From positions 248,001-312,000 of the forward strand of contig NZ_LDZY01000002.1 in NCBI RefSeq assembly GCF_001029285.1: a DNA stretch of 64,000 nt, in the 5' to 3' direction. Below, piece after piece: positions 1-64,000 of the stretch. Source of the stretch: Desulfosporosinus acididurans. GTDB lineage: Bacteria > Bacillota > Desulfitobacteriia > Desulfitobacteriales > Desulfitobacteriaceae. The first letter of the stretch is position 1, and every line of letters starts with the position of its first letter. A program made the position numbers and the translations under genes. A model generated the notes under the pieces. That model worked only from the letters and a program-made list of their open reading frames with translations, was not told the DNA's origin and did no database searches.

Positions 1-1
1 T

Positions 2-208
2 TATTGCTTTAAGTGGATAGGACGATTAAATCTCCCGGCGGAAGTGGCACTGGCAATCTCCAACATTATGATCAATAATAACAGCGCCTGCGATGCGATA
101 TTTGGTAATGGGGAACCGGATTTTAGCCATGCAGTTATCAATGAGGGGAATATTAAGGATGACTTATCTGAAGAAGGACAAATTTGCTTCTGTGGCTCAG
201 CGGGTTAA
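2..208 (+). CDS. 3' end of an unrecognised protein gene
   Basis: An open frame runs from the window edge to a TAA at 206-208, giving the last 68 residues of a protein whose start lies outside the window. The fragment is fairly acidic and ends in a short cysteine-containing tail (ICFCGSAG). I do not recognise the family. A hairpin with a short T-run follows at about 241-297, which fits a real gene end. The frame could also be chance, since only 68 codons are visible. Confidence 0.4.
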   Translation, partial: YCFKWIGRLNLPAEVALAISNIMINNNSACDAIFGNGEPDFSHAVINEGNIKDDLSEEGQICFCGSAG

Positions 209-240
209 GAAGGTATAGTTAGGCATTTTTCCAAATCCCA

Positions 241-297
241 CAATAACGAGGGCTCGTTTTTTGCGATGCGAAGAACGGGCCTCATTGTTTTGTGTCT
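241..297 (+). terminator. Probable terminator hairpin after the partial gene
   Basis: An interrupted inverted repeat (CAAT, GAGG and CGTT on the left arm pairing with AACG, CCTC and ATTG on the right) is followed by TTTTG. The internal bulges make this a moderate call. The rest of 209-444 holds no gene that I can support; it is the upstream region of the threonine aldolase gene, and I see no convincing promoter hexamers in it. Confidence 0.45.
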
Positions 298-444
298 GGC
301 AGAGACTTTTGCAATGATTGTCAACCAGCCGTTGAATTAGTTTGCTTGGAGGGTTAAGATATTAAATATCCTGCAGGTATATACTAACAATAATTGAGAT
401 ATTAAGCCCATACCTTCCAAAGAATATACAAAGGAGTCTTAGTA

Positions 445-1470
445 ATGTACAGTTTTAAAAACGACTATAGTGAAGGTGCCCACCCAAGATTATTAAAAGC
501 TTTGAGTGAAACAAATTTCGAACAGGTTGATGGTTACGGGGAAGATCTCTATACGCAAAAAGCTGTTCAATTGCTAAAGCAAACAATAGGGAGAGATGAC
601 ATTGACATTCACCTGCTTTCGGGGGGAACACAAACAAACCTTACCGCTATCTCAGCCTTCTTAAGACCTCATGAAGCAATCATTGCGGCCAACACTGGAC
701 ACATATTGGTTCACGAAACGGGAGCTATCGAAGCAACGGGACATAAAATTATTTCCGTTGAAGTAGGGGATGGAAAACTTAATTCTTTGCATATTAAATC
801 TGTTCTTGATTTACATACAGATGAACATATGGTAAAACCAAAATTAGTTTATATTTCAAATCCGACAGAAATTGGTTCGATTTATTCAAAGAAGGAACTT
901 GAAGAGATCAGTGTCTGTTGTCACGAGAATAATCTATTTCTATACATAGATGGAGCAAGACTGGGCTCAGCCTTGTGTTCAGATGAAAATGACCTGGAGC
1001 TCTCTGCCTTGGCAGATCTTGCAGATGCTTTTTATATCGGCGGAACTAAAAATGGAGCACTTTTAGGAGAAGCTCTGGTAATTTGTCGCGAATCACTTAA
1101 GGAAGATTTTAGATTCCATATGAAGCAGAAAGGAGCTATGCTTGCTAAAGGTAAGGTCCTTGGCATTCAATTCCTGGAGCTTTTCAAAGATGATTTGTAC
1201 TTTGATATGGCCGGACATGCCAATACAATGGCCGGTTTGCTTCGGGATGAAATAACGAAAGCAGGCTTTAACTTTTTGGTTCATTCACCATCGAATCAAA
1301 TTTTTCCTATCTTACCGGATAGAATAATTTCCGAACTACAAAAGAACTACGCGTTTTATGTTTGGTCAAAGGTTGACCCCGATCATTCGGCAGTTCGTCT
1401 CGTTACTTCTTGGGCAACCAAAGAAGAAAAAGTGTTAGCTTTTATCAAGGATTTAAATGGTGCACTGTAA
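445..1470 (+). CDS. Low-specificity threonine aldolase family protein
   Basis: A fold-type I PLP enzyme of 341 residues in the threonine aldolase / beta-eliminating lyase family, expected to cleave L-threonine or L-allo-threonine to glycine and acetaldehyde in the cytoplasm. The ring-stacking HETG motif lies at 90-93, the pyridine-nitrogen aspartate in IDGARL at 168-173 (Asp169), and the Schiff-base lysine is Lys202 in GGTKNG. Length is normal for the family. The start is an ATG preceded by AAAGGAG. A Nudix gene follows after a short gap and may be co-transcribed. Exact substrate preference among related aldolases cannot be read from sequence. Confidence 0.9.
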   Translation: MYSFKNDYSEGAHPRLLKALSETNFEQVDGYGEDLYTQKAVQLLKQTIGRDDIDIHLLSGGTQTNLTAISAFLRPHEAIIAANTGHILVHETGAIEATGHKIISVEVGDGKLNSLHIKSVLDLHTDEHMVKPKLVYISNPTEIGSIYSKKELEEISVCCHENNLFLYIDGARLGSALCSDENDLELSALADLADAFYIGGTKNGALLGEALVICRESLKEDFRFHMKQKGAMLAKGKVLGIQFLELFKDDLYFDMAGHANTMAGLLRDEITKAGFNFLVHSPSNQIFPILPDRIISELQKNYAFYVWSKVDPDHSAVRLVTSWATKEEKVLAFIKDLNGAL

Positions 1471-1507
1471 GTTTTGCCTAATCGACGGCCGGGAAGGTGA
1501 AAATACG

Positions 1508-1909
1508 ATGAAGACTACGATTGAAGTAGGCGCTGCCATTATCATTAGGGACAAGAAAGTTTTGATTGCTCAACGGGCAGCGGGTGAGGATTTAGAGGGG
1601 AAATGGGAGTTCCCGGGAGGAAAGATTGAACCCGGTGAAACTCCGCAAGATTGTTTGAGACGTGAAATCCGGGAAGAATTTGAGGTAGAAATCAAAGTTC
1701 AGGATTTTTTTGGAGAAAGTATTTATGATTATCCACATGGCACTATTAAACTGCTTGCATTTAGGTGCCAATGGTTTTCGGGTATCTTTACGTTAAATGT
1801 TCATAGCCAGATTGCTTGGATTAGTTATGACGAATTGGACAACTATGATTTTTCTCCGGCAGATATCCCCTTGGCAGAAAAGCTAAAGTCACAGATTGTA
1901 AAAGCATAA
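1508..1909 (+). CDS. MutT-like Nudix hydrolase (8-oxo-dGTP diphosphatase type)
   Basis: A 133-residue single-domain Nudix protein, likely a nucleotide-pool cleaning pyrophosphohydrolase. The Nudix box spans residues 38-60, with the metal-binding REIREE core at 52-57. The box glycine that normally follows (GX5EX7REUXEEXGU) is Glu59 here, a departure from consensus outside the metal ligands. The ATG at 1508 is preferred over an upstream in-frame ATG at 1457, because GGAAGGTG sits just before it and the longer version would add a non-homologous leader overlapping the aldolase gene. Confidence 0.85.
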   Translation: MKTTIEVGAAIIIRDKKVLIAQRAAGEDLEGKWEFPGGKIEPGETPQDCLRREIREEFEVEIKVQDFFGESIYDYPHGTIKLLAFRCQWFSGIFTLNVHSQIAWISYDELDNYDFSPADIPLAEKLKSQIVKA

Positions 1910-1964
1910 AGCAGCGTTGCTTTGGATGATGTCAATGACAATTGCAATTTAATTGAGTGCAGTT

Positions 1965-1996
1965 AACCCTAAGCCAGTTGGCCTAGGGTTATTAAT
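1965..1996. terminator. Bidirectional terminator between Nudix gene and DUF1657 gene
   Basis: An 11-base inverted repeat with one mismatch (AACCCTAAGCC / GGCCTAGGGTT, loop AGTT) lies between two convergent genes. It is flanked by A/T-rich sequence on both sides, which suits termination in both directions. Confidence 0.7.
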
Positions 1997-2011
1997 TGTT
2001 TTGATACACGG

Positions 2012-2215
2012 CTATTGTTTATATTGAGGTTCTTGTTGTTGAATGTATTGCTCTCTGCCTTTTAAAACGGTAAGAGCAGAATCAAAGGTTTGGGCAAGTT
2101 GTTCAAAGGTCTTTTTTGCTTCCTGATCTTGGGTTTCTAAAGCAAATGTTTTCATGGTTGCTGCTGCGCTTTGAACTGTAGCAATCGCTTGTGTCATTTG
2201 TGTTCCAACAGTCAT
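2012..2215 (-). CDS. DUF1657 small protein, last gene of the spoVA-type operon
   Basis: A 67-residue helical protein of the DUF1657 family, which in spore formers is found in and around spoVA operons; its biochemical role is unknown. It starts MTVGTQMTQ and is clearly paralogous to the product of 5044-5250 (MTVASQVKQ), so the operon is bracketed by two DUF1657 genes. A strong AAGGAGGTGATG ribosome-binding site precedes the ATG. It lies 92 bases downstream of spoVAE and ends in a shared terminator at 1965-1996. Confidence 0.85.
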   Translation of the reverse strand: MTVGTQMTQAIATVQSAAATMKTFALETQDQEAKKTFEQLAQTFDSALTVLKGREQYIQQQEPQYKQ

Positions 2216-2307
2216 TTTCTCATCACCTCCTTATAAAATGTTCAAAGGCTAAGTACACTAAGGCCCCACAGAGTTTTGTAAAAATTCTTGTATGCTTGCT
2301 TTAGTTC

Positions 2308-2661
2308 TTACCCTTTAGGCCTAAAAATAAGTGCTCCCATGAAGCCAAAGATGATCGCCGCCGATATTCCTGCACTTGTAACTTCAAATATGCCCGTAAG
2401 GACTCCGATGGGACCCACTCCCGCATATTCATTCAACGCTCCTTTGACCAGGGAATTTCCGAAACTGCTGATCGGAATAGATGCGCCGGCACCGGCAAAT
2501 TTAATCAGAGGATCGTAAAGACCCAGCCCTCCAAGTATTGCTCCAACTACAACTAAAGCACATGTTGTATGAGCAGGAGTTAGTTTAAGCCCATCTAATA
2601 AGAGCTGTCCGATGACACAAATGCCTCCTCCGATCAGAAAAGCCCAGAGAAATTTTTCCAT
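2308..2661 (-). CDS. spoVAE: Stage V sporulation protein AE (SpoVAEb type)
   Basis: A small integral membrane protein of 117 residues with several hydrophobic segments (about 5-25, 30-50, 60-85, 92-112), a subunit of the SpoVA channel that moves dipicolinic acid into the developing spore and out on germination. The ATG at 2661 is chosen because AAGGAG lies about nine bases upstream; the longer frame from 2685 would overlap spoVAD and add an unlikely MNYKERGT leader. It follows spoVAD with a 13-base gap. Confidence 0.9.
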   Translation of the reverse strand: MEKFLWAFLIGGGICVIGQLLLDGLKLTPAHTTCALVVVGAILGGLGLYDPLIKFAGAGASIPISSFGNSLVKGALNEYAGVGPIGVLTGIFEVTSAGISAAIIFGFMGALIFRPKG

Positions 2662-2674
2662 TGTACCGCGCTCC

Positions 2675-3679
2675 TTATAGTTCAATACTTACTGCGTGAG
2701 CAACACAAGGAATACTTTCCTTTTGCTGAAAGGACATAGGGGATAATAAGGCCCCTGTAGCAACAACTAAAAGCTTCTTTAAGTCGCCTTTTCTCATTCG
2801 CTTTAAGAAATGTCCAAAGGTTGTTGTCGCTGCACAGGCACATCCGCTTCCTCCTGCTAAAACGACAGGCTGGTCTTCTTTATAGATTAGAATTCCGCAA
2901 TCTGTAAAAATTTCTTCCGGTATTTCTAAACCATGTTTTTTTAATAAGTCACCGGCGATCCTATGTCCAACTCTGCCCAGGTCACCGGTAGCGATGACAT
3001 CATAATAGGATGGTTCTCTGTTTAAGTCTCTAAAGTGAGCTTCAATCGTATCTACTGCTGCCGGTGCCATGGCAGCCCCCATATTAAAGGGGTCGGACAA
3101 TCCCATATCGATAACTCTGCCAATGGTTGCCGACGTAACTTTTGGGCCTTCTCCCTGATCGGATACTAAAGCCGCTCCAGCCCCTGTAACGGTCCATTGT
3201 GCTGTAGGAGGCTTTTGAGCCCCGTATTCCGTGGGGTATCGGTATTGCTTTTCTGAGGCAGCATTATGGCTCGACGTACATACAAGAACATGTTTGGCAA
3301 ATTTGCTGTCGACAAGCTGAGCGGCCAGGGCTAAGCCTTCCATTGAGGTTGAACAGGCGCCATAAAGCCCGAGAAAAGGAACTCCGAGAGTGCGCGCTGC
3401 AAAACTGCTGGGGACTGTCTGATTGATTAAGTCTCCGCTTAATAAAAACTGAATATCTTCCTTTTTCAATGCTGCTTTTTTAATCGCTAACTCAGAAGCC
3501 TGTTCTTGCAGTTTTCGTTCAGCCTTTTCAAAGCTTTCTTGTCCCAGCCATATATCCTCGTGAAGAAGATCGAAATCGTCGGCTAATGAACCACGGGCTT
3601 CATGAGGCCCGCCGACAGCAGCCGAAGCAATTATGGTAGGTTTGGAATCAAAAATCCATGACTGATGACCATGCAACAT
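2675..3679 (-). CDS. spoVAD: Stage V sporulation protein AD
   Basis: A 334-residue thiolase-fold protein matching SpoVAD, the soluble dipicolinate-binding component of the SpoVA channel in the spore inner membrane. The sequence opens with SWIFDSKPTIIASAAVGGP, and the thiolase-like cysteine is Cys109 in GACSTS; known SpoVAD proteins bind DPA rather than catalyse condensation. The ATG follows the spoVAC TAA with no gap (TAAATG), implying translational coupling. Length matches the family. Confidence 0.95.
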   Translation of the reverse strand: MLHGHQSWIFDSKPTIIASAAVGGPHEARGSLADDFDLLHEDIWLGQESFEKAERKLQEQASELAIKKAALKKEDIQFLLSGDLINQTVPSSFAARTLGVPFLGLYGACSTSMEGLALAAQLVDSKFAKHVLVCTSSHNAASEKQYRYPTEYGAQKPPTAQWTVTGAGAALVSDQGEGPKVTSATIGRVIDMGLSDPFNMGAAMAPAAVDTIEAHFRDLNREPSYYDVIATGDLGRVGHRIAGDLLKKHGLEIPEEIFTDCGILIYKEDQPVVLAGGSGCACAATTTFGHFLKRMRKGDLKKLLVVATGALLSPMSFQQKESIPCVAHAVSIEL

Positions 3680-4159
3680 TTACATCACACCCAATGCTCT
3701 TAACATTATGACGACTAATGAAACTACAAAGGCAGAAAAAACACCATAGACAATAACAGGCCCGGCTAATTTAAACATATTGCCGCCTACTCCGAGAACA
3801 AATCCCTCACTTCGGTGTTCAATAGAAGCCGAAGCTATGGTATTGGCAAAACCGGTCACAGGAATTATGGTGCCGGCTCCTGCCCATTGAGCGATATGAT
3901 CAAAAACGCCAAAACCGGTAAGCAAGACCGTGATTATAATAATAACTGCCCCAGTGGGATTTCCGGCATTCTCCTGGGAAAAATGATAATAGGTCATAAA
4001 AAACATTTGTATCCCCTGAGCAATGACGCAAATCAGACCTCCTACGAAGAAAGCCCTTACGCAGTTGAGAACAATAGGCCGCTTAGGCTCTCTGTCCTGG
4101 GCGAATTTCTGGTACTCCTGTTGAGTGGGAGACAATTTTTTCTTCTTTTTGTCGGACAT
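3680..4159 (-). CDS. spoVAC: Stage V sporulation protein AC
   Basis: A 159-residue membrane protein. The lysine-rich cytoplasmic N-terminus (residues 1-30) precedes hydrophobic segments at about 33-55, 68-90 and 128-155. It matches SpoVAC, the mechanosensitive-like channel subunit of the SpoVA DPA transporter. The start has AGAGGTG upstream. Order is DUF421 gene, spoVAC, spoVAD, spoVAE on the minus strand with very short gaps, so a single transcript is likely. No spoVAA, spoVAB or spoVAF is present, as in the second-type spoVA operons of Bacillus. Confidence 0.93.
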   Translation of the reverse strand: MSDKKKKKLSPTQQEYQKFAQDREPKRPIVLNCVRAFFVGGLICVIAQGIQMFFMTYYHFSQENAGNPTGAVIIIITVLLTGFGVFDHIAQWAGAGTIIPVTGFANTIASASIEHRSEGFVLGVGGNMFKLAGPVIVYGVFSAFVVSLVVIMLRALGVM

Positions 4160-4170
4160 GGTAACACCTC

Positions 4171-5028
4171 TTAATGTAATAAGTAAGGACGTAATTTATT
4201 AATAAGATGATCAAGCTTCTGAGAATTGCGGAGATACATACCTTTAGCGCTTTTGTTTTCCGTTTGCAAAGAAAAGGCTAAGAGGTCTGCCTGAATTTTT
4301 TCCAGGTTGGCATAGAGTAATTCCCTAACTTTAGGCTGGGGAAGTTCAACAGCATCGTTGAAGAGGTCAAGGAATAATTCGCCGGAGGAATCAACCTGGC
4401 AAATAAATACGTTCTCAAGAACTACTCCCATTTTGTCAAGTTCAGTTTTTAGCCAAGTTTGATTAAGTCCCAGGGAGGAAAGAGGTTCGGCAAGGATGTT
4501 CCCGTCCATAATAACGGTTTGAGGTTCAGCTTGAGGTGCCACCTTCTGTCCAACATCATGGGCAGTAATCGGCTTCTTGTCAGCTTTTAGATAAGCGTTA
4601 ACTTTACCGTTAGATTCCATTACAGCGAATTCAACATCAGTGAGGTTGAAAATATTTTTTGACCGTAGTTCGGCCAACAGGTCCTCTCCTGTCATCCGGA
4701 GCTGGAGAAGATTTTCTTCCATAATCTTTCCATGTTTAATTAAAACAGTTTCCTTTCCGTTAATAAACTCGTGAATTACCTGACTCTTGATACCAAGAAA
4801 ATCAAGGGCCAGCGGAAGAACAACCCAGGTTATTAAAACGACAAATCCCGAGCTCAGGTTAATAAGGTTTAAGGACATTAATGTTACCGCAACGGCTATA
4901 ATAATATAGGATATAAAATTAAAAGGTTTCACTTTAGTAATGTTGCGTTTTCCAATAAGCCGCATAGATAACCAAGCTATACAAAATAACGCGAGCGTTT
5001 TTAATATTAAATAAAGAGTTTCCTGCAT
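4171..5028 (-). CDS. DUF421 / YetF-like membrane protein
   Basis: A 285-residue protein with three N-terminal transmembrane segments (about 4-22, 38-55, 60-80), the RLIGKR motif at about 23-28 typical of DUF421, and a soluble C-terminal region with the GNILAEPLSSLGL stretch. About 70 residues after the usual DUF421 domain form a charged helical tail. Function is unknown. DUF421 proteins are a recurring partner of DUF1657 and spoVAC/AD/Eb, and here the gene sits between the first DUF1657 gene and spoVAC, supporting a spore-membrane role by association only. Confidence 0.85.
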   Translation of the reverse strand: MQETLYLILKTLALFCIAWLSMRLIGKRNITKVKPFNFISYIIIAVAVTLMSLNLINLSSGFVVLITWVVLPLALDFLGIKSQVIHEFINGKETVLIKHGKIMEENLLQLRMTGEDLLAELRSKNIFNLTDVEFAVMESNGKVNAYLKADKKPITAHDVGQKVAPQAEPQTVIMDGNILAEPLSSLGLNQTWLKTELDKMGVVLENVFICQVDSSGELFLDLFNDAVELPQPKVRELLYANLEKIQADLLAFSLQTENKSAKGMYLRNSQKLDHLINKLRPYLLH

Positions 5029-5043
5029 ACCTTACCCGCCTTT

Positions 5044-5250
5044 TTAATTGCCTTTGTATTGTGGCTCTTCAAATTCAAGGACCTTGATTCGATCTTCCAG
5101 ATCCTTAATGATCACATTAGTGATTTCTAAGGAATTATTATAAACGGACTGAGCATTTTCATTTTTTGCTTGAACGTTATAGGTTCTTAATGTACCTTGA
5201 ACTCCTTTTAAGGTTGCTAAGGTTTGCTTTACCTGAGAAGCAACTGTCAT
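5044..5250 (-). CDS. DUF1657 small protein, first gene of the spoVA-type operon
   Basis: A 68-residue helical DUF1657 protein (MTVASQVKQTLATL start) and the promoter-proximal gene of the operon. The frame extends to an ATG at 5259, but GGGAGGTGAT lies between the two candidates and the paralogue at 2012-2215 also begins MTV, so 5250 is chosen. The protein ends EEPQYKGN, and the paralogue ends QEPQYKQ, showing a conserved tail. A forespore sigma-G promoter would be expected upstream, but I could not find a convincing match in 5251-5370. Confidence 0.87.
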   Translation of the reverse strand: MTVASQVKQTLATLKGVQGTLRTYNVQAKNENAQSVYNNSLEITNVIIKDLEDRIKVLEFEEPQYKGN

Positions 5251-5371
5251 ACTTATCACCTCCCGAGAGTTATTATCTCTCTTGCTTTTTTTTTAATGCC
5301 TTAACAAAGCTGGAAAGTGAAGGCAGTTTGATATAGAAGTGGCATTGAGCCCTTGCCCAACTATGAGGATA

Positions 5372-5403
5372 AAAAAACAAGGCTGAAGCCGGCCTTGTTT
5401 TTT
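5372..5403 (-). terminator. Terminator of the 51-residue ORF gene
   Basis: The hairpin CAAGGC-(loop)-GCCTTG, extended by A6 on one side and T6 on the other, gives a near-perfect intrinsic terminator readable on either strand. On the minus strand it lies 27 bases after the stop codon of the small gene at 5430-5585. Confidence 0.85.
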
Positions 5404-5429
5404 AAAGGTTATTGTTTATGGTTTACAAA

Positions 5430-5585
5430 CTAGAATATTTCCAAATCATCCGGACTTTTGTCTTTGGCAGGGTTTAAGTTATCTCTCTCTTTTTCGTTGG
5501 CATTAGAGGGTGAGTTTTTAGTATTTTGCATAGAGACATGGTTATTAGTCGTTTGCTGCGAAACTTTATTTTCGTTTTGATTCAA
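5430..5585 (-). CDS. Small hydrophilic protein of unknown function (51 aa, TTG start)
   Basis: A short frame with a TTG start (MNQNENKVSQQTTNNH start, DDLEIF end) preceded by AAAAAGGAGGAACTATACC, a very strong ribosome-binding site, and followed by a clean intrinsic terminator at 5372-5403. The product is rich in Asn, Gln, Lys, Ser and Asp, with no hydrophobic segment or cysteine, so it is probably soluble and perhaps disordered. I do not recognise it. The position between sigK and the spoVA-type operon suggests a sporulation role, possibly a small spore protein, but this is inference. Confidence 0.6.
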   Translation of the reverse strand: MNQNENKVSQQTTNNHVSMQNTKNSPSNANEKERDNLNPAKDKSPDDLEIF

Positions 5586-5681
5586 GGTATAGTTCCTCCT
5601 TTTTGGAATCCGTGTTTTTTGACAGTTTATAGTCTAATGGATTTTAACCTAATATAGCTAAGTATGGTTCTAGATTGATCC

Positions 5682-5736
5682 AATTATGTAAGCAGCGGTA
5701 AAACCTTTTTCAAGTTTTACCGCTGCTTACATAATT
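5682..5736. terminator. 22-bp perfect inverted repeat downstream of sigK
   Basis: Two 22-base arms (5682-5703 and 5715-5736) are exact reverse complements around an 11-base loop. The structure starts 25 bases beyond the sigK stop codon on the minus strand. It has no long T-run, so it may act as a terminator, an mRNA-stabilising stem or an RNase III site. Confidence 0.75.
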
Positions 5737-5760
5737 AATAATCGTTAGCAATTTGCTAGA

Positions 5761-6510
5761 CTAGGGGAGGCTGTCTTTCATTTCCAGAGTTAAGGTCTGG
5801 ATGGCTCTTTTTTCAATTCGTGAGACGTAAGAACGGGATATCCCGAGAATATCGGCTATTTCTTGTTGTGAATGTTCGTTTTCTTCCAATAATCCAAATC
5901 TTAAATGAAGAACTTGACGGTCAAGAGGCGGGAGTTTTTTGACGTTTTCCAGTAATAGACGCTGATCTTCTTCGTCAGCAATTTGTTCGGGAATGGGGGT
6001 GGTATCAGCTGAAAGACTTTCTAAAATACTCAATTCGCCATCACTATTATCTTGACCAATGGGTGTATAGATGGACATTTCACCGCGGCGTTTTTTTAAG
6101 ATGCGAAAGTGCATTAGGATTTCGTTATTAATGCAGCGGGCTGCGTAGGTGCTTAACTTAGCTCCTTTTTTTAAATTAAAAGTATTAATAGCTTTAACTA
6201 AGCCAACAATACCGATGGAAAACAAATCCTCGGTTCTTTCTTCAGGACCTTCATATTTTTTGACAACATGAGCGACTAAACGTAAATTGTGCTCGATTAA
6301 TTTATTGCGAGCAGTTTCAATGCTCCTGCTGAGAGCTGTGTCTTCAGGAGAAGGGTTTGCGCGACTTGTCTCTAATACTTGTAGGTAGTGCAATTCTTCG
6401 TCTTTGTTAAGAGGATGTGGGAATGCGTTATTGTTGACATAGGAAACGAGCAGACTGGCGCCTTTTAGGACAGAGAGGGCAAAACCGACTAGAAGAGCCT
6501 GTAGAAACAT
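5761..6510 (-). CDS. sigK: RNA polymerase sporulation sigma factor K (pro-sigma-K)
   Basis: A 249-residue sigma-70 family factor for late mother-cell transcription. The hydrophobic N-terminus (residues 1-25) followed by LVSYVNNNAFP matches the membrane-anchored pro-sequence removed by SpoIVFB in Bacillus. Region 2 includes LIEHNLRLVAHVVKKYEG and EDLFSIGIVGLVKA; region 4 includes ISRSYVSRIEKRA. The gene is in one piece, with no skin-type insertion. Compared with my recollection of B. subtilis SigK, about 14 extra residues lie near 48-66, between the pro-region and region 2.1. The ATG at 6510 is chosen over 6528 because AAAGGAG overlaps the earlier one. Confidence 0.94.
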   Translation of the reverse strand: MFLQALLVGFALSVLKGASLLVSYVNNNAFPHPLNKDEELHYLQVLETSRANPSPEDTALSRSIETARNKLIEHNLRLVAHVVKKYEGPEERTEDLFSIGIVGLVKAINTFNLKKGAKLSTYAARCINNEILMHFRILKKRRGEMSIYTPIGQDNSDGELSILESLSADTTPIPEQIADEEDQRLLLENVKKLPPLDRQVLHLRFGLLEENEHSQQEIADILGISRSYVSRIEKRAIQTLTLEMKDSLP

Positions 6511-6518
6511 CCGTTTCA

Positions 6519-6553
6519 CTCCTTTCACATCAAGTTATCCTATGTGAAAGGAG
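6519..6553 (-). promoter_or_regulatory. Inverted repeat masking the sigK ribosome-binding site
   Basis: A perfect 12-base inverted repeat (6519-6530 and 6542-6553, 11-base loop) lies directly upstream of sigK. The arm nearest the gene contains the AAAGGAG ribosome-binding site at 6519-6525, so a transcript covering both arms would fold the site into a stem. Confidence 0.6.
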
Positions 6554-6563
6554 CAAAATTTGT
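6536..6563 (-). promoter_or_regulatory. Possible sigma-K-type promoter of sigK
   Basis: CATAGGATA at 6544-6536 fits the sigma-K -10 pattern (CATANNNTA), and an AC dinucleotide at 6563-6562 lies 17 bases upstream, as in the degenerate -35. Transcription would begin near 6528, inside the inverted repeat, leaving the ribosome-binding site free. The motif is short, so chance is possible. Confidence 0.4.
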
Positions 6564-6627
6564 GATTTAAAAGAATCTGGCAGTAATAATTATTTATTCA
6601 CTTAGTGCTTAGGAGCAAACTATAAAA

Positions 6628-6648
6628 GCTCCTGCTAAGCAGGAGCTC
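6628..6648 (-). terminator. Hairpin terminator after the small conserved protein gene
   Basis: AGCTCCTGCT / AGCAGGAGCT is a perfect stem with almost no loop, and TTTAT follows on the minus strand. It separates the upstream gene from sigK. Confidence 0.65.
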
Positions 6649-6661
6649 AATGAACGCTGTT

Positions 6662-7054
6662 TTAAGTTAAATTGAAAATAGTAAGTGTCTGTAATTTATT
6701 GCATTCCAGGTTGAGGACATCAGACAGGGAAATGTCCAAGACATTAGCTAAGGCAGCTATGTAAAAGAGCTGTTTACCCAATTCTGCCTCTATAATGTCT
6801 CTGCAGTTATCGCAGAGTTTCCCTTCGAGTTGGCTGTCTAAGAGGTCTTTTAGATCGGCAAGGCTTGCATCGGGGGGGATTGACTTCTTGTGCGCATTCA
6901 CTGAATGACAACCGCAATTGGTTACCGATTTGACAACGGCTCTGTTAACACGTGCTGAGGTTTCCTGGCCTTTGGACAGGATGTCCAAAATACTTTGGTG
7001 TCGGATTAACAGAGATTTCACGATATTTTGGAATTGGTCAGTGAGTTGTTCCAC
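6662..7054 (-). CDS. Conserved clostridial protein of unknown function (MazG-like helical)
   Basis: A mostly helical protein of 130 residues with a cysteine pair in the middle (CGCH) and another near LCDNCRDII, followed by a helical end. Similar short proteins are, as I recall, widespread in Clostridia and are sometimes described as MazG-like, but no catalytic residues are evident and I assign no function. The GTG at 7054 is preferred to the GTG at 7066, because AAAGGAGTGAGG abuts the earlier codon. It is transcribed divergently from carD from a strong promoter at 7084-7113. Confidence 0.7.
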   Translation of the reverse strand: MEQLTDQFQNIVKSLLIRHQSILDILSKGQETSARVNRAVVKSVTNCGCHSVNAHKKSIPPDASLADLKDLLDSQLEGKLCDNCRDIIEAELGKQLFYIAALANVLDISLSDVLNLECNKLQTLTIFNLT

Positions 7055-7083
7055 GAGTATCCTCACTCCTTTCTGCCTTTTCT

Positions 7084-7113
7084 ATTATAACGAGATGGTT
7101 AGGTCGTTGTCAA
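7084..7113 (-). promoter_or_regulatory. Sigma-A promoter for the minus-strand gene
   Basis: On the minus strand TTGACA (7113-7108) and TATAAT (7089-7084) are both perfect consensus hexamers with an 18-base spacer. The -35 is the mirror image of the carD -35 at 7146-7151, so the two promoters are divergent. Confidence 0.85.
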
Positions 7114-7145
7114 TTTTCGGGAGTCCAAGAGATCAAAAGGGAAAA

Positions 7146-7175
7146 TTGACAGGCTTAAGACTTGTGTGATATAAT
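7146..7175 (+). promoter_or_regulatory. Upstream sigma-A promoter of carD
   Basis: TTGACA, an 18-base spacer and TATAAT form a full-consensus promoter 59 bases before the carD start. Confidence 0.85.
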
Positions 7176-7184
7176 TTTAAAATT

Positions 7185-7213
7185 TTGACCGGGACATTGT
7201 AACTTGTTATAAT
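7185..7213 (+). promoter_or_regulatory. Second, proximal sigma-A promoter of carD
   Basis: TTGACC, a 17-base spacer and TATAAT lie 10 bases beyond the first promoter. The gene therefore has tandem promoters, the second leaving only a short leader before AAGAAGGGGGTGG and the ATG. Confidence 0.75.
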
Positions 7214-7233
7214 GTTAAGAAGGGGGTGGCTGA

Positions 7234-7716
7234 ATGTTTAATGTTGGTGATAAAGTTGTTTATCCAATGCATGGTGCCGGGATCATTGAATCCATTGAGG
7301 AACGGGAAGTTCTCGGTGAAATAAGCCAATATTATGTCATGCATTTGCCTGTGGGTAATATGAAGTTATTTATACCTTTAAAGAATGTTGAAAACTTGGG
7401 TTTGCGGCAAGTTATATCTCCGTCCATGGTTAAAGACGTCTTAGAGGTGTTAAAGACAAAAGACACGGCAACGACCCTAGCCTGGAATCGACGCTATCGT
7501 GCCAATCTGGAAAAGATTAAGAGCGGTCATAATATACTTTTTGAAGTAGCTAATGTAGTGCGCAGCCTTGCTCAAAGAGAAAGCGAAAAGGGACTTTCAA
7601 CCGGGGAAAAAAAGATGTATGAAAACGCTTGCCAGATCTTGATTAGTGAGCTTGTTCTGACGGAAGGATCTGAAGAGGCCGCGGTTAGGCAATGGGTTTC
7701 TAAAGCCCTGGCTTAA
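7234..7716 (+). CDS. CarD-family transcription regulator (CdnL-like)
   Basis: A 160-residue protein with an N-terminal CarD/TRCF RNA-polymerase-interacting domain (FNVGDKVVYPMHGAGII, residues 2-18, through about 65) and a helical C-terminal domain containing a conserved basic/aromatic patch (AWNRRYRANLEKI). This family binds the RNA polymerase beta subunit and stabilises open complexes, especially at rRNA promoters. The start has AAGAAGGGGG upstream. It is followed by yacL behind its own promoter, a common clostridial order leading into ispD-ispF. Confidence 0.92.
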   Translation: MFNVGDKVVYPMHGAGIIESIEEREVLGEISQYYVMHLPVGNMKLFIPLKNVENLGLRQVISPSMVKDVLEVLKTKDTATTLAWNRRYRANLEKIKSGHNILFEVANVVRSLAQRESEKGLSTGEKKMYENACQILISELVLTEGSEEAAVRQWVSKALA

Positions 7717-7735
7717 AGGGTTATATTCTCTTTGC

Positions 7736-7764
7736 TTGAAAATAAATGGAATTAACTGTATAAT
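7736..7764 (+). promoter_or_regulatory. Sigma-A promoter of the yacL-ispDF unit
   Basis: TTGAAA, a 17-base spacer and TATAAT end 45 bases upstream of the yacL start. Confidence 0.8.
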
Positions 7765-7809
7765 TGGAAAGACTTTTAGTCAAACTATGATAAAAGAAAA
7801 GGAGGTGAA

Positions 7810-8988
7810 ATGATGATTCGCAATTTAATTCGCGGGATCATCACCCTATTATTTGGCGCATTAGGATTTTATGTAGATTACTTATTACTGCGTCTTGACC
7901 TTTTACAATCGGTCAAATGGAACTTTTCCCCGGTTTGGACCTATGCTGCTATGATTTTCCTCTTTGCTTGCCTGGGTTTTCTAGTGGCACCTGTGACTAT
8001 TCGTTCTGTTCTTAAACTGATGCGGTGGCTGGATTCCCGCTTAACCAGAGTTCCGACTCATGATCTGATGGGTGGGGCTATTGGCGGAATTATTGGACTT
8101 ATTATTTCAAGTTTATTTAGTAATTCATTTATTAGTATCACCTTTTTTGGACCACTCCTTGCGGTACTTTTAAGCCTTTTCTTAGGTTATCTTGGCGTAA
8201 CGATAGGTATGAAACGTAAAGAGGATGTTTTGGGATTCCTTAATTTCATTCCTAGGTTTAGAGATCGCGGAGAAAAACAGAAGGAAGTAAAGGATGATGA
8301 GATTTTAGAGGCTGGGGAGAGTATCGTTGTTGAGGCTCCTCACTATAAAATTCTTGATACAAGTGTAATTATTGACGGCAGAATCGCAGATATTGTTAAA
8401 ACAGGGTTTATTGAGGGAACGTTACTTATTCCAAGCTTTGTATTAGAAGAACTTCGTCATATCGCAGATTCTTCTGATCTGTTGAAACGAAATCGAGGTC
8501 GCCGAGGGCTGGATATTCTTAATCAGATCTCGAAGGAAACAGCCATTAGGGTTCATATACACGAACAGGATTTCGAAGATGTTAACGAGGTAGACAGTAA
8601 ACTGGTTCGTTTAGGTCAAGTTTTAGATTCTCCTCTTTTAACCAATGATTATAATTTGAATAAAGTCGCTGAACTCCAAGGCGTCAAGGTTTTGAATATT
8701 AATGAATTAGCCAATTCCCTGAAACCAATTGTTCTCCCGGGAGAAGAAATGCTGGTTCAAGTCATGAAAGAAGGAAAGGAACCGGGTCAGGGTGTGGCCT
8801 ATCTGGATGACGGAACGATGATTGTAGTCGATACTGGCCGCCGTTATATGGGGCAAAATATTACCGTATTAGTAACCAGTGTTTTGCAAACAGCTGCCGG
8901 TCGTATGATTTTCGCAAAACCTAAAAGTTCTCTGGAAAAAAAGTCGATGGGTCTTCGTCCAACGGATGAGGTGAATGCGATTGGCTGA
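7810..8988 (+). CDS. yacL: PIN/TRAM-domain membrane protein (YacL)
   Basis: A 392-residue protein. Four hydrophobic segments (about 5-25, 38-58, 93-112, 116-137) anchor a PIN nuclease domain beginning near 178 (KILDTSVIIDGRIADI, with the first acidic metal ligand in LDTS) and a C-terminal TRAM domain (from about 310). PIN domains are metal-dependent RNases; the substrate of YacL is unknown. GGAGGTG precedes two adjacent ATG codons at 7810 and 7813, and the second has better spacing. The gene overlaps the start of ispD. Confidence 0.9.
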   Translation: MMIRNLIRGIITLLFGALGFYVDYLLLRLDLLQSVKWNFSPVWTYAAMIFLFACLGFLVAPVTIRSVLKLMRWLDSRLTRVPTHDLMGGAIGGIIGLIISSLFSNSFISITFFGPLLAVLLSLFLGYLGVTIGMKRKEDVLGFLNFIPRFRDRGEKQKEVKDDEILEAGESIVVEAPHYKILDTSVIIDGRIADIVKTGFIEGTLLIPSFVLEELRHIADSSDLLKRNRGRRGLDILNQISKETAIRVHIHEQDFEDVNEVDSKLVRLGQVLDSPLLTNDYNLNKVAELQGVKVLNINELANSLKPIVLPGEEMLVQVMKEGKEPGQGVAYLDDGTMIVVDTGRRYMGQNITVLVTSVLQTAAGRMIFAKPKSSLEKKSMGLRPTDEVNAIG

Positions 8989-9673
8989 AATAGGCATCGT
9001 TATTCCTGCAGCGGGCCAAGGTAAACGGATGGGGGCCGAAGGCAATAAACAATTTCTTAGCTTAAAGGGACAACCAATTTTAGTCCATACGGTAAGAGTA
9101 TTCCAAATGTCCGACTGCGTCTCGGAAATAGTGATTGTTGGGGCAGAAAATGATCTTGCCTTGATCGAAGATCTTGTTAGTCGGTATAATTTAGATAAAG
9201 TAGCAAGAATTTGTCAAGGCGGAGTCCAACGTCAAGATTCCGTTCGCTTAGGGGTACTAGCGCTCAGTCCTACTATTCAACGAGTAGTGGTTCATGATGG
9301 GGCTAGGCCCCTTTTGACGTTGAAGGATTTTCATCACTTTTTGCAAGCTGCCGAGGGGTTTTCGGCAGCGATCATGGGGATTCCGGTCAAGGATACTATT
9401 AAACAGACCAATAGTTCCGGAAGTGTGACAGATACCCTGCCCAGAGAACGTTTACGGGCAGTACAAACACCTCAGATCTTTGATCGTCAGACGTTAGAAA
9501 CTGTACACCTCCGTGCTGCTTCAAACGGGTACTATGGCACAGATGACGCATCTTTGTTAGAATGGATGGGGTATCCAGTACAGGTAATTGAGGGCTCTCA
9601 GGAGAATATCAAGGTTACTACGCCTGAGGACCTTTGGTTAGCGGAACGAATTTTAACAATGCGCGAAACATAG
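8981..9673 (+). CDS. ispD: 2-C-methyl-D-erythritol 4-phosphate cytidylyltransferase
   Basis: The third enzyme of the MEP isoprenoid pathway, transferring CMP to methylerythritol phosphate. The N-terminal nucleotide-binding loop reads PAAGQGKRMG, and VHDGARP and the late PEDLWLAE stretch are family hallmarks; length is normal. Two starts compete: an ATG at 8975 and a TTG at 8981. GAGGTG at 8968-8973 is too close to the ATG but ideally placed for the TTG, so I chose the TTG. Either way the start overlaps the end of yacL. Confidence 0.93.
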   Translation: MAEIGIVIPAAGQGKRMGAEGNKQFLSLKGQPILVHTVRVFQMSDCVSEIVIVGAENDLALIEDLVSRYNLDKVARICQGGVQRQDSVRLGVLALSPTIQRVVVHDGARPLLTLKDFHHFLQAAEGFSAAIMGIPVKDTIKQTNSSGSVTDTLPRERLRAVQTPQIFDRQTLETVHLRAASNGYYGTDDASLLEWMGYPVQVIEGSQENIKVTTPEDLWLAERILTMRET

Positions 9674-9679
9674 ATTGGG

Positions 9680-10168
9680 GTGTTGAAAATTAGAGTTGGA
9701 ATAGGTTATGATGTTCATGCCTTGACTGAGGGGAGGCCTTTGATCTTAGGGGGAGTGGAAATTCCCTATGAAAGAGGTTTGCTTGGACATTCGGATGCGG
9801 ATGTTTTAATTCATGCTCTTATGGATGCGTTGTTAGGGGCATTGGCGCTTGGAGATATAGGCTCTCATTTTCCTGATCATGATCCCCAGTATGCAGGAAT
9901 TTCCAGTCTTCTTTTATTGGAACGTGTTGCCGAACTGATTAAAGGTCAAGGTTACCGCGTTGGAAATGTTGACAGTCTTATTGTGGCAGAGCGTCCGAAG
10001 CTTGCTCCTTTCATACCCCAGATGCGCTCAAATCTCGCTCGGGCTTTAGATGTTGACATTGAAAGTGTATCAGTGAAAGCAACAACTACGGAACGACTGG
10101 GCTTCGAAGGACGAAGTGAAGGCATTGGAGCCCAAGCTATTGTTAATGTCGTAAAGGATAAGAGATAA
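9680..10168 (+). CDS. ispF: 2-C-methyl-D-erythritol 2,4-cyclodiphosphate synthase
   Basis: A 162-residue enzyme converting CDP-ME-2-phosphate to the cyclic diphosphate in the MEP pathway. The metal-binding GIGYDVHAL motif near the N-terminus, the [14 protein letters not shown] block and the C-terminal [11 protein letters not shown] motif are all present. It follows ispD by six bases, so the two consecutive pathway genes are probably co-translated. The start is a GTG with only a weak ribosome-binding site; a TTG three bases on is an alternative. Confidence 0.94.
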
Positions 10169-10177
10169 AAATGTTTT

Positions 10178-10223
10178 AAAATTCTTTTGTCCTAAGAGAG
10201 GGAAATCCTCAGAGAATTTTTTT
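10178..10223 (+). terminator. Terminator between ispF and gltX
   Basis: AAAATTCT pairs with AGAATTTT, enclosing an inner GAGG/CCTC stem, and seven T residues end the structure. It lies only 13 bases upstream of the gltX start, so it could also act as an attenuator. Confidence 0.65.
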
Positions 10224-10235
10224 AAGGTGGTTTGT

Positions 10236-11684
10236 ATGAAAGAAGTTAGGACAAGATTTGCTCCAAGCCCGACAGGCTATATGCATATCGGCAACTTAAG
10301 AACTGCAATTTATGAATATTTAATTGCGAAATCTCAGGACGGAAAATTTTTATTAAGAGTAGAAGACACGGATCAAGCCCGTTTTGTCGAGGGCGCTGTT
10401 GAAGTGATTTTAAAAACACTGAATATTGTTGGTTTAAAGTACGATGAAGGCCCTGACATCGGAGGACCTTATGGACCTTATGTCCAAAGTCAAAGGAGAT
10501 CAATCTATAAGGAATATGCCGATAAGCTTGTTGAATTAAAGGGTGCTTATTACTGCTTTTGTTCGAAAGAGCGAGGCGAAGGCTTAGAAAACAGCAGTCA
10601 ATCTGCAGCTGCACCGACCAAGCATCATTGTCAATGTAAACATTTAAAATCAGCAGAAATCTCGGAAAAGCTAAGCAATAATGAATCGTATGTTGTGCGG
10701 CAATGGATACCTGAGGAAGGTACAACAGAGTTTCATGATCTTGTCTATGGAACGGTTTCTGTTGCCAATTCTGAACTCGATGAGGGAGTACTCTTAAAGT
10801 CTGATGGATTGCCTACTTATAATTTTGCCAATGTAGTCGATGATCATTTGATGGAAATCACCCATGTTGTACGGGGATCGGAATACCTCTCCTCCACACC
10901 GAAATATAATTTGCTTTATAAGTCCTTTGACTGGGACATTCCAGAGTATATTCATTTACCGCCAATCATGAAAACGGCTGAGAAGAAATTAAGCAAACGC
11001 GAAGGTGATGCCTCCTTTGAAGATTTTATTTCTCAAGGGTACCTGCCGGAAGCTATTGTGAATTATATTGTCTTGCTGGGATGGAATCCGGGGACTAATG
11101 AAGAATTCTTCACGCTCCAAGAGCTTGAGAAACTATTTAATGTCGAAGGCTTAAGCAAGTCTCCGGCAATCTTTGATGTCAATAAATTAAAGTGGATGAA
11201 CGGCGAATATCTGCGAAGACTAAGTCTGGAAGAATTTAATGCTTTAGCCCTGCCTTATTATCAAGATGCGCTTGGCGCAGGTATTGATGTCCAAAAGGTC
11301 AGTGCTTTATTACAAAAGAGAATAGAGATTCTCAAGGAAATCCCTGAGAAGATTGATTTCTTCAAGAGCCTCCCGGATTATGATATTAACCTATTCGTCC
11401 ATAAGAAAATGAAAACAGACGTCGTCAATTCCTTAAGTAATTTAAAGGCAGCCCGTGAGGCCTTAACTGCTCTGGAGAACTGGGACCTGTCTGAACTGGA
11501 GGAATCACTGGCTGATGTCATTTCCCAACTTGGGGTCAAAAACGGACAAGTTCTCTGGCCTCTTAGAACTGCTCTTTCTGGTAAGGAGTCAAGCCCGGGC
11601 GGCGGTGTAGAATTGGCTGAAATATTGGGTAAAACAGAAACTCTGCGCAGACTAGACATTGGGATCAGTAAATTATCAGCATAA
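10236..11684 (+). CDS. gltX: Glutamate--tRNA ligase
   Basis: A class I aminoacyl-tRNA synthetase of 482 residues. The HIGH-like motif is HIGN in PSPTGYMHIGNLRTA, the KMSKS-like motif is KLSKREGD, and a zinc-binding insert carries CFCSKE and a later HHCQC. In most Firmicutes the enzyme also charges tRNA-Gln with glutamate for later amidation. The ATG at 10236 follows AAGGTGG by five bases; the frame opens slightly earlier at 10227, overlapping that site. Confidence 0.95.
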   Translation: MKEVRTRFAPSPTGYMHIGNLRTAIYEYLIAKSQDGKFLLRVEDTDQARFVEGAVEVILKTLNIVGLKYDEGPDIGGPYGPYVQSQRRSIYKEYADKLVELKGAYYCFCSKERGEGLENSSQSAAAPTKHHCQCKHLKSAEISEKLSNNESYVVRQWIPEEGTTEFHDLVYGTVSVANSELDEGVLLKSDGLPTYNFANVVDDHLMEITHVVRGSEYLSSTPKYNLLYKSFDWDIPEYIHLPPIMKTAEKKLSKREGDASFEDFISQGYLPEAIVNYIVLLGWNPGTNEEFFTLQELEKLFNVEGLSKSPAIFDVNKLKWMNGEYLRRLSLEEFNALALPYYQDALGAGIDVQKVSALLQKRIEILKEIPEKIDFFKSLPDYDINLFVHKKMKTDVVNSLSNLKAAREALTALENWDLSELEESLADVISQLGVKNGQVLWPLRTALSGKESSPGGGVELAEILGKTETLRRLDIGISKLSA

Positions 11685-11735
11685 CATTAACCTAGAGCTA
11701 TATGGAACAATGTCTAAAAATGGCATGACACTTTA

Positions 11736-11764
11736 TTGACAGCGGCGGGAATCTGTCCTATAAT
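11736..11764 (+). promoter_or_regulatory. Sigma-A promoter of the cysES T-box transcript
   Basis: TTGACA, 17 bases and TATAAT form a full-consensus promoter at the head of the T-box leader. Confidence 0.88.
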
Positions 11765-11774
11765 TGGTCATTAA

Positions 11775-12012
11775 TTAATAATTAAGGCTATGATGAGAAA
11801 GAGTACAAAAAGGAATTGCCCTTAGCGAAGATGGGATTGGTGTAAGCCATCGGCAGGAATTTTTGGAAGTGCATCTCTGAGCTGAAAGGCAGAATTAGAG
11901 TATGTCTTTCCGTGTTAACTGCGTTAAAGTTTTAAGCTGGAATGACTTGGGTCGTTCAATCAGAGTGGAACCGCGGAACCTTTCGTCTCTGGACGGAGAT
12001 TCCGCTTTTTTG
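11775..12012 (+). promoter_or_regulatory. T-box leader, cysteine-specific, controlling cysE-cysS
   Basis: The leader has the distal stem I signature (AGCGA ... GGATTGGTGTAAGCC), the T-box core GAGTGGAACCGCGG at 11963-11976 and a terminator formed by GCGGAA (11973-11978) and TTCCGC (12000-12005) followed by six T. The terminator shares bases with the antiterminator, as in all transcriptional T-boxes. In the specifier position, GAAG-TGC-ATCTCTGAGCT, the codon is TGC (11870-11872), for cysteine. Uncharged tRNA-Cys should therefore let transcription continue into serine acetyltransferase and cysteinyl-tRNA synthetase. Confidence 0.92.
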
Positions 12013-12068
12013 TGCCCAATTTTTGGCTGAGAGAATACGATGAAAAAGGAAAGGGGTGTCTGCCAGCG

Positions 12069-12818
12069 ATGATATTTGGGCAACTTCGGCGCGATATTCG
12101 CGTTATTTTTGAACGGGATCCTGCTGCTAAAAGTATACTAGAGGTTATCTTTTGTTACCCGGGTTTTCATGCGGTGCTTTTTCATCGCCTAGCTCATTGG
12201 TTATATAAACGCAATTTTGTAATTTTACCGAGGATGATCTCTCAATTTTCAAGGTTTCTCACGGGAATTGAGATTCATCCGGGCGCTACAATTGGGCAGG
12301 GTTTTTTTATTGATCATGGCAGCGGCGTAGTGATTGGCGAAACCGCGGAGGTAGGTGATAATGTTACTTTGTATCAGGGGGTTACTCTTGGAGGAACCGG
12401 AAAGGAAAAAGGCAAACGGCACCCGACCATTGGCAATAATGTTGTAATCGGGGCGGGGGCTAAGATTTTAGGTTCGTTCAAAGTTGGAGATAATGTTAAA
12501 ATAGGAGCGGGCTCCGTTGTAAATAAATCTGTTCCCAGTGATACAACTGTCGTAGGTATACCAGGCAAGATTGTCCTTCATCATGGGGTGCCCATTAAAA
12601 AACCTGATTTGAGACATGACGATCTTCCGGATCCAGTCAATGAAATGCTGCGATGTTTAATGCAGCGAGTAGAATTTTTGGAAAAACGTTTAAAAGAAGA
12701 GGAGAGTCGATACAATGTCTTTGAAATTATTCAACACCATGACCCGGCAGAAAGAGGAGTTCAAGCCTCGAGAGAGCGGGAAAGTTGCGATGTATGTCTG
12801 CGGTCCGACGACGTATAA
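12069..12818 (+). CDS. cysE: Serine O-acetyltransferase
   Basis: A 249-residue acetyltransferase making O-acetylserine for cysteine synthesis, with an N-terminal helical domain and a left-handed beta-helix of hexapeptide repeats ([12 protein letters not shown] onward, [10 protein letters not shown]). The ATG at 12069 is used; the open frame begins with a GTG at 12012 inside the T-box terminator, which cannot be the true start. The C-terminus is odd: after the usual end near RLKEEE it continues about 35 residues, overlapping cysS by 104 bases in another frame. The tail is probably a read-on into cysS codons with no conserved role. Confidence 0.92.
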
Positions 12819-14145
12819 TTACTTTCATGCGGGAAACGCACGGATGCTTGTCGTTTTTGACATGATAAGACGTTACTTTATGTATAAAGGCTATGAGGTC
12901 CGCTACGTACAAAATTTTACGGATGTTGATGACAAAATTATTCAGAGGGGTAATGTGGAAGGAATGGACCCTCTGGCTTTAGCGCAAAAGTATATCGATG
13001 AGTATTTTAAAGACGCTAAAGCTCTTAATATTCTTCCGGCTACGGTTCATCCCAAAGCCACGGAACATATACAGGAAATGCTCGAAATTATCCAGGGTTT
13101 GATTAATAAAGGGCTTGCCTATGACGTCGATGGGGATGTGTATTTTGCCGTAGATCGATTTCCCGGTTATGGAAAGCTCTCGGGCAGAACATTAGAAGAT
13201 ATGAAGGCCGGTGCAAGGGTTGAAGTGGATGAGCGCAAACAGCATCCTATGGATTTTGCACTTTGGAAAAAGGCTAAACCGGGAGAACCAGCGTGGAAAA
13301 GTCCCTGGGGTATGGGACGCCCCGGGTGGCATATTGAATGTACGGCTATGTCTCTGAAATACTTGGGAGCGGGCTTTGACATTCATGGCGGGGGCGGAGA
13401 TTTGGTTTTCCCGCACCATGAAAATGAAATCGCTCAAACGGAAGGGTATTTAGATGGTCAAACCTTTGCACATTATTGGATGCATAATGCTTTCCTGACG
13501 ATTAATCAGGAAAAGATGTCTAAGTCCCTAGGGAATTTCTTTACGACTCGGGAACTGTTGGACAATAATTCCGGAGAAGTGATTCGCTTTTATTTGCTTG
13601 GAACTCATTATCGCAGTCCTCTGGATTTTAACGACGAGAATCTGGGAATGGCCCAAAAAGGGCTTGAACGATTACAGACAAGCGTTCGTTTAGCCCAACA
13701 GGCCTTGGAAAGGACGGAATCCGTTAAAAATGAACAGGTTGAGCAAGGACTGCTGAAGGCCGCAGAAGAAGCACGTAAAGCCTTTGAAAAGGCGATGGAT
13801 GATGATTTCAATTCAGCTTTGGCTTATGCGGCGCTTTTTGAATTAGCCAAGACGATGAATGGATCTGTACAAGAACATCCTGTTTTTTCGGAAGGCCTTG
13901 CTAAAGCTCAAAAAACTCTCATTGAACTGGGAGAAGTATTGGGATTCGATTTTCTGCATCCGGCTCAAGTTCAGGTAGAAAATGAAGAGATGCTTTCTAA
14001 AGTAATGGATCTCGTTCTTCAGATTCGCTCTAAAGCTCGACAGAAGAAAGACTGGGAAATGTCGGATTTTATCCGAGATGCCTTTAAGGCTCAGGGAATT
14101 GTAATTGAAGATACTCCACAAGGTGCAAGGTGGAAGATTAAATAG
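12715..14145 (+). CDS. cysS: Cysteine--tRNA ligase
   Basis: A 476-residue class I synthetase. The HIGH motif is HAGN in [17 protein letters not shown] is the KMSKS loop; the zinc ligands are the early CGPT cysteine, the ECTAMS cysteine and the HHENE region. The start is fixed by homology to other CysRS proteins ([15 protein letters not shown]) and by AAGAGGAG upstream, although it lies inside the end of cysE. Under the same cysteine T-box, the operon couples cysteine supply to tRNA charging. Confidence 0.96.
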
Positions 14146-14161
14146 GTTGAAAGGTGACCGT

Positions 14162-14569
14162 ATGCGCAGTTGGCAAGAAATGAATCCTTTAACCCTGGCG
14201 TATTTGGGAGACGCTGTCTATGAATTATGGGTTCGAACCCATTTGCTGGAGTTAGGGAATGAAAAAGTTAAGGAACTTCACAAACAAGCAATTAGTTATG
14301 TTCGGGCGGGGGCTCAAGCGAAGGTTTTACAAGCCCTTTTTCCGGAACTTGATGATGTTGAGCGGAAGGTTGTTTTGCGTGGGCGAAATGCTAAAGGCGG
14401 GTACCCGAAAAATGTTGACGTTGTAACCTATCGTTATGCTACAGCCTTTGAAAGTTTAGTTGGATATTGGCAATTAAGCGGACAAACTCAACGTATGCAA
14501 TGGGCCTTTAATCAAGTCGATGGGGTTATCAGCAAGGGACCGGGCGAAATCGATTTTGAAGAAGAATGA
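14162..14569 (+). CDS. mrnC: Mini-ribonuclease III
   Basis: A 135-residue RNase III catalytic domain without a double-stranded RNA-binding domain, the enzyme that matures 23S rRNA ends in Firmicutes. The signature is AYLGDAVYELWVR near the N-terminus, and the basic RGRNAKGGYPKN stretch is also characteristic. The ATG at 14162 has AAAGGTG upstream; the longer frame from 14105 overlaps cysS. It sits 16 bases after cysS, and the cysS-mrnC-rlmB order is usual in Firmicutes. Confidence 0.93.
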   Translation: MRSWQEMNPLTLAYLGDAVYELWVRTHLLELGNEKVKELHKQAISYVRAGAQAKVLQALFPELDDVERKVVLRGRNAKGGYPKNVDVVTYRYATAFESLVGYWQLSGQTQRMQWAFNQVDGVISKGPGEIDFEEE

Positions 14570-14593
14570 TAAAGTGGAAAGAAGGCTGTCGAG

Positions 14594-15274
14594 ATGAGAG
14601 TGGATCTAATTCAATACACGCCAGATCCGGAAAAAGTGGTGGCTGCTGCTGCTCGTTTGTGTTATTCGGCAGATCCTGTGCCTGAACTTTTGGATCGATT
14701 AGAAGATGAGACGGTGGCGCGCTTTGTGCGAAAACTGCGTGATATGGGACATTTATCGCCCTTTGAACATGTGAGCTTTCAGTTTTCAATCGACGGTGTC
14801 TCGCGGGTCTTATCCCATCAATTAGTGCGTCATAGAATCGCCAGTTATTCTCAGCGCTCTCAGCGTTATGTCAAAGAGAATGGTTTTGAATATGTCGTTC
14901 CCCCCAGCATTCAGCGCAGCCCTGAGGCTATGGAGCGTTTTGCAAAGGTTATGACAAACCTTCAAGAAGAATATCGAGCCCTTCAGGCTATGGTGCCTGC
15001 AGAAGATGCTCGTTTTGTTCTGCCCAACGCCTGTACCACCTCTTTAATGGCGACCTTTAATGCTCGCTCGTTATTAAATTTCTTTGAACATCGAACCTGC
15101 ATGAGGGCACAATGGGAAATTCGCACTTTGGCAGAGAAGATGCTGGAGCTGGTACGGGGCGCAGCTCCAAATCTTTTCAGCGAGGCGGGACCGACCTGTG
15201 TGACTCAGGGAGTATGCCATCAGGGCGCTTATAGCTGCGGAAGATTAAAAACCCTAGAAGGAAAGAAGACGTGA
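14594..15274 (+). CDS. thyX: FAD-dependent thymidylate synthase
   Basis: A 226-residue flavin-dependent enzyme that makes dTMP from dUMP using methylenetetrahydrofolate and NADPH. The diagnostic RHR at 79-81 followed by SQRSQRY, and HLSPFEHV before it, place it in the ThyX family. Length is typical. It lies between mrnC and rlmB, with its stop overlapping the rlmB start codon (GTGA). Confidence 0.95.
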   Translation: MRVDLIQYTPDPEKVVAAAARLCYSADPVPELLDRLEDETVARFVRKLRDMGHLSPFEHVSFQFSIDGVSRVLSHQLVRHRIASYSQRSQRYVKENGFEYVVPPSIQRSPEAMERFAKVMTNLQEEYRALQAMVPAEDARFVLPNACTTSLMATFNARSLLNFFEHRTCMRAQWEIRTLAEKMLELVRGAAPNLFSEAGPTCVTQGVCHQGAYSCGRLKTLEGKKT

Positions 15275-16020
15275 ACAAGTTGAACGATGAGATTGTTTAT
15301 GGCAAAAATCCGGTTATTGAACTGCTGAGGAGCGGTAAACCTGTCAATAAAGTACTTATGGTTTCGGAGAATACGAGCGAGAGGAATCATGAAATCCTCA
15401 CTCTCCTGCAGGAACGGAACATTCCCTATCAGTTTGTAAAACGACAGGTTCTAGACCGCTTAGTGCAGAAGGAAAGTCATCAAGGTATCTTGGCTTATGT
15501 TGCTGCCAGAGAATACGCCGAAGTTGAGGACATTTTGGCACTGGCTGAAGAACGGCAGGAAGATCCCTTTATCTTGATGCTGGACGAAATTGAAGATCCG
15601 CATAATCTGGGGGCCTTGCTGAGAACCGTTGATGCTGTGGGGGCCCATGGAGTTATTATTCCGAAACGCCGAAGTGTATCTTTGACTGGAACTGTTGCTA
15701 AAACATCAGCCGGAGCAGTTGAGTATGTTCTGGTTGCTCGTGTAAGTAATTTAGTCCAAACCATTAAGGATTTAAAGAAGAGGGGCTGCTGGGTGTCCGG
15801 AGCGGAAGCCGGAGGAGGTCATGTATTTACAGCAGATCTCACAGGCCCGCGAGTTATCGTCATTGGCAGTGAAGGCAAGGGGATCAGCCGTCTCTTAAGG
15901 GAGAATTGCGACGAGATTGTCAGTTTGCCTATGAAAGGCAGAGTAACTTCGCTTAACGCCAGTGTCGCAGGATCCGTGATGCTCTATGAGGTCTTGAGAC
16001 AAAGAACTGTAAGGCCATAA
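15271..16020 (+). CDS. rlmB: 23S rRNA (guanosine-2'-O-)-methyltransferase
   Basis: A SPOUT-class methyltransferase of 249 residues with an N-terminal L30e-like substrate-binding domain (IVYGKNPVIELL) and a C-terminal TrmH-type knot (DEIEDPHNLGALLRT, IGSEGKGIS, LPMKGRVTSLNASVAG). It is expected to methylate G2251 of 23S rRNA. The GTG start at 15271 overlaps the thyX stop, with GAAGGAAAG upstream. Other TrmH relatives with different targets cannot be excluded. Confidence 0.9.
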   Translation: MNKLNDEIVYGKNPVIELLRSGKPVNKVLMVSENTSERNHEILTLLQERNIPYQFVKRQVLDRLVQKESHQGILAYVAAREYAEVEDILALAEERQEDPFILMLDEIEDPHNLGALLRTVDAVGAHGVIIPKRRSVSLTGTVAKTSAGAVEYVLVARVSNLVQTIKDLKKRGCWVSGAEAGGGHVFTADLTGPRVIVIGSEGKGISRLLRENCDEIVSLPMKGRVTSLNASVAGSVMLYEVLRQRTVRP

Positions 16021-16066
16021 ATTAGAGCTGCAGGAATGTGAAATGGGAAATTGGACGGCTTAAACG

Positions 16067-16096
16067 CTTCGGTGGAGGACCCGTTCTTCACCGAAG
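16067..16096 (+). other. Hairpin after rlmB
   Basis: CTTCGGTG and CACCGAAG form an exact 8-bp stem with a 14-base loop, 47 bases after rlmB. There is no T-run, so it is only a weak terminator candidate. The remainder of 16021-16247 shows nothing I can support as a gene. Confidence 0.4.
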
Positions 16097-16247
16097 ATAT
16101 ACGATTGGATAAAAATTAGACTTGAAAGATTGGACGTCACTGGTTATGATACTTCTAAAAGAGTCGCTTTCACCCAATATTGAACTTCGGACTTTGAATA
16201 TCAGGTCTCAAATGACGCCTATGCGACAGAACAACCAAAACTTCGCC

Positions 16248-16277
16248 TTGACGCTTTTCTTAGGGGTCGGGTATAAT
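16248..16277 (+). promoter_or_regulatory. Sigma-A promoter of sigH
   Basis: TTGACG, an 18-base spacer and TATAAT lie about 70 bases upstream of the sigH start. In Bacillus AbrB represses this promoter; I do not see a sequence that shows the same here. Confidence 0.75.
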
Positions 16278-16349
16278 GAGAATGTTCCCGTGGACAAGGG
16301 CTAGGCGAGATTGCGTCTTCTTCATGACGACATTGTAGGGGGGATCAAC

Positions 16350-17000
16350 TTGACTTTTCAAGCCCAACCAGAACTACCAGAGTGCGAAATCATCGACATT
16401 ATCGTAGATGAAGAGATGGTTGAGCTTGCCAAGGAAGGCGACGCTACAGCACTAGAGTATCTAATCAACAAATATAAGAACTTCGTTCGGGCAAAGGCTC
16501 GTTCCTATTTTCTCATAGGTGCGGATCGCGAAGATATTATTCAAGAAGGAATGATTGGACTCTATAAGGCCATAAGAGACTTTCGCGGCGATAAGCTCTC
16601 ATCGTTCAGGGCATTTGCGGAGTTATGTATAACCCGCCAGATTATTACTGCTATTAAAACAGCTACAAGGCAGAAACACATTCCCCTTAACTCGTATGTC
16701 TCACTCAATAAGCCGATATATGACGAAGATTCTGATCGGACGTTGCTTGATGTTATCTCTGGAACTCGTATTACGGATCCGGAGGAACTGATCATCAGCC
16801 GAGAGGAATTCGATGACATTGAGGAAAAGATGGGTGAGATTCTCAGTTCCTTAGAATGGAAGGTACTGATGTCTTACTTGGAAGGGAAGTCCTACCAGGA
16901 AATTGCTGTTGACTTGAAAAGACATGTGAAATCAATCGATAACGCGTTGCAAAGAGTGAAGAGGAAACTTGAACGTTATCTTGAACGTCGGGATGGGTGA
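16350..17000 (+). CDS. sigH: RNA polymerase sporulation sigma factor H
   Basis: A 216-residue sigma factor initiating early sporulation transcription. The region 2 block (NFVRAKARSYFLIGADREDI) and the region 4 helix (RHVKSIDNALQRVKRKLE) match SigH almost residue for residue as I recall it from Bacillus. The open frame begins at 16311, but TAGGGGGGATC at 16336-16346 points to the TTG at 16350, which also gives a normal N-terminal length. The gene stands alone, upstream of tRNA-Thr. Confidence 0.95.
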   Translation: MTFQAQPELPECEIIDIIVDEEMVELAKEGDATALEYLINKYKNFVRAKARSYFLIGADREDIIQEGMIGLYKAIRDFRGDKLSSFRAFAELCITRQIITAIKTATRQKHIPLNSYVSLNKPIYDEDSDRTLLDVISGTRITDPEELIISREEFDDIEEKMGEILSSLEWKVLMSYLEGKSYQEIAVDLKRHVKSIDNALQRVKRKLERYLERRDG

Positions 17001-17029
17001 TTTTACATAAATTCCTGGAAAGAAAATGC

Positions 17030-17058
17030 TTGCATTTTTTTATAAAAAGTGCTAGAGT
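17030..17058 (+). promoter_or_regulatory. Promoter of tRNA-Thr
   Basis: TTGCAT, 17 bases and TAGAGT, with a TG one base before the -10 (extended -10), lie 38 bases upstream of the tRNA. Confidence 0.55.
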
Positions 17059-17096
17059 ATATGAGTGCCTCTCAACAAGAGACGTACTAACAAAAT

Positions 17097-17172
17097 GCCA
17101 ACGTAGCTCAATTGGTAGAGCAGCTGATTTGTAATCAGCAGGTTGCGGGTTCGAGTCCCATCGTTGGCTCCA
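17097..17172 (+). tRNA. tRNA-Thr (anticodon TGT)
   Basis: A full cloverleaf of 76 bases including an encoded CCA. The acceptor arms GCCAACG and CGTTGGC pair perfectly, the D arm carries TAGCTCA and GGTAGAGC, the anticodon stem GCTGA/TCAGC encloses TTTGTAA, and the T arm carries GGTTCGAGTCC. The anticodon TGT reads ACA and probably all threonine codons by wobble. Confidence 0.97.
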
Positions 17173-17186
17173 TTTATTTTGAAGTT

Positions 17187-17214
17187 AAAAGGCAGCATTG
17201 CTGTCTTTTGTTTT
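17187..17214 (+). terminator. Terminator after tRNA-Thr
   Basis: AAAAGGCAGC pairs with GCTGTCTTTT (one G-U) across a three-base loop, and GTTTTA follows. Confidence 0.75.
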
Positions 17215-17257
17215 ATCCACTAAGGATGCTGAACATGTTGCTTCATCCCGTATTTTC

Positions 17258-17286
17258 TTGACAGGGTAATTATCTTGTGATACAGT
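17258..17286 (+). promoter_or_regulatory. Promoter of rpmG-secE-nusG
   Basis: TTGACA, 17 bases and TACAGT lie 55 bases upstream of rpmG. Confidence 0.75.
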
Positions 17287-17341
17287 ACTTGAGTAATGGA
17301 ATAAATGCAGCGTCCTACTGTTGTCTGGGAGGTGTTCGTGA

Positions 17342-17491
17342 GTGCGTGTGGGCATTATTTTAGCGTGTACGGATTGCAAGCACCGTAACTATGCTACGAT
17401 GAAGAATAAGAAGAATAATCCTGATCGTTTAGAAGTCCAAAAGTATTGTAAGTTCTGCAAAAGCCATACTCTCCATAAAGAAACCAAATAA
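17342..17491 (+). CDS. rpmG: 50S ribosomal protein L33
   Basis: A 49-residue ribosomal protein ([17 protein letters not shown] start) with two zinc-binding CxxC pairs (CTDC and CKFC), the zinc-dependent form of L33. The GTG at 17342 follows GGGAGGTG by seven bases. The gene is immediately upstream of secE and nusG, its common clostridial position. Confidence 0.95.
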
Positions 17492-17573
17492 TTTTTTGTG
17501 ACGTTTTAAACTGTACGCCAGGAAGCGTTGTCACAATGTCGAGGACACCGATGTCGTTTAAGGATGTGAAGCG

Positions 17574-17795
17574 ATGGGCGCGTTAAAAAAACCTGCTAAT
17601 ACTCAGAAGCAAGCGGATAAGACGAAAGACTACTTTCGCGGAGTTCTGAGTGAATTAAAAAAAGTTCACTGGCCAAGCCGTAAGCAATTGCTTGCCTATA
17701 CGGGTGTAGTATTTGTTGCGGTGGGGATTGTTTCTGTTCTCATGTGGGCTGTGGACGGCGGTTTAAGTATTGCCTTAACCAAGCTAGTGCCCTAA
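17574..17795 (+). CDS. secE: Preprotein translocase subunit SecE
   Basis: A 73-residue single-span membrane protein, the clamp subunit of the SecYEG channel. The amphipathic YFRGVLSELKKVHWPSRKQL helix before the transmembrane segment (about 46-68) is diagnostic. The short single-TM form is normal for Firmicutes. The ATG at 17574 has AAGGATG upstream. Confidence 0.94.
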   Translation: MGALKKPANTQKQADKTKDYFRGVLSELKKVHWPSRKQLLAYTGVVFVAVGIVSVLMWAVDGGLSIALTKLVP

Positions 17796-17837
17796 ACTGC
17801 GAGTTTCTGCGGCAGTGTCTGAGGAGGTCCCTGAGAA

Positions 17838-18365
17838 ATGGCTAAAGACTGGTTCGTAATTCATACGTACTCGGGTTATGAAAATAAAGTTAAAATGAAT
17901 CTCGAAAAACGCGTAGAATCCATGAATATGGAGGAGAAGATCTTTCGCGTTCTTGTTCCCATGGAAGACGAGGTTGAGTTCAAAAATGGGAAGGAAAAAG
18001 TAACGAAGCGTAAGGTTTATCCGGGATATGTTCTTGTTGAAATGGAAATGACCGATGACTCTTGGTATGTTGTTCGCAACACGCCGGGGGTAACAGGTTT
18101 TGTGGGTACGGGAACTAAACCGATTCCGCTCCTTGAACAAGAGGTTGTTCAGATTCTCCAGCAAATGGGGATGGATGATCTGCGTGCTAAAATTGATTTC
18201 GAGGTTAATCAAACTGTCCAGGTTATAGCTGGGCCGTTTAAAGACTTTGTAGGAGTAGTCCGAGAAATACTCCCCGATAAGGGCAAATTGCGTGTGGAAG
18301 TATCAATGTTTGGAAGAGAAACACCTGTGGAATTAGATTTCGGACAGGTTCAAAAACTCGACTAA
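17838..18365 (+). CDS. nusG: Transcription termination/antitermination protein NusG
   Basis: A 175-residue elongation factor that binds RNA polymerase. The NGN domain occupies about 1-105 (DWFVIHTYSGYENKVK; RKVYPGYVLVEM), and a KOW domain lies at about 122-170 (VIAGPFKDFVGVV). It sits between secE and rplK, the standard arrangement. The start has GAGGTCC upstream. Confidence 0.96.
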   Translation: MAKDWFVIHTYSGYENKVKMNLEKRVESMNMEEKIFRVLVPMEDEVEFKNGKEKVTKRKVYPGYVLVEMEMTDDSWYVVRNTPGVTGFVGTGTKPIPLLEQEVVQILQQMGMDDLRAKIDFEVNQTVQVIAGPFKDFVGVVREILPDKGKLRVEVSMFGRETPVELDFGQVQKLD

Positions 18366-18399
18366 AATAGGGATTATTCTATCAAGGAGGTGTTAAACT

Positions 18400-18828
18400 A
18401 TGGCAAAGAAAGTAATTGGTTTGGTCAAATTAGCAATCACTGCAGGTAAAGCTACACCGGCACCTCCGGTTGGTCCGGCTCTTGGTCAACATGGGGTCAA
18501 TATTATGGCCTTCTGTAAAGAGTACAATGAGCGCACAAAGGATCAAGCTGGGCTTATTATTCCGGTGGAAATTACGGTCTATGAAGATCGCTCCTTTACC
18601 TTTATTACCAAGACTCCGCCTGCTTCTGTCCTGCTTAAAAAGATGACCAATATTAATTCCGGTTCATCTGAACCCAATCGCAAGAAGGTTGCCACGATCC
18701 CGAAATCCAAAGTTCGCGAAATTGCGGATATTAAGATGAAAGATCTGAATGCAGCAAGTATAGAGGCAGCAATGCGGATGGTTGAAGGTACAGCTCGAAG
18801 CATGGGCATTGATGTTGTTGAAGGTTAA
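18400..18828 (+). CDS. rplK: 50S ribosomal protein L11
   Basis: A 142-residue protein of the GTPase-associated centre. [19 protein letters not shown] at about 17-35 is the conserved N-terminal domain loop contacting the factor-binding and thiostrepton region; the C-terminal domain binds 23S rRNA. AAGGAGGTG precedes the ATG. Confidence 0.97.
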
Positions 18829-18877
18829 GATGAATTGTGGGAGGGTTTAGCCCGCATAACCACAAGGAGGTAAAAGA

Positions 18878-19570
18878 ATGGCTAAGGTTGGAAAAAGATA
18901 TCAAGAGGCCGTAAAGACCTTTGATCGCACAGGATATTTCGAACCCCTTGAAGCATTAACGCTCGTGAAGGCTAATGCCAAAGCAAAATTCGATGAGACG
19001 ATCGAAGTTGCTTTTAAATTAGGAATTGACACTCGTCATGCAGACCAACAAATTCGCGGTGCTCTTGTGCTCCCTAATGGAACAGGAAAAACTCGTTCTG
19101 TTTTGGTTTTCGCCAAGGGAGACAAAGCGAAAGAGGCAGAAGCTGCTGGCGCAGATTTTGTGGGCGCTGAAGACATGATCGCGAAGATTGATCAAGGATG
19201 GTTCGGATTTGATGTCGTAGTAGCTACTCCGGATATGATGGGAATGGTCGGTAGATTAGGCCGTGTACTTGGACCTAAAGGCTTAATGCCGAACCCTAAG
19301 ACAGGAACCGTTACCCCGGATGTAACTCGTGCCATCAAGGAAATCAAAGCTGGTAAGATTGAATATCGTGCCGAAAAGGCTGGAATTATCCATGCTCCCA
19401 TTGGCAAGGCATCTTTCAGTGCAGAGCAGCTGTTAGAGAACTATCGTACGTTAGGGGAAACCATCGCTAAAGCAAAACCTGCTGCTGCTAAAGGTCAATA
19501 TATCCGCAGCATAACGGTTAGTTCGACTATGGGCCCTGGCGTAAGAATCAATCCGGTTAAGGCTCTCTAA
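18878..19570 (+). CDS. rplA: 50S ribosomal protein L1
   Basis: A 230-residue protein of the L1 stalk that also represses its own operon in many bacteria. It includes the conserved [20 protein letters not shown] and [15 protein letters not shown] blocks. It follows rplK in the same transcript (49-base gap, ACAAGGAGG before the ATG). A new promoter lies just after it for rplJ. Confidence 0.97.
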
Positions 19571-19577
19571 AGTTCTC

Positions 19578-19606
19578 TTGACAGTATTCTACAATGAGGG
19601 TACACT
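19578..19606 (+). promoter_or_regulatory. Promoter of rplJ-rplL
   Basis: TTGACA, 17 bases and TACACT begin eight bases after the rplA stop codon. Confidence 0.8.
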
Positions 19607-19611
19607 TATCA

Positions 19612-19730
19612 GGAATTAAATATCCGCTGTAGATAGCAGGTGCCGTTAGGCTTAATTTCCTGCCGAGGTTGGAAAACGTGCCGAAAGATATACTTGGCAT
19701 TCTTAACCTCTGCAGCTGCGGAGGTTTTTT
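19612..19730 (+). promoter_or_regulatory. L10 leader (autoregulatory) of rplJL
   Basis: The 120-base leader has the layout of Firmicutes L10 leaders: a long irregular paired region that includes GTGCCGTTAGGCTTAATTTCC and GAAAACGTGCCGAAAG, then an intrinsic terminator AACCTC-TGCAGCTGCG-GAGGTT plus T6 at 19705-19730. In B. subtilis the L10(L12)4 complex binds this leader and causes early termination, balancing L10/L12 supply. Confidence 0.8.
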
Positions 19731-19763
19731 GCTGAGTTGCCCTATAGGAAGGAGGTACACAGA

Positions 19764-20291
19764 ATGCCTAATATCGAGGAAAAAAGCCAGGTTGTCTCAG
19801 AGATTAAAGAGAAGTTTCAACAATCTTCAGGGGTTGTTTTAGCTGATTACCGCGGGCTAACAGTAGCTCAGGTGACCCAATTACGGGCACAGCTTCGTCA
19901 AGCTGGCGTGGAGTATAAGGTGTTGAAAAACACCCTTGTACGACGAGCGGCTCAAGAAGTAGGTGTCGAAGGGCTTGAGTCCTATTTAGAAGGACCAACA
20001 GCGCTTGCTTTCAGCAATGATCCTGTTGCACCTGCTAAAATCTTATTGGACTTTGCCAAAGCAAATAAGCTTAAGAGCTTTGCCATTAAAGCTGGAGTTT
20101 TAGAGGGCAAAGTTATCGGACCTGACGGCGTTAAAAATCTTGCCGATCTTCCGTCGCGGGAAGTACTGCTGGCCATGGTTCTGCGCGGTATGCAAGCGCC
20201 TTTGGCAGGTATGGCCAATGTTCTTCAAGGGCCTATTCGCAAAATGGGTTACGCTCTCGAAGAAGTGCGTAAGCTTAAAGAAGCTCAATAA
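19764..20291 (+). CDS. rplJ: 50S ribosomal protein L10
   Basis: A 175-residue stalk base protein that anchors L7/L12 dimers. It contains VVLADYRGLTVAQVTQLR and KNTLVRRA at the rRNA-binding end, and its C-terminal helix binds L12. The ATG at 19764 has GGAAGGAGG upstream; the longer frame from 19737 is rejected because that site lies inside it. Confidence 0.96.
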   Translation: MPNIEEKSQVVSEIKEKFQQSSGVVLADYRGLTVAQVTQLRAQLRQAGVEYKVLKNTLVRRAAQEVGVEGLESYLEGPTALAFSNDPVAPAKILLDFAKANKLKSFAIKAGVLEGKVIGPDGVKNLADLPSREVLLAMVLRGMQAPLAGMANVLQGPIRKMGYALEEVRKLKEAQ

Positions 20292-20342
20292 TATTAATGA
20301 CAGAAACATAAAATGTTTCATAGTTTAAGGAGGAAATAAAAC

Positions 20343-20723
20343 ATGTCTAAAGTTAATGAAATTCTCGAAGCAGTTAAAGGTTTAACTGTCCTCGAACTCT
20401 CTGAACTCGTTAAAGCTTTTGAAACCGAATTCGGTGTCAGTGCTGCAGCTCCTGTAGCTGTAGCAGCTGTTGGCGGAGCGGCAGCACCTGCAGGTGAAGC
20501 AGCTGAAGAAAAAACTGAATTTGATGTTATCCTCACCAACTGCGGTGCATCAAAGATCAATGTTATTAAAGTTGTTCGCGAAGTAACTGGTTTGGGCTTA
20601 AAAGAAGCTAAAGATCTCGTAGATAATGCTCCGAAACCTATTAAAGAAAAGGTCGCTAAAGACGAAGCTGAAGCTGTAAAAACTAAATTAACTGAAGCTG
20701 GCGCAACTGTCGAAGTTAAATAG
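20343..20723 (+). CDS. rplL: 50S ribosomal protein L7/L12
   Basis: A 126-residue stalk protein that recruits translation factors. The N-terminal dimerisation domain (about 1-33) leads into a flexible Ala/Gly/Pro hinge ([16 protein letters not shown]) and the C-terminal factor-binding domain ([20 protein letters not shown]). It ends before a strong terminator. Confidence 0.97.
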
Positions 20724-20738
20724 TTTAGAGAATATAAG

Positions 20739-20770
20739 AAGGTGCTCTCTAAGTAGAGAGTGCCTTCTTT
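20739..20770 (+). terminator. Terminator after rplL
   Basis: GAAGGTGCTCTCT pairs with AGAGAGTGCCTTC (two G-U pairs) across an AAGT loop, followed by TTT. It closes the rplJL unit before the rpoBC promoter. Confidence 0.75.
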
Positions 20771-20863
20771 AATTACAGGCAGGCTATCTTTCCTGGCGCA
20801 AATACATTTATCCTACTTAGGGAACCGAAAATGTCCATGTATGTTTATGTTATCAGACCTCCG

Positions 20864-20878
20864 TGCCGCAAAGCGGCA
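20864..20878 (+). other. GC-rich hairpin upstream of the rpoB promoter
   Basis: TGCCGC and GCGGCA form a perfect 6-bp stem with an AAA loop. The 20771-20948 stretch otherwise holds nothing I can identify as a gene. Confidence 0.35.
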
Positions 20879-20948
20879 ATCCTTTACTGCCAACGCCATT
20901 ATTAGTGTCATATCTTCATTATTTATTCTTCTAACTCTGAAGATTTTC

Positions 20949-20977
20949 TTGACACTGTACGATGAATTTGGTATAAT
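20949..20977 (+). promoter_or_regulatory. Sigma-A promoter of rpoBC
   Basis: TTGACA, 17 bases and TATAAT form a full-consensus promoter leaving a leader of about 220 bases before rpoB. Confidence 0.85.
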
Positions 20978-21111
20978 TTATAACTGTTACTATACATAGG
21001 TGAAGGTATTTGCTCGATTCTTCCATGCTATGGCAATTACTAGAAAGCATTGGATAATAAGGAGATAGTAGTTTGGAATTGTCACGATGATGCGGAATAC
21101 CATAGATAGTT

Positions 21112-21144
21112 AAGCGAGGTTTTATTTAAAGGCCTTGCTTTTGG
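21112..21144 (+). promoter_or_regulatory. Attenuator-like hairpin in the rpoB leader
   Basis: AAGCGAGG pairs with CCTTGCTT (one G-U), with TTGG after it, about 60 bases upstream of rpoB. The T-run is short, so it may be a weak attenuator or a processing stem. Confidence 0.4.
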
Positions 21145-21205
21145 CTGTTTATGTCAATATATTATACCTCAATGAGAGAAATGCGCACTGAGGGGTGAAG
21201 CGTTA

Positions 21206-24200
21206 ATGTTCTATCCTGTTAAGGTCGGGGTACGGGAGCGCTGGAGTTATTCCAGAATCCGGGAAGTCCTTGACATGCCAAATCTAATTGAAATCCAGCA
21301 GAACTCCTATCGTTGGTTTCTTGATGAAGGATTGCGCGATATGTTTCGCGATATTTCTCCGATTCAAGACTTCACGGGCAATCTAGTTTTGGAATTTATT
21401 GATTACAGCTTAGGAGAACCCAAGTACCAGGTTGAGGAGTGTAAAGAGCGAGATGTAACTTTTGCGGCTCCTCTACGGGTAAAAGTACGCCTTATTAACA
21501 AAGAAACCGGGGAAGTTAAGGAACAGGAAGTCTTCATGGGTGATTTCCCGCTAATGACAGACAAAGGCACCTTTATTATTAATGGTGCTGAGCGTGTTAT
21601 TGTTAGTCAGCTTGTTCGTTCACCTGGTGTTTACTATGCGGAACAAATTGATCCGAGTGGTAAGAAACTTTATGGGGCTACAGTGATTCCAAACCGTGGA
21701 GCGTGGTTGGAATTCGAATCGGATATTAATGATAATATTTTTGTAAGAGTTGATCGTACACGTAAGCTTCCGGGCACGGTACTCATCCGGGCCTTGGGAT
21801 ATTCCAGCAATGGACAAATTCTGGAATTGTTCAATGATAACGAATACATTCGTGCTACCCTGGAAAGAGACAATTCGGAATCTACCGAAGAAGCTCTCGT
21901 TGAAATCTATAAACGATTACGGCCAGGAGAACCTCCAACTGTCGACAGTGCCCGCTCGCTGTTAGAAGCCTTATTTTTTGATGCTAAGCGTTACGATCTG
22001 GCAAAGGTTGGCCGCTACAAGCTTAATAAGAAGTTAGGTTTAGACATTCCCATGGAGGTTCGTCATCTGACCCGCGGGGATATCGTGGCGAGTATACAAC
22101 GAATGTTAGACCTGATGGAAGGCGGAGGATTTAAGGATGACATTGACCACTTAGGAAATCGCCGCTTGCGTTCAGTAGGAGAATTGCTCCAAAATCAATT
22201 TCGTATTGGTTTATCGCGAATGGAACGTGTTGTCCGTGAACGAATGACTATTCAGGACGTCGAAGTCATAACTCCACAAGTTTTAATAAATATCCGTCCT
22301 GTTGTGGCGGCTATTAAGGAATTCTTCGGCAGCAGCCAATTGTCGCAGTTCATGGATCAAACGAATCCCTTAGCCGAGCTAACTCATAAAAGGCGTTTAA
22401 GTGCTTTGGGACCAGGTGGCTTGAGTCGTGAACGGGCCGGTTTTGAAGTTCGTGACGTTCATCACTCCCATTATGGGCGGATGTGTCCTGTAGAAACCCC
22501 TGAAGGTCCAAACATTGGCTTGATCGGTTCCTTAAGTACCTTTGCCCGTATTAATCCTTACGGTTTTATCGAGGCTCCATATCGTAAGGTGGATAAAGAA
22601 AACGGCAGAGTTCTTGATGAGATTCACTATTTAACGGCAGATGAGGAAGAAAAGTACGTTGTCGCTCAGGCTAATGCGCCTCTTGATGAAAGCGGCAATT
22701 TCCTCTTAGATAAAATTGACGGGCGGCACGGCCCCGATTTCGTGCATGTTTCACCGAGCCAAGTGGACTACATGGATGTATCTCCGAAGCAAATGGTTTC
22801 AATTGCTACCGCTTTGATTCCATTTTTGGAGCATGATGATGCTAACCGGGCACTAATGGGCTCAAACATGCAGCGTCAAGCTGTTCCCCTCTTGCGCACA
22901 GACTCTCCTTATGTGGGAACTGGGATGGAATATAAGACTGCTAAAGATTCAGGGGTTTGTGCGATCACCAAACAAGCTGGGGTTGTCGAACGGGCAACAG
23001 CGGATGAGATCGTAGTCCTTCATGACGATGGCACTACGGAACGGCATAAACTGCTTAAGTACTTGCGCTCGAACCAAGGAACATGTATTAACCAGAGACC
23101 GATCGTCAAGAAGGGCGAGAAAGTCGAGGCGAGTCAGATCATTGCTGACGGACCCTCCACCGACTATGGTGAACTTGCTTTGGGACGAAATGTCTTAGTG
23201 GCCTTCATGACTTGGGAAGGGTATAACTATGAGGACGCCATTCTGATTAACGAAAAGCTTGTCCGAGAAGATTATTATACGTCAATTCATATTGAAGAAT
23301 ATGAATCCGACGCGCGTGATACGAAGCTAGGGCCTGAAGAAATTACTCGAGATATCCCTAACGTCGGAGAAGATGTTCTGAAGGATCTCGATGAACGTGG
23401 AATCATTCGCATTGGTGCGGAGGTTCGTCCTGGAGACATTTTAGTCGGTAAAGTTACTCCCAAGGGAGAAACGGAACTGACAGCTGAAGAACGCTTGCTG
23501 CGTGCTATTTTCGGCGAAAAGGCCCGCGAGGTCCGGGATACTTCTTTACGGGTTCCTCACGGTGAGGCCGGAAAAATTGTTGATGTCAAGGTCTTTACCC
23601 GCGAAAACGGAGATGAATTGTCACCGGGCGTTAACCAGCTGGTACGTGTCTATATTGCTCAGAAACGTAAAATCTCTGTTGGTGATAAGGTAGCAGGCCG
23701 GCATGGAAACAAAGGGGTTATTTCCCGGATTATGCGTCAGGAGGATATGCCCTTCATGCCGGATGGCACTCCGATCGAGGTTGTATTGAATCCTCTGGGC
23801 GTTCCTTCGCGGATGAATATCGGTCAGGTTTTGGAAACCCACTTAGGCTGGGCGGCCAAAGCTCTGGGTATTCGCATTGCTACTCCGGTTTTTGATGGTG
23901 CGCGGGAAGAAGATATTTTTGAAACCTTGGAGAAGGCCGGGCTTCCCAAAGACGGCAAGACGATGTTGTACGACGGACGTACGGGAGTACCTTTTGACAG
24001 TAAGATTACTGTAGGCTATATGTATGTACTGAAGCTGCACCATTTGGTTGATGATAAAATCCATGCCCGTTCGACTGGTCCGTATTCCCTGGTAACCCAA
24101 CAACCCTTGGGAGGGAAAGCGCAATTCGGCGGACAGCGTTTTGGAGAAATGGAGGTTTGGGCTCTGGAAGCTTATGGAGCATCATATACTCTCCAAGAAA

Positions 24201-24580
24201 TCCTAACCGTTAAATCTGATGATGTTGTCGGCCGCGTTAAGACCTACGAAGCTATTGTTAAAGGGGAAAATATCCCCGAACCGGGAATTCCTGAGTCCTT
24301 TAAAGTATTGATTAAAGAAATGCAGAGTTTGGGATTGGATGTTCGAGTGCTCTCCTCAGATGATCAGGAAATTGAGATTCATGATACGGATGAGGATATC
24401 GCGGAAACTGCTAAAGAACTTGGTATCGATCTGCATGAGGAACTTCCTGCTCCAGGCCCTCGTCTCGTAGAAACTGAAGATGAGGATGAAGAAGAAACCG
24501 TGGATGAAGAGGACCCTCTTGAAGATTTGAATGAAGAAGTCCTTGAAGAAGAGGAAATAGACTTTGACGATCTCAAATAG
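21206..24580 (+). CDS. rpoB: DNA-directed RNA polymerase subunit beta
   Basis: An 1124-residue catalytic subunit. The rifampicin region reads [18 protein letters not shown] and then [13 protein letters not shown], with the sensitive-type Asp, His and Ser residues at the positions usually mutated in resistance. [13 protein letters not shown] is the lysine/histidine active-site motif, and the C-terminal block [20 protein letters not shown] contacts beta prime. The last ~40 residues are almost wholly acidic (Glu/Asp), a longer acidic tail than I recall in Bacillus. The ATG is preceded by GAGGGGTG. Confidence 0.97.
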
Positions 24581-24607
24581 TCCCCCGGAGGAAAGGAGCG
24601 ATAAGGA

Positions 24608-27600
24608 TTGCTAGACGTCAATAACTTCGACCGTATGCGTATCGGCTTAGCTTCCCCGGATATGATCCGAGATTGGTCCTATGGAGAAGTAAAGAAGCCT
24701 GAAACCATTAACTATCGGACCTTAAAGCCGGAACGGGAAGGATTGTTTTGTGAAAAGATCTTTGGTCCGACAAGGGATTGGGAATGTCATTGCGGAAAAT
24801 ATAAACGGGTCCGCTACAAAGGTATTGTCTGCGATCGCTGCGGAGTTGAAGTAACTCGATCGAAGGTTCGCCGTGAGCGGATGGGGCATATTGTTCTTGC
24901 TGCTCCCGTTTCCCATATTTGGTATTTTAAAGGGATTCCAAGCCGCATGGGTCTGCTTTTAGATATGTCACCCCGAGCTTTGGAAAAAGTCCTCTATTTT
25001 GTTTCCTACATTGTTACCGAGCCTGGGGATACTTCCCTCATGAAAAAGCAACTTTTGACTGAAACGGAATATCGTGAATACCGGGAGAAGTATGGTGATC
25101 GTTTTCAAGCAAGTATGGGTGCTGAAGCCATTAAACTTCTACTCGCAGAAATGGATTTAGATAAACTTAACGATGAGCTGCGCGGAGAACTGAAAGAGGT
25201 TTCCGGGCAACGGAAAATTCGCGCTATTCGTCGCTTAGAAGTCGTTGAGGCCTTTAAGCAATCAGGTAATCGTCCGGAATGGATGATTATGGATGTGGTT
25301 CCGGTAATCCCGCCTGAACTGCGGCCTATGGTTCAATTGGACGGCGGCAGATTTGCTACTTCAGACCTTAATGACCTTTACAGACGCGTGATCAACCGTA
25401 ACAATCGACTGAAGCGTCTTTTGGATTTAGGGGCTCCGGATATCATCGTTCGCAATGAGAAACGAATGCTCCAAGAAGCGGTTGACGCTCTGATTGACAA
25501 TGGGCGGCGTGGACGTCCAGTGACAGGACCGGGAAACCGTCCGCTGAAGTCTCTGAGCGATATGCTGAAAGGAAAACAAGGGCGTTTCCGTCAAAACCTT
25601 TTAGGAAAACGCGTAGACTATTCAGGACGTTCCGTTATTGTAGTTGGGCCAAACCTTAAATTGCATCAATGCGGCCTTCCTAAGGAAATGGCCTTAGAAC
25701 TCTTTAAACCCTTTGTTATGAAGAAGCTAGTTAATGAAGGGCATGCCCATAATATAAAAAGCGCTAAACGAATGGTTGAACGCGTACGTCCGGAAGTTTG
25801 GGACGTTTTGGAGGAGGTTATTACCGATCATCCGGTCCTCTTGAATCGTGCTCCGACCCTTCACCGTTTGGGAATTCAGGCCTTTGAGCCTAGCTTGGTT
25901 GAAGGACGTGCCTTACAGATCCACCCACTCGTCTGCACAGCCTATAATGCTGACTTCGACGGAGACCAAATGGCTGTTCACGTCCCATTGTCTGCAGAAG
26001 CTCAGTCCGAAGCACGTTTGTTAATGTTGGCCTCTCATAACATCTTAAATCCTAAGGATGGCCGGCCCGTACAAACTCCTACCCAGGATATGGTCTTAGG
26101 CTCCTATTATTTGACGATGGAACGACCGGGGGCTTTTGGTGAAGGAAAGATATTCAAAGACTTCGATGAAGCAGTTTTAGCCTATGATTCGGGTGAAGTT
26201 CATTTACAAGCGAAGATTCAGGTTCGCCGTGATGATGGACTTTTAGAGACAACAGTCGGTCGTCTGATCTTTAATTCTGTAATCCCTAAAGAGATCGGCT
26301 ACTTCAATGAAGTTGTCGGCAAAAAGGGTCTAGGTGAGATTGTGGCCAAGACCTACAGAATTGCCGGATATGAAGCAACCGCCGCATTGCTGGACGGACT
26401 AAAAAGTCAAGGATTTAAGTTTTCGACCCGTGCAGGGATGACTGTTGGTCTAATGGATATCACCGTTCCTGAAGCGAAAACGGAAATTCTCTCCAACGCC
26501 GACCAGGCCGTTGCCAAAACCGAATTGCAGTATCGCCGAGGTTTAATTACCGATGAAGAGCGTTATAATTTAGTTATTGATACTTGGGCTAAAGCGACTA
26601 AGACGGTCACCGATGCTTTGATGGAAAGCTTAAATCAGTTCAATCCTGTCTATATGATGGCAACTTCGGGAGCACGGGGTAATATTCAACAGCTCCGGCA
26701 GCTGGCCGGAATGCGGGGCCTTATGGCTGATCCGTCCGGACGTACCATTGAGTTGCCGATTAAGGCGAATTTCCGTGAAGGATTGACGGTTTTAGAATAC
26801 TTCATCTCCTCCCACGGTGCTCGAAAAGGTTTGGCTGACACAGCTCTAAGGACGGCAGACTCAGGATATCTGACCCGTCGTCTAGTCGATGTTTCTCAAG
26901 ATGTCATTGTACGTGAAGAGGACTGCGGAACAACGACTGGTATTATTGTGGAAGACATCAAGGATGGTCCGGAAATCATTGAGTCCTTGGAAGAACGACT
27001 CGTGGGCCGTTTCGTGCTGGAAGATTTATATCATCCTACAACAGGAAAACTTCTTGCTTCTCCAGATAAGGAGATGACGGAAGAACAAGCGAAAGAAATA
27101 GCTTCCGTGTTTGATTCCGTCGTTATTCGTTCCGTTCTGGCCTGTACTTCACGTTTTGGAGTTTGCAAGAAATGCTATGGACGAAACTTAGCTACAGGAC
27201 GTCCGGTTGAAATGGGCGAAGCAGTAGGGATTATCGCAGCGCAGTCCATCGGTGAACCAGGTACTCAGCTGACTATGCGGACATTCCATACCGGAGGTGT
27301 AGCCGGTGACGATATTACTCAAGGTCTTCCGCGGGTAGAAGAGCTTTTCGAAGCCCGTAAACCGAAAGGCCAAGCGATAATATCTGAAGTCAAAGGAAAA
27401 GTAGCGGTCAGTGAAGTTAAGGGACGCAGAGAAGTGGAGATCACTACCGAATCCGATGAACATGTAACTTATACAATACCTTATGGATCACGCCTCAGAG
27501 TTCGGGACGGGCAGATTGTTGAAGCAGGGGATGAACTGACAGAAGGAAGTATTAACCCCCACGATATGCTGAAGGTAAAGGGTCTGAGAGGGGTACAGGT

Positions 27601-28042
27601 TTATCTCGTGGGTGAAGTTCAGCGTGTTTATCGCCTTCAAGGGGTTGACATTAATGATAAACATATTGAAGTCATGGTTCGCCAGATGCTTCGTAAGGTG
27701 AAGATAGATGATGCTGGAGACACAAGCCTGCTTCCAGGTGGTCTCATAGATATATTTGATTTCCAAGATGAAAATGCTAAAGCGATTGCCAATGGAGGAG
27801 AACCGGCTGTTGCTCATGCCGTTTTGCTGGGAATTACCAAGGCTTCTTTGGCGACAGACTCTTTCCTGTCTGCGGCTTCCTTCCAAGAAACGACTCGTGT
27901 CCTCACAGAGGCAGCGATTAAAGGAAAGGTGGATCCTCTCCTGGGACTCAAAGAGAACGTCATCATCGGCAAGCTCATTCCTGCAGGTACGGGAATGGCT
28001 CGTTACCGCAATATCAAAACCTCTGAAACAAATCTGGTTTGA
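24608..28042 (+). CDS. rpoC: DNA-directed RNA polymerase subunit beta prime
   Basis: A 1144-residue subunit. The N-terminal zinc finger ligands are Cys60, Cys62, Cys75 and Cys78, the metal-chelating active site is NADFDGD at 447-453, and the trigger-loop/bridge-helix region lies between ([20 protein letters not shown]). A second zinc site uses cysteines in [15 protein letters not shown]. The start is a TTG at 24608 behind CGGAGGAAAGGAG, 27 bases after rpoB. It ends just before the L7Ae-like gene. Confidence 0.97.
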
Positions 28043-28107
28043 AAATATTGACACGTTTGAATGCAAATGCTAAACTACTATAGTGTGTGCTAAGGGAGGA
28101 AAGCATA

Positions 28108-28362
28108 TTGCTGCTTGATGAAACCTTTAAACAGGCTAAAAACAAAACCGTTGGCTTAAAGCAGACTCAGCGCGCCTTGGAAAAAGGACTGGTTCAGCGC
28201 GTATATCTAGCTAAAGATGCGGATTCCCACGTTTTGCGTCCGCTGGTTGAATGGTGCCGCTCTCATAATGTTGAACGTCTTGAGGTGCCTACAATGAAGG
28301 AACTTGGCAAAGCATGCGGGATTGAAGTAGGAACGGCCGTAGCGGCTGTTTTGAAGGACTGA
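28108..28362 (+). CDS. L7Ae-family K-turn RNA-binding protein (YbxF-like)
   Basis: An 84-residue L7Ae/L30e-fold protein. Related Firmicutes proteins (YbxF in B. subtilis) bind kink-turn RNA and associate with the ribosome. The family cores TVGLKQTQRALEKG and the late KELGKACGIEVGTA are present. The gene lies between rpoC and rpsL, where it is usually found. A TTG at 28108 follows GGGAGG by seven bases, and an upstream GTG at 28087 is rejected since it precedes the binding site. Confidence 0.87.
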   Translation: MLLDETFKQAKNKTVGLKQTQRALEKGLVQRVYLAKDADSHVLRPLVEWCRSHNVERLEVPTMKELGKACGIEVGTAVAAVLKD

Positions 28363-28381
28363 ATGATTCACTGCTGGTTTT

Positions 28382-28416
28382 GGAATTGCTTGCTAAATGC
28401 TGAAGCAAGCAATTCC
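28382..28416 (+). other. Perfect 12-bp inverted repeat between the K-turn gene and rpsL
   Basis: GGAATTGCTTGC and GCAAGCAATTCC form an exact 12-bp stem with an 11-base loop. No long T-run follows, so it could be a weak terminator or a processing or stabilising stem at the boundary of the rpoBC and str units. Confidence 0.6.
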
Positions 28417-28451
28417 TTGTATATTGATTTGATCAGAAAGGAGGTAAAGTC

Positions 28452-28871
28452 ATGCCGACAATTAACCAACTCATTCGCAAAGGTCGTACTTCAGTTGAGA
28501 AAAAGTCGACAGCTCCGGCATTACAGTGGGGCTATAATTCTTTAAAACGTAAGCAATTCCCGTCTGGAGGCTCCTCACAAAAGAGAGGGGTGTGCACAAG
28601 GGTTTATACCACCACTCCTAAAAAGCCTAACTCTGCCCTTCGTAAGGTTGCTCGTGTACGTTTGACAAATCAACTGGAAGTTACTGCATATATTCCGGGT
28701 ATTGGTCACAATCTGCAAGAGCACTCCGTGGTTCTTCTCCGTGGAGGTCGTGTTAAGGATCTGCCTGGCGTACGTTATCACGTGATTCGCGGCGCCCTTG
28801 ATACAACGGCAGTGCAAAAACGTGCACAAGGCCGCTCGAAATACGGGGCAAAACGTCCGAAAAAAGCTTAA
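28452..28871 (+). CDS. rpsL: 30S ribosomal protein S12
   Basis: A 139-residue decoding-centre protein. [13 protein letters not shown] contains the lysine corresponding to Lys43 of E. coli S12, and [10 protein letters not shown] the one corresponding to Lys88, both the streptomycin-sensitive forms. AAGGAGGTAAAG precedes the ATG. It starts the str cluster rpsL-rpsG-fusA-tuf. Confidence 0.97.
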
Positions 28872-28918
28872 TTATGCCTTAGAGTGCTTGAGTACGCTAT
28901 AAAGGAGGGAAAAAACTA

Positions 28919-29389
28919 ATGCCACGTAAGGGATATATTGCGAAACGAGAAGTTCTGCCTGATCCAATTTATAAAAATCAGACAGTAAATAAGTTCATAA
29001 ACCAGATTATGTTAGACGGCAAGAAGGGGACGGCAGAGGCTATTTGCTACAGTGCTTTTGATATGATTCAGGAGAAAGCCGGCAAAGATCCGCTGGAAGT
29101 TTTCAATAATGCTATGAAAAACGTAATGCCCGTTTTAGAAGTTAAGGCCCGTCGTGTCGGTGGAGCCAACTATCAAGTTCCTATCGAAGTACGTGCAGAA
29201 CGTCGTTCGACTCTCGCTCTCCGCTGGATTGTGTCCATGGCTCGTAAGCGGGGCGAGAAAACGATGCAGGAGAAAATTGCTGCCGAGTTGCTCGATGCCG
29301 CTAATAATACCGGCGGTTCTGTCAAAAAGAAGGAAGATATGCATAAAATGGCTGAAGCGAATAAAGCTTTTGCGCATTACAAATGGTAG
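28919..29389 (+). CDS. rpsG: 30S ribosomal protein S7
   Basis: A 156-residue primary 16S rRNA-binding protein that nucleates the 30S head. It begins [15 protein letters not shown] and includes [12 protein letters not shown] and the C-terminal [20 protein letters not shown], as expected. AAAGGAGGG precedes the ATG. fusA follows after 39 bases. Confidence 0.97.
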
Positions 29390-29428
29390 TTTGAGGCACA
29401 CTGATTTTGACAGAAAGGGGGAATCGCA

Positions 29429-31507
29429 GTGGCAAGACAAAACTCACTTGAAAATACGCGTAATATTGGGATTATGGCCCATATTGATGCTGGTAAAACG
29501 ACGGTGACGGAACGTATTCTATTCTATACAGGACGCGTGCACAAAATTGGTGAAGTACATGATGGCGCAGCAACAATGGACTGGATGGTTCAGGAACAAG
29601 AACGCGGTATCACAATTACTTCAGCAGCAACAACCTGTCAATGGAGAAATAATAGAATTAACATCATTGACACACCAGGGCACGTGGATTTCACCGTAGA
29701 AGTTGAACGTTCTCTGCGGGTGCTTGATGGCGCTGTAGCAGTATTCTGCTCAGTCGGTGGAGTTGAACCGCAGTCTGAAACCGTCTGGCGTCAAGCGGAC
29801 AAATACAAAGTTCCGCGTATTGCATATATTAATAAAATGGACCGGATGGGAGCCGACTTCTTCCGTGGTGTTTCCATGATCGCGGACAGATTGGGCGCTA
29901 AGCCTGTACCAATTCAAGTGCCTATCGGAGTGGAAGACAACTTTAAAGGTGTCGTGGACTTGGTAACAATGACGGCGATCATTTACACGGATGACTTGGG
30001 TACAACTGCAGAGCATAACGCGATTCCTGAAGATTTGCAGGAAATATCGAATAAGTATCGCGAGAAGCTTGTTGAAGCAGTAGCAGAGACTGACGAAGAA
30101 CTCATGATGAAATATCTCGAAGGCGAAGAATTGACGGAAGATGAAATACGTAACGGCATCCGCAAAGGAGTTATCAGCAATACCTTTATTCCGGTATTGT
30201 GCGGTTCCGCTTTTAAGAATAAAGGGGTTCAACCTCTTTTGGATGCAGTAGTAGACTATATGCCGTCACCTTTGGATGTTCCCCCCATTAAAGGGGTTAA
30301 TCCGGATACAGGCGAAGAGGATCATCGAACAGCATCTGATGAAGAACCATTTTCCGCCTTGGCGTTTAAGATCATGGCAGACCCCTTTGTCGGGAAACTG
30401 GCTTTCTTCCGAGTTTATTCCGGTGTGCTGAGTGCAGGTTCCTATGTCTTCAACTCAACGAAAGGCAAGAAGGAACGCATTGGACGTATTCTTCAAATGC
30501 ACGCTAACCACCGTGAAGATATTCCTGAGGTTCGTTCAGGAGATATCGCTGCCGCAGTCGGTTTGAAAGAAACGACGACCGGAGATACTCTATGTGACGA
30601 AAAAATACCGATTATTCTTGAAAAAATGGTCTTCCCTGAACCGGTTATTGATGTCGCTATTGAGCCGAAAACAAAAGCCGACCAGGAAAAAATGGGCGGC
30701 GCGCTTTCGCGTTTGGCTGAAGAAGATCCGACGTTCAGAATGCGTACAGACGTTGAGACAGGGCAAACAATTATTGCCGGAATGGGCGAGCTCCATCTGG
30801 AGATTATTGTTGACCGTCTGCAGCGTGAATTTAAGGTTCAATGTGATGTTGGACGTCCGCAGGTTGCTTATAAGGAAACCATCCGCAAAACAGTTAAAGC
30901 TGAAGGTAAATTTGTAAGGCAGTCGGGCGGCCGTGGACAATATGGACACTGCTGGGTTGAATTTCAACCGTTGGAACCAGGATCTGGCTTTGAATTTGTC
31001 AACAAGATCGTCGGAGGGGTTATTCCTCGCGAATATATCAACCCGATTGGCGATGGTATCGAAGAAGCTATGCAAAATGGTATCCTTGCAGGATATCCTG
31101 CTCTCGATATCCGGGCTACTGTCGTTGACGGTTCCTATCACGATGTTGACTCTTCAGAAATGGCCTTTAAGATTGCCGGTTCTATGGCTTTCAAAGCCGG
31201 TGCCCTAAAAGCTGATCCGGTAATTTTGGAACCTGTAATGAAAGTTGAAGTAACGGTTCCTGAGGAATATATGGGCGATGTTATCGGTGATATCAGCTCT
31301 CGCCGCGGACGGATTGAAGGTATGGAAGCCCGCGGAAATTCCCAGGTTGTTCGCGGTTTTGTTCCTCTTGCCGAAATGTTTGGCTATTCGACTGATTTGC
31401 GTTCAGCCACTCAAGGCCGCGGTGTTTACGTGATGCAATTTGACCATTACGAAGAAGTTCCCAAGACCATCGCTGATGGAATTATTGCTAAACGACAAGG
31501 TTCGTAA
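29429..31507 (+). CDS. fusA: Elongation factor G
   Basis: A 692-residue translocation GTPase. G1 is AHIDAGKT at 17-24, followed by [11 protein letters not shown] (switch I), DTPGHVDF and NKMDRMG. Domain IV contains [13 protein letters not shown]. The sequence and length are ordinary. The start is GTG at 29429 behind AGAAAGGGGG. Confidence 0.97.
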
Positions 31508-31509
31508 GC

Positions 31510-31571
31510 GAGGTTTGAAGTCTGAGGCTGCGATTCAAGACGATAAGTTATGATCGCAACCTCGGCACCTC
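31510..31571 (+). other. Nested hairpin between fusA and tuf
   Basis: An outer GAGGT/ACCTC pair encloses a longer interrupted stem (GAGG-TGCGAT with ATCGCA-CCTC). It lies between the fusA stop and the tuf ribosome-binding site, so it may be a processing site or partial terminator separating EF-G from the far more abundant EF-Tu. Confidence 0.5.
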
Positions 31572-31615
31572 ACTGAATTATAAAATCCCTGAAATAATTT
31601 AAAGGAGTGAAAAAC

Positions 31616-32818
31616 ATGGGAAAAGCAAAATATGAACGTACAAAACCACACGTTAACGTTGGAACCATCGGTCACGTAGACCACGGTAAAACTACTACTA
31701 CTGCTGCAATCACAATTGTTCTTTCTAAAGTCGGCGGTGCTATTGCAACTGCCTTTGACCAAATTGACAAGGCTCCAGAAGAGCGCGAACGTGGTATTAC
31801 CATTTCCACAGCTCACGTTGAGTATGAGACCGAAACTCGTCACTATGCTCACGTTGACTGCCCAGGGCACGCTGACTATGTTAAGAACATGATCACCGGT
31901 GCTGCTCAAATGGACGGCGCAATTCTCGTTGTATCAGCTGCTGACGGCCCGATGCCGCAAACTCGTGAACACATCCTCTTGGCTCGCCAAGTTGGTGTTC
32001 CCAGCATTGTTGTTTGGCTTAACAAAGCTGATATGGTTGATGACGCTGAACTCTTAGAGCTTGTTGAAATGGAAATCCGTGAACTTTTAAGTTCGTATGA
32101 ATTTGATGGTGACAACATTCCCATCATTCCCGGTTCCGGACTCAAAGCTCTTCAATGCGGCTGCGGAAAACGTGAGTGTGAGTGGTGTGGTAAGATATGG
32201 AATCTTATGGATGCCGTTGATTCCTACATTCCTACTCCAGAACGCGATACTGATAAACCGTTCTTAATGCCTGTCGAGGACGTATTCACGATTACTGGTC
32301 GTGGTACTGTTGCTACTGGCCGTGTTGAGCGTGGTGCAGTTAAAGTCGGAGACGAAGTTGAGATCGTTGGCTTAAGCGCAGCTGCTCGTAAGACAGTTGT
32401 AACCGGTGTTGAAATGTTCCGCAAACTCTTAGACCAAGCTCAAGCCGGTGATAATATCGGTGCGCTTCTTCGTGGTGTTGAGCGTAAAGACATTGAACGC
32501 GGTCAAGTTTTGGCTAAAACAGGTTCCATCAAGCCTCACACCAAATTTTCCGGTGAGGTTTACATCCTGAATAAAGAAGAAGGCGGACGTCATACTCCTT
32601 TCTTTAACAACTATCGTCCCCAATTCTATTTCCGTACAACGGATGTAACCGGTGTTATCAACCTTCCTGAAGGAACTGAAATGGTTATGCCTGGAGACCG
32701 TGTAACGATTGACGTTGAGCTCATCACCCCAATCGCTATGGAAGAAGGACTTCGTTTCGCTATCCGTGAAGGCGGACGTACCGTTGGATCAGGAATCGTT
32801 GCTAAGATTTACGCTTAA
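31616..32818 (+). CDS. tuf: Elongation factor Tu with a four-cysteine insertion
   Basis: A 400-residue GTPase that delivers aminoacyl-tRNA. GHVDHGKT (19-26), RGITI (switch I), DCPGH (81-85) and NKAD (136-139) are canonical, as are domains II and III. What is unusual is a short insertion late in domain I: after SGLKALQ, Cys181, Cys183, Cys188 and Cys191 appear ([13 protein letters not shown]), where most EF-Tu proteins have an acidic helix start. The spacing C-x-C-x4-C-x2-C looks like a metal-binding knuckle. The ATG at 31616 has AAAGGAGTG upstream; an upstream in-frame ATG at 31607 is rejected. Confidence 0.96.
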
Positions 32819-32839
32819 TTATTGTTTGCAAAGAATTAG

Positions 32840-32872
32840 AATTAGAGAGGAAGGAATTCTTCCTCTCTAATT
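32840..32872 (+). terminator. Strong 13-bp hairpin after tuf
   Basis: AATTAGAGAGGAA and its exact reverse complement flank a 7-base loop 22 bases after the tuf stop. The T-run is only two bases, so its terminator strength is uncertain. The remaining 32873-33048 contains a smaller CCCGTGTAACGGG hairpin and no clear promoter before rpsJ. Confidence 0.65.
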
Positions 32873-33048
32873 GTGAAGGTCAGGTGAAGGAACGTCGATA
32901 GTGTGAGTTATACTCGCCTATCTGATTTCCGGCATCTGATCTCTGATATCTGGCATGGTGCAAAAGGTTGCTGGGTAGGTGACTCCGCTTGTCTGGGGAA
33001 TTTTTGCGCTCGACCCGTGTAACGGGAATTAAGGAGGTAGAAGAAACA

Positions 33049-33354
33049 ATGAGTCAAAAGATTAGAATTCGCTTAAAAGCTTTCGATCACAAAACTTTAG
33101 ATCAATCTGCAGAACGTATTGTAGACACAGCAAAACGTACCGGAGCTCAGGTCAGTGGCCCGATTCCGCTCCCGACGGAGAAGAATGTTTACACGATCTT
33201 GCGTTCACCCCACGTTAATAAAGATTCAAGGGAACAATTTGAGATGCGGACCCATAAACGTTTAATCGATATTCTTGAACCAACCTCAAAAACTGTCGAC
33301 GCTTTAATGCGTTTGGATCTGCCTGCAGGTGTGGACATTGAAATAAAGCTTTAA
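33049..33354 (+). CDS. rpsJ: 30S ribosomal protein S10
   Basis: A 101-residue protein that is also the NusE antitermination factor. It starts [17 protein letters not shown], and [23 protein letters not shown] is the extended tRNA-site loop. The ATG at 33049 has AAGGAGGTAG upstream; a longer in-frame extension from 32989 is not homologous. It begins the S10 cluster. Confidence 0.96.
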
Positions 33355-33367
33355 TTAAAGCTTTAAA

Positions 33368-33410
33368 ATCATAAGTTTTTGTAGCTTAATGAAAAAACTT
33401 ATGATATAAT
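33368..33410 (+). promoter_or_regulatory. Inverted repeat overlapping an extended -10 before rplC
   Basis: A 13-bp perfect inverted repeat (33368-33380 and 33393-33405) runs into TGATATAAT at 33402-33410, which is an extended -10 element. No good -35 is visible. If active, this is an internal promoter between rpsJ and rplC whose core overlaps the palindrome. Confidence 0.45.
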
Positions 33411-33483
33411 AGGATGTGCTTGTCGCGAGAAACACCCGGTAGCGTGTAGAAATTCGCGGTAAGATAAATAAGGCGGCGCTCTC

Positions 33484-33507
33484 GTGCACCAGAGTATTCT
33501 GGCGCAC
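33484..33507 (+). promoter_or_regulatory. Leader hairpin upstream of rplC
   Basis: GTGCACCAGA and TCTGGCGCAC form a 10-bp stem with one mismatch and a GTAT loop, 14 bases before the rplC ribosome-binding site. It may be an S10-operon leader structure, but the sequence does not match a leader I know. Confidence 0.4.
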
Positions 33508-33533
33508 TTCAAAGCGTCTAGGAGGTGGCATTC

Positions 33534-34172
33534 GTGTCAAAAGGAATTCTAGGTAAGAAAATAGGAATGACCCAAGTCTTCACCAGTGAAGGTAAAGTTA
33601 TTCCGGTCACAGTCGTGGAAGCAGGTCCCTGCCCGGTGGTTCAAAAGAAAACGGTTGCCTCAGACGGATATAATGCTATCCAATTGGGTTTTTCCGTACT
33701 TCGTGAAAGCCTGGCGAACAAGCCTCGCCAAGGACATTTTCAAAAGGCAAATTTAAAGCCTATGCGTTATGTCCGCGAATTTAAGGTTAATGACATTGAT
33801 AATTATGAAATTGGTCAAGAAGTCAATGCGGACCTTTTTACAGTCGGCGATAAAGTGGATGTTGTTGGCATTTCAAGAGGTAAAGGTTTTCAAGGTATGA
33901 TTAAGCGCAATGGTGCCAGTCGCGGACCGATGGCTCATGGATCAAAGTATCATCGCCGTTCAGGTTCCCTTGGCGCGAAGGGCCCGGCTCGAGTATTTAA
34001 AGGTCGTGTTTTGCCAGGCCGAATGGGTGGCGAACGTGTAACTGTACAAAACTTGGAGGTTATCCGAGTTGACTTAGATAAAAATTTGATCTTGATCAAA
34101 GGGGCTGTTCCAGGAGCGAAAAAATCATTGCTCATTCTGAAGCCTTCTGTCAAGGCGAACAAAGCGAAGTAG
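33534..34172 (+). CDS. rplC: 50S ribosomal protein L3
   Basis: A 212-residue early-assembly protein near the peptidyl transferase centre. [33 protein letters not shown] and PGRMGG are hallmarks. GGAGGTGG lies before the GTG at 33534; the frame extends to a GTG at 33525 that lies within that site. Confidence 0.96.
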
Positions 34173-34195
34173 CACTGAGAAAGGAGGAATAAGCA

Positions 34196-34819
34196 ATGCC
34201 TAAAGTTCAAGTAGTAAATATGCAAGGCGCACCTGTTGGTGAAATTGAACTTAGTGATAATGTCTTTGGAATAGTACCGAATGTTCCGGTTCTTCATTCA
34301 GCCGTAGTTTCCCAATTGGCTTCTCTTCGACAAGGAACACAATCTGCTCTGCTGCGTGGTGAAGTGCGCGGAGGCGGCCGTAAACCTTGGCGTCAAAAAG
34401 GAACTGGCCGTGCGCGTTCTGGTAGCTCACGCTCCCCGGTATGGAGAGGCGGCGGTGTTATATTCGCACCGAAACCACGGAAATATGGATTTAAATTACC
34501 GAAGAAAGTTCGACGATTGGCTTTGCATTCGGCGCTCTCTTCGAAGGTTATAGAACAGCAACTCATCATTTTGGACGATTTGAACCTCTCGGAAGTGAAG
34601 ACTCGTGAAATCGTCAAACTTCTTAAAGCCCTTCAGGTTAACAAGAAGGCTATGATTGTTACAGATGAGGTTGACGAAGCGGTATCCCGTTCGGCTCGCA
34701 ACATCGAGGGTGTAATTTCAATGGATGTTGCCGGAATGAATGTTTTGGATTTACTCAATCATGATGTCTTAGTAATGACCAAGGCTGCCGTATCAAAAAC
34801 AGAGGAGGTGTTTGCGTAA
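34196..34819 (+). CDS. rplD: 50S ribosomal protein L4
   Basis: A 207-residue tunnel-wall protein. The extended loop [21 protein letters not shown] is conserved and contacts the exit tunnel, where macrolide-resistance changes occur. It overlaps rplW by one base (TAATG), so translation is probably coupled. Confidence 0.96.
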
Positions 34820-35106
34820 TGCGCGACGCACGTGAGGTCCTCAAAAGCCCGGTTATTTCTGAAAAATCCGTAGGCCTTGTAGAGGAAAACAAATACTCCT
34901 TCTGGGTTAATCCGGCTGCCAATAAAATTGAAATTAAAGCCGCAGTGGAAAAAATGTTCAAAGTTTCAGTGGTTGAAATTCGCACGATCAACGTTCGTGG
35001 AAAAATGAAACGGGTTGGCAAGTATGCCGGTAAAACCCCGAATCGTAAAAAAGCGATTGCTACGCTTAAAGCTGGAGATAGAATCGAAAACTTCGCAGGC
35101 CTGTAA
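34819..35106 (+). CDS. rplW: 50S ribosomal protein L23
   Basis: A 95-residue tunnel-exit protein that docks SRP and trigger factor. It begins with the family core REVLKSPVISEKSVGL and has the conserved KVSVVEIRTINVRGK strand. Its ATG overlaps the rplD stop, with AGAGGAGGTG upstream. Confidence 0.96.
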   Translation: MRDAREVLKSPVISEKSVGLVEENKYSFWVNPAANKIEIKAAVEKMFKVSVVEIRTINVRGKMKRVGKYAGKTPNRKKAIATLKAGDRIENFAGL

Positions 35107-35136
35107 GCAGCTTAAAGCAAAGGAGGAAAGAAACCT

Positions 35137-35964
35137 ATGGCACTGAAGTCATTTAAACCAACTTCAGCTAGTCGACGTCAAATGACTGTATCGACGTTTG
35201 AAGAAATTACTAGAACTGAGCCGGAACGTTCCTTGTTAAAGCCGTTGCGCAAGAAGGCCGGTCGCAATAGCGAAGGTCATTTAAGCGTTCGCCACAAAGG
35301 CGGCGGACATAAAAGAATGTATCGCGAAATTGATTTCAAACGAAATAAAGATGGTATTCCAGCTCGGGTAGCTAGTATTGAATATGATCCTAATCGATCT
35401 GCCAATATTGCCTTACTCAATTACAGAGATGGGTTCAAAGCCTATATTCTTGCCCCCAATGGATTGGAAATCGATCAAATGATCGTATCCGGACCTGAGG
35501 CAGATATTAAAGTGGGAAATACATTACCACTGAAAAATATACCGGTTGGTACTTTATTGCATAACATTGAGATGAAACCCGGCAAGGGAGCCCAAATGGT
35601 TCGAACTGCCGGAGCTGCGGCTCAATTAATGGCTAAAGAAGGCGCTTATGCCACTCTACGTCTCCCTTCTGGAGAAATGCGCATGATTCGGCTCGAATGC
35701 CGAGCTACCATTGGCCAAGTTGGGAATTTGGACCACGAAAACATTAACATTGGTAAAGCTGGACGATCGCGCTGGTTGGGAATACGCCCGACGGTCCGTG
35801 GTTCTGTTATGAACCCATGTGATCACCCTCACGGTGGTGGTGAAGGTCGTAACTCGATCGGTCGTAACCCTGTTACACCTTGGGGAAAACCAGCCCTTGG
35901 TGCCAAGACTCGGAAGAAAAAGAATTTGTCGAATCGCTTTATTGTGAAACGGCGCAGTAAGTAG
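35137..35964 (+). CDS. rplB: 50S ribosomal protein L2
   Basis: A 275-residue protein essential to peptidyl transferase assembly. [19 protein letters not shown] is the N-terminal rRNA-binding part, and [15 protein letters not shown] the late catalytic-region histidine loop. AAAGGAGG precedes the ATG. Confidence 0.97.
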
Positions 35965-35982
35965 TCGAAAGGAGGCCCATGA

Positions 35983-36264
35983 ATGAGCAGATCTGTAAAA
36001 AAAGGACCTTTCGTCGAAGCTCGTCTCCTCGCACGTGTTGACGCGATGAACGAATCCGGTGACAAGCGCGTTGTCAAGACATGGTCCAGACGCTCAACAA
36101 TATTTCCTCAAATGATTGGTTTTACTATTGCAGTTCATGATGGACGGAAACATGTTCCTATCTATATTACCGAAGATATGGTAGGGCATAAACTTGGCGA
36201 GTTCGCGCCGACTCGCACCTATAAGGGTCATGCTGGCAGTGAAAAGTCCAGCGGTCTACGATAA
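35983..36264 (+). CDS. rpsS: 30S ribosomal protein S19
   Basis: A 93-residue head protein contacting S13 and the A-site finger. [15 protein letters not shown] and the C-terminal [14 protein letters not shown] are the family signatures. GAAAGGAGG lies upstream. Confidence 0.97.
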
Positions 36265-36286
36265 ATCGAGAGGAGGCTAAAGACAC

Positions 36287-36628
36287 ATGCAAGCAAAAGC
36301 AGTGGCAAAATATGTACGTATCTCTCCTCGTAAGGTGCGCCAAGTTGTAAATTTGATCCGCGGCAAAAAGGTTAGTGATGCGTTCGCCATTCTTCAATTT
36401 ACTGCTAAGGGATCAAGTGCTGATGTAACAAAGGTTCTCAAATCAGCAGTTGCAAATGCAGAGCATAATTATGACATGGATACGGATGAACTTATAATCA
36501 CTCAAATTTGTGTGGACGAAGGACCGACTTTAAAACGCATTAAGCCAAGAGCTATGGGACGTGCTGACCAAATCCGCAAACGGACAAGTCACATTACCGT
36601 TGTTGTCGGCGAGAAGAAGGAGGACTAA
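36287..36628 (+). CDS. rplV: 50S ribosomal protein L22
   Basis: A 113-residue tunnel protein. [17 protein letters not shown] is the N-terminal block, and the beta-hairpin loop with [18 protein letters not shown] reaches the macrolide-binding tunnel wall. GAGGAGG precedes the ATG. rpsC follows after four bases. Confidence 0.96.
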
Positions 36629-36632
36629 AACT

Positions 36633-37295
36633 GTGGGTCAAAAGGTTAATCCCAAAGGCCTCCGCATCGGGATAATCCGTGATTGGGAAAGCCGATGGTA
36701 TGCAGATAAAAACTACGTAGAACTTCTTCACGAAGACTTAAAAATTCGTGAATTCGTTAAAAATAAGCTTAAACAAGCTGGCTGTCCCAAAGTTGAGATT
36801 GAACGTGCGGCAAGCCGTATTAAGATATCAGTTTATGCTGCTAAACCGGGGATTGTCATCGGTCGCGGCGGTGCAGAAGTCGAAAATTTAAGGAAGCAGC
36901 TCGAAGCCATGACTGGCAAGCAAGTTGCAGTTAACATCGTTGAAATTAAAAAGCCTGAGTTGGATTCGCAATTAGTTGCCGAAAATATCGCCCAACAACT
37001 GGAAAAACGCGTATCCTTCCGTCGTGCCATGAAACAAACGGTCGGCAGGACCATGCGTCAAGGTTCATTGGGAATTAAAATTCAATGCAGCGGCCGTCTG
37101 GCTGGAGCCGAAATTGCCCGAACAGAATGGTATCATGAAGGTAAAGTGCCCCTTCATACCTTACGTGCTGATATTGACTACGGTTTTGCCGAAGCTAATA
37201 CTACGTACGGTAAAATTGGTATCAAAGTTTGGATTTATAAAGGTGAGGTTCTTCCAGCGAAGAAGGTCGTCGCTCAGGTGGAAGGAGGAAACTAA
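36633..37295 (+). CDS. rpsC: 30S ribosomal protein S3
   Basis: A 220-residue protein of the mRNA entry channel. The N-terminal [13 protein letters not shown] block is followed by a KH domain ([15 protein letters not shown]) and the C-terminal [19 protein letters not shown]. The start is GTG at 36633 behind AAGAAGGAGG, which lies in the end of rplV; the longer frame from 36561 is a read-back into that gene. Confidence 0.96.
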
Positions 37296-37733
37296 ATGTT
37301 AGTCCCAACCAGAGTGAAACATAGAAAACAGCATCGTGGTCGCTTGACTGGTAAGGCAACTCGAGGTACCACGATTACTTTTGGTCAATACGGTCTCGTA
37401 GCCCTGGAAAGCGGCTGGATTACTAATCGTCAGATTGAAGCCGCACGTATTGCTATGACTCGATATATTAAACGGGGCGGTCAAGTATGGATAAAGATTT
37501 TCCCAGATAAGCCAATTACGGCTAAACCGGCTGAAACTCGTATGGGCAGTGGTAAAGGTTCCCCGGAATATTGGGTAGCCGTTGTCAAACCAGGTCGTGT
37601 CATGTTTGAACTCGATGGTGTTGCTGAGGAAGTCGCTCGCGAAGCTCTTCGTTTAGCAATGCACAAACTCCCGATCAAATGTAAGATCGCTTCCCGTGCA
37701 GATTTACTAGGAGGTGACGCAAATGAAAACTAA
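37296..37733 (+). CDS. rplP: 50S ribosomal protein L16
   Basis: A 145-residue protein that orients A-site tRNA. It has the [14 protein letters not shown] start and the [18 protein letters not shown] motif. The ATG at 37296 follows the rpsC TAA directly; GAAGGAGGAAAC lies upstream. It overlaps rpmC by 11 bases. Confidence 0.97.
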
Positions 37734-37926
37734 GGATATCCGTGATCTGACAGATGATGAAGTCGTTAAGCAGATTGATGATTACAAAACCGAACTGTTT
37801 AATTTGCGTTTCCAGTTGGCAACGGGACAACTTGATAACCCGATGCGAATCCGTGAAATCCGCAAAGGAATTGCTCGTGGCAAGACGATTTTGCGCGAAC
37901 GTGAATTAAAGATTGAACGTTCTTAA
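37723..37926 (+). CDS. rpmC: 50S ribosomal protein L29
   Basis: A 67-residue two-helix protein near the tunnel exit. [17 protein letters not shown] is the conserved turn. The ATG at 37723 follows AGGAGGTGACGCA; the longer frame from 37714 begins inside that region. Confidence 0.96.
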
Positions 37927-37949
37927 GTTGAGAAAGGAGGCTTTTTAGC

Positions 37950-38210
37950 GTGGAAAGAGCCCAGCGTAAAGTTCGGATTGGCAAAGTAGTCAGTGACAAG
38001 ATGGATAAAACTATTGTTGTCTCTGTAGAAATTACTGAAAGCCACCCTCTATATAAAAAGACATTTACTCGCACAAAGAAATTTAAAGCTCATGACGAGA
38101 ATAATGAAGCTCATATCGGTGACACTGTTACAATCATGGAAACTCGCCGTTTAAGCAAGGATAAATGCTGGCGCATGGTTAAAGTTCTGGAAAGGGCTAT
38201 TGCGCTCTAA
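37950..38210 (+). CDS. rpsQ: 30S ribosomal protein S17
   Basis: An 86-residue OB-fold protein that binds 16S rRNA early in assembly. [18 protein letters not shown] and the C-terminal [16 protein letters not shown] block identify it. The start is GTG at 37950 with AAAGGAGG upstream. Confidence 0.96.
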
Positions 38211-38246
38211 TCAATTGATATTTAGTTCGGAAGGGGGTCAAAGGGA

Positions 38247-38612
38247 ATGATCCAGGTACAAACCAGGCTTCGGGTTGGAGACAACTCTGGTGCAAAAGAA
38301 TTGATGTGTATTCGGGTGCTCGGGGGCTCAATGCGTCGGTATGCATCAATTGGAGATATTATTGTAGCTTCTGTTAAAGAGGCAACGCCAGGGGGCGTTG
38401 TTAAAAAAGGTGACGTCGTTAAGGCAGTTGTTGTCCGCACAAAGAAGGAAATTCGGCGTCCCGACGGTTCATATATCCGTTTCAGCGAGAATGCTGCCGT
38501 CATTATCAGAGATGACAAGAGTCCTCGTGGAACACGTATTTTTGGACCTGTTGCACGTGAACTGCGTGATAATTATATGAAAATTATTTCCCTGGCACCG
38601 GAAGTTATCTAA
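38247..38612 (+). CDS. rplN: 50S ribosomal protein L14
   Basis: A 121-residue protein at the subunit interface. [21 protein letters not shown] opens the protein with a leucine-rich variant; [20 protein letters not shown] is the conserved core. AAGGGGGTCAAAGG is upstream. Confidence 0.96.
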
Positions 38613-38640
38613 GACCCCATGACAGATGGAGGTGAAGAAA

Positions 38641-38994
38641 GTGACTGCTACTAAGCATAAAGTACAACCTAATAAACTACACGTTAAAAAAGGCGACTAT
38701 GTCATGGTCATCAGCGGTAAAGATGCCGGTAAAAAAGGTAAAGTAATCGAAGTATTCCCGAAAAAGGGCCGCGTTGTCGTTGAAAAGACTAATATTGTTA
38801 AACGTCATACAAAACCCTCTCAAGCGATGCCTCAAGGCGGCATTATTTCCAAGGAAGCTCCGATGGCCAGTTCCAACGTTATGCTATATTGCCAAGAGTG
38901 TAATTCCGTGACTCGTGTAAGTTTCAAGTTGACGGATAACGGAAAAGTTCGCGTCTGCAAGCATTGCGGAGTGAATCTTCCAGATAAACACTAA
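38641..38994 (+). CDS. rplX: 50S ribosomal protein L24 with C-terminal cysteine pairs
   Basis: A 117-residue protein that starts 50S assembly. The KOW domain ([20 protein letters not shown]) is followed by a C-terminal region with four cysteines in two pairs (YCQECN and VCKHCG), which looks like a zinc ribbon. Many L24 proteins lack these cysteines. The GTG at 38641 follows GGAGGTGAAG; the frame from an ATG at 38626 overlaps that site. Confidence 0.94.
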
Positions 38995-39014
38995 TCGCGA
39001 AAGGAGGGACCCCA

Positions 39015-39554
39015 GTGGCTCGTCTAAAAGACAGATACATTAGTGAAATTGCTCCTGCGCTGCAGCAGAAGTTTGCTTATAAAAATGTTATGCAAATCCC
39101 TAAACTTGAAAAGATTGTGGTCAACATGGGTGTGGGAGAAGCTGTTCAAAACTCCAAAGCGATTGATTCTGCTGTAGGAGATCTGATGATTATTACAGGG
39201 CAAAAACCTATTGTGACCAGAGCAAAAAAATCGATTGCAGCTTTTAAACTTCGTGAAGGTATGCCTATCGGATGCAAGGTAACTCTTCGCGGTGAAAGAA
39301 TGTATGAATTTATGGATCGCCTTTTAAGTGTGGCATTACCCCGCGTTCGTGACTTCCATGGAATTTCAGGTAAGGCGTTTGACGGACGAGGAAACTACAC
39401 TTTAGGGATCAAGGAGCAATTGATTTTCCCAGAAATTGAGTATGACAAGATCGATAAGCTCCGTGGTATGGATGTAGTTTTCGTAACGACGGCAAAGACC
39501 GACGAAGAAGCGCGAGAGTTGCTTCGCGGATTCGGAATGCCGTATCGTGATTAA
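39015..39554 (+). CDS. rplE: 50S ribosomal protein L5
   Basis: A 179-residue 5S rRNA-binding protein. [17 protein letters not shown]-like and [21 protein letters not shown] blocks are present, and the sequence ends with the usual [11 protein letters not shown]. Start is GTG behind AAAGGAGGG. Confidence 0.97.
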
Positions 39555-39574
39555 AGAAAGGGAGGTTCAAGAGC

Positions 39575-39760
39575 GTGGCTAAAACATCGATGGTTGTCCG
39601 CCAAAATCGCGGGCAAAAGTTCGCCGTACGTTCGCATAACCGTTGTAAGCTTTGTGGACGTCCCCATGCTTATATTCGGAAGTTTGGTATATGCCGGGTT
39701 TGCTTCCGGGAGTTGGCTCACAAAGGTGAACTTCCCGGGGTCACGAAGGCCAGTTGGTAA
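39575..39760 (+). CDS. rpsN: 30S ribosomal protein S14, zinc-binding (type Z)
   Basis: A 61-residue short S14. The two CxxC pairs (CKLC and CRVC) form the zinc site that distinguishes this type. The start is GTG with GAAAGGGAGG upstream. No zinc-independent duplicate is in the window. Confidence 0.96.
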
Positions 39761-39789
39761 TACTATTGTAAGGAAGGGGGACGACTGAA

Positions 39790-40188
39790 GTGTCAATGTC
39801 AGATCCGATTGCAGATTTTCTAACACGTATCCGCAACGCTGGGATGGTTTATCACGACAAAGTTGAGGTACCATCATCTCGGATTAAACGAGAACTTGCG
39901 GAGTTGCTTAAAGCCGAAGGCTACATTAAAGACGTTGAGTACATTGCGGACGATAAACAAGGTGTTATCCGGATGTATTTGAAATATGGTCCCAATCGTG
40001 AACGCGTTATCACTGGACTTAAGCGAATAAGCCGTCCAGGATTGCGTGTCTATGCGAAAAAGGATGAAATTCCCAAAGTTCTCGGAGGCCTCGGAGTTGC
40101 CATTATTTCAACTTCAAAGGGGATTATGACGGATAGAAAAGCCCGTAAAGAGGGTCTTGGAGGAGAAGTAATCTCCTATATTTGGTAA
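39790..40188 (+). CDS. rpsH: 30S ribosomal protein S8
   Basis: A 132-residue central-domain organiser, also a translational repressor in enteric bacteria. [15 protein letters not shown] opens it; the C-terminal [21 protein letters not shown] is characteristic. I chose GTG at 39790 behind AAGGGGG, although an ATG six bases on is possible. Confidence 0.95.
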
Positions 40189-40212
40189 TTATCGCAATGG
40201 GAGGTGCAGTGA

Positions 40213-40770
40213 ATGTCCAGAATTGGTAAGCGTCCCATTGGAATCCCCAATGGCGTCGACATCAAAATAGAGGATAACTTGGTCACTGTAAAGGGTCCTA
40301 AAGGCACCCTGAGCAGACAAATTCATTCGTTAATGACGGTCACAGTAGAAAATTCACAGGTCACTGTCACTCGAGCCGATGATGAACCTTTGAGCCGATC
40401 CTTACATGGGTTGTCTCGCACTTTGATTGCCAATATGGTAGAAGGTGTGACAAACGGGTTCACTAAAGGACTTGATATGGTTGGTGTTGGCTACCGTGCA
40501 GCCAAGCAAGGCAACAAGCTTGTTTTAACGGTCGGTAAATCCCACCCTGTTGAATTAGTACCTTTTGAAGGTATTGATTTCGAAGTTCCAGCTCCCAATA
40601 AGATCCTGATTAAAGGAATGGATAAGGAGCTTGTCGGCGCGTTTGCGGCTGTTGTCCGCTCAGAACGACTGCCTGAGCCCTATAAAGGCAAAGGAATTAA
40701 GTATGAAACTGAAGTTGTTCGTCGTAAAGTTGGTAAGACCGGCGGTAAAAAGGGCGGCGCTAAGAAATAA
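40213..40770 (+). CDS. rplF: 50S ribosomal protein L6
   Basis: A 185-residue protein near the factor-binding site. [14 protein letters not shown] and the C-terminal [19 protein letters not shown] are hallmarks; it ends in a lysine/glycine tail. GGGAGGTG precedes the ATG. Confidence 0.96.
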
Positions 40771-40823
40771 TCCAAAATAGCAAGGGCCAAATCTCTTGCA
40801 GTTCTGAAAGGAGTGTATACCCT

Positions 40824-41192
40824 TTGATTAAGCGCATTGATCGAAAGGCTCTTCGCATTAAAAAGCATAAGAGTATCCGCAAAACTATAACCGGCGTCGC
40901 AGATCGTCCGCGGTTGGCTGTATTTCGGAGTTTGAATCATATCTATGCACAAGTGATCAATGATGAGCTTGGCGTGACAATGACAGCTGCTTCTTCTCTT
41001 GATCCGGAATTTAAAGCAGCTAACTTGTCTGGCGGAAATAATGCCGGAGCTCAAAAAGTCGGCGAATTGATTGCCAAAAAGGCTCTCGAAAAAGGGATTA
41101 CGCAGGTTGTTTTCGATCGTGGAGGAAATCTCTATCATGGTCGAATCGCTGCGTTAGCAGAATCAGCACGTGAAGCTGGGCTCAGCTTTTAA
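40824..41192 (+). CDS. rplR: 50S ribosomal protein L18
   Basis: A 122-residue protein binding 5S r[19 protein letters not shown] and [17 protein letters not shown] are conserved. The start is a TTG at 40824 with AAAGGAGTG upstream, one of several non-ATG starts in this cluster. Confidence 0.95.
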
Positions 41193-41219
41193 GCTAGAGT
41201 AAAGGAGGGAAAAATCAAA

Positions 41220-41720
41220 TTGGCTAAATTCGAAGCAAACAAGTCGGAGTTGAATGAAAGGGTTGTTCATATAGCTCGAGTTGCTAAAGTAGTAAAGGGC
41301 GGACGCCGTTTTAGTTTCAGTGCCCTCGTTGTTGTCGGCGATGGTCATGGACGTGTAGGAGCTGGATTAGGCAAAGCTGGCGAAGTTCCTGAGGCTATCC
41401 GCAAGGGAGTCGAAGATGCGAAGAAGAACCTTCTTTCCATCCCTATGCATGGATCGACCATTACGCATCCTATTTTAGGAATATTTGGCGCAGGACAAGT
41501 TTTGTTAAAGCCAGCTTCCAAAGGAACTGGTGTTATTGCTGGAGGCGCAGTTCGTGCGGTTCTTGAAGCTGCAGGCGTGCATGATATCTTAGCAAAGTCT
41601 TTGGGTTCGGCAAACGCGCATAATATGGTCAATGCGACAATGGCTGCGTTAAAATCTCTTAAGCGTCCAGATGAGATTGCCAAACTCCGAGGTAAAAACG
41701 TAGAAGAAATTCTAGGTTAA
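41220..41720 (+). CDS. rpsE: 30S ribosomal protein S5
   Basis: A 166-residue protein of the mRNA entry site and a classical spectinomycin-contact protein. [21 protein letters not shown] is the dsRNA-binding-like part, and [19 protein letters not shown] the C-terminal fold. The start is TTG at 41220 with AAAGGAGG upstream. Confidence 0.96.
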
Positions 41721-41732
41721 GGAGGGTTGGTC

Positions 41733-41912
41733 ATGAAAATTAAAGTGACGCTGACGAAGAGTCCGATTGGTTATTCAAAGGCGCAGCATAAAGTTTTGCA
41801 AGCACTTGGACTGGGGAAAGTTGGCTCAAGTGCTGTTCATGAAGACTCCCCAAGCATTTTAGGGATGATTCATAAATGTATGCATTTAGTAACAGTCGAA
41901 CAAGTTCAATAG
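41733..41912 (+). CDS. rpmD: 50S ribosomal protein L30
   Basis: A 59-residue small protein. [19 protein letters not shown] and [16 protein letters not shown] are the family core. The ATG at 41733 is preceded by AAGGAGGG. Confidence 0.95.
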
Positions 41913-41930
41913 AAGGAGGTGTGGTCGAGT

Positions 41931-42371
41931 ATGAAACTGCATGATCTTAAACCTGCTGAAGGATCGACTCATGCCCCGAAACGTCTTGGGCGTGGAATTG
42001 GATCAGGTAACGGCAAAACGGCCGGCAAAGGGCATAAAGGACAAAATGCCCGTGCAGGCGGAGGTGTCCGTCCCGGTTTTGAAGGCGGACAAAATCCACT
42101 TTATCGCAGAATGCCGAAACGTGGCTTTAAAAATATTTTCAGAAAAGAAATTGTTGCTCTGAATGTTCGTGATTTAGAACGTTTTGAAAACGGAACGGTA
42201 ATCACCCTTGAGATCCTCTTGGAGAGCGGTCTCATTAAGGCTGTTAAAGATGGTGTCAAGATTTTAGCAACGGGGGAATTAACCAAAGCTCTGACCGTCA
42301 AGATTGACAAAGTCAGCCCTGCCGCGGCGGAAAAGATAGTTGCAGCTGGTGGCAAAGTAGAGGTGGAGTAG
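41931..42371 (+). CDS. rplO: 50S ribosomal protein L15
   Basis: A 146-residue protein threading into 23S r[23 protein letters not shown] and [22 protein letters not shown] are diagnostic. The ATG at 41931 follows GAAGGAGGTG; a GTG-started longer frame is rejected. secY starts two bases after it. Confidence 0.96.
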
Positions 42372-42372
42372 A

Positions 42373-44314
<1,942 letters not shown>

Positions 44315-44320
44315 TTAACC

Positions 44321-45067
44321 ATGATTGAGCTTAAAAATGCCAGCCAGTTTAAGCGGATGCGTAAAGCAGGGAAAATTGTGGCCGATGCTCTCGCATTAAT
44401 GCGTGAGGTCGCAAGGCCTGGGATTACGACTCTTGAATTGGATCGCAGGGCAGAGGAATATATTCGTGCTCAAGGTGCAATCCCTGCATTTAAAGGTTAC
44501 AATGGATTTCCGGCGACACTCTGTACATCGGTTAATGAACAGGTTGTTCATGGAATCCCAAGTTTAAGGAGTTTAGAATCTGGAGATATTATCAGTATTG
44601 ATTGTGGAGCGGTCATTGATGGATATTTCGGAGATGCTGCTCTAACTCTGCCAATCGGCGATGTTGATGAAAATCTCATAAAACTCTTAAAGGTAACTGA
44701 AGAATCACTAATGTTCGGTATTGCTCAGGCGAAAGTTGGAAATCGACTTTATGATATATCACATGCAGTTCAAAAGCATGTAGAAGACAATGGCTTTTCG
44801 ATTGTACGTGATTATGTCGGGCACGGAATTGGCCGAGCCATGCACGAGGATCCGCAGATCCCTAATTTTGGCAAGCCTGGCCGGGGGCCACGACTCGAGG
44901 TTGGTATGGCCTTGGCTATTGAGCCCATGGTAAACATGGGGACGTATGAAGTGCTGACGCTGAAGGATCACTGGACTGTGGTCACGAAGGATAAGAAGCC
45001 GTCGGCTCATTTCGAGCACACAGTCGCAATTACGGAAAATGGCTTGGAAATTCTGACTCGAAGTTAG
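44321..45067 (+). CDS. map: Methionine aminopeptidase
   Basis: A 248-residue type I enzyme removing N-terminal methionine. The metal ligands are visible: the two aspartates of SIDCGAVIDGYFGDAA, His in GHGIGRAMHE, and glutamates in AIEPMV and the late HFEHTVAITENG. It starts six bases after adk. The adk-map-infA order is typical. Confidence 0.95.
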   Translation: MIELKNASQFKRMRKAGKIVADALALMREVARPGITTLELDRRAEEYIRAQGAIPAFKGYNGFPATLCTSVNEQVVHGIPSLRSLESGDIISIDCGAVIDGYFGDAALTLPIGDVDENLIKLLKVTEESLMFGIAQAKVGNRLYDISHAVQKHVEDNGFSIVRDYVGHGIGRAMHEDPQIPNFGKPGRGPRLEVGMALAIEPMVNMGTYEVLTLKDHWTVVTKDKKPSAHFEHTVAITENGLEILTRS

Positions 45068-45106
45068 GTCTATACCGTAGGATTGTCAGAGGAGGGGAAT
45101 TTAAGT

Positions 45107-45325
45107 ATGTCTAAAGAAGACGTTATTGAAGTAGAAGGTAAAGTATTAGAGCCATTGCCAAACGCGATGTTTTCCGTTGAATTGCCTAACGGACACAAAG
45201 TACTGGCCCATGTCTCTGGTAAAATACGCATGAATTTTATTAGGATTCTTCCCGGCGATCGGGTGACGGTGGAACTTTCTCCCTACGACCTGTCACGGGG
45301 CAGAATCACTTATAGGTTTAAGTAA
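45107..45325 (+). CDS. infA: Translation initiation factor IF-1
   Basis: A 72-residue OB-fold factor binding the 30S A site. [21 protein letters not shown] and the end [10 protein letters not shown] match the family. The ATG at 45107 has GAGGAGGGG upstream; an earlier in-frame ATG at 45083 is rejected because that site would lie within the gene. Confidence 0.95.
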
Positions 45326-45343
45326 GTCAAGGGAGGGATTACG

Positions 45344-45457
45344 GTGAAAGTAAAGCCTTCTGTTAAAACCATCTGCGAAAAATGTAAAATCATTCGCAGA
45401 CATGGTAAGATCATGGTCATTTGCGAAAACCCGAAGCACAAACAACGCCAAGGGTAA
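45344..45457 (+). CDS. rpmJ: 50S ribosomal protein L36
   Basis: A 37-residue zinc ribbon protein, with a GTG start behind GGGAGGG. Three cysteines and a histidine (CEKC, CENPKH) form the zinc site, and the sequence [17 protein letters not shown] is textbook. It is too short for many gene callers but clearly real and in its usual position between infA and rpsM. Confidence 0.96.
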
Positions 45458-45549
45458 ATAGTTTCGGTTGCGCGGCTGATTGGAGATTTTCTCTAATGCA
45501 CCGATTTTTATATGGTAAGAGCTGAAAACATTGGAGGTGTAAATTTTAG

Positions 45550-45921
45550 ATGGCACGTATCGCTGGGGTTGATTTACCGCGCGAGAAACGTATAGAAGTT
45601 GCCTTGACCTATATTTATGGCATTGGGCTTCCGACTTCACATAAGATTCTCGCCAAAACAGGTGTGAGTCCAGATGTCCGAGTGCGTGACTTGTCAGAAG
45701 ACGAAGTCGGCAAGCTTCGGGAAGTTATTGATAAAGAGTTCAAAATTGAAGGCGATTTGCGTCGCGAAGTTTCCCTCAATATCAAGCGTCTGATGGAAAT
45801 TGGTTGCTATCGTGGTTTGCGTCATCGTCGGGGACTTCCCGTGAGAGGACAACGCACGAAAACCAATGCTCGTACTCGTAAGGGTCCGGCTAAGACTGTC
45901 GGAGCAAAACGTAAGAAGTAA
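45550..45921 (+). CDS. rpsM: 30S ribosomal protein S13
   Basis: A 123-residue head protein contacting P-site tRNA and the 50S subunit. [20 protein letters not shown] begins it; [21 protein letters not shown] ends it. TTGGAGGTG lies upstream at a rather long spacing. Confidence 0.96.
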
Positions 45922-45939
45922 TAAGGAGGGATAACCGAG

Positions 45940-46329
45940 ATGGCACGTAAAGTTGTCCGGACAAAGCGCCGGGAACGTAAGAATATTGAGAGTGGAATTG
46001 CCCATATCAAGTCCACCTTCAACAACACCATGGTGACCATTACGGATACCAGCGGGAACGCACTCTCCTGGTCAAGTGCAGGTTCCTTAGGGTTTAAAGG
46101 TTCACGTAAGAGCACACCATTTGCAGCACAAATGGCTGCAGAGACTTGTGCAAAGGTTGCAATGGAACATGGTTTGAAAGATGTTGAATGTTATGTAAAA
46201 GGTCCTGGAGCAGGACGTGAAGCTGCCATTCGTGCGCTGCAAGCTGCAGGCCTAGAAGTTAACTTAATTAAAGATGTGACACCGATTCCACATAATGGTT
46301 GTCGGCCACCAAAACGCAGAAGGGTATAG
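45940..46329 (+). CDS. rpsK: 30S ribosomal protein S11
   Basis: A 129-residue platform protein. [17 protein letters not shown] and the end [18 protein letters not shown] are conserved. AAGGAGGG precedes the ATG. Confidence 0.97.
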
Positions 46330-46342
46330 GAGGTGTGTAATC

Positions 46343-46972
46343 ATGGCTAGATATACTGGACCAGTTTGTCGCTTATGTCGGCGTGAAGGTATGAAGTTAT
46401 TCCTTAAAGGAGAACGTTGCTATACTGGAAAATGTGCTATTGACCGTCGTGCTTACGCCCCCGGACAGCACGGTCAGGCTCGTGGCAAGAAACCTACTGA
46501 GTATGGTCTTCAGTTGCGTGAAAAACAAAAAGCCCGTCGTTTATATGGTGTCATGGAAAAACAATTCCAACACTATTTTGATGAGGCAGCTCGCCGCAAA
46601 GGAGTTACCGGTGAGAACTTATTAGTCTTGTTAGAACGACGCATGGATAATGTCGTATTCCACTTAGGTTTTGCTTCATCCCGTCCGGAAGCACGTCAAC
46701 TCGTCAGTCATGGTCACTTTACCGTAAATGGCAAACGAGTCGATATACCTTCCTATTCAGTACGTGTTGGTGAAGTTATTGCTGTTAAAGAAGGCAGTAA
46801 GAGCTCACCCAGAATGAAAGAACTTCTGGAAAACTTAGGCACACGTTCTGTTCCGGGATGGTTAAGCTTGGATGCAAATGCAGCTGCAGGAACCGTTGTT
46901 GCGCTTCCTACTCGTGAAGATATTCAACTTCCAATTCAAGAACACCTCATCGTGGAGAAATACTCCCGTTAA
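46343..46972 (+). CDS. rpsD: 30S ribosomal protein S4 (cysteine-containing form)
   Basis: A 209-residue primary 16S rRNA binder. The N-terminus has cysteines in CRLC and, further on, CYTGKC, the zinc-binding C+ form; as I recall, B. subtilis S4 lacks them. The S4 RNA-binding fold begins near [15 protein letters not shown]. The ATG at 46343 follows AGGAGGTG; the longer frame from 46295 runs through rpsK. Confidence 0.96.
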
Positions 46973-47041
46973 TGTTGACGTTCTGCCCTTTTGGGTCGGA
47001 TGGATTGTATATCAAGTTCTCGAGAAAGAAGGTGCATTCCG

Positions 47042-47989
47042 ATGTTAGAAATCGAGAAGCCCAGAATCGAGTGTGTCGAGCGTTCTGAAGATGACTCCTA
47101 TGCAAAATTTGTAGTTGAGCCTTTGGAAAGGGGTTACGGGATCACCTTAGGAAACTCACTAAGACGGATCCTGTTATCCTCTCTTGAAGGGTCAGCGGTT
47201 ACTTCAGTCAAAATTGAAGGGGTACTCCATGAGTTTTCCACGATTCCGGGTGTCTTAGAAGATGTTACTGACATCATTCTTAATTTAAAGTCCTTAGCCT
47301 TAAAAGGCTATACAGACGAACCCAGAGTCATTCGTTTAGAATCCCAGCATGAAGGGATTGTGACGGCGGGGGATATCATAACAGACCCAGATATTGAGAT
47401 TCTAAACCGTGACTTAAAAATTGCTACTTTAGATCATGATGGCCGATTATTTATGGAAATGACGGTAGAACGCGGACGTGGTTACGTTTCTGCTGACAGA
47501 AATAAAAAGCCTGATCAAGTTATAGGAGTTATTCCTATTGACTCAATCTTTGCTCCTATTTACAAGGTTAACTATACCGTAGAGGACACTCGGGTAGGGC
47601 AAACTACGGATTACGACAAGTTAACCCTTGAAGTATGGTCTAATGGCAGTATTTCTCCAGAAGAGGCTACAAGTTCGGCAGCAAAAATTTTGAGCGATCA
47701 TCTGCGCCTCTTTATGGGACTTACAGATAAACTTAATAATGTTGAAATCATGGTAGAAAAAGAAGAAGAAGCCAAAGATAAAATCCTCGAGATGACGATT
47801 GAGGAATTGGATCTATCTGTCCGTTCTTACAATTGCCTGAAACGTGCAGGAATTAACTCCGTTGAAGAGTTGACTCAAAAAACGGAGGAAGACATGATAA
47901 AAGTACGTAACCTTGGTCGTAAGTCTTTAGAAGAAGTGGAATTCAAGCTTAAAGACTTAGGTTTATCGTTCCGCCCGTCTGAGGACTAA
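47042..47989 (+). CDS. rpoA: DNA-directed RNA polymerase subunit alpha
   Basis: A 315-residue subunit. The N-terminal dimerisation domain ([20 protein letters not shown]) is followed by the C-terminal domain that binds UP elements and activators ([28 protein letters not shown]). The ATG at 47042 has GAAGGTG upstream; the frame extends to 46991 without homology. Confidence 0.97.
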
Positions 47990-48013
47990 TTCGGTGCAAA
48001 AGGAGGGAATGTA

Positions 48014-48352
48014 ATGGCTTACCGCAAGTTGGGAAGAAACTCAGGTCATCGCGGAGCAATGTTGCGCAACATTGTCACTTCCCTATTACGACACGAACGT
48101 ATTGAAACGACCGAAGCACGCGCCAAGGAACTTAGTTCAATTGCTGAAAAGATGATTACGCTTGGAAAGCAAGGCGATCTGGCAGCACGTCGCTTAACGA
48201 TGTCTTATCTAATGGATGAGGATGTTGTTAAAAAATTATTTGATACCATTGCGCCAAAGTATGCTGACCGTCAGGGAGGCTATACTCGTATTATGAAACT
48301 CGGCATGCGCCGGGGAGATGCTGCGTCATTGGTTATCGTTGAACTCGTCTAG
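48014..48352 (+). CDS. rplQ: 50S ribosomal protein L17
   Basis: A 112-residue protein near the tunnel exit. [17 protein letters not shown] opens it and [19 protein letters not shown] is the C-terminal signature. AAAGGAGGG precedes the ATG. It is the last gene of the ribosomal block. Confidence 0.96.
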
Positions 48353-48364
48353 AAGCGAGTTGCT

Positions 48365-48402
48365 AAAGGCCGGGTTGCTTACAAGTTAAGCGCCCGGCCT
48401 TT
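48365..48402 (+). terminator. Terminator after rplQ
   Basis: AAAGGCCGGG pairs exactly with CCCGGCCTTT across an 18-base loop. Only TTTG follows, so termination may be partial, letting some transcription enter the ECF genes. Confidence 0.7.
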
Positions 48403-48424
48403 GCTAACTTTAGGGAGTGGTTTC

Positions 48425-49873
48425 TTGAACTCAGCGAAGGTTCTCGAACTTCAAAACCTTTATTATGGTGACATCCTCAAAGGAGTCACTATGAACTGGC
48501 GAAAGGGAGAAATCCTTGCCCTGATGGGGTTGAACGGTGCAGGTAAGTCGACCTTGGCTCGTTTGCTTGCTGGTCTAATTGCACCCAATAAAGGTGAGAT
48601 CCGCTTGCAGGAAAATGGCAGAATTCTTCCTTGGGAGGCCGTTGAGCGATGGCGTGAAATAGGCTTTATAGGCCAACATCCAAGGCGGCAGACCATTGGG
48701 GCAACGGTTGCTGAAGAGTTGGGTTTCGGGCTAATTAACCTTGGCATGGATCAAAAGACTGTACGTTACCATGTGTCACAATTGACAAGGGAGATTGGTT
48801 TGCAGGGTAAAGAGAATCAGTCTCCCGCAACGCTATCCGGCGGGCAACGCCAAAGACTTGTCACAGCTGCGATTTTGGCTCTTCAACCATCTTTCTTAAT
48901 CTTGGATGAGGCGCTGAGCATGCTTGATGCCAAGGCTCAAGATAGTATATTAGAGCTCCTAAGAAAAGCACGGATTACGACAGGACAGCTATGGATTACA
49001 CATGATTCGGAACTGGCACGACAGGCAGACAGATTGTTAGTTCTTCACGATGGATTTCTTGTCGATTGGGGCAATCCCAGAGATGCTTTTGAGGCCCATT
49101 ATGCGGAACTCTCAATTTTTGAAGCGACGCAGCAAAGTCACGAATTTTCAGAGTTGAAAGCAGGACCAAGGAAAGAGGATCAACGTCGGATTTTAGTATG
49201 GGAAGAGGCAGACTTCAATTCACGTTTGAAGATTAATAAGTCCATAAAACCCGGTGAATTTTTGGCAATCGTGGGACCTTCGGGAGCTGGTAAAACAACA
49301 ATTTTAGAAAGCGTTTATGGCTTTACCCTGGCGGCCAAAGGGCAATTATTGGTTAACGGGGAAGTAATGAACAAGCATAATAGCGGCGATTTGCGGCGAA
49401 AAATGGGCTTCGTCCTGCAAGAGGCGGGAGAATATCTAATCGGCCGCAGTGTATCCGAGGAAATATTCTACCATCAGCAGAGGACTGTCGCTAAATCTCC
49501 CAGCGCAGAGCAGGAATTGTATTTGAACCGCTATGGAATCCCTGCTCATCTGGCAAGGGTTGCTCCTGAAAGGCTGAGCGGCGGCGAGCGACAAAAAGTA
49601 GCTTTGGCAGCTGCCATGAAGACCTTACCGGAGATTTTATTGCTGGATGAACCATTGCTCGGCCTGGATGCGAAGAGCAGGGAAAGTATACAGAGGTTAA
49701 TTTTCTCCCTCCGGGAAATTACAATTCTATTCGTAACCCATGATCTTAGAGACGTGTTGGGGGCAGCTGACCGGATTTGGCTTGTCGAAAACGGCGAAAT
49801 CGTGCTTGATTGCCTCGTCGAGGAGTGGGGCAACTACAGGGACGAATTCATCCGCTCTGGAGTGCACTGTTAG
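48425..49873 (+). CDS. ECF transporter ATPase, two ABC domains fused
   Basis: A 482-residue protein with two complete ABC ATPase domains. Domain 1 has Walker A GLNGAGKS (35-42), signature LSGGQRQR and Walker B LILDEA; domain 2 has GPSGAGKT (284-291), LSGGERQK and LLLDEP. In most Firmicutes EcfA1 and EcfA2 are separate genes between rplQ and ecfT; here they are one polypeptide. With EcfT they energise vitamin or metal S components. TTG at 48425 follows AGGGAGTGG. Confidence 0.9.
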   Translation: MNSAKVLELQNLYYGDILKGVTMNWRKGEILALMGLNGAGKSTLARLLAGLIAPNKGEIRLQENGRILPWEAVERWREIGFIGQHPRRQTIGATVAEELGFGLINLGMDQKTVRYHVSQLTREIGLQGKENQSPATLSGGQRQRLVTAAILALQPSFLILDEALSMLDAKAQDSILELLRKARITTGQLWITHDSELARQADRLLVLHDGFLVDWGNPRDAFEAHYAELSIFEATQQSHEFSELKAGPRKEDQRRILVWEEADFNSRLKINKSIKPGEFLAIVGPSGAGKTTILESVYGFTLAAKGQLLVNGEVMNKHNSGDLRRKMGFVLQEAGEYLIGRSVSEEIFYHQQRTVAKSPSAEQELYLNRYGIPAHLARVAPERLSGGERQKVALAAAMKTLPEILLLDEPLLGLDAKSRESIQRLIFSLREITILFVTHDLRDVLGAADRIWLVENGEIVLDCLVEEWGNYRDEFIRSGVHC

Positions 49874-49883
49874 GAGGGGGACG

Positions 49884-50648
49884 ATGGATTCTCAGGAACT
49901 TTATTGGTTCAGCGATAGTGTTCTTCACCGGCTGGACCCAAGGTTAAAGGTGGGCGGATTGGCGATTTTGTCACTCCTCCTGACGTTGACTCGTTGGCAG
50001 GGATTAGTTCTAACGTCATTGGCACTTATGGGGCTGGTGATCATAAGCCACACTCCTTTGAGGTTATTTCGGGGGATGACGTTTGTTCTCCTATGGTTAG
50101 GGATATTTTATGGTGTCGCTGCAGGGTGGGTCTGGAGTCAATCAGCTTCTTTTTGGCAAGGGCACTGGTCGCAGGCAGGTTTATTGCAGGCGGTTTTCAT
50201 GCTCTGGCGTATAACCCTAATTTTTGGTTTGACCAGGCTCTTTGCGGCAGTAACCCTGCCTATGGAACAAGGTCTGGGAATTGTCTATTTTTTCGCGCCC
50301 CTGACCAGTCTTTCAACTAAAGCAGCAGAATTTGCTCTTTTACTGACTCTGACTTTGCGTTTTATTCCGCTTCTGGGTGAAGAAGCAGCATTAATCTGGA
50401 AGGCGAGAATGATAAAGGGAAATTGGCCAACCACATGGCTGCGGCGTTCATGGGAGATATGCCAGCTTATTGTTCCCTTAATTCTTATCAGTTTAAAGCG
50501 AGCAGAAGAACTTGGAGAAACTATGTTAGCCCGCGGATATGGTTCAGGCAGCTTTAGAACGTTCTTAATTCATGAAAGAACCGCAATGGACTGGTGGGGC
50601 GGAATTGCTGTTGGATTATGGGGAGTGCTGCTGTTAATCTGGCACTAA
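49884..50648 (+). CDS. ecfT: ECF transporter transmembrane subunit EcfT
   Basis: A 254-residue membrane protein with several hydrophobic spans from about residue 25 to 130, and the cytoplasmic coupling helices carrying ARMIKG and LARGYG, the Ala-Arg-Gly motifs by which EcfT contacts the ATPases. It follows the fused ATPase by 10 bases. AGGAGGGGG precedes the ATG at 49884; the longer frame from 49740 is a read through the previous gene. Confidence 0.93.
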   Translation: MDSQELYWFSDSVLHRLDPRLKVGGLAILSLLLTLTRWQGLVLTSLALMGLVIISHTPLRLFRGMTFVLLWLGIFYGVAAGWVWSQSASFWQGHWSQAGLLQAVFMLWRITLIFGLTRLFAAVTLPMEQGLGIVYFFAPLTSLSTKAAEFALLLTLTLRFIPLLGEEAALIWKARMIKGNWPTTWLRRSWEICQLIVPLILISLKRAEELGETMLARGYGSGSFRTFLIHERTAMDWWGGIAVGLWGVLLLIWH

Positions 50649-50679
50649 AACGGGACTTCGTGGAGGTTGGTGGCATACG

Positions 50680-51465
50680 ATGCGAAACATACGGCTCAAG
50701 GTAGCCTATGACGGTACAAATTATCATGGCTTTCAGCGCCAGATCAAAACAGCAGGTCCTACGATCCAAGGAACCTTAGAAGACGTATGGCAGCGACTGG
50801 TGGATGAAAAGGTGACTCTAGCTATGGCGGGACGGACCGATGCAGGTGTTCATGCTTCCGGCCAGATTGTTAATTTTGAAACAGAGGCAAGAATACCGGA
50901 AGATAAAATTTCTAAGGCTTTTAATAGTTTGCTTCCTAAGGATATACGCATTCTTCTGGCAGAGAATGTCCCCTTCGATTTTAATGCGCGCTGGTCTGCA
51001 GTGTGGAAGCGCTATGATTACCAGATCGATAATCGGCGAATACCGGATGTCTTTAAACGGTTATATACCTGGCATATTCCTGTACCTCTTAATATTTCGA
51101 ACATGCAAGCTGCTGCAAACTTCCTGGAAGGAAGGCACAATTTTAAAACGTTCGCCGCCGCCGGAGGCGACAGTAAAACCTTTGAACGAACGCTTTATCG
51201 CTGTCAAGTACGGTTTGATCAGGATTTGATCCGTGTAACTTGTGTGGGTGACGGATTCTTATACCATATGGTACGGATCATTGTTGGTACACTCGTTGAT
51301 GTTGGAAGAGGGCGAATTAGTCCAGAAGAGATACCGGATATTATTAAGAGTCAAGAGCGGAGACGTGCCCGCCTGATTGCTTCTGCCCATGGTTTGTTTC
51401 TAACGCATGTGAATTACACCGAGGAAAGTCCTTTTGAAGTATTTCCCGATCTTAATTCTAAGTAA
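50680..51465 (+). CDS. truA: tRNA pseudouridine synthase A
   Basis: A 261-residue enzyme modifying uridines 38-40 of the tRNA anticodon stem. The catalytic aspartate lies in AGRTDAGVHASGQ; DGFLYHMVRIIVGTL is the other conserved block. It stands 31 bases after ecfT and before rplM, a standard Firmicutes order. Confidence 0.95.
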   Translation: MRNIRLKVAYDGTNYHGFQRQIKTAGPTIQGTLEDVWQRLVDEKVTLAMAGRTDAGVHASGQIVNFETEARIPEDKISKAFNSLLPKDIRILLAENVPFDFNARWSAVWKRYDYQIDNRRIPDVFKRLYTWHIPVPLNISNMQAAANFLEGRHNFKTFAAAGGDSKTFERTLYRCQVRFDQDLIRVTCVGDGFLYHMVRIIVGTLVDVGRGRISPEEIPDIIKSQERRRARLIASAHGLFLTHVNYTEESPFEVFPDLNSK

Positions 51466-51571
51466 AATTATAGGTATTTAGGTATTAATACTCTTTTGTT
51501 AGCATGAATCGTGTAACAGAGTCTGAAAGGCGAAAAATCGTCTTTCAAATTGAAGTTGATAAGGAATTGAC

Positions 51572-51600
51572 TTGACAAGGAAAGAAAATCTAAATAAAAT
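51572..51600 (+). promoter_or_regulatory. Promoter of rplM-rpsI
   Basis: TTGACA, 17 bases and TAAAAT lie about 120 bases upstream of rplM. Confidence 0.75.
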
Positions 51601-51603
51601 AGC

Positions 51604-51710
51604 ATTATGAGTTTTTATGTCATGGCTGTGATTGAGCCCCATAACCTTGACATATCACGAGCATGATTGAGCCCCATGAGCGTGAAACAAAACGGAAACT
51701 GATAATTTTT
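51604..51710 (+). promoter_or_regulatory. rplM leader with direct repeats (L13 leader-like)
   Basis: The transcribed leader contains TGATTGAGCCCCAT twice (51629-51642 and 51664-51677), each followed by similar palindromic CATG/ATGG stretches that can fold. Firmicutes rplM genes are known to carry a structured L13 leader; this may be its local form, but I cannot align it here. Confidence 0.5.
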
Positions 51711-51722
51711 GGAGGGAAAGTC

Positions 51723-52154
51723 ATGACTACGTTTTTTGCGAAGGCGCAGGACCAAGAGCGCAAATGGTATATCATTGACGCTGCAGGTATCCCTTTGGGC
51801 CGTGTTGCAACAGAAGCAGCACGTATCCTAAGAGGTAAACATAAACCAACTTTTACCCCGAATGTCGATACAGGGGATCACGTTATTATTATTAATGCAG
51901 AAAAGTTGATACTCACGGGTAATAAATTAAATGCTAAACTTTATCGTCGTCACTCCGGCTTTCCTGGTGGATTGAAAGAGATCCCCTACAAGAAGCTGAT
52001 GAAAACCATGCCTGAACGTGCGATGGAACATGCTGTTAAGGGAATGCTTCCTCATAACAGGTTGGGCGCTCAAATGTACACTAAGTTAAAAGTGTACAAG
52101 GGAGAATCACACCCTCATCAAGCTCAACAACCTGAAGTTTGGACAATACAGTAG
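51723..52154 (+). CDS. rplM: 50S ribosomal protein L13
   Basis: A 143-residue early 50S assembly protein. [19 protein letters not shown] and the [16 protein letters not shown] region are typical, with [18 protein letters not shown] near the end. The ATG at 51723 has TTGGAGGG upstream; the earlier frame opening is rejected. Confidence 0.96.
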
Positions 52155-52178
52155 GTTTAGGAAGGAGGAAGAATAACT

Positions 52179-52574
52179 ATGGCAACTCAATTACAATATG
52201 CGGCAACAGGCCGCCGCAAGAACGCTATTGCTCGCGTTCGTCTTATTCCCGGTGAAGGGAAATTTACGATTAATAAACGCGAATTATCCGAATACTTCGG
52301 TAAGAAGACTTTAGAAATGATTGTTCAGCAGCCATTTAATATAACGGATACTCTCGCAAAATATGATGTTATTGCTCTTGCTCACGGAGGCGGAACCACC
52401 GGTCAAGCCGGTGCAATTCGTCTCGGAATAGCTCGTGCTTTATTGAAGGCTGATGCAAGTCTTCGTCCAAGCTTGAAACGCGCCGGTTTCCTGACTCGTG
52501 ACCCACGAATGAAGGAACGTCGTAAATACGGCTTGAAGAAAGCCCGTAAGGCTCCACAATTCTCTAAACGTTAA
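52179..52574 (+). CDS. rpsI: 30S ribosomal protein S9
   Basis: A 131-residue head protein whose C-terminal tail ([16 protein letters not shown]) reaches P-site t[22 protein letters not shown] and [18 protein letters not shown] are conserved. AAGGAGG precedes the ATG. A terminator follows. Confidence 0.97.
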
Positions 52575-52581
52575 TTATCAG

Positions 52582-52622
52582 AACCCCTCAGGCCTTCTTG
52601 GTTTGGGGGGTTTGCCTTTTTA
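52582..52622 (+). terminator. Terminator after rpsI
   Basis: AACCCC and GGGGTT frame a GGCC-containing loop, and TTGCCTTTTT follows. Confidence 0.7.
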
Positions 52623-52643
52623 CTCTAAAGTGATCTGCTCAAC

Positions 52644-52673
52644 GCATATTTTCCTCCCTCTCCCCATATTGTA
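52644..52673 (+). promoter_or_regulatory. Sigma-E-like promoter of cwlD
   Basis: GCATATT fits the sigma-E -35 pattern (KMATATT) exactly, a 14-base spacer follows, and CATATTGTA resembles the -10 (CATACAMT). It lies 31 bases before the cwlD start. cwlD is a mother-cell gene in Bacillus, so the match is biologically sensible. Confidence 0.65.
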
Positions 52674-52703
52674 GTGACGGAATAGATGGGGAGGGTGAGG
52701 AAA

Positions 52704-53432
52704 ATGAAAACAATCCGGGTAGTTGCTTTTAAACCTCGAAAAGCGTTAATCATAGGCAGTATTCTAATGGTGTGTCTAATTCTTGCCGCAGCTTGGAAAT
52801 TAGAAGGCACAAACCAAAAAATATGGAGCTGGACGCTTGGTCATCGAGTGGTTGTTATTGACGCAGGTCATGGTGGAGTTGATCCCGGAGCTGTAGGAAA
52901 AAACAAAGTCTTAGAAAAAAATATTACTTTAGCGGTAGCGAAACGTCTGCAAGCTCATATTCAGCAAAGCGGCGCAAAAACAATTATGGTTCGTGAAGAG
53001 GATAAAGATTTAGGAACATCCCAAGGACTTTTAAAACGGAAACGAGAAGATTTGGCTCAACGAATTCAATTGGCAATGGAAGCTCAAGCCGAGGTGTTTA
53101 TAAGCATTCATGCTAATAGTTTTCCCAATGAAAAATTGACTGGAGCTCAAACGTTTTATAATGCAGATTCAGCGGAAGGAAAATTATTAGCGCAAGCTAT
53201 TCAAGAAAAATTGAATCTAATGACGAAGGGCAAACGGCTTATTAAAGCTAATAAAGATATCTATATCCTTAAAAAAGCTCATCAGGCAGCCGTCACCGTT
53301 GAAGTCGGTTTCTTGTCGAACCCTGCTGAAGAGCAATTATTAACAACTCCGGAGTATCAGGAGACTTTGGCTGTCGCGATATATCAAGGTTTAAACGAGT
53401 ATTTTAGTAAACAAACTGCAAATCAGAATTAA
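52704..53432 (+). CDS. cwlD: N-acetylmuramoyl-L-alanine amidase CwlD
   Basis: A 242-residue amidase_3 enzyme needed to make muramic-delta-lactam in spore cortex. A membrane anchor at about 13-31 precedes the catalytic domain: His56 in DAGHGGVDPG, Glu71 after the VLEKN turn, the SIHANSF histidine and the VEVGFLSN glutamate are the usual zinc/catalytic residues. The ATG at 52704 follows GGGGAGGGTGAGG; an earlier ATG at 52686 overlaps that site. Confidence 0.93.
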   Translation: MKTIRVVAFKPRKALIIGSILMVCLILAAAWKLEGTNQKIWSWTLGHRVVVIDAGHGGVDPGAVGKNKVLEKNITLAVAKRLQAHIQQSGAKTIMVREEDKDLGTSQGLLKRKREDLAQRIQLAMEAQAEVFISIHANSFPNEKLTGAQTFYNADSAEGKLLAQAIQEKLNLMTKGKRLIKANKDIYILKKAHQAAVTVEVGFLSNPAEEQLLTTPEYQETLAVAIYQGLNEYFSKQTANQN

Positions 53433-53474
53433 TCAAGAATCAATAAGGAAGTCGAAGATGAATCAGAATATTCG

Positions 53475-53503
53475 TTGCGTTGAAAAAGGATTGTAGGTAA
53501 AAT
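53475..53503 (+). promoter_or_regulatory. Promoter of the M20 amidohydrolase gene
   Basis: TTGCGT, 17 bases and TAAAAT lie about 100 bases before the gene. Confidence 0.55.
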
Positions 53504-53606
53504 AGGATTAGAAACGAGAATGTGGTGTTCTTGAAGCAATATGTATGAAGCAGCCCTAAAGAATTAGAGGAGATATGAGGAAACTAAAAATAAGCGGAGA
53601 GATGGG

Positions 53607-54779
53607 ATGTGCATGGATGCCATTAAGGCTTTTTATCGAGATCAGGCACAGCATCTGCACAAAGACGTGTGGGAAATTGCTCGTCAGATCGGTGAGCACC
53701 CGGAACTCGGATATAAAGAATACTTTGCTTCTGAGGTGTTAAGTAATTTTCTTAAAAAACATAAGTTCGAGGTGAAGAGAGGAGTTGCGGGAGTAGAAAC
53801 TGCTTTTTTAGCTTGTTTTAAAAGCAATATTCCCGGACCTAAGATTGCCTTTCTGGCTGAGTATGACGCTTTGCCCGGGGTTGGCCATGGCTGTGGACAT
53901 AATTTGATTGGTGCTGCCAGTGCCGGAGCGGCTGTAATCTTAAGCAAGAGTTTGGAAGTCCCCGGGGAAATTATTGTGGTTGGCAGTCCAGCTGAAGAAA
54001 CCAGCGGAGCTAAAGTGACGCTGGTCGAAGAAGGAATTTTTAATGGTGTCGATGCTGCAATAATGTTTCATCCCGGAAGCCAAAATGTCCCTGTAATTTT
54101 CAGCTTGGCTTTGGATGCCTTGGAGTTTACCTTTCATGGCAGGGCTGCTCATGCGGTTGCGGCCTCTAATTTTGGCATAAATGCCCTCGATGCAGTTATC
54201 AATTTCTTTGTAGGGATAAATTCTCTCAAAAAGCAAATCTCCCAAGACATGAAAATTAATGGAGTCATTACTGAAGGAGGAACGGTCCCGAACATTATTC
54301 CGGATCGCGCCGTTGCTCGTTTTTACCTCCGGGCGCGGAAGCGAAAAGAACTTGATGAATTGCGGGAGCAGGTCATTCGCTGTGCCGAAGGGGCAGCAGC
54401 GATGGTTTCTGCCAAAATGACTTGGCAAAAATTCGAATTTTCTTACGATGAAATGCTCACAAATTTGACTTTGGCAGATTGTTTTACGAAAAATCTGCGC
54501 GAGTTAGGGATTCGTCATATTGCCTCTCCTCAGACGGCAATGGGTTCAGTGGATATGGGTAATGTCAGTCGGGCAGTTCCGGCAATACACCCCTATTTAG
54601 CCTTGGGCAGCGGGACAGAGATACCACATACTAAGGAATTTGCGAAGGCAGCTCTGTCTTCGGAAGGGGAAAAGCTTGTTATGCTGGCAATGCAAATTCT
54701 TGCTTTTACAGGATCAGATGTCCTGAGGGACAAAAAACTGCTGCAGCAAATTAAGAAAGAGTTTCGAGCCAAAACTTGA
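53607..54779 (+). CDS. M20-family amidohydrolase (peptidase/AbgB-like)
   Basis: A 390-residue metal-dependent hydrolase of the M20 (amidohydrolase, AbgB-like) group. AEYDALPGVGHGCGHN carries the first metal residues, the general-base pair is in SPAEETSG, and a later FHPG histidine follows; the dimerisation (lid) domain spans about 170-285. Substrate is unknown: N-acyl amino acids, aminobenzoyl-glutamate or small peptides are all possible. It stands alone between cwlD and the arg operon. Confidence 0.9.
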   Translation: MCMDAIKAFYRDQAQHLHKDVWEIARQIGEHPELGYKEYFASEVLSNFLKKHKFEVKRGVAGVETAFLACFKSNIPGPKIAFLAEYDALPGVGHGCGHNLIGAASAGAAVILSKSLEVPGEIIVVGSPAEETSGAKVTLVEEGIFNGVDAAIMFHPGSQNVPVIFSLALDALEFTFHGRAAHAVAASNFGINALDAVINFFVGINSLKKQISQDMKINGVITEGGTVPNIIPDRAVARFYLRARKRKELDELREQVIRCAEGAAAMVSAKMTWQKFEFSYDEMLTNLTLADCFTKNLRELGIRHIASPQTAMGSVDMGNVSRAVPAIHPYLALGSGTEIPHTKEFAKAALSSEGEKLVMLAMQILAFTGSDVLRDKKLLQQIKKEFRAKT

Positions 54780-54802
54780 ACTTGTTGGCACTCTCATTGA
54801 AT

Positions 54803-54832
54803 CCCCACTTACAAGAAGTGGGGGTCTTAAAA
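54803..54832 (+). repeat. Copy 1 of a hairpin repeat (also 58425-58452)
   Basis: CCCCACTT-(ACAAG)-AAGTGGGG forms a perfect 8-bp stem, and the run AGAAGTGGGGGTCTTAAAA at 54814-54832 is identical at 58434-58452. It also serves as a terminator-like structure after the amidohydrolase gene. Confidence 0.75.
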
Positions 54833-54839
54833 ATTGGCT

Positions 54840-54884
54840 AAAGGCGTTCTCACTCCACTATACTAGTGAAGCGAGAACGCCTTT
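54840..54884. terminator. Long hairpin, terminator after the amidohydrolase gene
   Basis: AAAGGCGTTCTC and GAGAACGCCTTT are exact complements (12 bp, extendable with a G-U), with an inner CACT/AGTG pair. Only TTTGGC follows. The 54885-55012 stretch holds a CAGGT/ACCTG hairpin and no gene I can support. Confidence 0.65.
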
Positions 54885-55012
54885 GGCTATTTGCACTCGC
54901 TTCTGCGGGAGGATATACAGGTCATTTGGCACCTGAAGAATAATGAATCATAAATGGGGATAAATTGTCATAAACTAAGGCAAGTTAACTTTGATCAACG
55001 ATTAAGAGAGAA

Positions 55013-55041
55013 AAGAGGCTGGTTAAGACAGGCTCTTTTTT
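55013..55041 (+). terminator. Terminator or attenuator upstream of argC
   Basis: AAGAG and CTG pair with CAG and CTCTT around a G-G mismatch, followed by six T. It stands about 75 bases before argC with no gene directly upstream, so it may end a leader transcript and regulate the operon. Confidence 0.6.
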
Positions 55042-55114
55042 AATGGAAGGCATTGAATTATTATACGAGCGAATGTATAATTATGAAAACGAAACAAGAG
55101 TGGAGGAAATGACA

Positions 55115-56140
55115 ATGAGAGTTGGTGTACTAGGGGCCACGGGGTATGCAGGACAAGAATTAGTACGGCTCTTGCGTCGCCATGAAGAAGTTGCTGAGCT
55201 TGTTCTTTCATCGTCCAGTGTGGCAGGCCAAGGGTATGAGGAGGTTTATCCACACTGGAACGGTCAAAATATTGGTATTTTACAAGATGAAGATGTTCCC
55301 GATCTTGATGTTTTATTCTGTGCTCTTCCTCATGGCTTGACAGCCTCCAGAGCAAGAGGATTTCTTGATCGTAAGATAAAAGTTATTGACTTAGGAGCCG
55401 ACTTTCGCCTGAATTCAGCCCAAGTATATGAGGAATGGTACAAGTTAAAGCATCCTGACGTCGATTTGCTTGGTCAGGCGGTATATGGTTTACCGGAGTT
55501 ATACCGCGAGAAAATTAAAGGCCAATCTTTAATTGCCAATCCAGGCTGTTATCCAACTGCGACCTTATTGGCTCTTGTCCCCCTGCTGAAAGAGCAGCTG
55601 CTTCAGACGGAAATGTTGGTCATCGATGCTAAATCGGGTGTTTCGGGAGCAGGCCGAGGGGTTTCTTTAGGCAATCATTTTTCAGAGGTTAATGAAAATT
55701 TTAAAGCCTATGGAGTCGCCAGCCATCGCCATACTCCTGAAATAGAGCAAGAACTATCGCGGGCGGCCGGTCAGCCATTAACGGTAAGTTTCACGCCTCA
55801 TCTGGTGCCCATGACACGGGGAATGTTAATCACCATCTATGCCAAGGTTAAAGAGGGAATTAATGAGGCTGACTTGAGAAACTGTTGGTTAAAACACTAT
55901 GCGAGCGAACAGTTTGTCCACCTTTTGCCGCAGGGAACGTGGCCTCAGACGAAATTTTCCAGCGGCAGCAATCATGCCTTTTTGCAATTAACTGTAGATC
56001 GGAGAACCGGTAATGCCGTTATAGTATCTACGATCGATAATTTGATGAAAGGTGCTGCAGGGCAGGCAGTGCAGAATATGAATCTGGTCGTGGGATGGCC
56101 GGAAGAATTGGGATTGAGTGGGACAGCGCTCTGGCCCTGA
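55115..56140 (+). CDS. argC: N-acetyl-gamma-glutamyl-phosphate reductase
   Basis: A 341-residue NADPH enzyme of arginine synthesis. The Rossmann motif is GATGYAGQ near the start; the catalytic cysteine is in ANPGCYPTA; HRHTPEIEQEL is conserved. The ATG at 55115 has TGGAGGA upstream; the longer frame from 55043 has no binding site. It begins argC-argJ-argB-argD-carA-carB. Confidence 0.95.
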   Translation: MRVGVLGATGYAGQELVRLLRRHEEVAELVLSSSSVAGQGYEEVYPHWNGQNIGILQDEDVPDLDVLFCALPHGLTASRARGFLDRKIKVIDLGADFRLNSAQVYEEWYKLKHPDVDLLGQAVYGLPELYREKIKGQSLIANPGCYPTATLLALVPLLKEQLLQTEMLVIDAKSGVSGAGRGVSLGNHFSEVNENFKAYGVASHRHTPEIEQELSRAAGQPLTVSFTPHLVPMTRGMLITIYAKVKEGINEADLRNCWLKHYASEQFVHLLPQGTWPQTKFSSGSNHAFLQLTVDRRTGNAVIVSTIDNLMKGAAGQAVQNMNLVVGWPEELGLSGTALWP

Positions 56141-56158
56141 GTGAAGGAGTATGAGACT

Positions 56159-57421
56159 ATGGTTAAAACAGTTGAACCTTGGAAACAAATTGCGGGCGGT
56201 ATCGCAGCACCGCAGGGATTCTATGCGGAAGGCGTAAAAGCAGGTATTAAATATCCGGACAAATATGATGTGGCGTTAATTTATTCAAAAGTTCAAGCTC
56301 AAGCAGCAGGAGTATATACTAAAAATTTGGTTAAGGCACATCCTCTTTATTTAAACCAGCGTCATTTGCAGAATGGGATGGCTCAAGGTATTGTCGTTAA
56401 CAGCGGCAACGCCAATGCCTGCGTCGGTGCGTTTGGGGAACAATCTGCTGAAGCAATGGCTGAGGCAGTGGCAGAGACCGCAGCGATTCCTCAAGATGAT
56501 GTGCTTGTGGCCTCAACCGGCGTAATTGGAGTAGAGCTGCCTCTTGAACGAGTGTTAACCGGTATTAAAAACGCCGGTACCGAGTTGTTCAAAACTATGG
56601 AGAAGGCTTCCGATGAAAAGCGTGATGCTTCTTTAGCGGAAGGAGCTCATCGAGCAGCCTTAGCTATTATGACAACAGATACCGTCGTTAAAGAATATGC
56701 CTATGAACTTCCTTGCTCACAAGGAGGAATTATCAAACTTGGGGCCATGGCGAAAGGTTCCGGAATGATTCATCCGAATATGGGAACCATGTTAGGTTTC
56801 CTGACAACAGATGCAGAGGTCCCCGCTGCAGTCTTGCAGCATCTTCTCCGAGAAGCTGTTGAGGAGAGTTTCAATATGGTGACTGTGGATGGAGACACGA
56901 GTACCAACGATATGGTATTGATTTTAGCCAATGGTGTGTCTGGGATTGCACCAAATGGCGACGACATGGTCAACTTTGAAGCTATGGTTAAGGCGATGTG
57001 CATACAACTGGCTAAAGATATTGCCCGTGATGGGGAGGGCGCCAGTAAACTTATGGAAGTACAGGTTACTAGGGCTAAGACAAAAGAAGATGCCCGTAAA
57101 ATCGCTCGCAGTATTTGCGGATCCAGTTTGGTCAAAGCCGCTTTGTTCGGGGAAGATGCCAATTGGGGAAGAATTTTGACTGCTGCAGGTTATTCAGGTG
57201 CAGACTTTAATCCGAACAGTGTTGATATTTTCCTGGGTAATTTGGCTGTAGCTCAAGCAGGGAAAGGGATTTCTTTTTCCGAAGAAACCGCGAAGGAAAT
57301 TTTGCAGCACAAAGAAGTAGAGATACGCTTAGTTTTGAATGATGGATCGGAAAATGCCACTGCCTGGGGTTGTGACCTTACCCATGAGTATGTCACGATC
57401 AATGGGAGTTATAGAACCTAA
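56159..57421 (+). CDS. argJ: Glutamate N-acetyltransferase / amino-acid acetyltransferase
   Basis: A 420-residue Ntn-type enzyme that recycles the acetyl group from acetylornithine to glutamate, and in bifunctional forms also acetylates glutamate directly. The autocleavage site is the Thr210 of GTMLGFLT, which becomes the nucleophile of the beta chain. The ATG at 56159 follows GAAGGAG; a GTG at 56141 lies before it. Confidence 0.95.
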   Translation: MVKTVEPWKQIAGGIAAPQGFYAEGVKAGIKYPDKYDVALIYSKVQAQAAGVYTKNLVKAHPLYLNQRHLQNGMAQGIVVNSGNANACVGAFGEQSAEAMAEAVAETAAIPQDDVLVASTGVIGVELPLERVLTGIKNAGTELFKTMEKASDEKRDASLAEGAHRAALAIMTTDTVVKEYAYELPCSQGGIIKLGAMAKGSGMIHPNMGTMLGFLTTDAEVPAAVLQHLLREAVEESFNMVTVDGDTSTNDMVLILANGVSGIAPNGDDMVNFEAMVKAMCIQLAKDIARDGEGASKLMEVQVTRAKTKEDARKIARSICGSSLVKAALFGEDANWGRILTAAGYSGADFNPNSVDIFLGNLAVAQAGKGISFSEETAKEILQHKEVEIRLVLNDGSENATAWGCDLTHEYVTINGSYRT

Positions 57422-57439
57422 AGAACGGAGGCGGAAGAA

Positions 57440-58336
57440 ATGACCCCGATTGAAGAGGGAATTGGCAAAGCCGGTGTTTTGGTAGAAGCACTGCCCTATA
57501 TCCAAAAATTTGCAGGGAAAACAGTCGTCATTAAATATGGCGGGCATGCCATGGTAGATCCGTTGCTCAAGGAATCTGTCATGTTAGATATTTTGCTTTT
57601 GCATTCCGTGGGGATCCGTCCGGTTCTAGTCCATGGCGGAGGCCCAGAGATTAATGCCATGCTGAAAAAGGTGGGCATTGAGAGCCATTTTATTAAGGGC
57701 TTGCGATTTACCGATGCTCAAACGATGGAAATAGCCCAAATGGTTTTAGTAGGGAAGCTGAACACAGAGATAGTCGCTATGTTGAACCGTTTTGGTGGAA
57801 AAAGTGTTGGTTTATCTGGAAAAGATGCACAGCTCTTATTGGCAACTAAGAAACCTCTCAAAATGCCAAATAGTGACGGAACTATGGAAGAAATCGATTT
57901 AGGACTTGTCGGTGAGATTCATACAGTGACACCCAATATCTTGAATACTCTGTTAGAGCAAGGATATATTCCTGTAATTTCTCCGGTTGCCAGCGGTGAA
58001 AATGGGGAAACCTTCAATGTCAACGCGGATACTGCCGCGGGGAAAATTGCGGAAGCTCTGAAAGCAGACAAAATGCTTTTGTTGACGGATGTGCGTGGTA
58101 TTCTTCGTGATGTTGGGGATCCAGATTCACTGATCTCAACGGTTAATCGAGATGAAGTAGATACGCTGATAGAAGAAGGAGTTTTACAGGGCGGAATGCT
58201 GCCTAAAGTTGAGTGTGCTGTGTCCGCACTAGAACAAGGGGTAGGCAGTGTCCATATCCTTGATGGACGAATACGCCATGCAATACTTCTGGAATTATTT
58301 ACCGACGGCGGTATAGGAACAATGTTTAAGGACTAA
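57440..58336 (+). CDS. argB: Acetylglutamate kinase
   Basis: A 298-residue amino acid kinase phosphorylating N-acetylglutamate. VIKYGGHAM is the lysine/glycine nucleotide motif, [11 protein letters not shown] the substrate loop; the late [11 protein letters not shown] lies in the ATP site. An N-terminal helix of about 20 residues is present, typical of arginine-inhibited hexameric forms, so feedback control is possible. Confidence 0.95.
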
Positions 58337-58452
58337 GGCAGTGAACTCGTTCAGCTAAAGCTGAACATCGGGGCTTTAGGTGAGGACTCTACCCCACCCA
58401 CCTGAGGTTAACGAAGGACCCACTCCCACTTATAGAAGTGGGGGTCTTAAAA
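58337..58452 (+). repeat. Hairpin-rich intergenic element between argB and argD (copy 2)
   Basis: Non-coding sequence with GTTCAGCT/AGCTGAAC (58349-58366), then CGGGGCTTTAG, a CCCCACCCACC run, and a final CCCACTT/AAGTGGG hairpin. The last 19 bases (58434-58452) duplicate 54814-54832. The layout resembles, in my judgement, the end of an IS200/IS605-type element, but no transposase is present and I cannot confirm it. Confidence 0.5.
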
Positions 58453-58473
58453 GAGATAGGGAGGAATGAGACA

Positions 58474-59688
58474 ATGACACAGTTAGAAGGTTTATCCACA
58501 GAGGCCATCATTGAGCGTGGAAAAAACGTGGTTATGAATACTTATGGTCGTTTGCCTATGACCATTGTTAAAGGGAAAGGCGTCTGGGTTTGGGATACAG
58601 AAGGAAAACGCTATCTGGATTTTTTGACGGGATTAGCCGTCAATTCTTTGGGGCACAGCCATCCGGCTATCGTGCAGGCGATTCAAGAACAGGCCGAAGA
58701 AGTATTGCATACTTCAAATTTATATTGGATTCCTAATCAAGTTGCTCTTGCAGAGCGTTTAGTGAAGCATTCCTTTGCTGACAAAGTATTCTTCTGCAAT
58801 AGCGGAGCTGAAGCCAATGAAGCTGCTTTTAAGCTGGCTCGCAAATATGCTAAAGAAATGTACGGTGACCACAAATATGAAGTAATATCTCTGAAAAACT
58901 CCTTTCATGGGCGCACATTGGCGACCTTAACCTTAACCGGACAAACAAAGTATCAAAAAGGGTATTCTCCTTTGCCTGTCGGTCTAAGCTATACGGCACT
59001 TAACGATTTAGAAGGTTTAAAGGCTAAAGTTAACGAAAAGACGGCTGCAGTCTTTATTGAACCCATTCAAGGTGAAGGGGGAGTTATTCCTTGTTCCAAG
59101 GAGTTTCTCCAAGCTGCGAGGGACTTGTGTGATCAATATAGCGCCTTGTTAATTTTTGATGAAGTACAGTGCGGCGTGGGAAGAACCGGTAAGCTCTTTG
59201 CCTACGAGTGGAGCGGTGTGACTCCCGATATTATGACTTTAGCCAAAGCTTTAGGGGGCGGTGTTCCAATGGGTGCAATGCTGGCCACCGATAAGGTCGC
59301 GAATGTGTTTCAGCCTGGAGACCATGCCTCAACCTTTGGCGGCAATCCTTTGGCTACAGCGGCAGGATGTGCAGTTTTAGATATTATGCTTCAAGAAGGA
59401 TTTTTCACGGGCGTTCAAGAAAGAGCAAACTATTTTCGACAAGGTCTGGAACATTTAGCGCAGAAGTATCAAACAGGAGATCCCATCCGAGGGCAAGGGT
59501 TTATCCTTGGCTGGCCGGTATCTAAGTTTGGTCCGGAAATTGTAGCTCGTTGTCTCCAAAAAGGATTACTCATTAACTGTGTAGGCGGCAAGACTCTGCG
59601 TTTTCTCCCTCCACTGATCGTGGAAAAACCTGAAATTGATGAAGCTTTGAAACTACTAGACGAAGTGTTTGCTGAACTTTGGAAGTAG
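58474..59688 (+). CDS. argD: Acetylornithine aminotransferase
   Basis: A 404-residue class III PLP aminotransferase forming N-acetylornithine. FCNSGAEANEAA is the cofactor phosphate loop, IFDEVQCGVGRTG holds the aspartate, and the Schiff-base lysine is in LAKALGGGVPMGAM. The ATG at 58474 follows GGGAGGA and lies after the 58337-58452 element. Confidence 0.95.
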   Translation: MTQLEGLSTEAIIERGKNVVMNTYGRLPMTIVKGKGVWVWDTEGKRYLDFLTGLAVNSLGHSHPAIVQAIQEQAEEVLHTSNLYWIPNQVALAERLVKHSFADKVFFCNSGAEANEAAFKLARKYAKEMYGDHKYEVISLKNSFHGRTLATLTLTGQTKYQKGYSPLPVGLSYTALNDLEGLKAKVNEKTAAVFIEPIQGEGGVIPCSKEFLQAARDLCDQYSALLIFDEVQCGVGRTGKLFAYEWSGVTPDIMTLAKALGGGVPMGAMLATDKVANVFQPGDHASTFGGNPLATAAGCAVLDIMLQEGFFTGVQERANYFRQGLEHLAQKYQTGDPIRGQGFILGWPVSKFGPEIVARCLQKGLLINCVGGKTLRFLPPLIVEKPEIDEALKLLDEVFAELWK

Positions 59689-59769
59689 ACCAAGAAAAGC
59701 AAATTTATAGTGGATGTGCAAAATGAATAGACAAGGCAGAACTAATTTATTGATCCGAGGAGGGATAAA

Positions 59770-60870
59770 ATGAAGGCAGCACTCGTTCTTGAGACAGGCA
59801 AAGTTTTTATGGGGGAATCCTTTGGAGCCTCTGGAGAGGCCTGGGGTGAAGTGGTCTTCAACACAGGAATGACGGGCTATCAAGAGGTACTGACAGACCC
59901 CTCATATGCTGGGCAAATGGTCTGTATGACCTATCCTCTCATCGGAAATTACGGAATTAACAAGCAAGATGATCAGTCTGAAAAAGTCCAAGTGCAAGGA
60001 TTTATCGTCAAAGAGGCTGCTCTTAATCCTAATCATTGGCAGCTCGAGAAAAATATCTCGAGAACATTGGCACAAGCCGGCGTTGTGGGGATCAAAGGGA
60101 TAGATACCCGTGCCCTAACAAGAATTATACGCGAATATGGAGTTCTGCGCGGTGTAATCACAACCCGCCTGGAACACCTTAACGAGCTAACCGCTAAACT
60201 AAAAACCTGGCAAGTTCCGGAGAACGTTGTAGCAGACGTCAGCACCAAGAAAATATATACCCTGCCGCCTACGGAATCGAAAAAAGGCTCCTTTCATGTT
60301 GTGGTTATGGATTTCGGGATCAAAAACAATATTTTGCAGGCTATGCAGGCTCAGGGATTCCAGTTGACGGTTGTTCCCTACAACACCTCGGCCGAGCAGA
60401 TCCTCAAGCGGCGTCCTGATGGGGTTTTCCTTTCCAATGGCCCAGGTGATCCCAAATGTGTTCAAGCAGGGATAGAAACAATTCGTAACTTGATTAATCA
60501 ACGTCCTATTTTCGGTATTTGCCTCGGTCATCAACTCTTGTCGCTGGCCTTAGGAGGCGATACCTATAAGATGAAGTTTGGACATCGGGGAGGAAATCAA
60601 CCTGTACAGGAGCTTGAGACAAAGCGGGTTACGATTACTTCCCAGAACCACGGTTATGCGATATCTGAGAACAGTTTAGCTCAGACTCCTTTATATGTAA
60701 CCCACCGCAATCTCAACGATCAAAGTGTTGAAGGAGTTAAACATCAGGATTTACCCGTATTTTCTGTTCAATATCATCCAGAAGCCGGTCCCGGCCCGAG
60801 TGAATCTCTTTATTTATTTGACGAGTTTGCACAATTAATGCAGGAATGGAGGGCTCAGCATGCCTCTTAA
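59770..60870 (+). CDS. carA: Carbamoyl phosphate synthase small subunit
   Basis: A 366-residue glutaminase subunit supplying ammonia for carbamoyl phosphate. The N-terminal domain contains [18 protein letters not shown]; the class I amidotransferase triad is Cys251 in GICLGHQL and His336-Pro-Glu338 in QYHPEA. It overlaps the carB start by 11 bases. Being in the arginine operon suggests that this pair is the arginine-linked synthase. Confidence 0.95.
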
Positions 60871-63800
60871 TCCGGCTTGGAAAAAGGTCCTTGTCATTGG
60901 CTCAGGGCCGATTGTCATCGGGCAAGCCGCAGAATTTGATTATGCCGGTACTCAAGCCTGCAAAGCTTTACGGGAAGTGGGTTTAGAGGTGGTTTTAGCA
61001 AACAGTAATCCAGCCACAATTATGACTGATGTCAAAATGGCTGATCTTACGTACATTGAACCATTATTGCCTGAATCCCTGGCACGAATTATTGAAAAGG
61101 AAAATCCCGACGCTTTGCTGCCTACCCTGGGAGGTCAAACGGGTCTTAATCTCGCTATGGAGTTGGAACGCAGCGGCGTGTTGAAAAAATACAGTGTTGA
61201 TTTGATTGGCTGCAATGCGGAAACGATTTATAAGGCAGAAGACCGTGATGCCTTTAAAGAGACTATGCTTGCGCTTGGAGAGCCTGTAGCCGAAAGTACT
61301 ATTGTGACATCCCTTGATGAAGGGAAAAGCTTCGCGCGGAGCCAGGGCTTCCCGCTGATTATTCGGCCTGCCTATACTTTAGGCGGAACAGGCGGCGGAA
61401 TCGCTAAGAATTCCAAACAATTGGAAGAAATTTTACAGCGAGGACTGCAAGCCAGTCCCATAGGTCAATGTCTTTTAGAGCGAAGTGTAGCGGGTTGGAA
61501 AGAAATTGAGTATGAAGTTATGCGGGACGATGCTGACAACTGTATTACAATTTGTAATATGGAAAATATAGATCCCGTCGGTATCCATACGGGAGACAGC
61601 ATTGTCGTAGCCCCTTCGCAAACGTTGTGTGATGTGGAATACCAAATGCTGCGCTCATCGTCTTTAAAAATCATTCGGGCTTTAGGCGTCAATGGAGGGT
61701 GTAATGTTCAGTTTGCCTTGAATCCGGTGAGCAGAGAGTATGTGGTCATCGAGGTAAATCCTCGGGTTAGCCGGTCCAGCGCTCTGGCTTCCAAAGCAAC
61801 GGGGTATCCGATTGCCAAAATGGCTGCCCTTCTATCTGTTGGTTTTACACTTCCGGAATTAACGAATCCTGTCACCGGACACACAAGCGCCTGTTTTGAG
61901 CCAGCCTTGGACTATGTGGTTGTTAAATTTCCGCGCTGGCCTTTTGATAAGTTTCCGGCAGCAGACCATCGCTTGGGCACTCAAATGAAAGCAACGGGCG
62001 AAGTTATGGCTATGGAACGAACCTTAGAAGGGGCTCTCTTAAAAGCAGCTCGTTCCTTGGAAATCGGAAGTGTAGGCCTTCGTATTGCTGCTTCCGGGGG
62101 CTGGACAGAGATGGAAATCGAAGACAAGCTTGCTTCAACAGACCATGAACGGTTTTTTGCGATTGCGGAAGCCTTTCGTCGGGATTGGACGAGTTTAGAA
62201 GTTCAAATGCTTACGCAAATTGATCCCTTCTATTTAGCGAAAATTAAGGAACTGGTTTCTTTGGAACGCCGCCTTCAAGGTGAGCCCTTAACTTCAGAAT
62301 TGCTGCGACTGGCCAAGATCAAAGGGTTTTCGGATTTAGCCGTTGCCAAGCTGACAGGGCGGACGGAGGAAGCGGTAAGGAATTTGCGGATGGAACTGGG
62401 GATAATCCCTGTCTTCAAAACTGTAGATACTTGTGCCGCGGAATTCGCCTCGGCAACCCCTTATTATTATTCTTCTTATGAAGAAGAAGATGAGGGCGAG
62501 GTCACTTCCGGCCCCAAGATCGTTGTTTTGGGTTCAGGACCGATTCGGATTGGGCAAGGGATAGAGTTCGATTATTGCTCCGTTCATGCTCTCGTGGCTT
62601 TGCAAGATGCCGGTATAGAAGCAATCATGGTCAATAACAATCCTGAAACAGTTTCTACGGATTTTGATACGGCAGATAAACTCTATTTTGAGCCTTTAAC
62701 TGTCGAAGACGTGCTTCATGTTTTGCATAAAGAGCAGGCAGATGGCGTACTTGTTCAATTTGGCGGGCAAACAGCTATTAATTTGGCCGGTCGGCTTGAA
62801 GATGCAGGAGTAAAGGTTTTTGGTACTCCTGTGGATTCTATTGACCTGGCTGAGGATCGGGAACGTTTCGCTGAGCTATTATGCCGCTTAGGAATCCCAC
62901 AGTCTGAAGGCCGCAGTGTGACCTCTATCGCTCAGGCTTCAACCGTAGCAGAGGAACTGGAATTTCCAGTGATTGTCCGTCCGTCCTATGTCATTGGAGG
63001 TCGCGCTATGCAAGTCGTCTATACTCTTGAAGAACTGAAAGACTACTTGCGTCGGGCTATCTACCTATCACCGGAACATCCGATCTTAGTGGATCGCTAT
63101 TTAGAGGGCAAAGAAGTTGAAATTGATGCCGTTTCAGACGGAGAGACCACGGTGATTGCCGGAATTATGGAGCATATAGAACGCGCCGGTGTCCATTCCG
63201 GAGATAGTTTAGCAGTCTATCCTCCCCAAAGCTTGACTCCTTCCGAGATTGACCAGATTCAGGATTATACTTGTCGCTTAGCTTCTGGAATCGGCATTCG
63301 AGGACTTATCAATATTCAATTTGTTGTTGTTCGTGGTAAAGTGTATGTTTTGGAAGTTAATCCCCGAGCAAGTCGAACCGTGCCAATTCTTTCTAAAGTT
63401 ACGGGAATTCCTCTCGTGAATTTAGCGGTTCAGGTTGCCTTAGGTAAGTCGTTACAGGAACTGGGCTATAAGCATGGCCTTGCTCCCGAGATGCCTTACG
63501 TTGTCGTTAAAGCCCCGGTTTTTTCCTTTGAAAAACTGACCAAAGTTGAAACTTCTCTGGGACCGGAAATGAAATCAACGGGGGAGGTTCTGGGCATGGA
63601 CACTCAGTTCGGCCATGCTTTGGCCAAAGCCTTTGCGGCCTCGCGTGTTCCCTTGCCACAGGATGGCAGCATTTTAGTATCTGTTGCTGAAAAGGACCGC
63701 CCTGAGGCGATAACCCTTGCCCGACAACTGTCTCAGCTTGGTTTTGGGGTTAAAGGAATCGGTGATACGGCCAAGGCTTTAGCTCTCTGCGGTGTAAAGG

Positions 63801-64000
63801 TTGACGTGGTTAGTGAATCAAGTCAGGCTTTACAGGAAGCTATTCGACAGCGCGAGTTTTCCTTTATCCTTAGCACACCGATAAAAGGAACGACTCCGGA
63901 ACACACGGGCTATTTGTTAAGACGTTTAGCTGTTGAACATGGCGTACCCTGTTTTTCGTCAATGGATACAGCAAAAGCAGTTGTGCGTGCGCTGCAGGAG
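60860..64000 (+). CDS. carB: Carbamoyl phosphate synthase large subunit (3' end outside window)
   Basis: An open frame of 1047 codons without a stop runs to the window edge. It carries the two homologous ATP-grasp halves: [21 protein letters not shown] at the start and [21 protein letters not shown] about 550 residues later, then the C-terminal regulatory MGS domain at about 935 onward. The acid pairs EVNPRVSR and EVNPRASR are conserved. The ATG at 60860 follows ATGGAGGG inside carA. Only a few dozen residues should be missing. Confidence 0.95.

Follow-up and report, generated by a model that had tools for sequence, protein, structure and literature searches.

A hairpin over the predicted -10 element and the Shine-Dalgarno sequence of sigK2 in Desulfosporosinus: a putative insulator against transcripts begun elsewhere

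Introduction

Sigma-K drives late spore development, and its appearance must be confined to the proper time and cell. Known controls of sigma-K act on transcription, on excision of the skin element in some species, and on processing of the pro-protein. A locus of Desulfosporosinus acididurans raises the question of whether a sigK-type gene may also be controlled through its leader. In this 64-kb stretch of DNA, analyzed as a whole and referred to here as the window, an inverted repeat covers the Shine-Dalgarno (SD) sequence of the gene and overlaps what appears to be its own promoter. We asked what kind of element this repeat is, whether relatives keep it, and against what it might act.

Results

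The window carries a second sigK

5761..6510, minus strand: sigK2, divergent pro-sigma-K paralog of 249 aa (profiles, tree)

The gene behind the leader had been called sigK in the first-pass annotation. Its place in the SigK subfamily holds (NCBIfam NF004471, PRK05803 subfamily; 278 bits, above the cut-off of 252), but profiles and a tree make it a divergent second copy rather than the canonical gene. It scores below the cut-off of the SigK equivalog TIGR02846 (252.5 versus 298.65 bits), which the canonical sigK of the same genome passes with 321.8 bits. That gene lies on another contig (G000:C5:243034-243774) and is 55% identical to the window copy. A 58-row tree with 12 K2 copies (the copy of genome G019 was not included) places the window copy and 11 others in one clade with support of 100/100. 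By best match, sigK2 is present in 13/29 genus genomes examined, with the G019 copy interrupted; the closest named SigK2 protein is that of Desulfosporosinus sp. FKB (99% identity). The N-terminus, LLVSYVNNNAFPHPL, resembles a pro-sequence. The interrupted copy, from Desulfosporosinus metallidurans OL (L048/L148; G019), has an internal stop; in its leader, part of the -10 region is gone and the stem is retained.

The canonical locus has features of its own. A 510-bp 3' part of canonical sigK is repeated ~33 kb away (G000:C5:209381-209899, L155) with 95% DNA identity, and a serine-recombinase fragment (Pfam Recombinase) lies immediately downstream of the intact gene (L154, G000:C5:243034-243774). 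The arrangement suggests a skin-type element that supplied a sigK 3' end of its own and left the gene uninterrupted. In relatives, sigK pieces lie on different contigs in G017 (C40 and C17) and G033 (C96 and C120) and ~23 kb apart on one contig in G036 (C40:2275-2457 and 25720-26082), as expected of skin-type interruption or contig breaks.

Directly downstream of sigK2, positions 2012-5259 (minus strand) encode DUF1657, YetF/DUF421, SpoVAC, SpoVAD, SpoVAE, and DUF1657, which is the make-up of spoVA-2mob, a mobile operon known from heat-resistant spores of Bacillus. Some of these matches adjoin sigK2 in L009/L038, and none were found in the examined flanks of L010 and L011/L039. sigK2 could serve this putative spoVA-2mob-like operon. 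Between the two, at 5688-5730, lies a 17-bp inverted repeat with a 9-nt loop (GTAAGCAGCGGTAAAAC), which at a guess is the sigK2 terminator; it is missing from the output of the terminator scan, its loop being longer than the scan allows, and its weak, sub-threshold Rfam matches look like chance.

The hairpin overlaps the predicted promoter and covers the Shine-Dalgarno sequence

6561..6565, minus strand: TCACA, -35-like element, 15 nt from ACATAGGATA (predicted)
6542..6553, minus strand: hairpin 5' arm, CTCCTTTCACAT, within the -35/-10 spacer and running into the -10
6536..6544, minus strand: CATAGGATA, -10 of the sigma-E/sigma-K type, from the 5' arm into the loop
6531..6541, minus strand: loop, AGGATAACTTG, containing most of the -10 element
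6528..6530, minus strand: transcription start of the own promoter, within the 3' arm (predicted from the -10 position)
6519..6530, minus strand: 3' arm, ATGTGAAAGGAG, including the Shine-Dalgarno AAAGGAG at 6525-6519

On the sense strand, the leader before 5761-6510 (minus strand) reads TCACA AATTTTG CTCCTTTCACAT AGGATAACTTG ATGTGAAAGGAG TGAAACGG ATG, with the start codon of sigK2 at 6510-6508 (minus strand); a GTG at 6528 opens the same frame too. The first-pass annotation had described a perfect 12-bp inverted repeat with AAAGGAG in its gene-proximal arm and a -10-like CATAGGATA at 6544-6536, and both are there: arms 6519-6530 and 6542-6553 show perfect 12-bp complementarity across an 11-nt gap, and the -10-like element begins in the 5' arm and continues into the loop. 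Within the sense transcript, G-U and A-U pairs extend this stem outwards to 17 bp, and 3 inner pairs are added. The fold of the 53-nt leader has an energy of -22.7 kcal/mol (z -6.7; 0/200 shuffles as good), and a longer, 138-nt piece gives z -3.1 (1/200 shuffles as good). Perfect arms of at least 12 bp with loops of 3 to 20 nt occur at 6 sites in the 64-kb window, compared with a mean of 0.27 and a maximum of 4 in 30 first-order Markov sequences. A search of 5600-7300 against Rfam returned nothing at the gathering score; the best overlapping match was BtsR1, on the opposite strand, at 24.1 bits versus 66.

We take CATAGGATA, of the CATAnnnTA type, to be a putative sigma-E/sigma-K -10, and TCACA to be a putative sigma-K-like -35. 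Transcription presumably begins near 6529, at the usual distance from a -10 at 6544-6536. The optimal sigma-K promoter spacing is given as 15 bp in PMC517825. Because CATAnnnTA occurs 31 times in the 64-kb window, the motif by itself is weak evidence. CATA lies 22 to 60 nt ahead of the start in 59/60 canonical same-order leaders and in 13/13 K2 leaders; its invariance in alignment A1 (below) follows from the leaders having been anchored on it. With the loose pattern GGA(C/T/A)A(A/G) for a SpoIIID-like box, a box was found just upstream, before the -35, in 48/59 canonical and 5/13 K2 leaders; the window sigK2 leader has none by this pattern. Sigma-E may read the same promoter as sigma-K.

A start near 6529 would change the predicted fate of the SD. 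No fold forms in the 22 nt between 6529 and the ATG, and 40 nt from 6529 give a weak fold that uses downstream sequence (-7.7, z -0.5). Folding supports the claim that the SD is hidden in long transcripts but accessible in those beginning at ~6529: across 13 K2 leaders, the mean predicted unpaired probability of the SD is 0.06 in the long and 0.77 in the short transcript. The predicted values for canonical leaders (n = 59) are 0.19 and 0.71. Leaders outside the order (n = 79) show a loss too (0.27 long versus 0.56 short, with 48 below 0.3 when long), so that the contrast between long and short transcripts is by itself not specific.

Pairing is conserved among sigK leaders of the order

In a first geometry, the 22 nt before CATA plus CATA formed the 5' segment, the stretch from the -10 end to the start codon formed the 3' segment, and the duplex energy was compared with 300 shuffles of the 22 nt. 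All 13/13 K2 leaders reached p<=0.05 (mean -19.7 versus -10.0 shuffled), as did 43/59 canonical same-order sigK leaders (mean -18.8 versus -12.0), with 16/59 missing this level, and 16/94 other leaders (mean -13.0 versus -11.5). The canonical rows exclude L144 (no CATA) and still contain the mis-anchored L036, L143, and L145. The 94 others remained after 10 loci with fragments or doubtful starts were removed by hand and 10 without CATA were dropped; one of them, L151, is a divergent copy whose genome belongs to the same family. Cognate arms also outperformed swapped arms, with 24/5000 (K2), 0/5000 (canonical), and 0/5000 (others) permutations reaching the observed value; because the other leaders pass as well, this test is confounded by composition or relatedness.

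A wider geometry was set against control gene starts (260 of 265, drawn from the window and some of the loci). At p<=0.05, it retrieved 12/13 K2 and 47/59 canonical leaders but 32/260 controls (Fisher 9e-10 and 6e-24, respectively, on rows that are not independent); at p<=0.0025, the counts were 5/13, 24/59, and 8/260. The controls themselves exceed expectation, with 32/260 at 0.05 (13 expected), 19 at 0.01, and 8 at 0.0025; nominal p-values are thus optimistic, ~2.5-fold at 0.05 and more at smaller values. Absence of the repeat from relatives had been named beforehand as grounds for abandoning the idea, and the pairing proved conserved. The window hairpin exceeds chance and is conserved.

The stem is maintained while its letters change

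Alignment A1 holds 40 of 42 non-redundant leaders (L135 and L036 excluded; L143, L145, and L048 dropped earlier), and some of its rows (e.g., L019) are one base out of register. When the 12-bp stem of the window was applied to it, 76.9% of cells were paired, compared with 40.5 to 58.8% when the partner was slid, and the covariation score was 0.284 versus at most 0.174; neither paired fraction nor score was reached by any of 500 shuffles. Some covariation measures do not discriminate. The number of double-change pairs (7) was matched by 37/500 shuffles and by slides -3 and -1, and the number of further pair types (20) by 9/500 shuffles and by slide -3 (20), while the 25 double-change cells were matched by 0/500 shuffles and compare with 22 at slide -1.

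Individual columns and leaders illustrate the changes. At pair 21-54, 16 rows have C-G and four have A-U (L018, L023, L124, and L219); pair 20-55 is U-A in ten, A-U in L034, and unpaired in 26; pair 22-53 is G-C in 27, G-U in 7, and A-U in 2. The SD pairing is retained in L011, in which an 11-bp anti-SD arm sits further upstream (TTCACTCCTTT pairing with AAAGGAGTGAA), and in L010, in which mismatches near the loop accompany a stem lengthened outwards. RNAalifold returned no consensus structure for A1, perhaps due to bulges and shifted arms. Within the K2 leaders alone (alignment A3; 11 of 13, excluding the near-copy L132 and the damaged L048), covariation was not beyond shuffles (74/500 reach it), and K2 leaders are rather uniform. 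Taken together, comparison of the leaders showed a predicted 5' arm between -35 and -10, a 3' arm over the SD, and pairing kept while letters change.

The element is largely confined to sigK genes

The pattern CATAnnnTA-AGGAG-ATG matches the genome at 13 places, and the reversed pattern at 2. At the 12 other sites, three of which have frames under 20 codons, anti-SD pairing reached p<=0.05 at one only, before a 4-codon frame; by look, the frames include putative Spo0A and YabG. A covariance model built from K2 leaders gave 40 matches at E<=1 in 40 genomes. The 23 matches at E<=0.01 represent 17 sites, namely 10 sigK2 and 7 canonical sigK, 6 of the matches being the same palindromes on the other strand. 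The 17 weaker rows (E 0.017-0.92) include three canonical sigK sites and one K2 reverse-strand match.

Similar layouts occur outside the order

Among 76 further leaders from 39 families, 22 reached p<=0.05 and 10 reached p<=0.01; the corresponding control counts were 32/260 and 19/260 (Fisher 0.001 and 0.16, respectively); at p<=0.0025, the counts were 8/76 and 8/260 (Fisher 0.013). The enrichment outside the order is modest. These leaders derive from 96 loci, 20 of which were dropped (no CATA, no confident start, or duplication); one, L192/G038, is from a same-order genome of another family, and the phylum sample consists of best-scoring matches and is not random. In nine cases taken from the top of the ranked list (L197, L331, L309, L301, L199, L211, L315, L213, and L233), the SD or its surroundings are part of a long stem, the 5' arm of which reaches up to CATA or runs into it, and the arm sequences are mutually unrelated; the stem of L197 has 19 pairs and one bulge. 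We read these striking cases as probable independent origins of one layout.

A third geometry compared 57 nt upstream with positions -26 to +9; the removal of duplicates had split the K2 and canonical rows of this set, which were not used. At p<=0.05, it retrieved 29/85 further leaders, 27/64 leaders from a protein search (mostly Bacilli), and 9/57 window genes; pairing near the start is therefore not confined to this order. In many Bacilli leaders, the arms pair a SpoIIID-like box with the start-codon region, which is another make of pairing. In L065, L078, L085, L095, L096, L101, L104, and other Bacilli, the box/-35 GGACAGACACA is nearly complementary to the start region TGTGTTTGTCC; these long duplexes are perhaps another way to hide a sigK start that is transcribed from upstream, or perhaps an effect of the conserved N-terminus. 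Many leaders in L044-L117 (mostly Bacilli) also contain a GGCnnnnGCC-like repeat near the expected start (e.g., TATAGGCAAAAGCCTA), which by eye falls short of the SD.

A codirectional gene lies upstream of sigK2

6626..6648, minus strand: intrinsic-terminator-like hairpin of the upstream gene, weak T run (terminator scan)
6662..7066, minus strand: upstream codirectional gene, 134 aa, possible source of read-through (frame)
7084..7113, minus strand: TTGACA-18-TATAAT, 12/12 sigma-70-type promoter of the upstream gene (promoter scan)

The product of 6662-7066 has no Pfam or NCBIfam match above cut-off. Between 6648-6626 and sigK2, the sigma-70-type scan found no promoter of that type on the minus strand. 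By crude frame picking, the nearest upstream frame is codirectional at 55/59 canonical and 7/13 K2 loci and divergent at 4/59 and 6/13, with pairing kept in all ten of the latter. Because of the divergent neighbor, read-through is not obvious at these ten loci, and protection against it leaves them unexplained unless other upstream starts exist. Of four codirectional upstream neighbors of canonical genes tested, one matches PilO and one a type IV leader peptidase (both above cut-off), one PilO just below it, and one DUF4911. A crude scan placed a terminator-like site in between at 24/59 canonical and 5/13 K2 loci and found none at 35/59 canonical loci. With K2 codirectional at only 7/13 loci and terminator-like sites at 24/59 and 5/13, context is no proof of insulation.

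Discussion

We are highly confident that the leader hairpin is a real, conserved element, and it most likely acts as RNA. On the sequence evidence, it is probably a promoter-nested, SD-sequestering insulator of sigK2 against transcripts begun elsewhere. Polymerase reading in, in this window most likely through the seemingly weak terminator that ends the 6662-7066 gene, would make a long leader, which would fold and block ribosome binding. Polymerase carrying sigma-E and/or sigma-K, the mother-cell sigma factors, would instead start at ~6529, inside the 3' arm, and since the start lies within that arm, the short leader would be unable to fold and would be translated. Synthesis of pro-sigma-K2 would then be restricted to the cell and the time in which its own promoter is active.

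The first-pass annotation had proposed an autocatalytic switch from the same anatomy, in which an early transcript begun upstream is poorly translated and a late sigma-K transcript from ~6528 is well translated, with a delay as the outcome. Sequestration and conserved pairing uphold that much of the proposal; that the upstream transcript is early and the inner one specifically due to sigma-K found no such backing, as no early promoter was found. Autoregulation of sigK is established in B. subtilis and counts for the switch, and there sigma-E and sigma-K share one overlapping mother-cell promoter, with SpoIIID. The output of a sigma factor can be tuned at the leader, as a study of the B. subtilis sigG leader shows (PMC5942855). 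Against the switch, no upstream sporulation promoter was identified, and where a SpoIIID-like box is present, one overlapping promoter may serve both sigma-E and sigma-K, in which case sporulation transcripts would escape the hairpin at all times. The codirectional, promoter-bearing neighbor, the lack of a detected sigma-70-type promoter in between, and the codirectional neighbors of 55/59 canonical genes fit protection from read-through better. We consider the switch unlikely.

The repeat might instead be a DNA operator at which a dimeric repressor or activator sits over the -10, with the RNA fold incidental. The window repeat is indeed perfect as DNA and overlaps the promoter, but many relatives have imperfect palindromes upheld by G-U pairs and bulges, and the seven outer pairs contain more U-G than C-A cells (55 versus 29), a difference to which base composition contributes. 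The SD also stays paired though its sequence and position shift, and unrelated sequences in other families give the same layout, which leaves an operator improbable. Composition might also produce the pairing as a by-product, a pyrimidine-rich promoter spacer happening to complement a purine-rich SD. Spacers are pyrimidine-rich, and the excess among controls (32/260 at p<=0.05 versus 13 expected) points the same way; however, spacer shuffles that keep composition pair far less, pairing is lost when the partner is slid, and the inner pairs GCAT/ATGC extend beyond the SD, so we hold this origin to be highly improbable. The strong stem would suit an intrinsic terminator or attenuator, yet a T run after the stem is absent on both strands (TGAAACGG; CAAAATTTG), and the hairpin is absent from the output of the terminator scan (loops of 3 to 8 only), making such a role very remote.

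Insulation by a nested promoter has known counterparts. A review of T4 (PMC3014915) describes long gene e transcripts in which the SD is sequestered and synthesis is cut 100-fold, whereas late promoters immediately upstream give transcripts that lack the 5' part and are well translated; soc, 49, and I-TevI carry the same kind of early-transcript hairpin, with a late promoter in the 5' strand. The logic is the same as that proposed for sigK2, which differs in that it encodes a sporulation sigma factor of a bacterium, has a promoter of the CATAnnnTA type, and is known here from its sequence. In B. subtilis sigG, according to PMC5942855, a large hairpin (20+ pairs), credited to Masuda 1988 and Sun 1991, was proposed to block translation of read-through from PspoIIG. 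That hairpin likewise belongs to a sporulation sigma gene and cannot form in the own-promoter transcript; sigma gene and promoter class differ, and there the upstream transcript is known. For the sigK hairpin, unlike in the sigG comparison, order-wide conservation is shown here by alignment. The same paper describes a 5-bp sigG "RBS hairpin" that forms in the gene's own transcript and dampens expression 2-4 fold (Mearls 2018, PMC5942855); it too occludes the SD in a sporulation sigma leader and is predicted in relatives, whereas the sigK2 own transcript should lack the 5' arm. We see no relation by descent between the sigK2 hairpin and the T4 gene e or sigG devices. IS10-type transposases are protected by an inverted repeat that folds only when transcription comes in from outside the element; those repeats belong to mobile-element ends and are unrelated to sigK2. 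A literature search of limited scope found no report of a sigK leader hairpin, and one joining Desulfosporosinus, sigK, and sporulation found nothing. The kind of device is thus known (T4 lysozyme, sigG read-through), and we found no earlier report of it at sigK in that limited search.

The hairpin resembles a safety lock placed on a cell-fate switch. More tentatively, insulation by a promoter within a hairpin might be a recurrent, independently evolved sigK lock across Clostridia and perhaps Bacilli, under which only mother-cell-initiated sigK mRNA would be translatable. If the insulation reading is true, translatability from the own promoter only would add a translational layer to sigK control and would explain why sigK tolerates codirectional genes directly upstream, and a phage-type design would become testable in cell differentiation.
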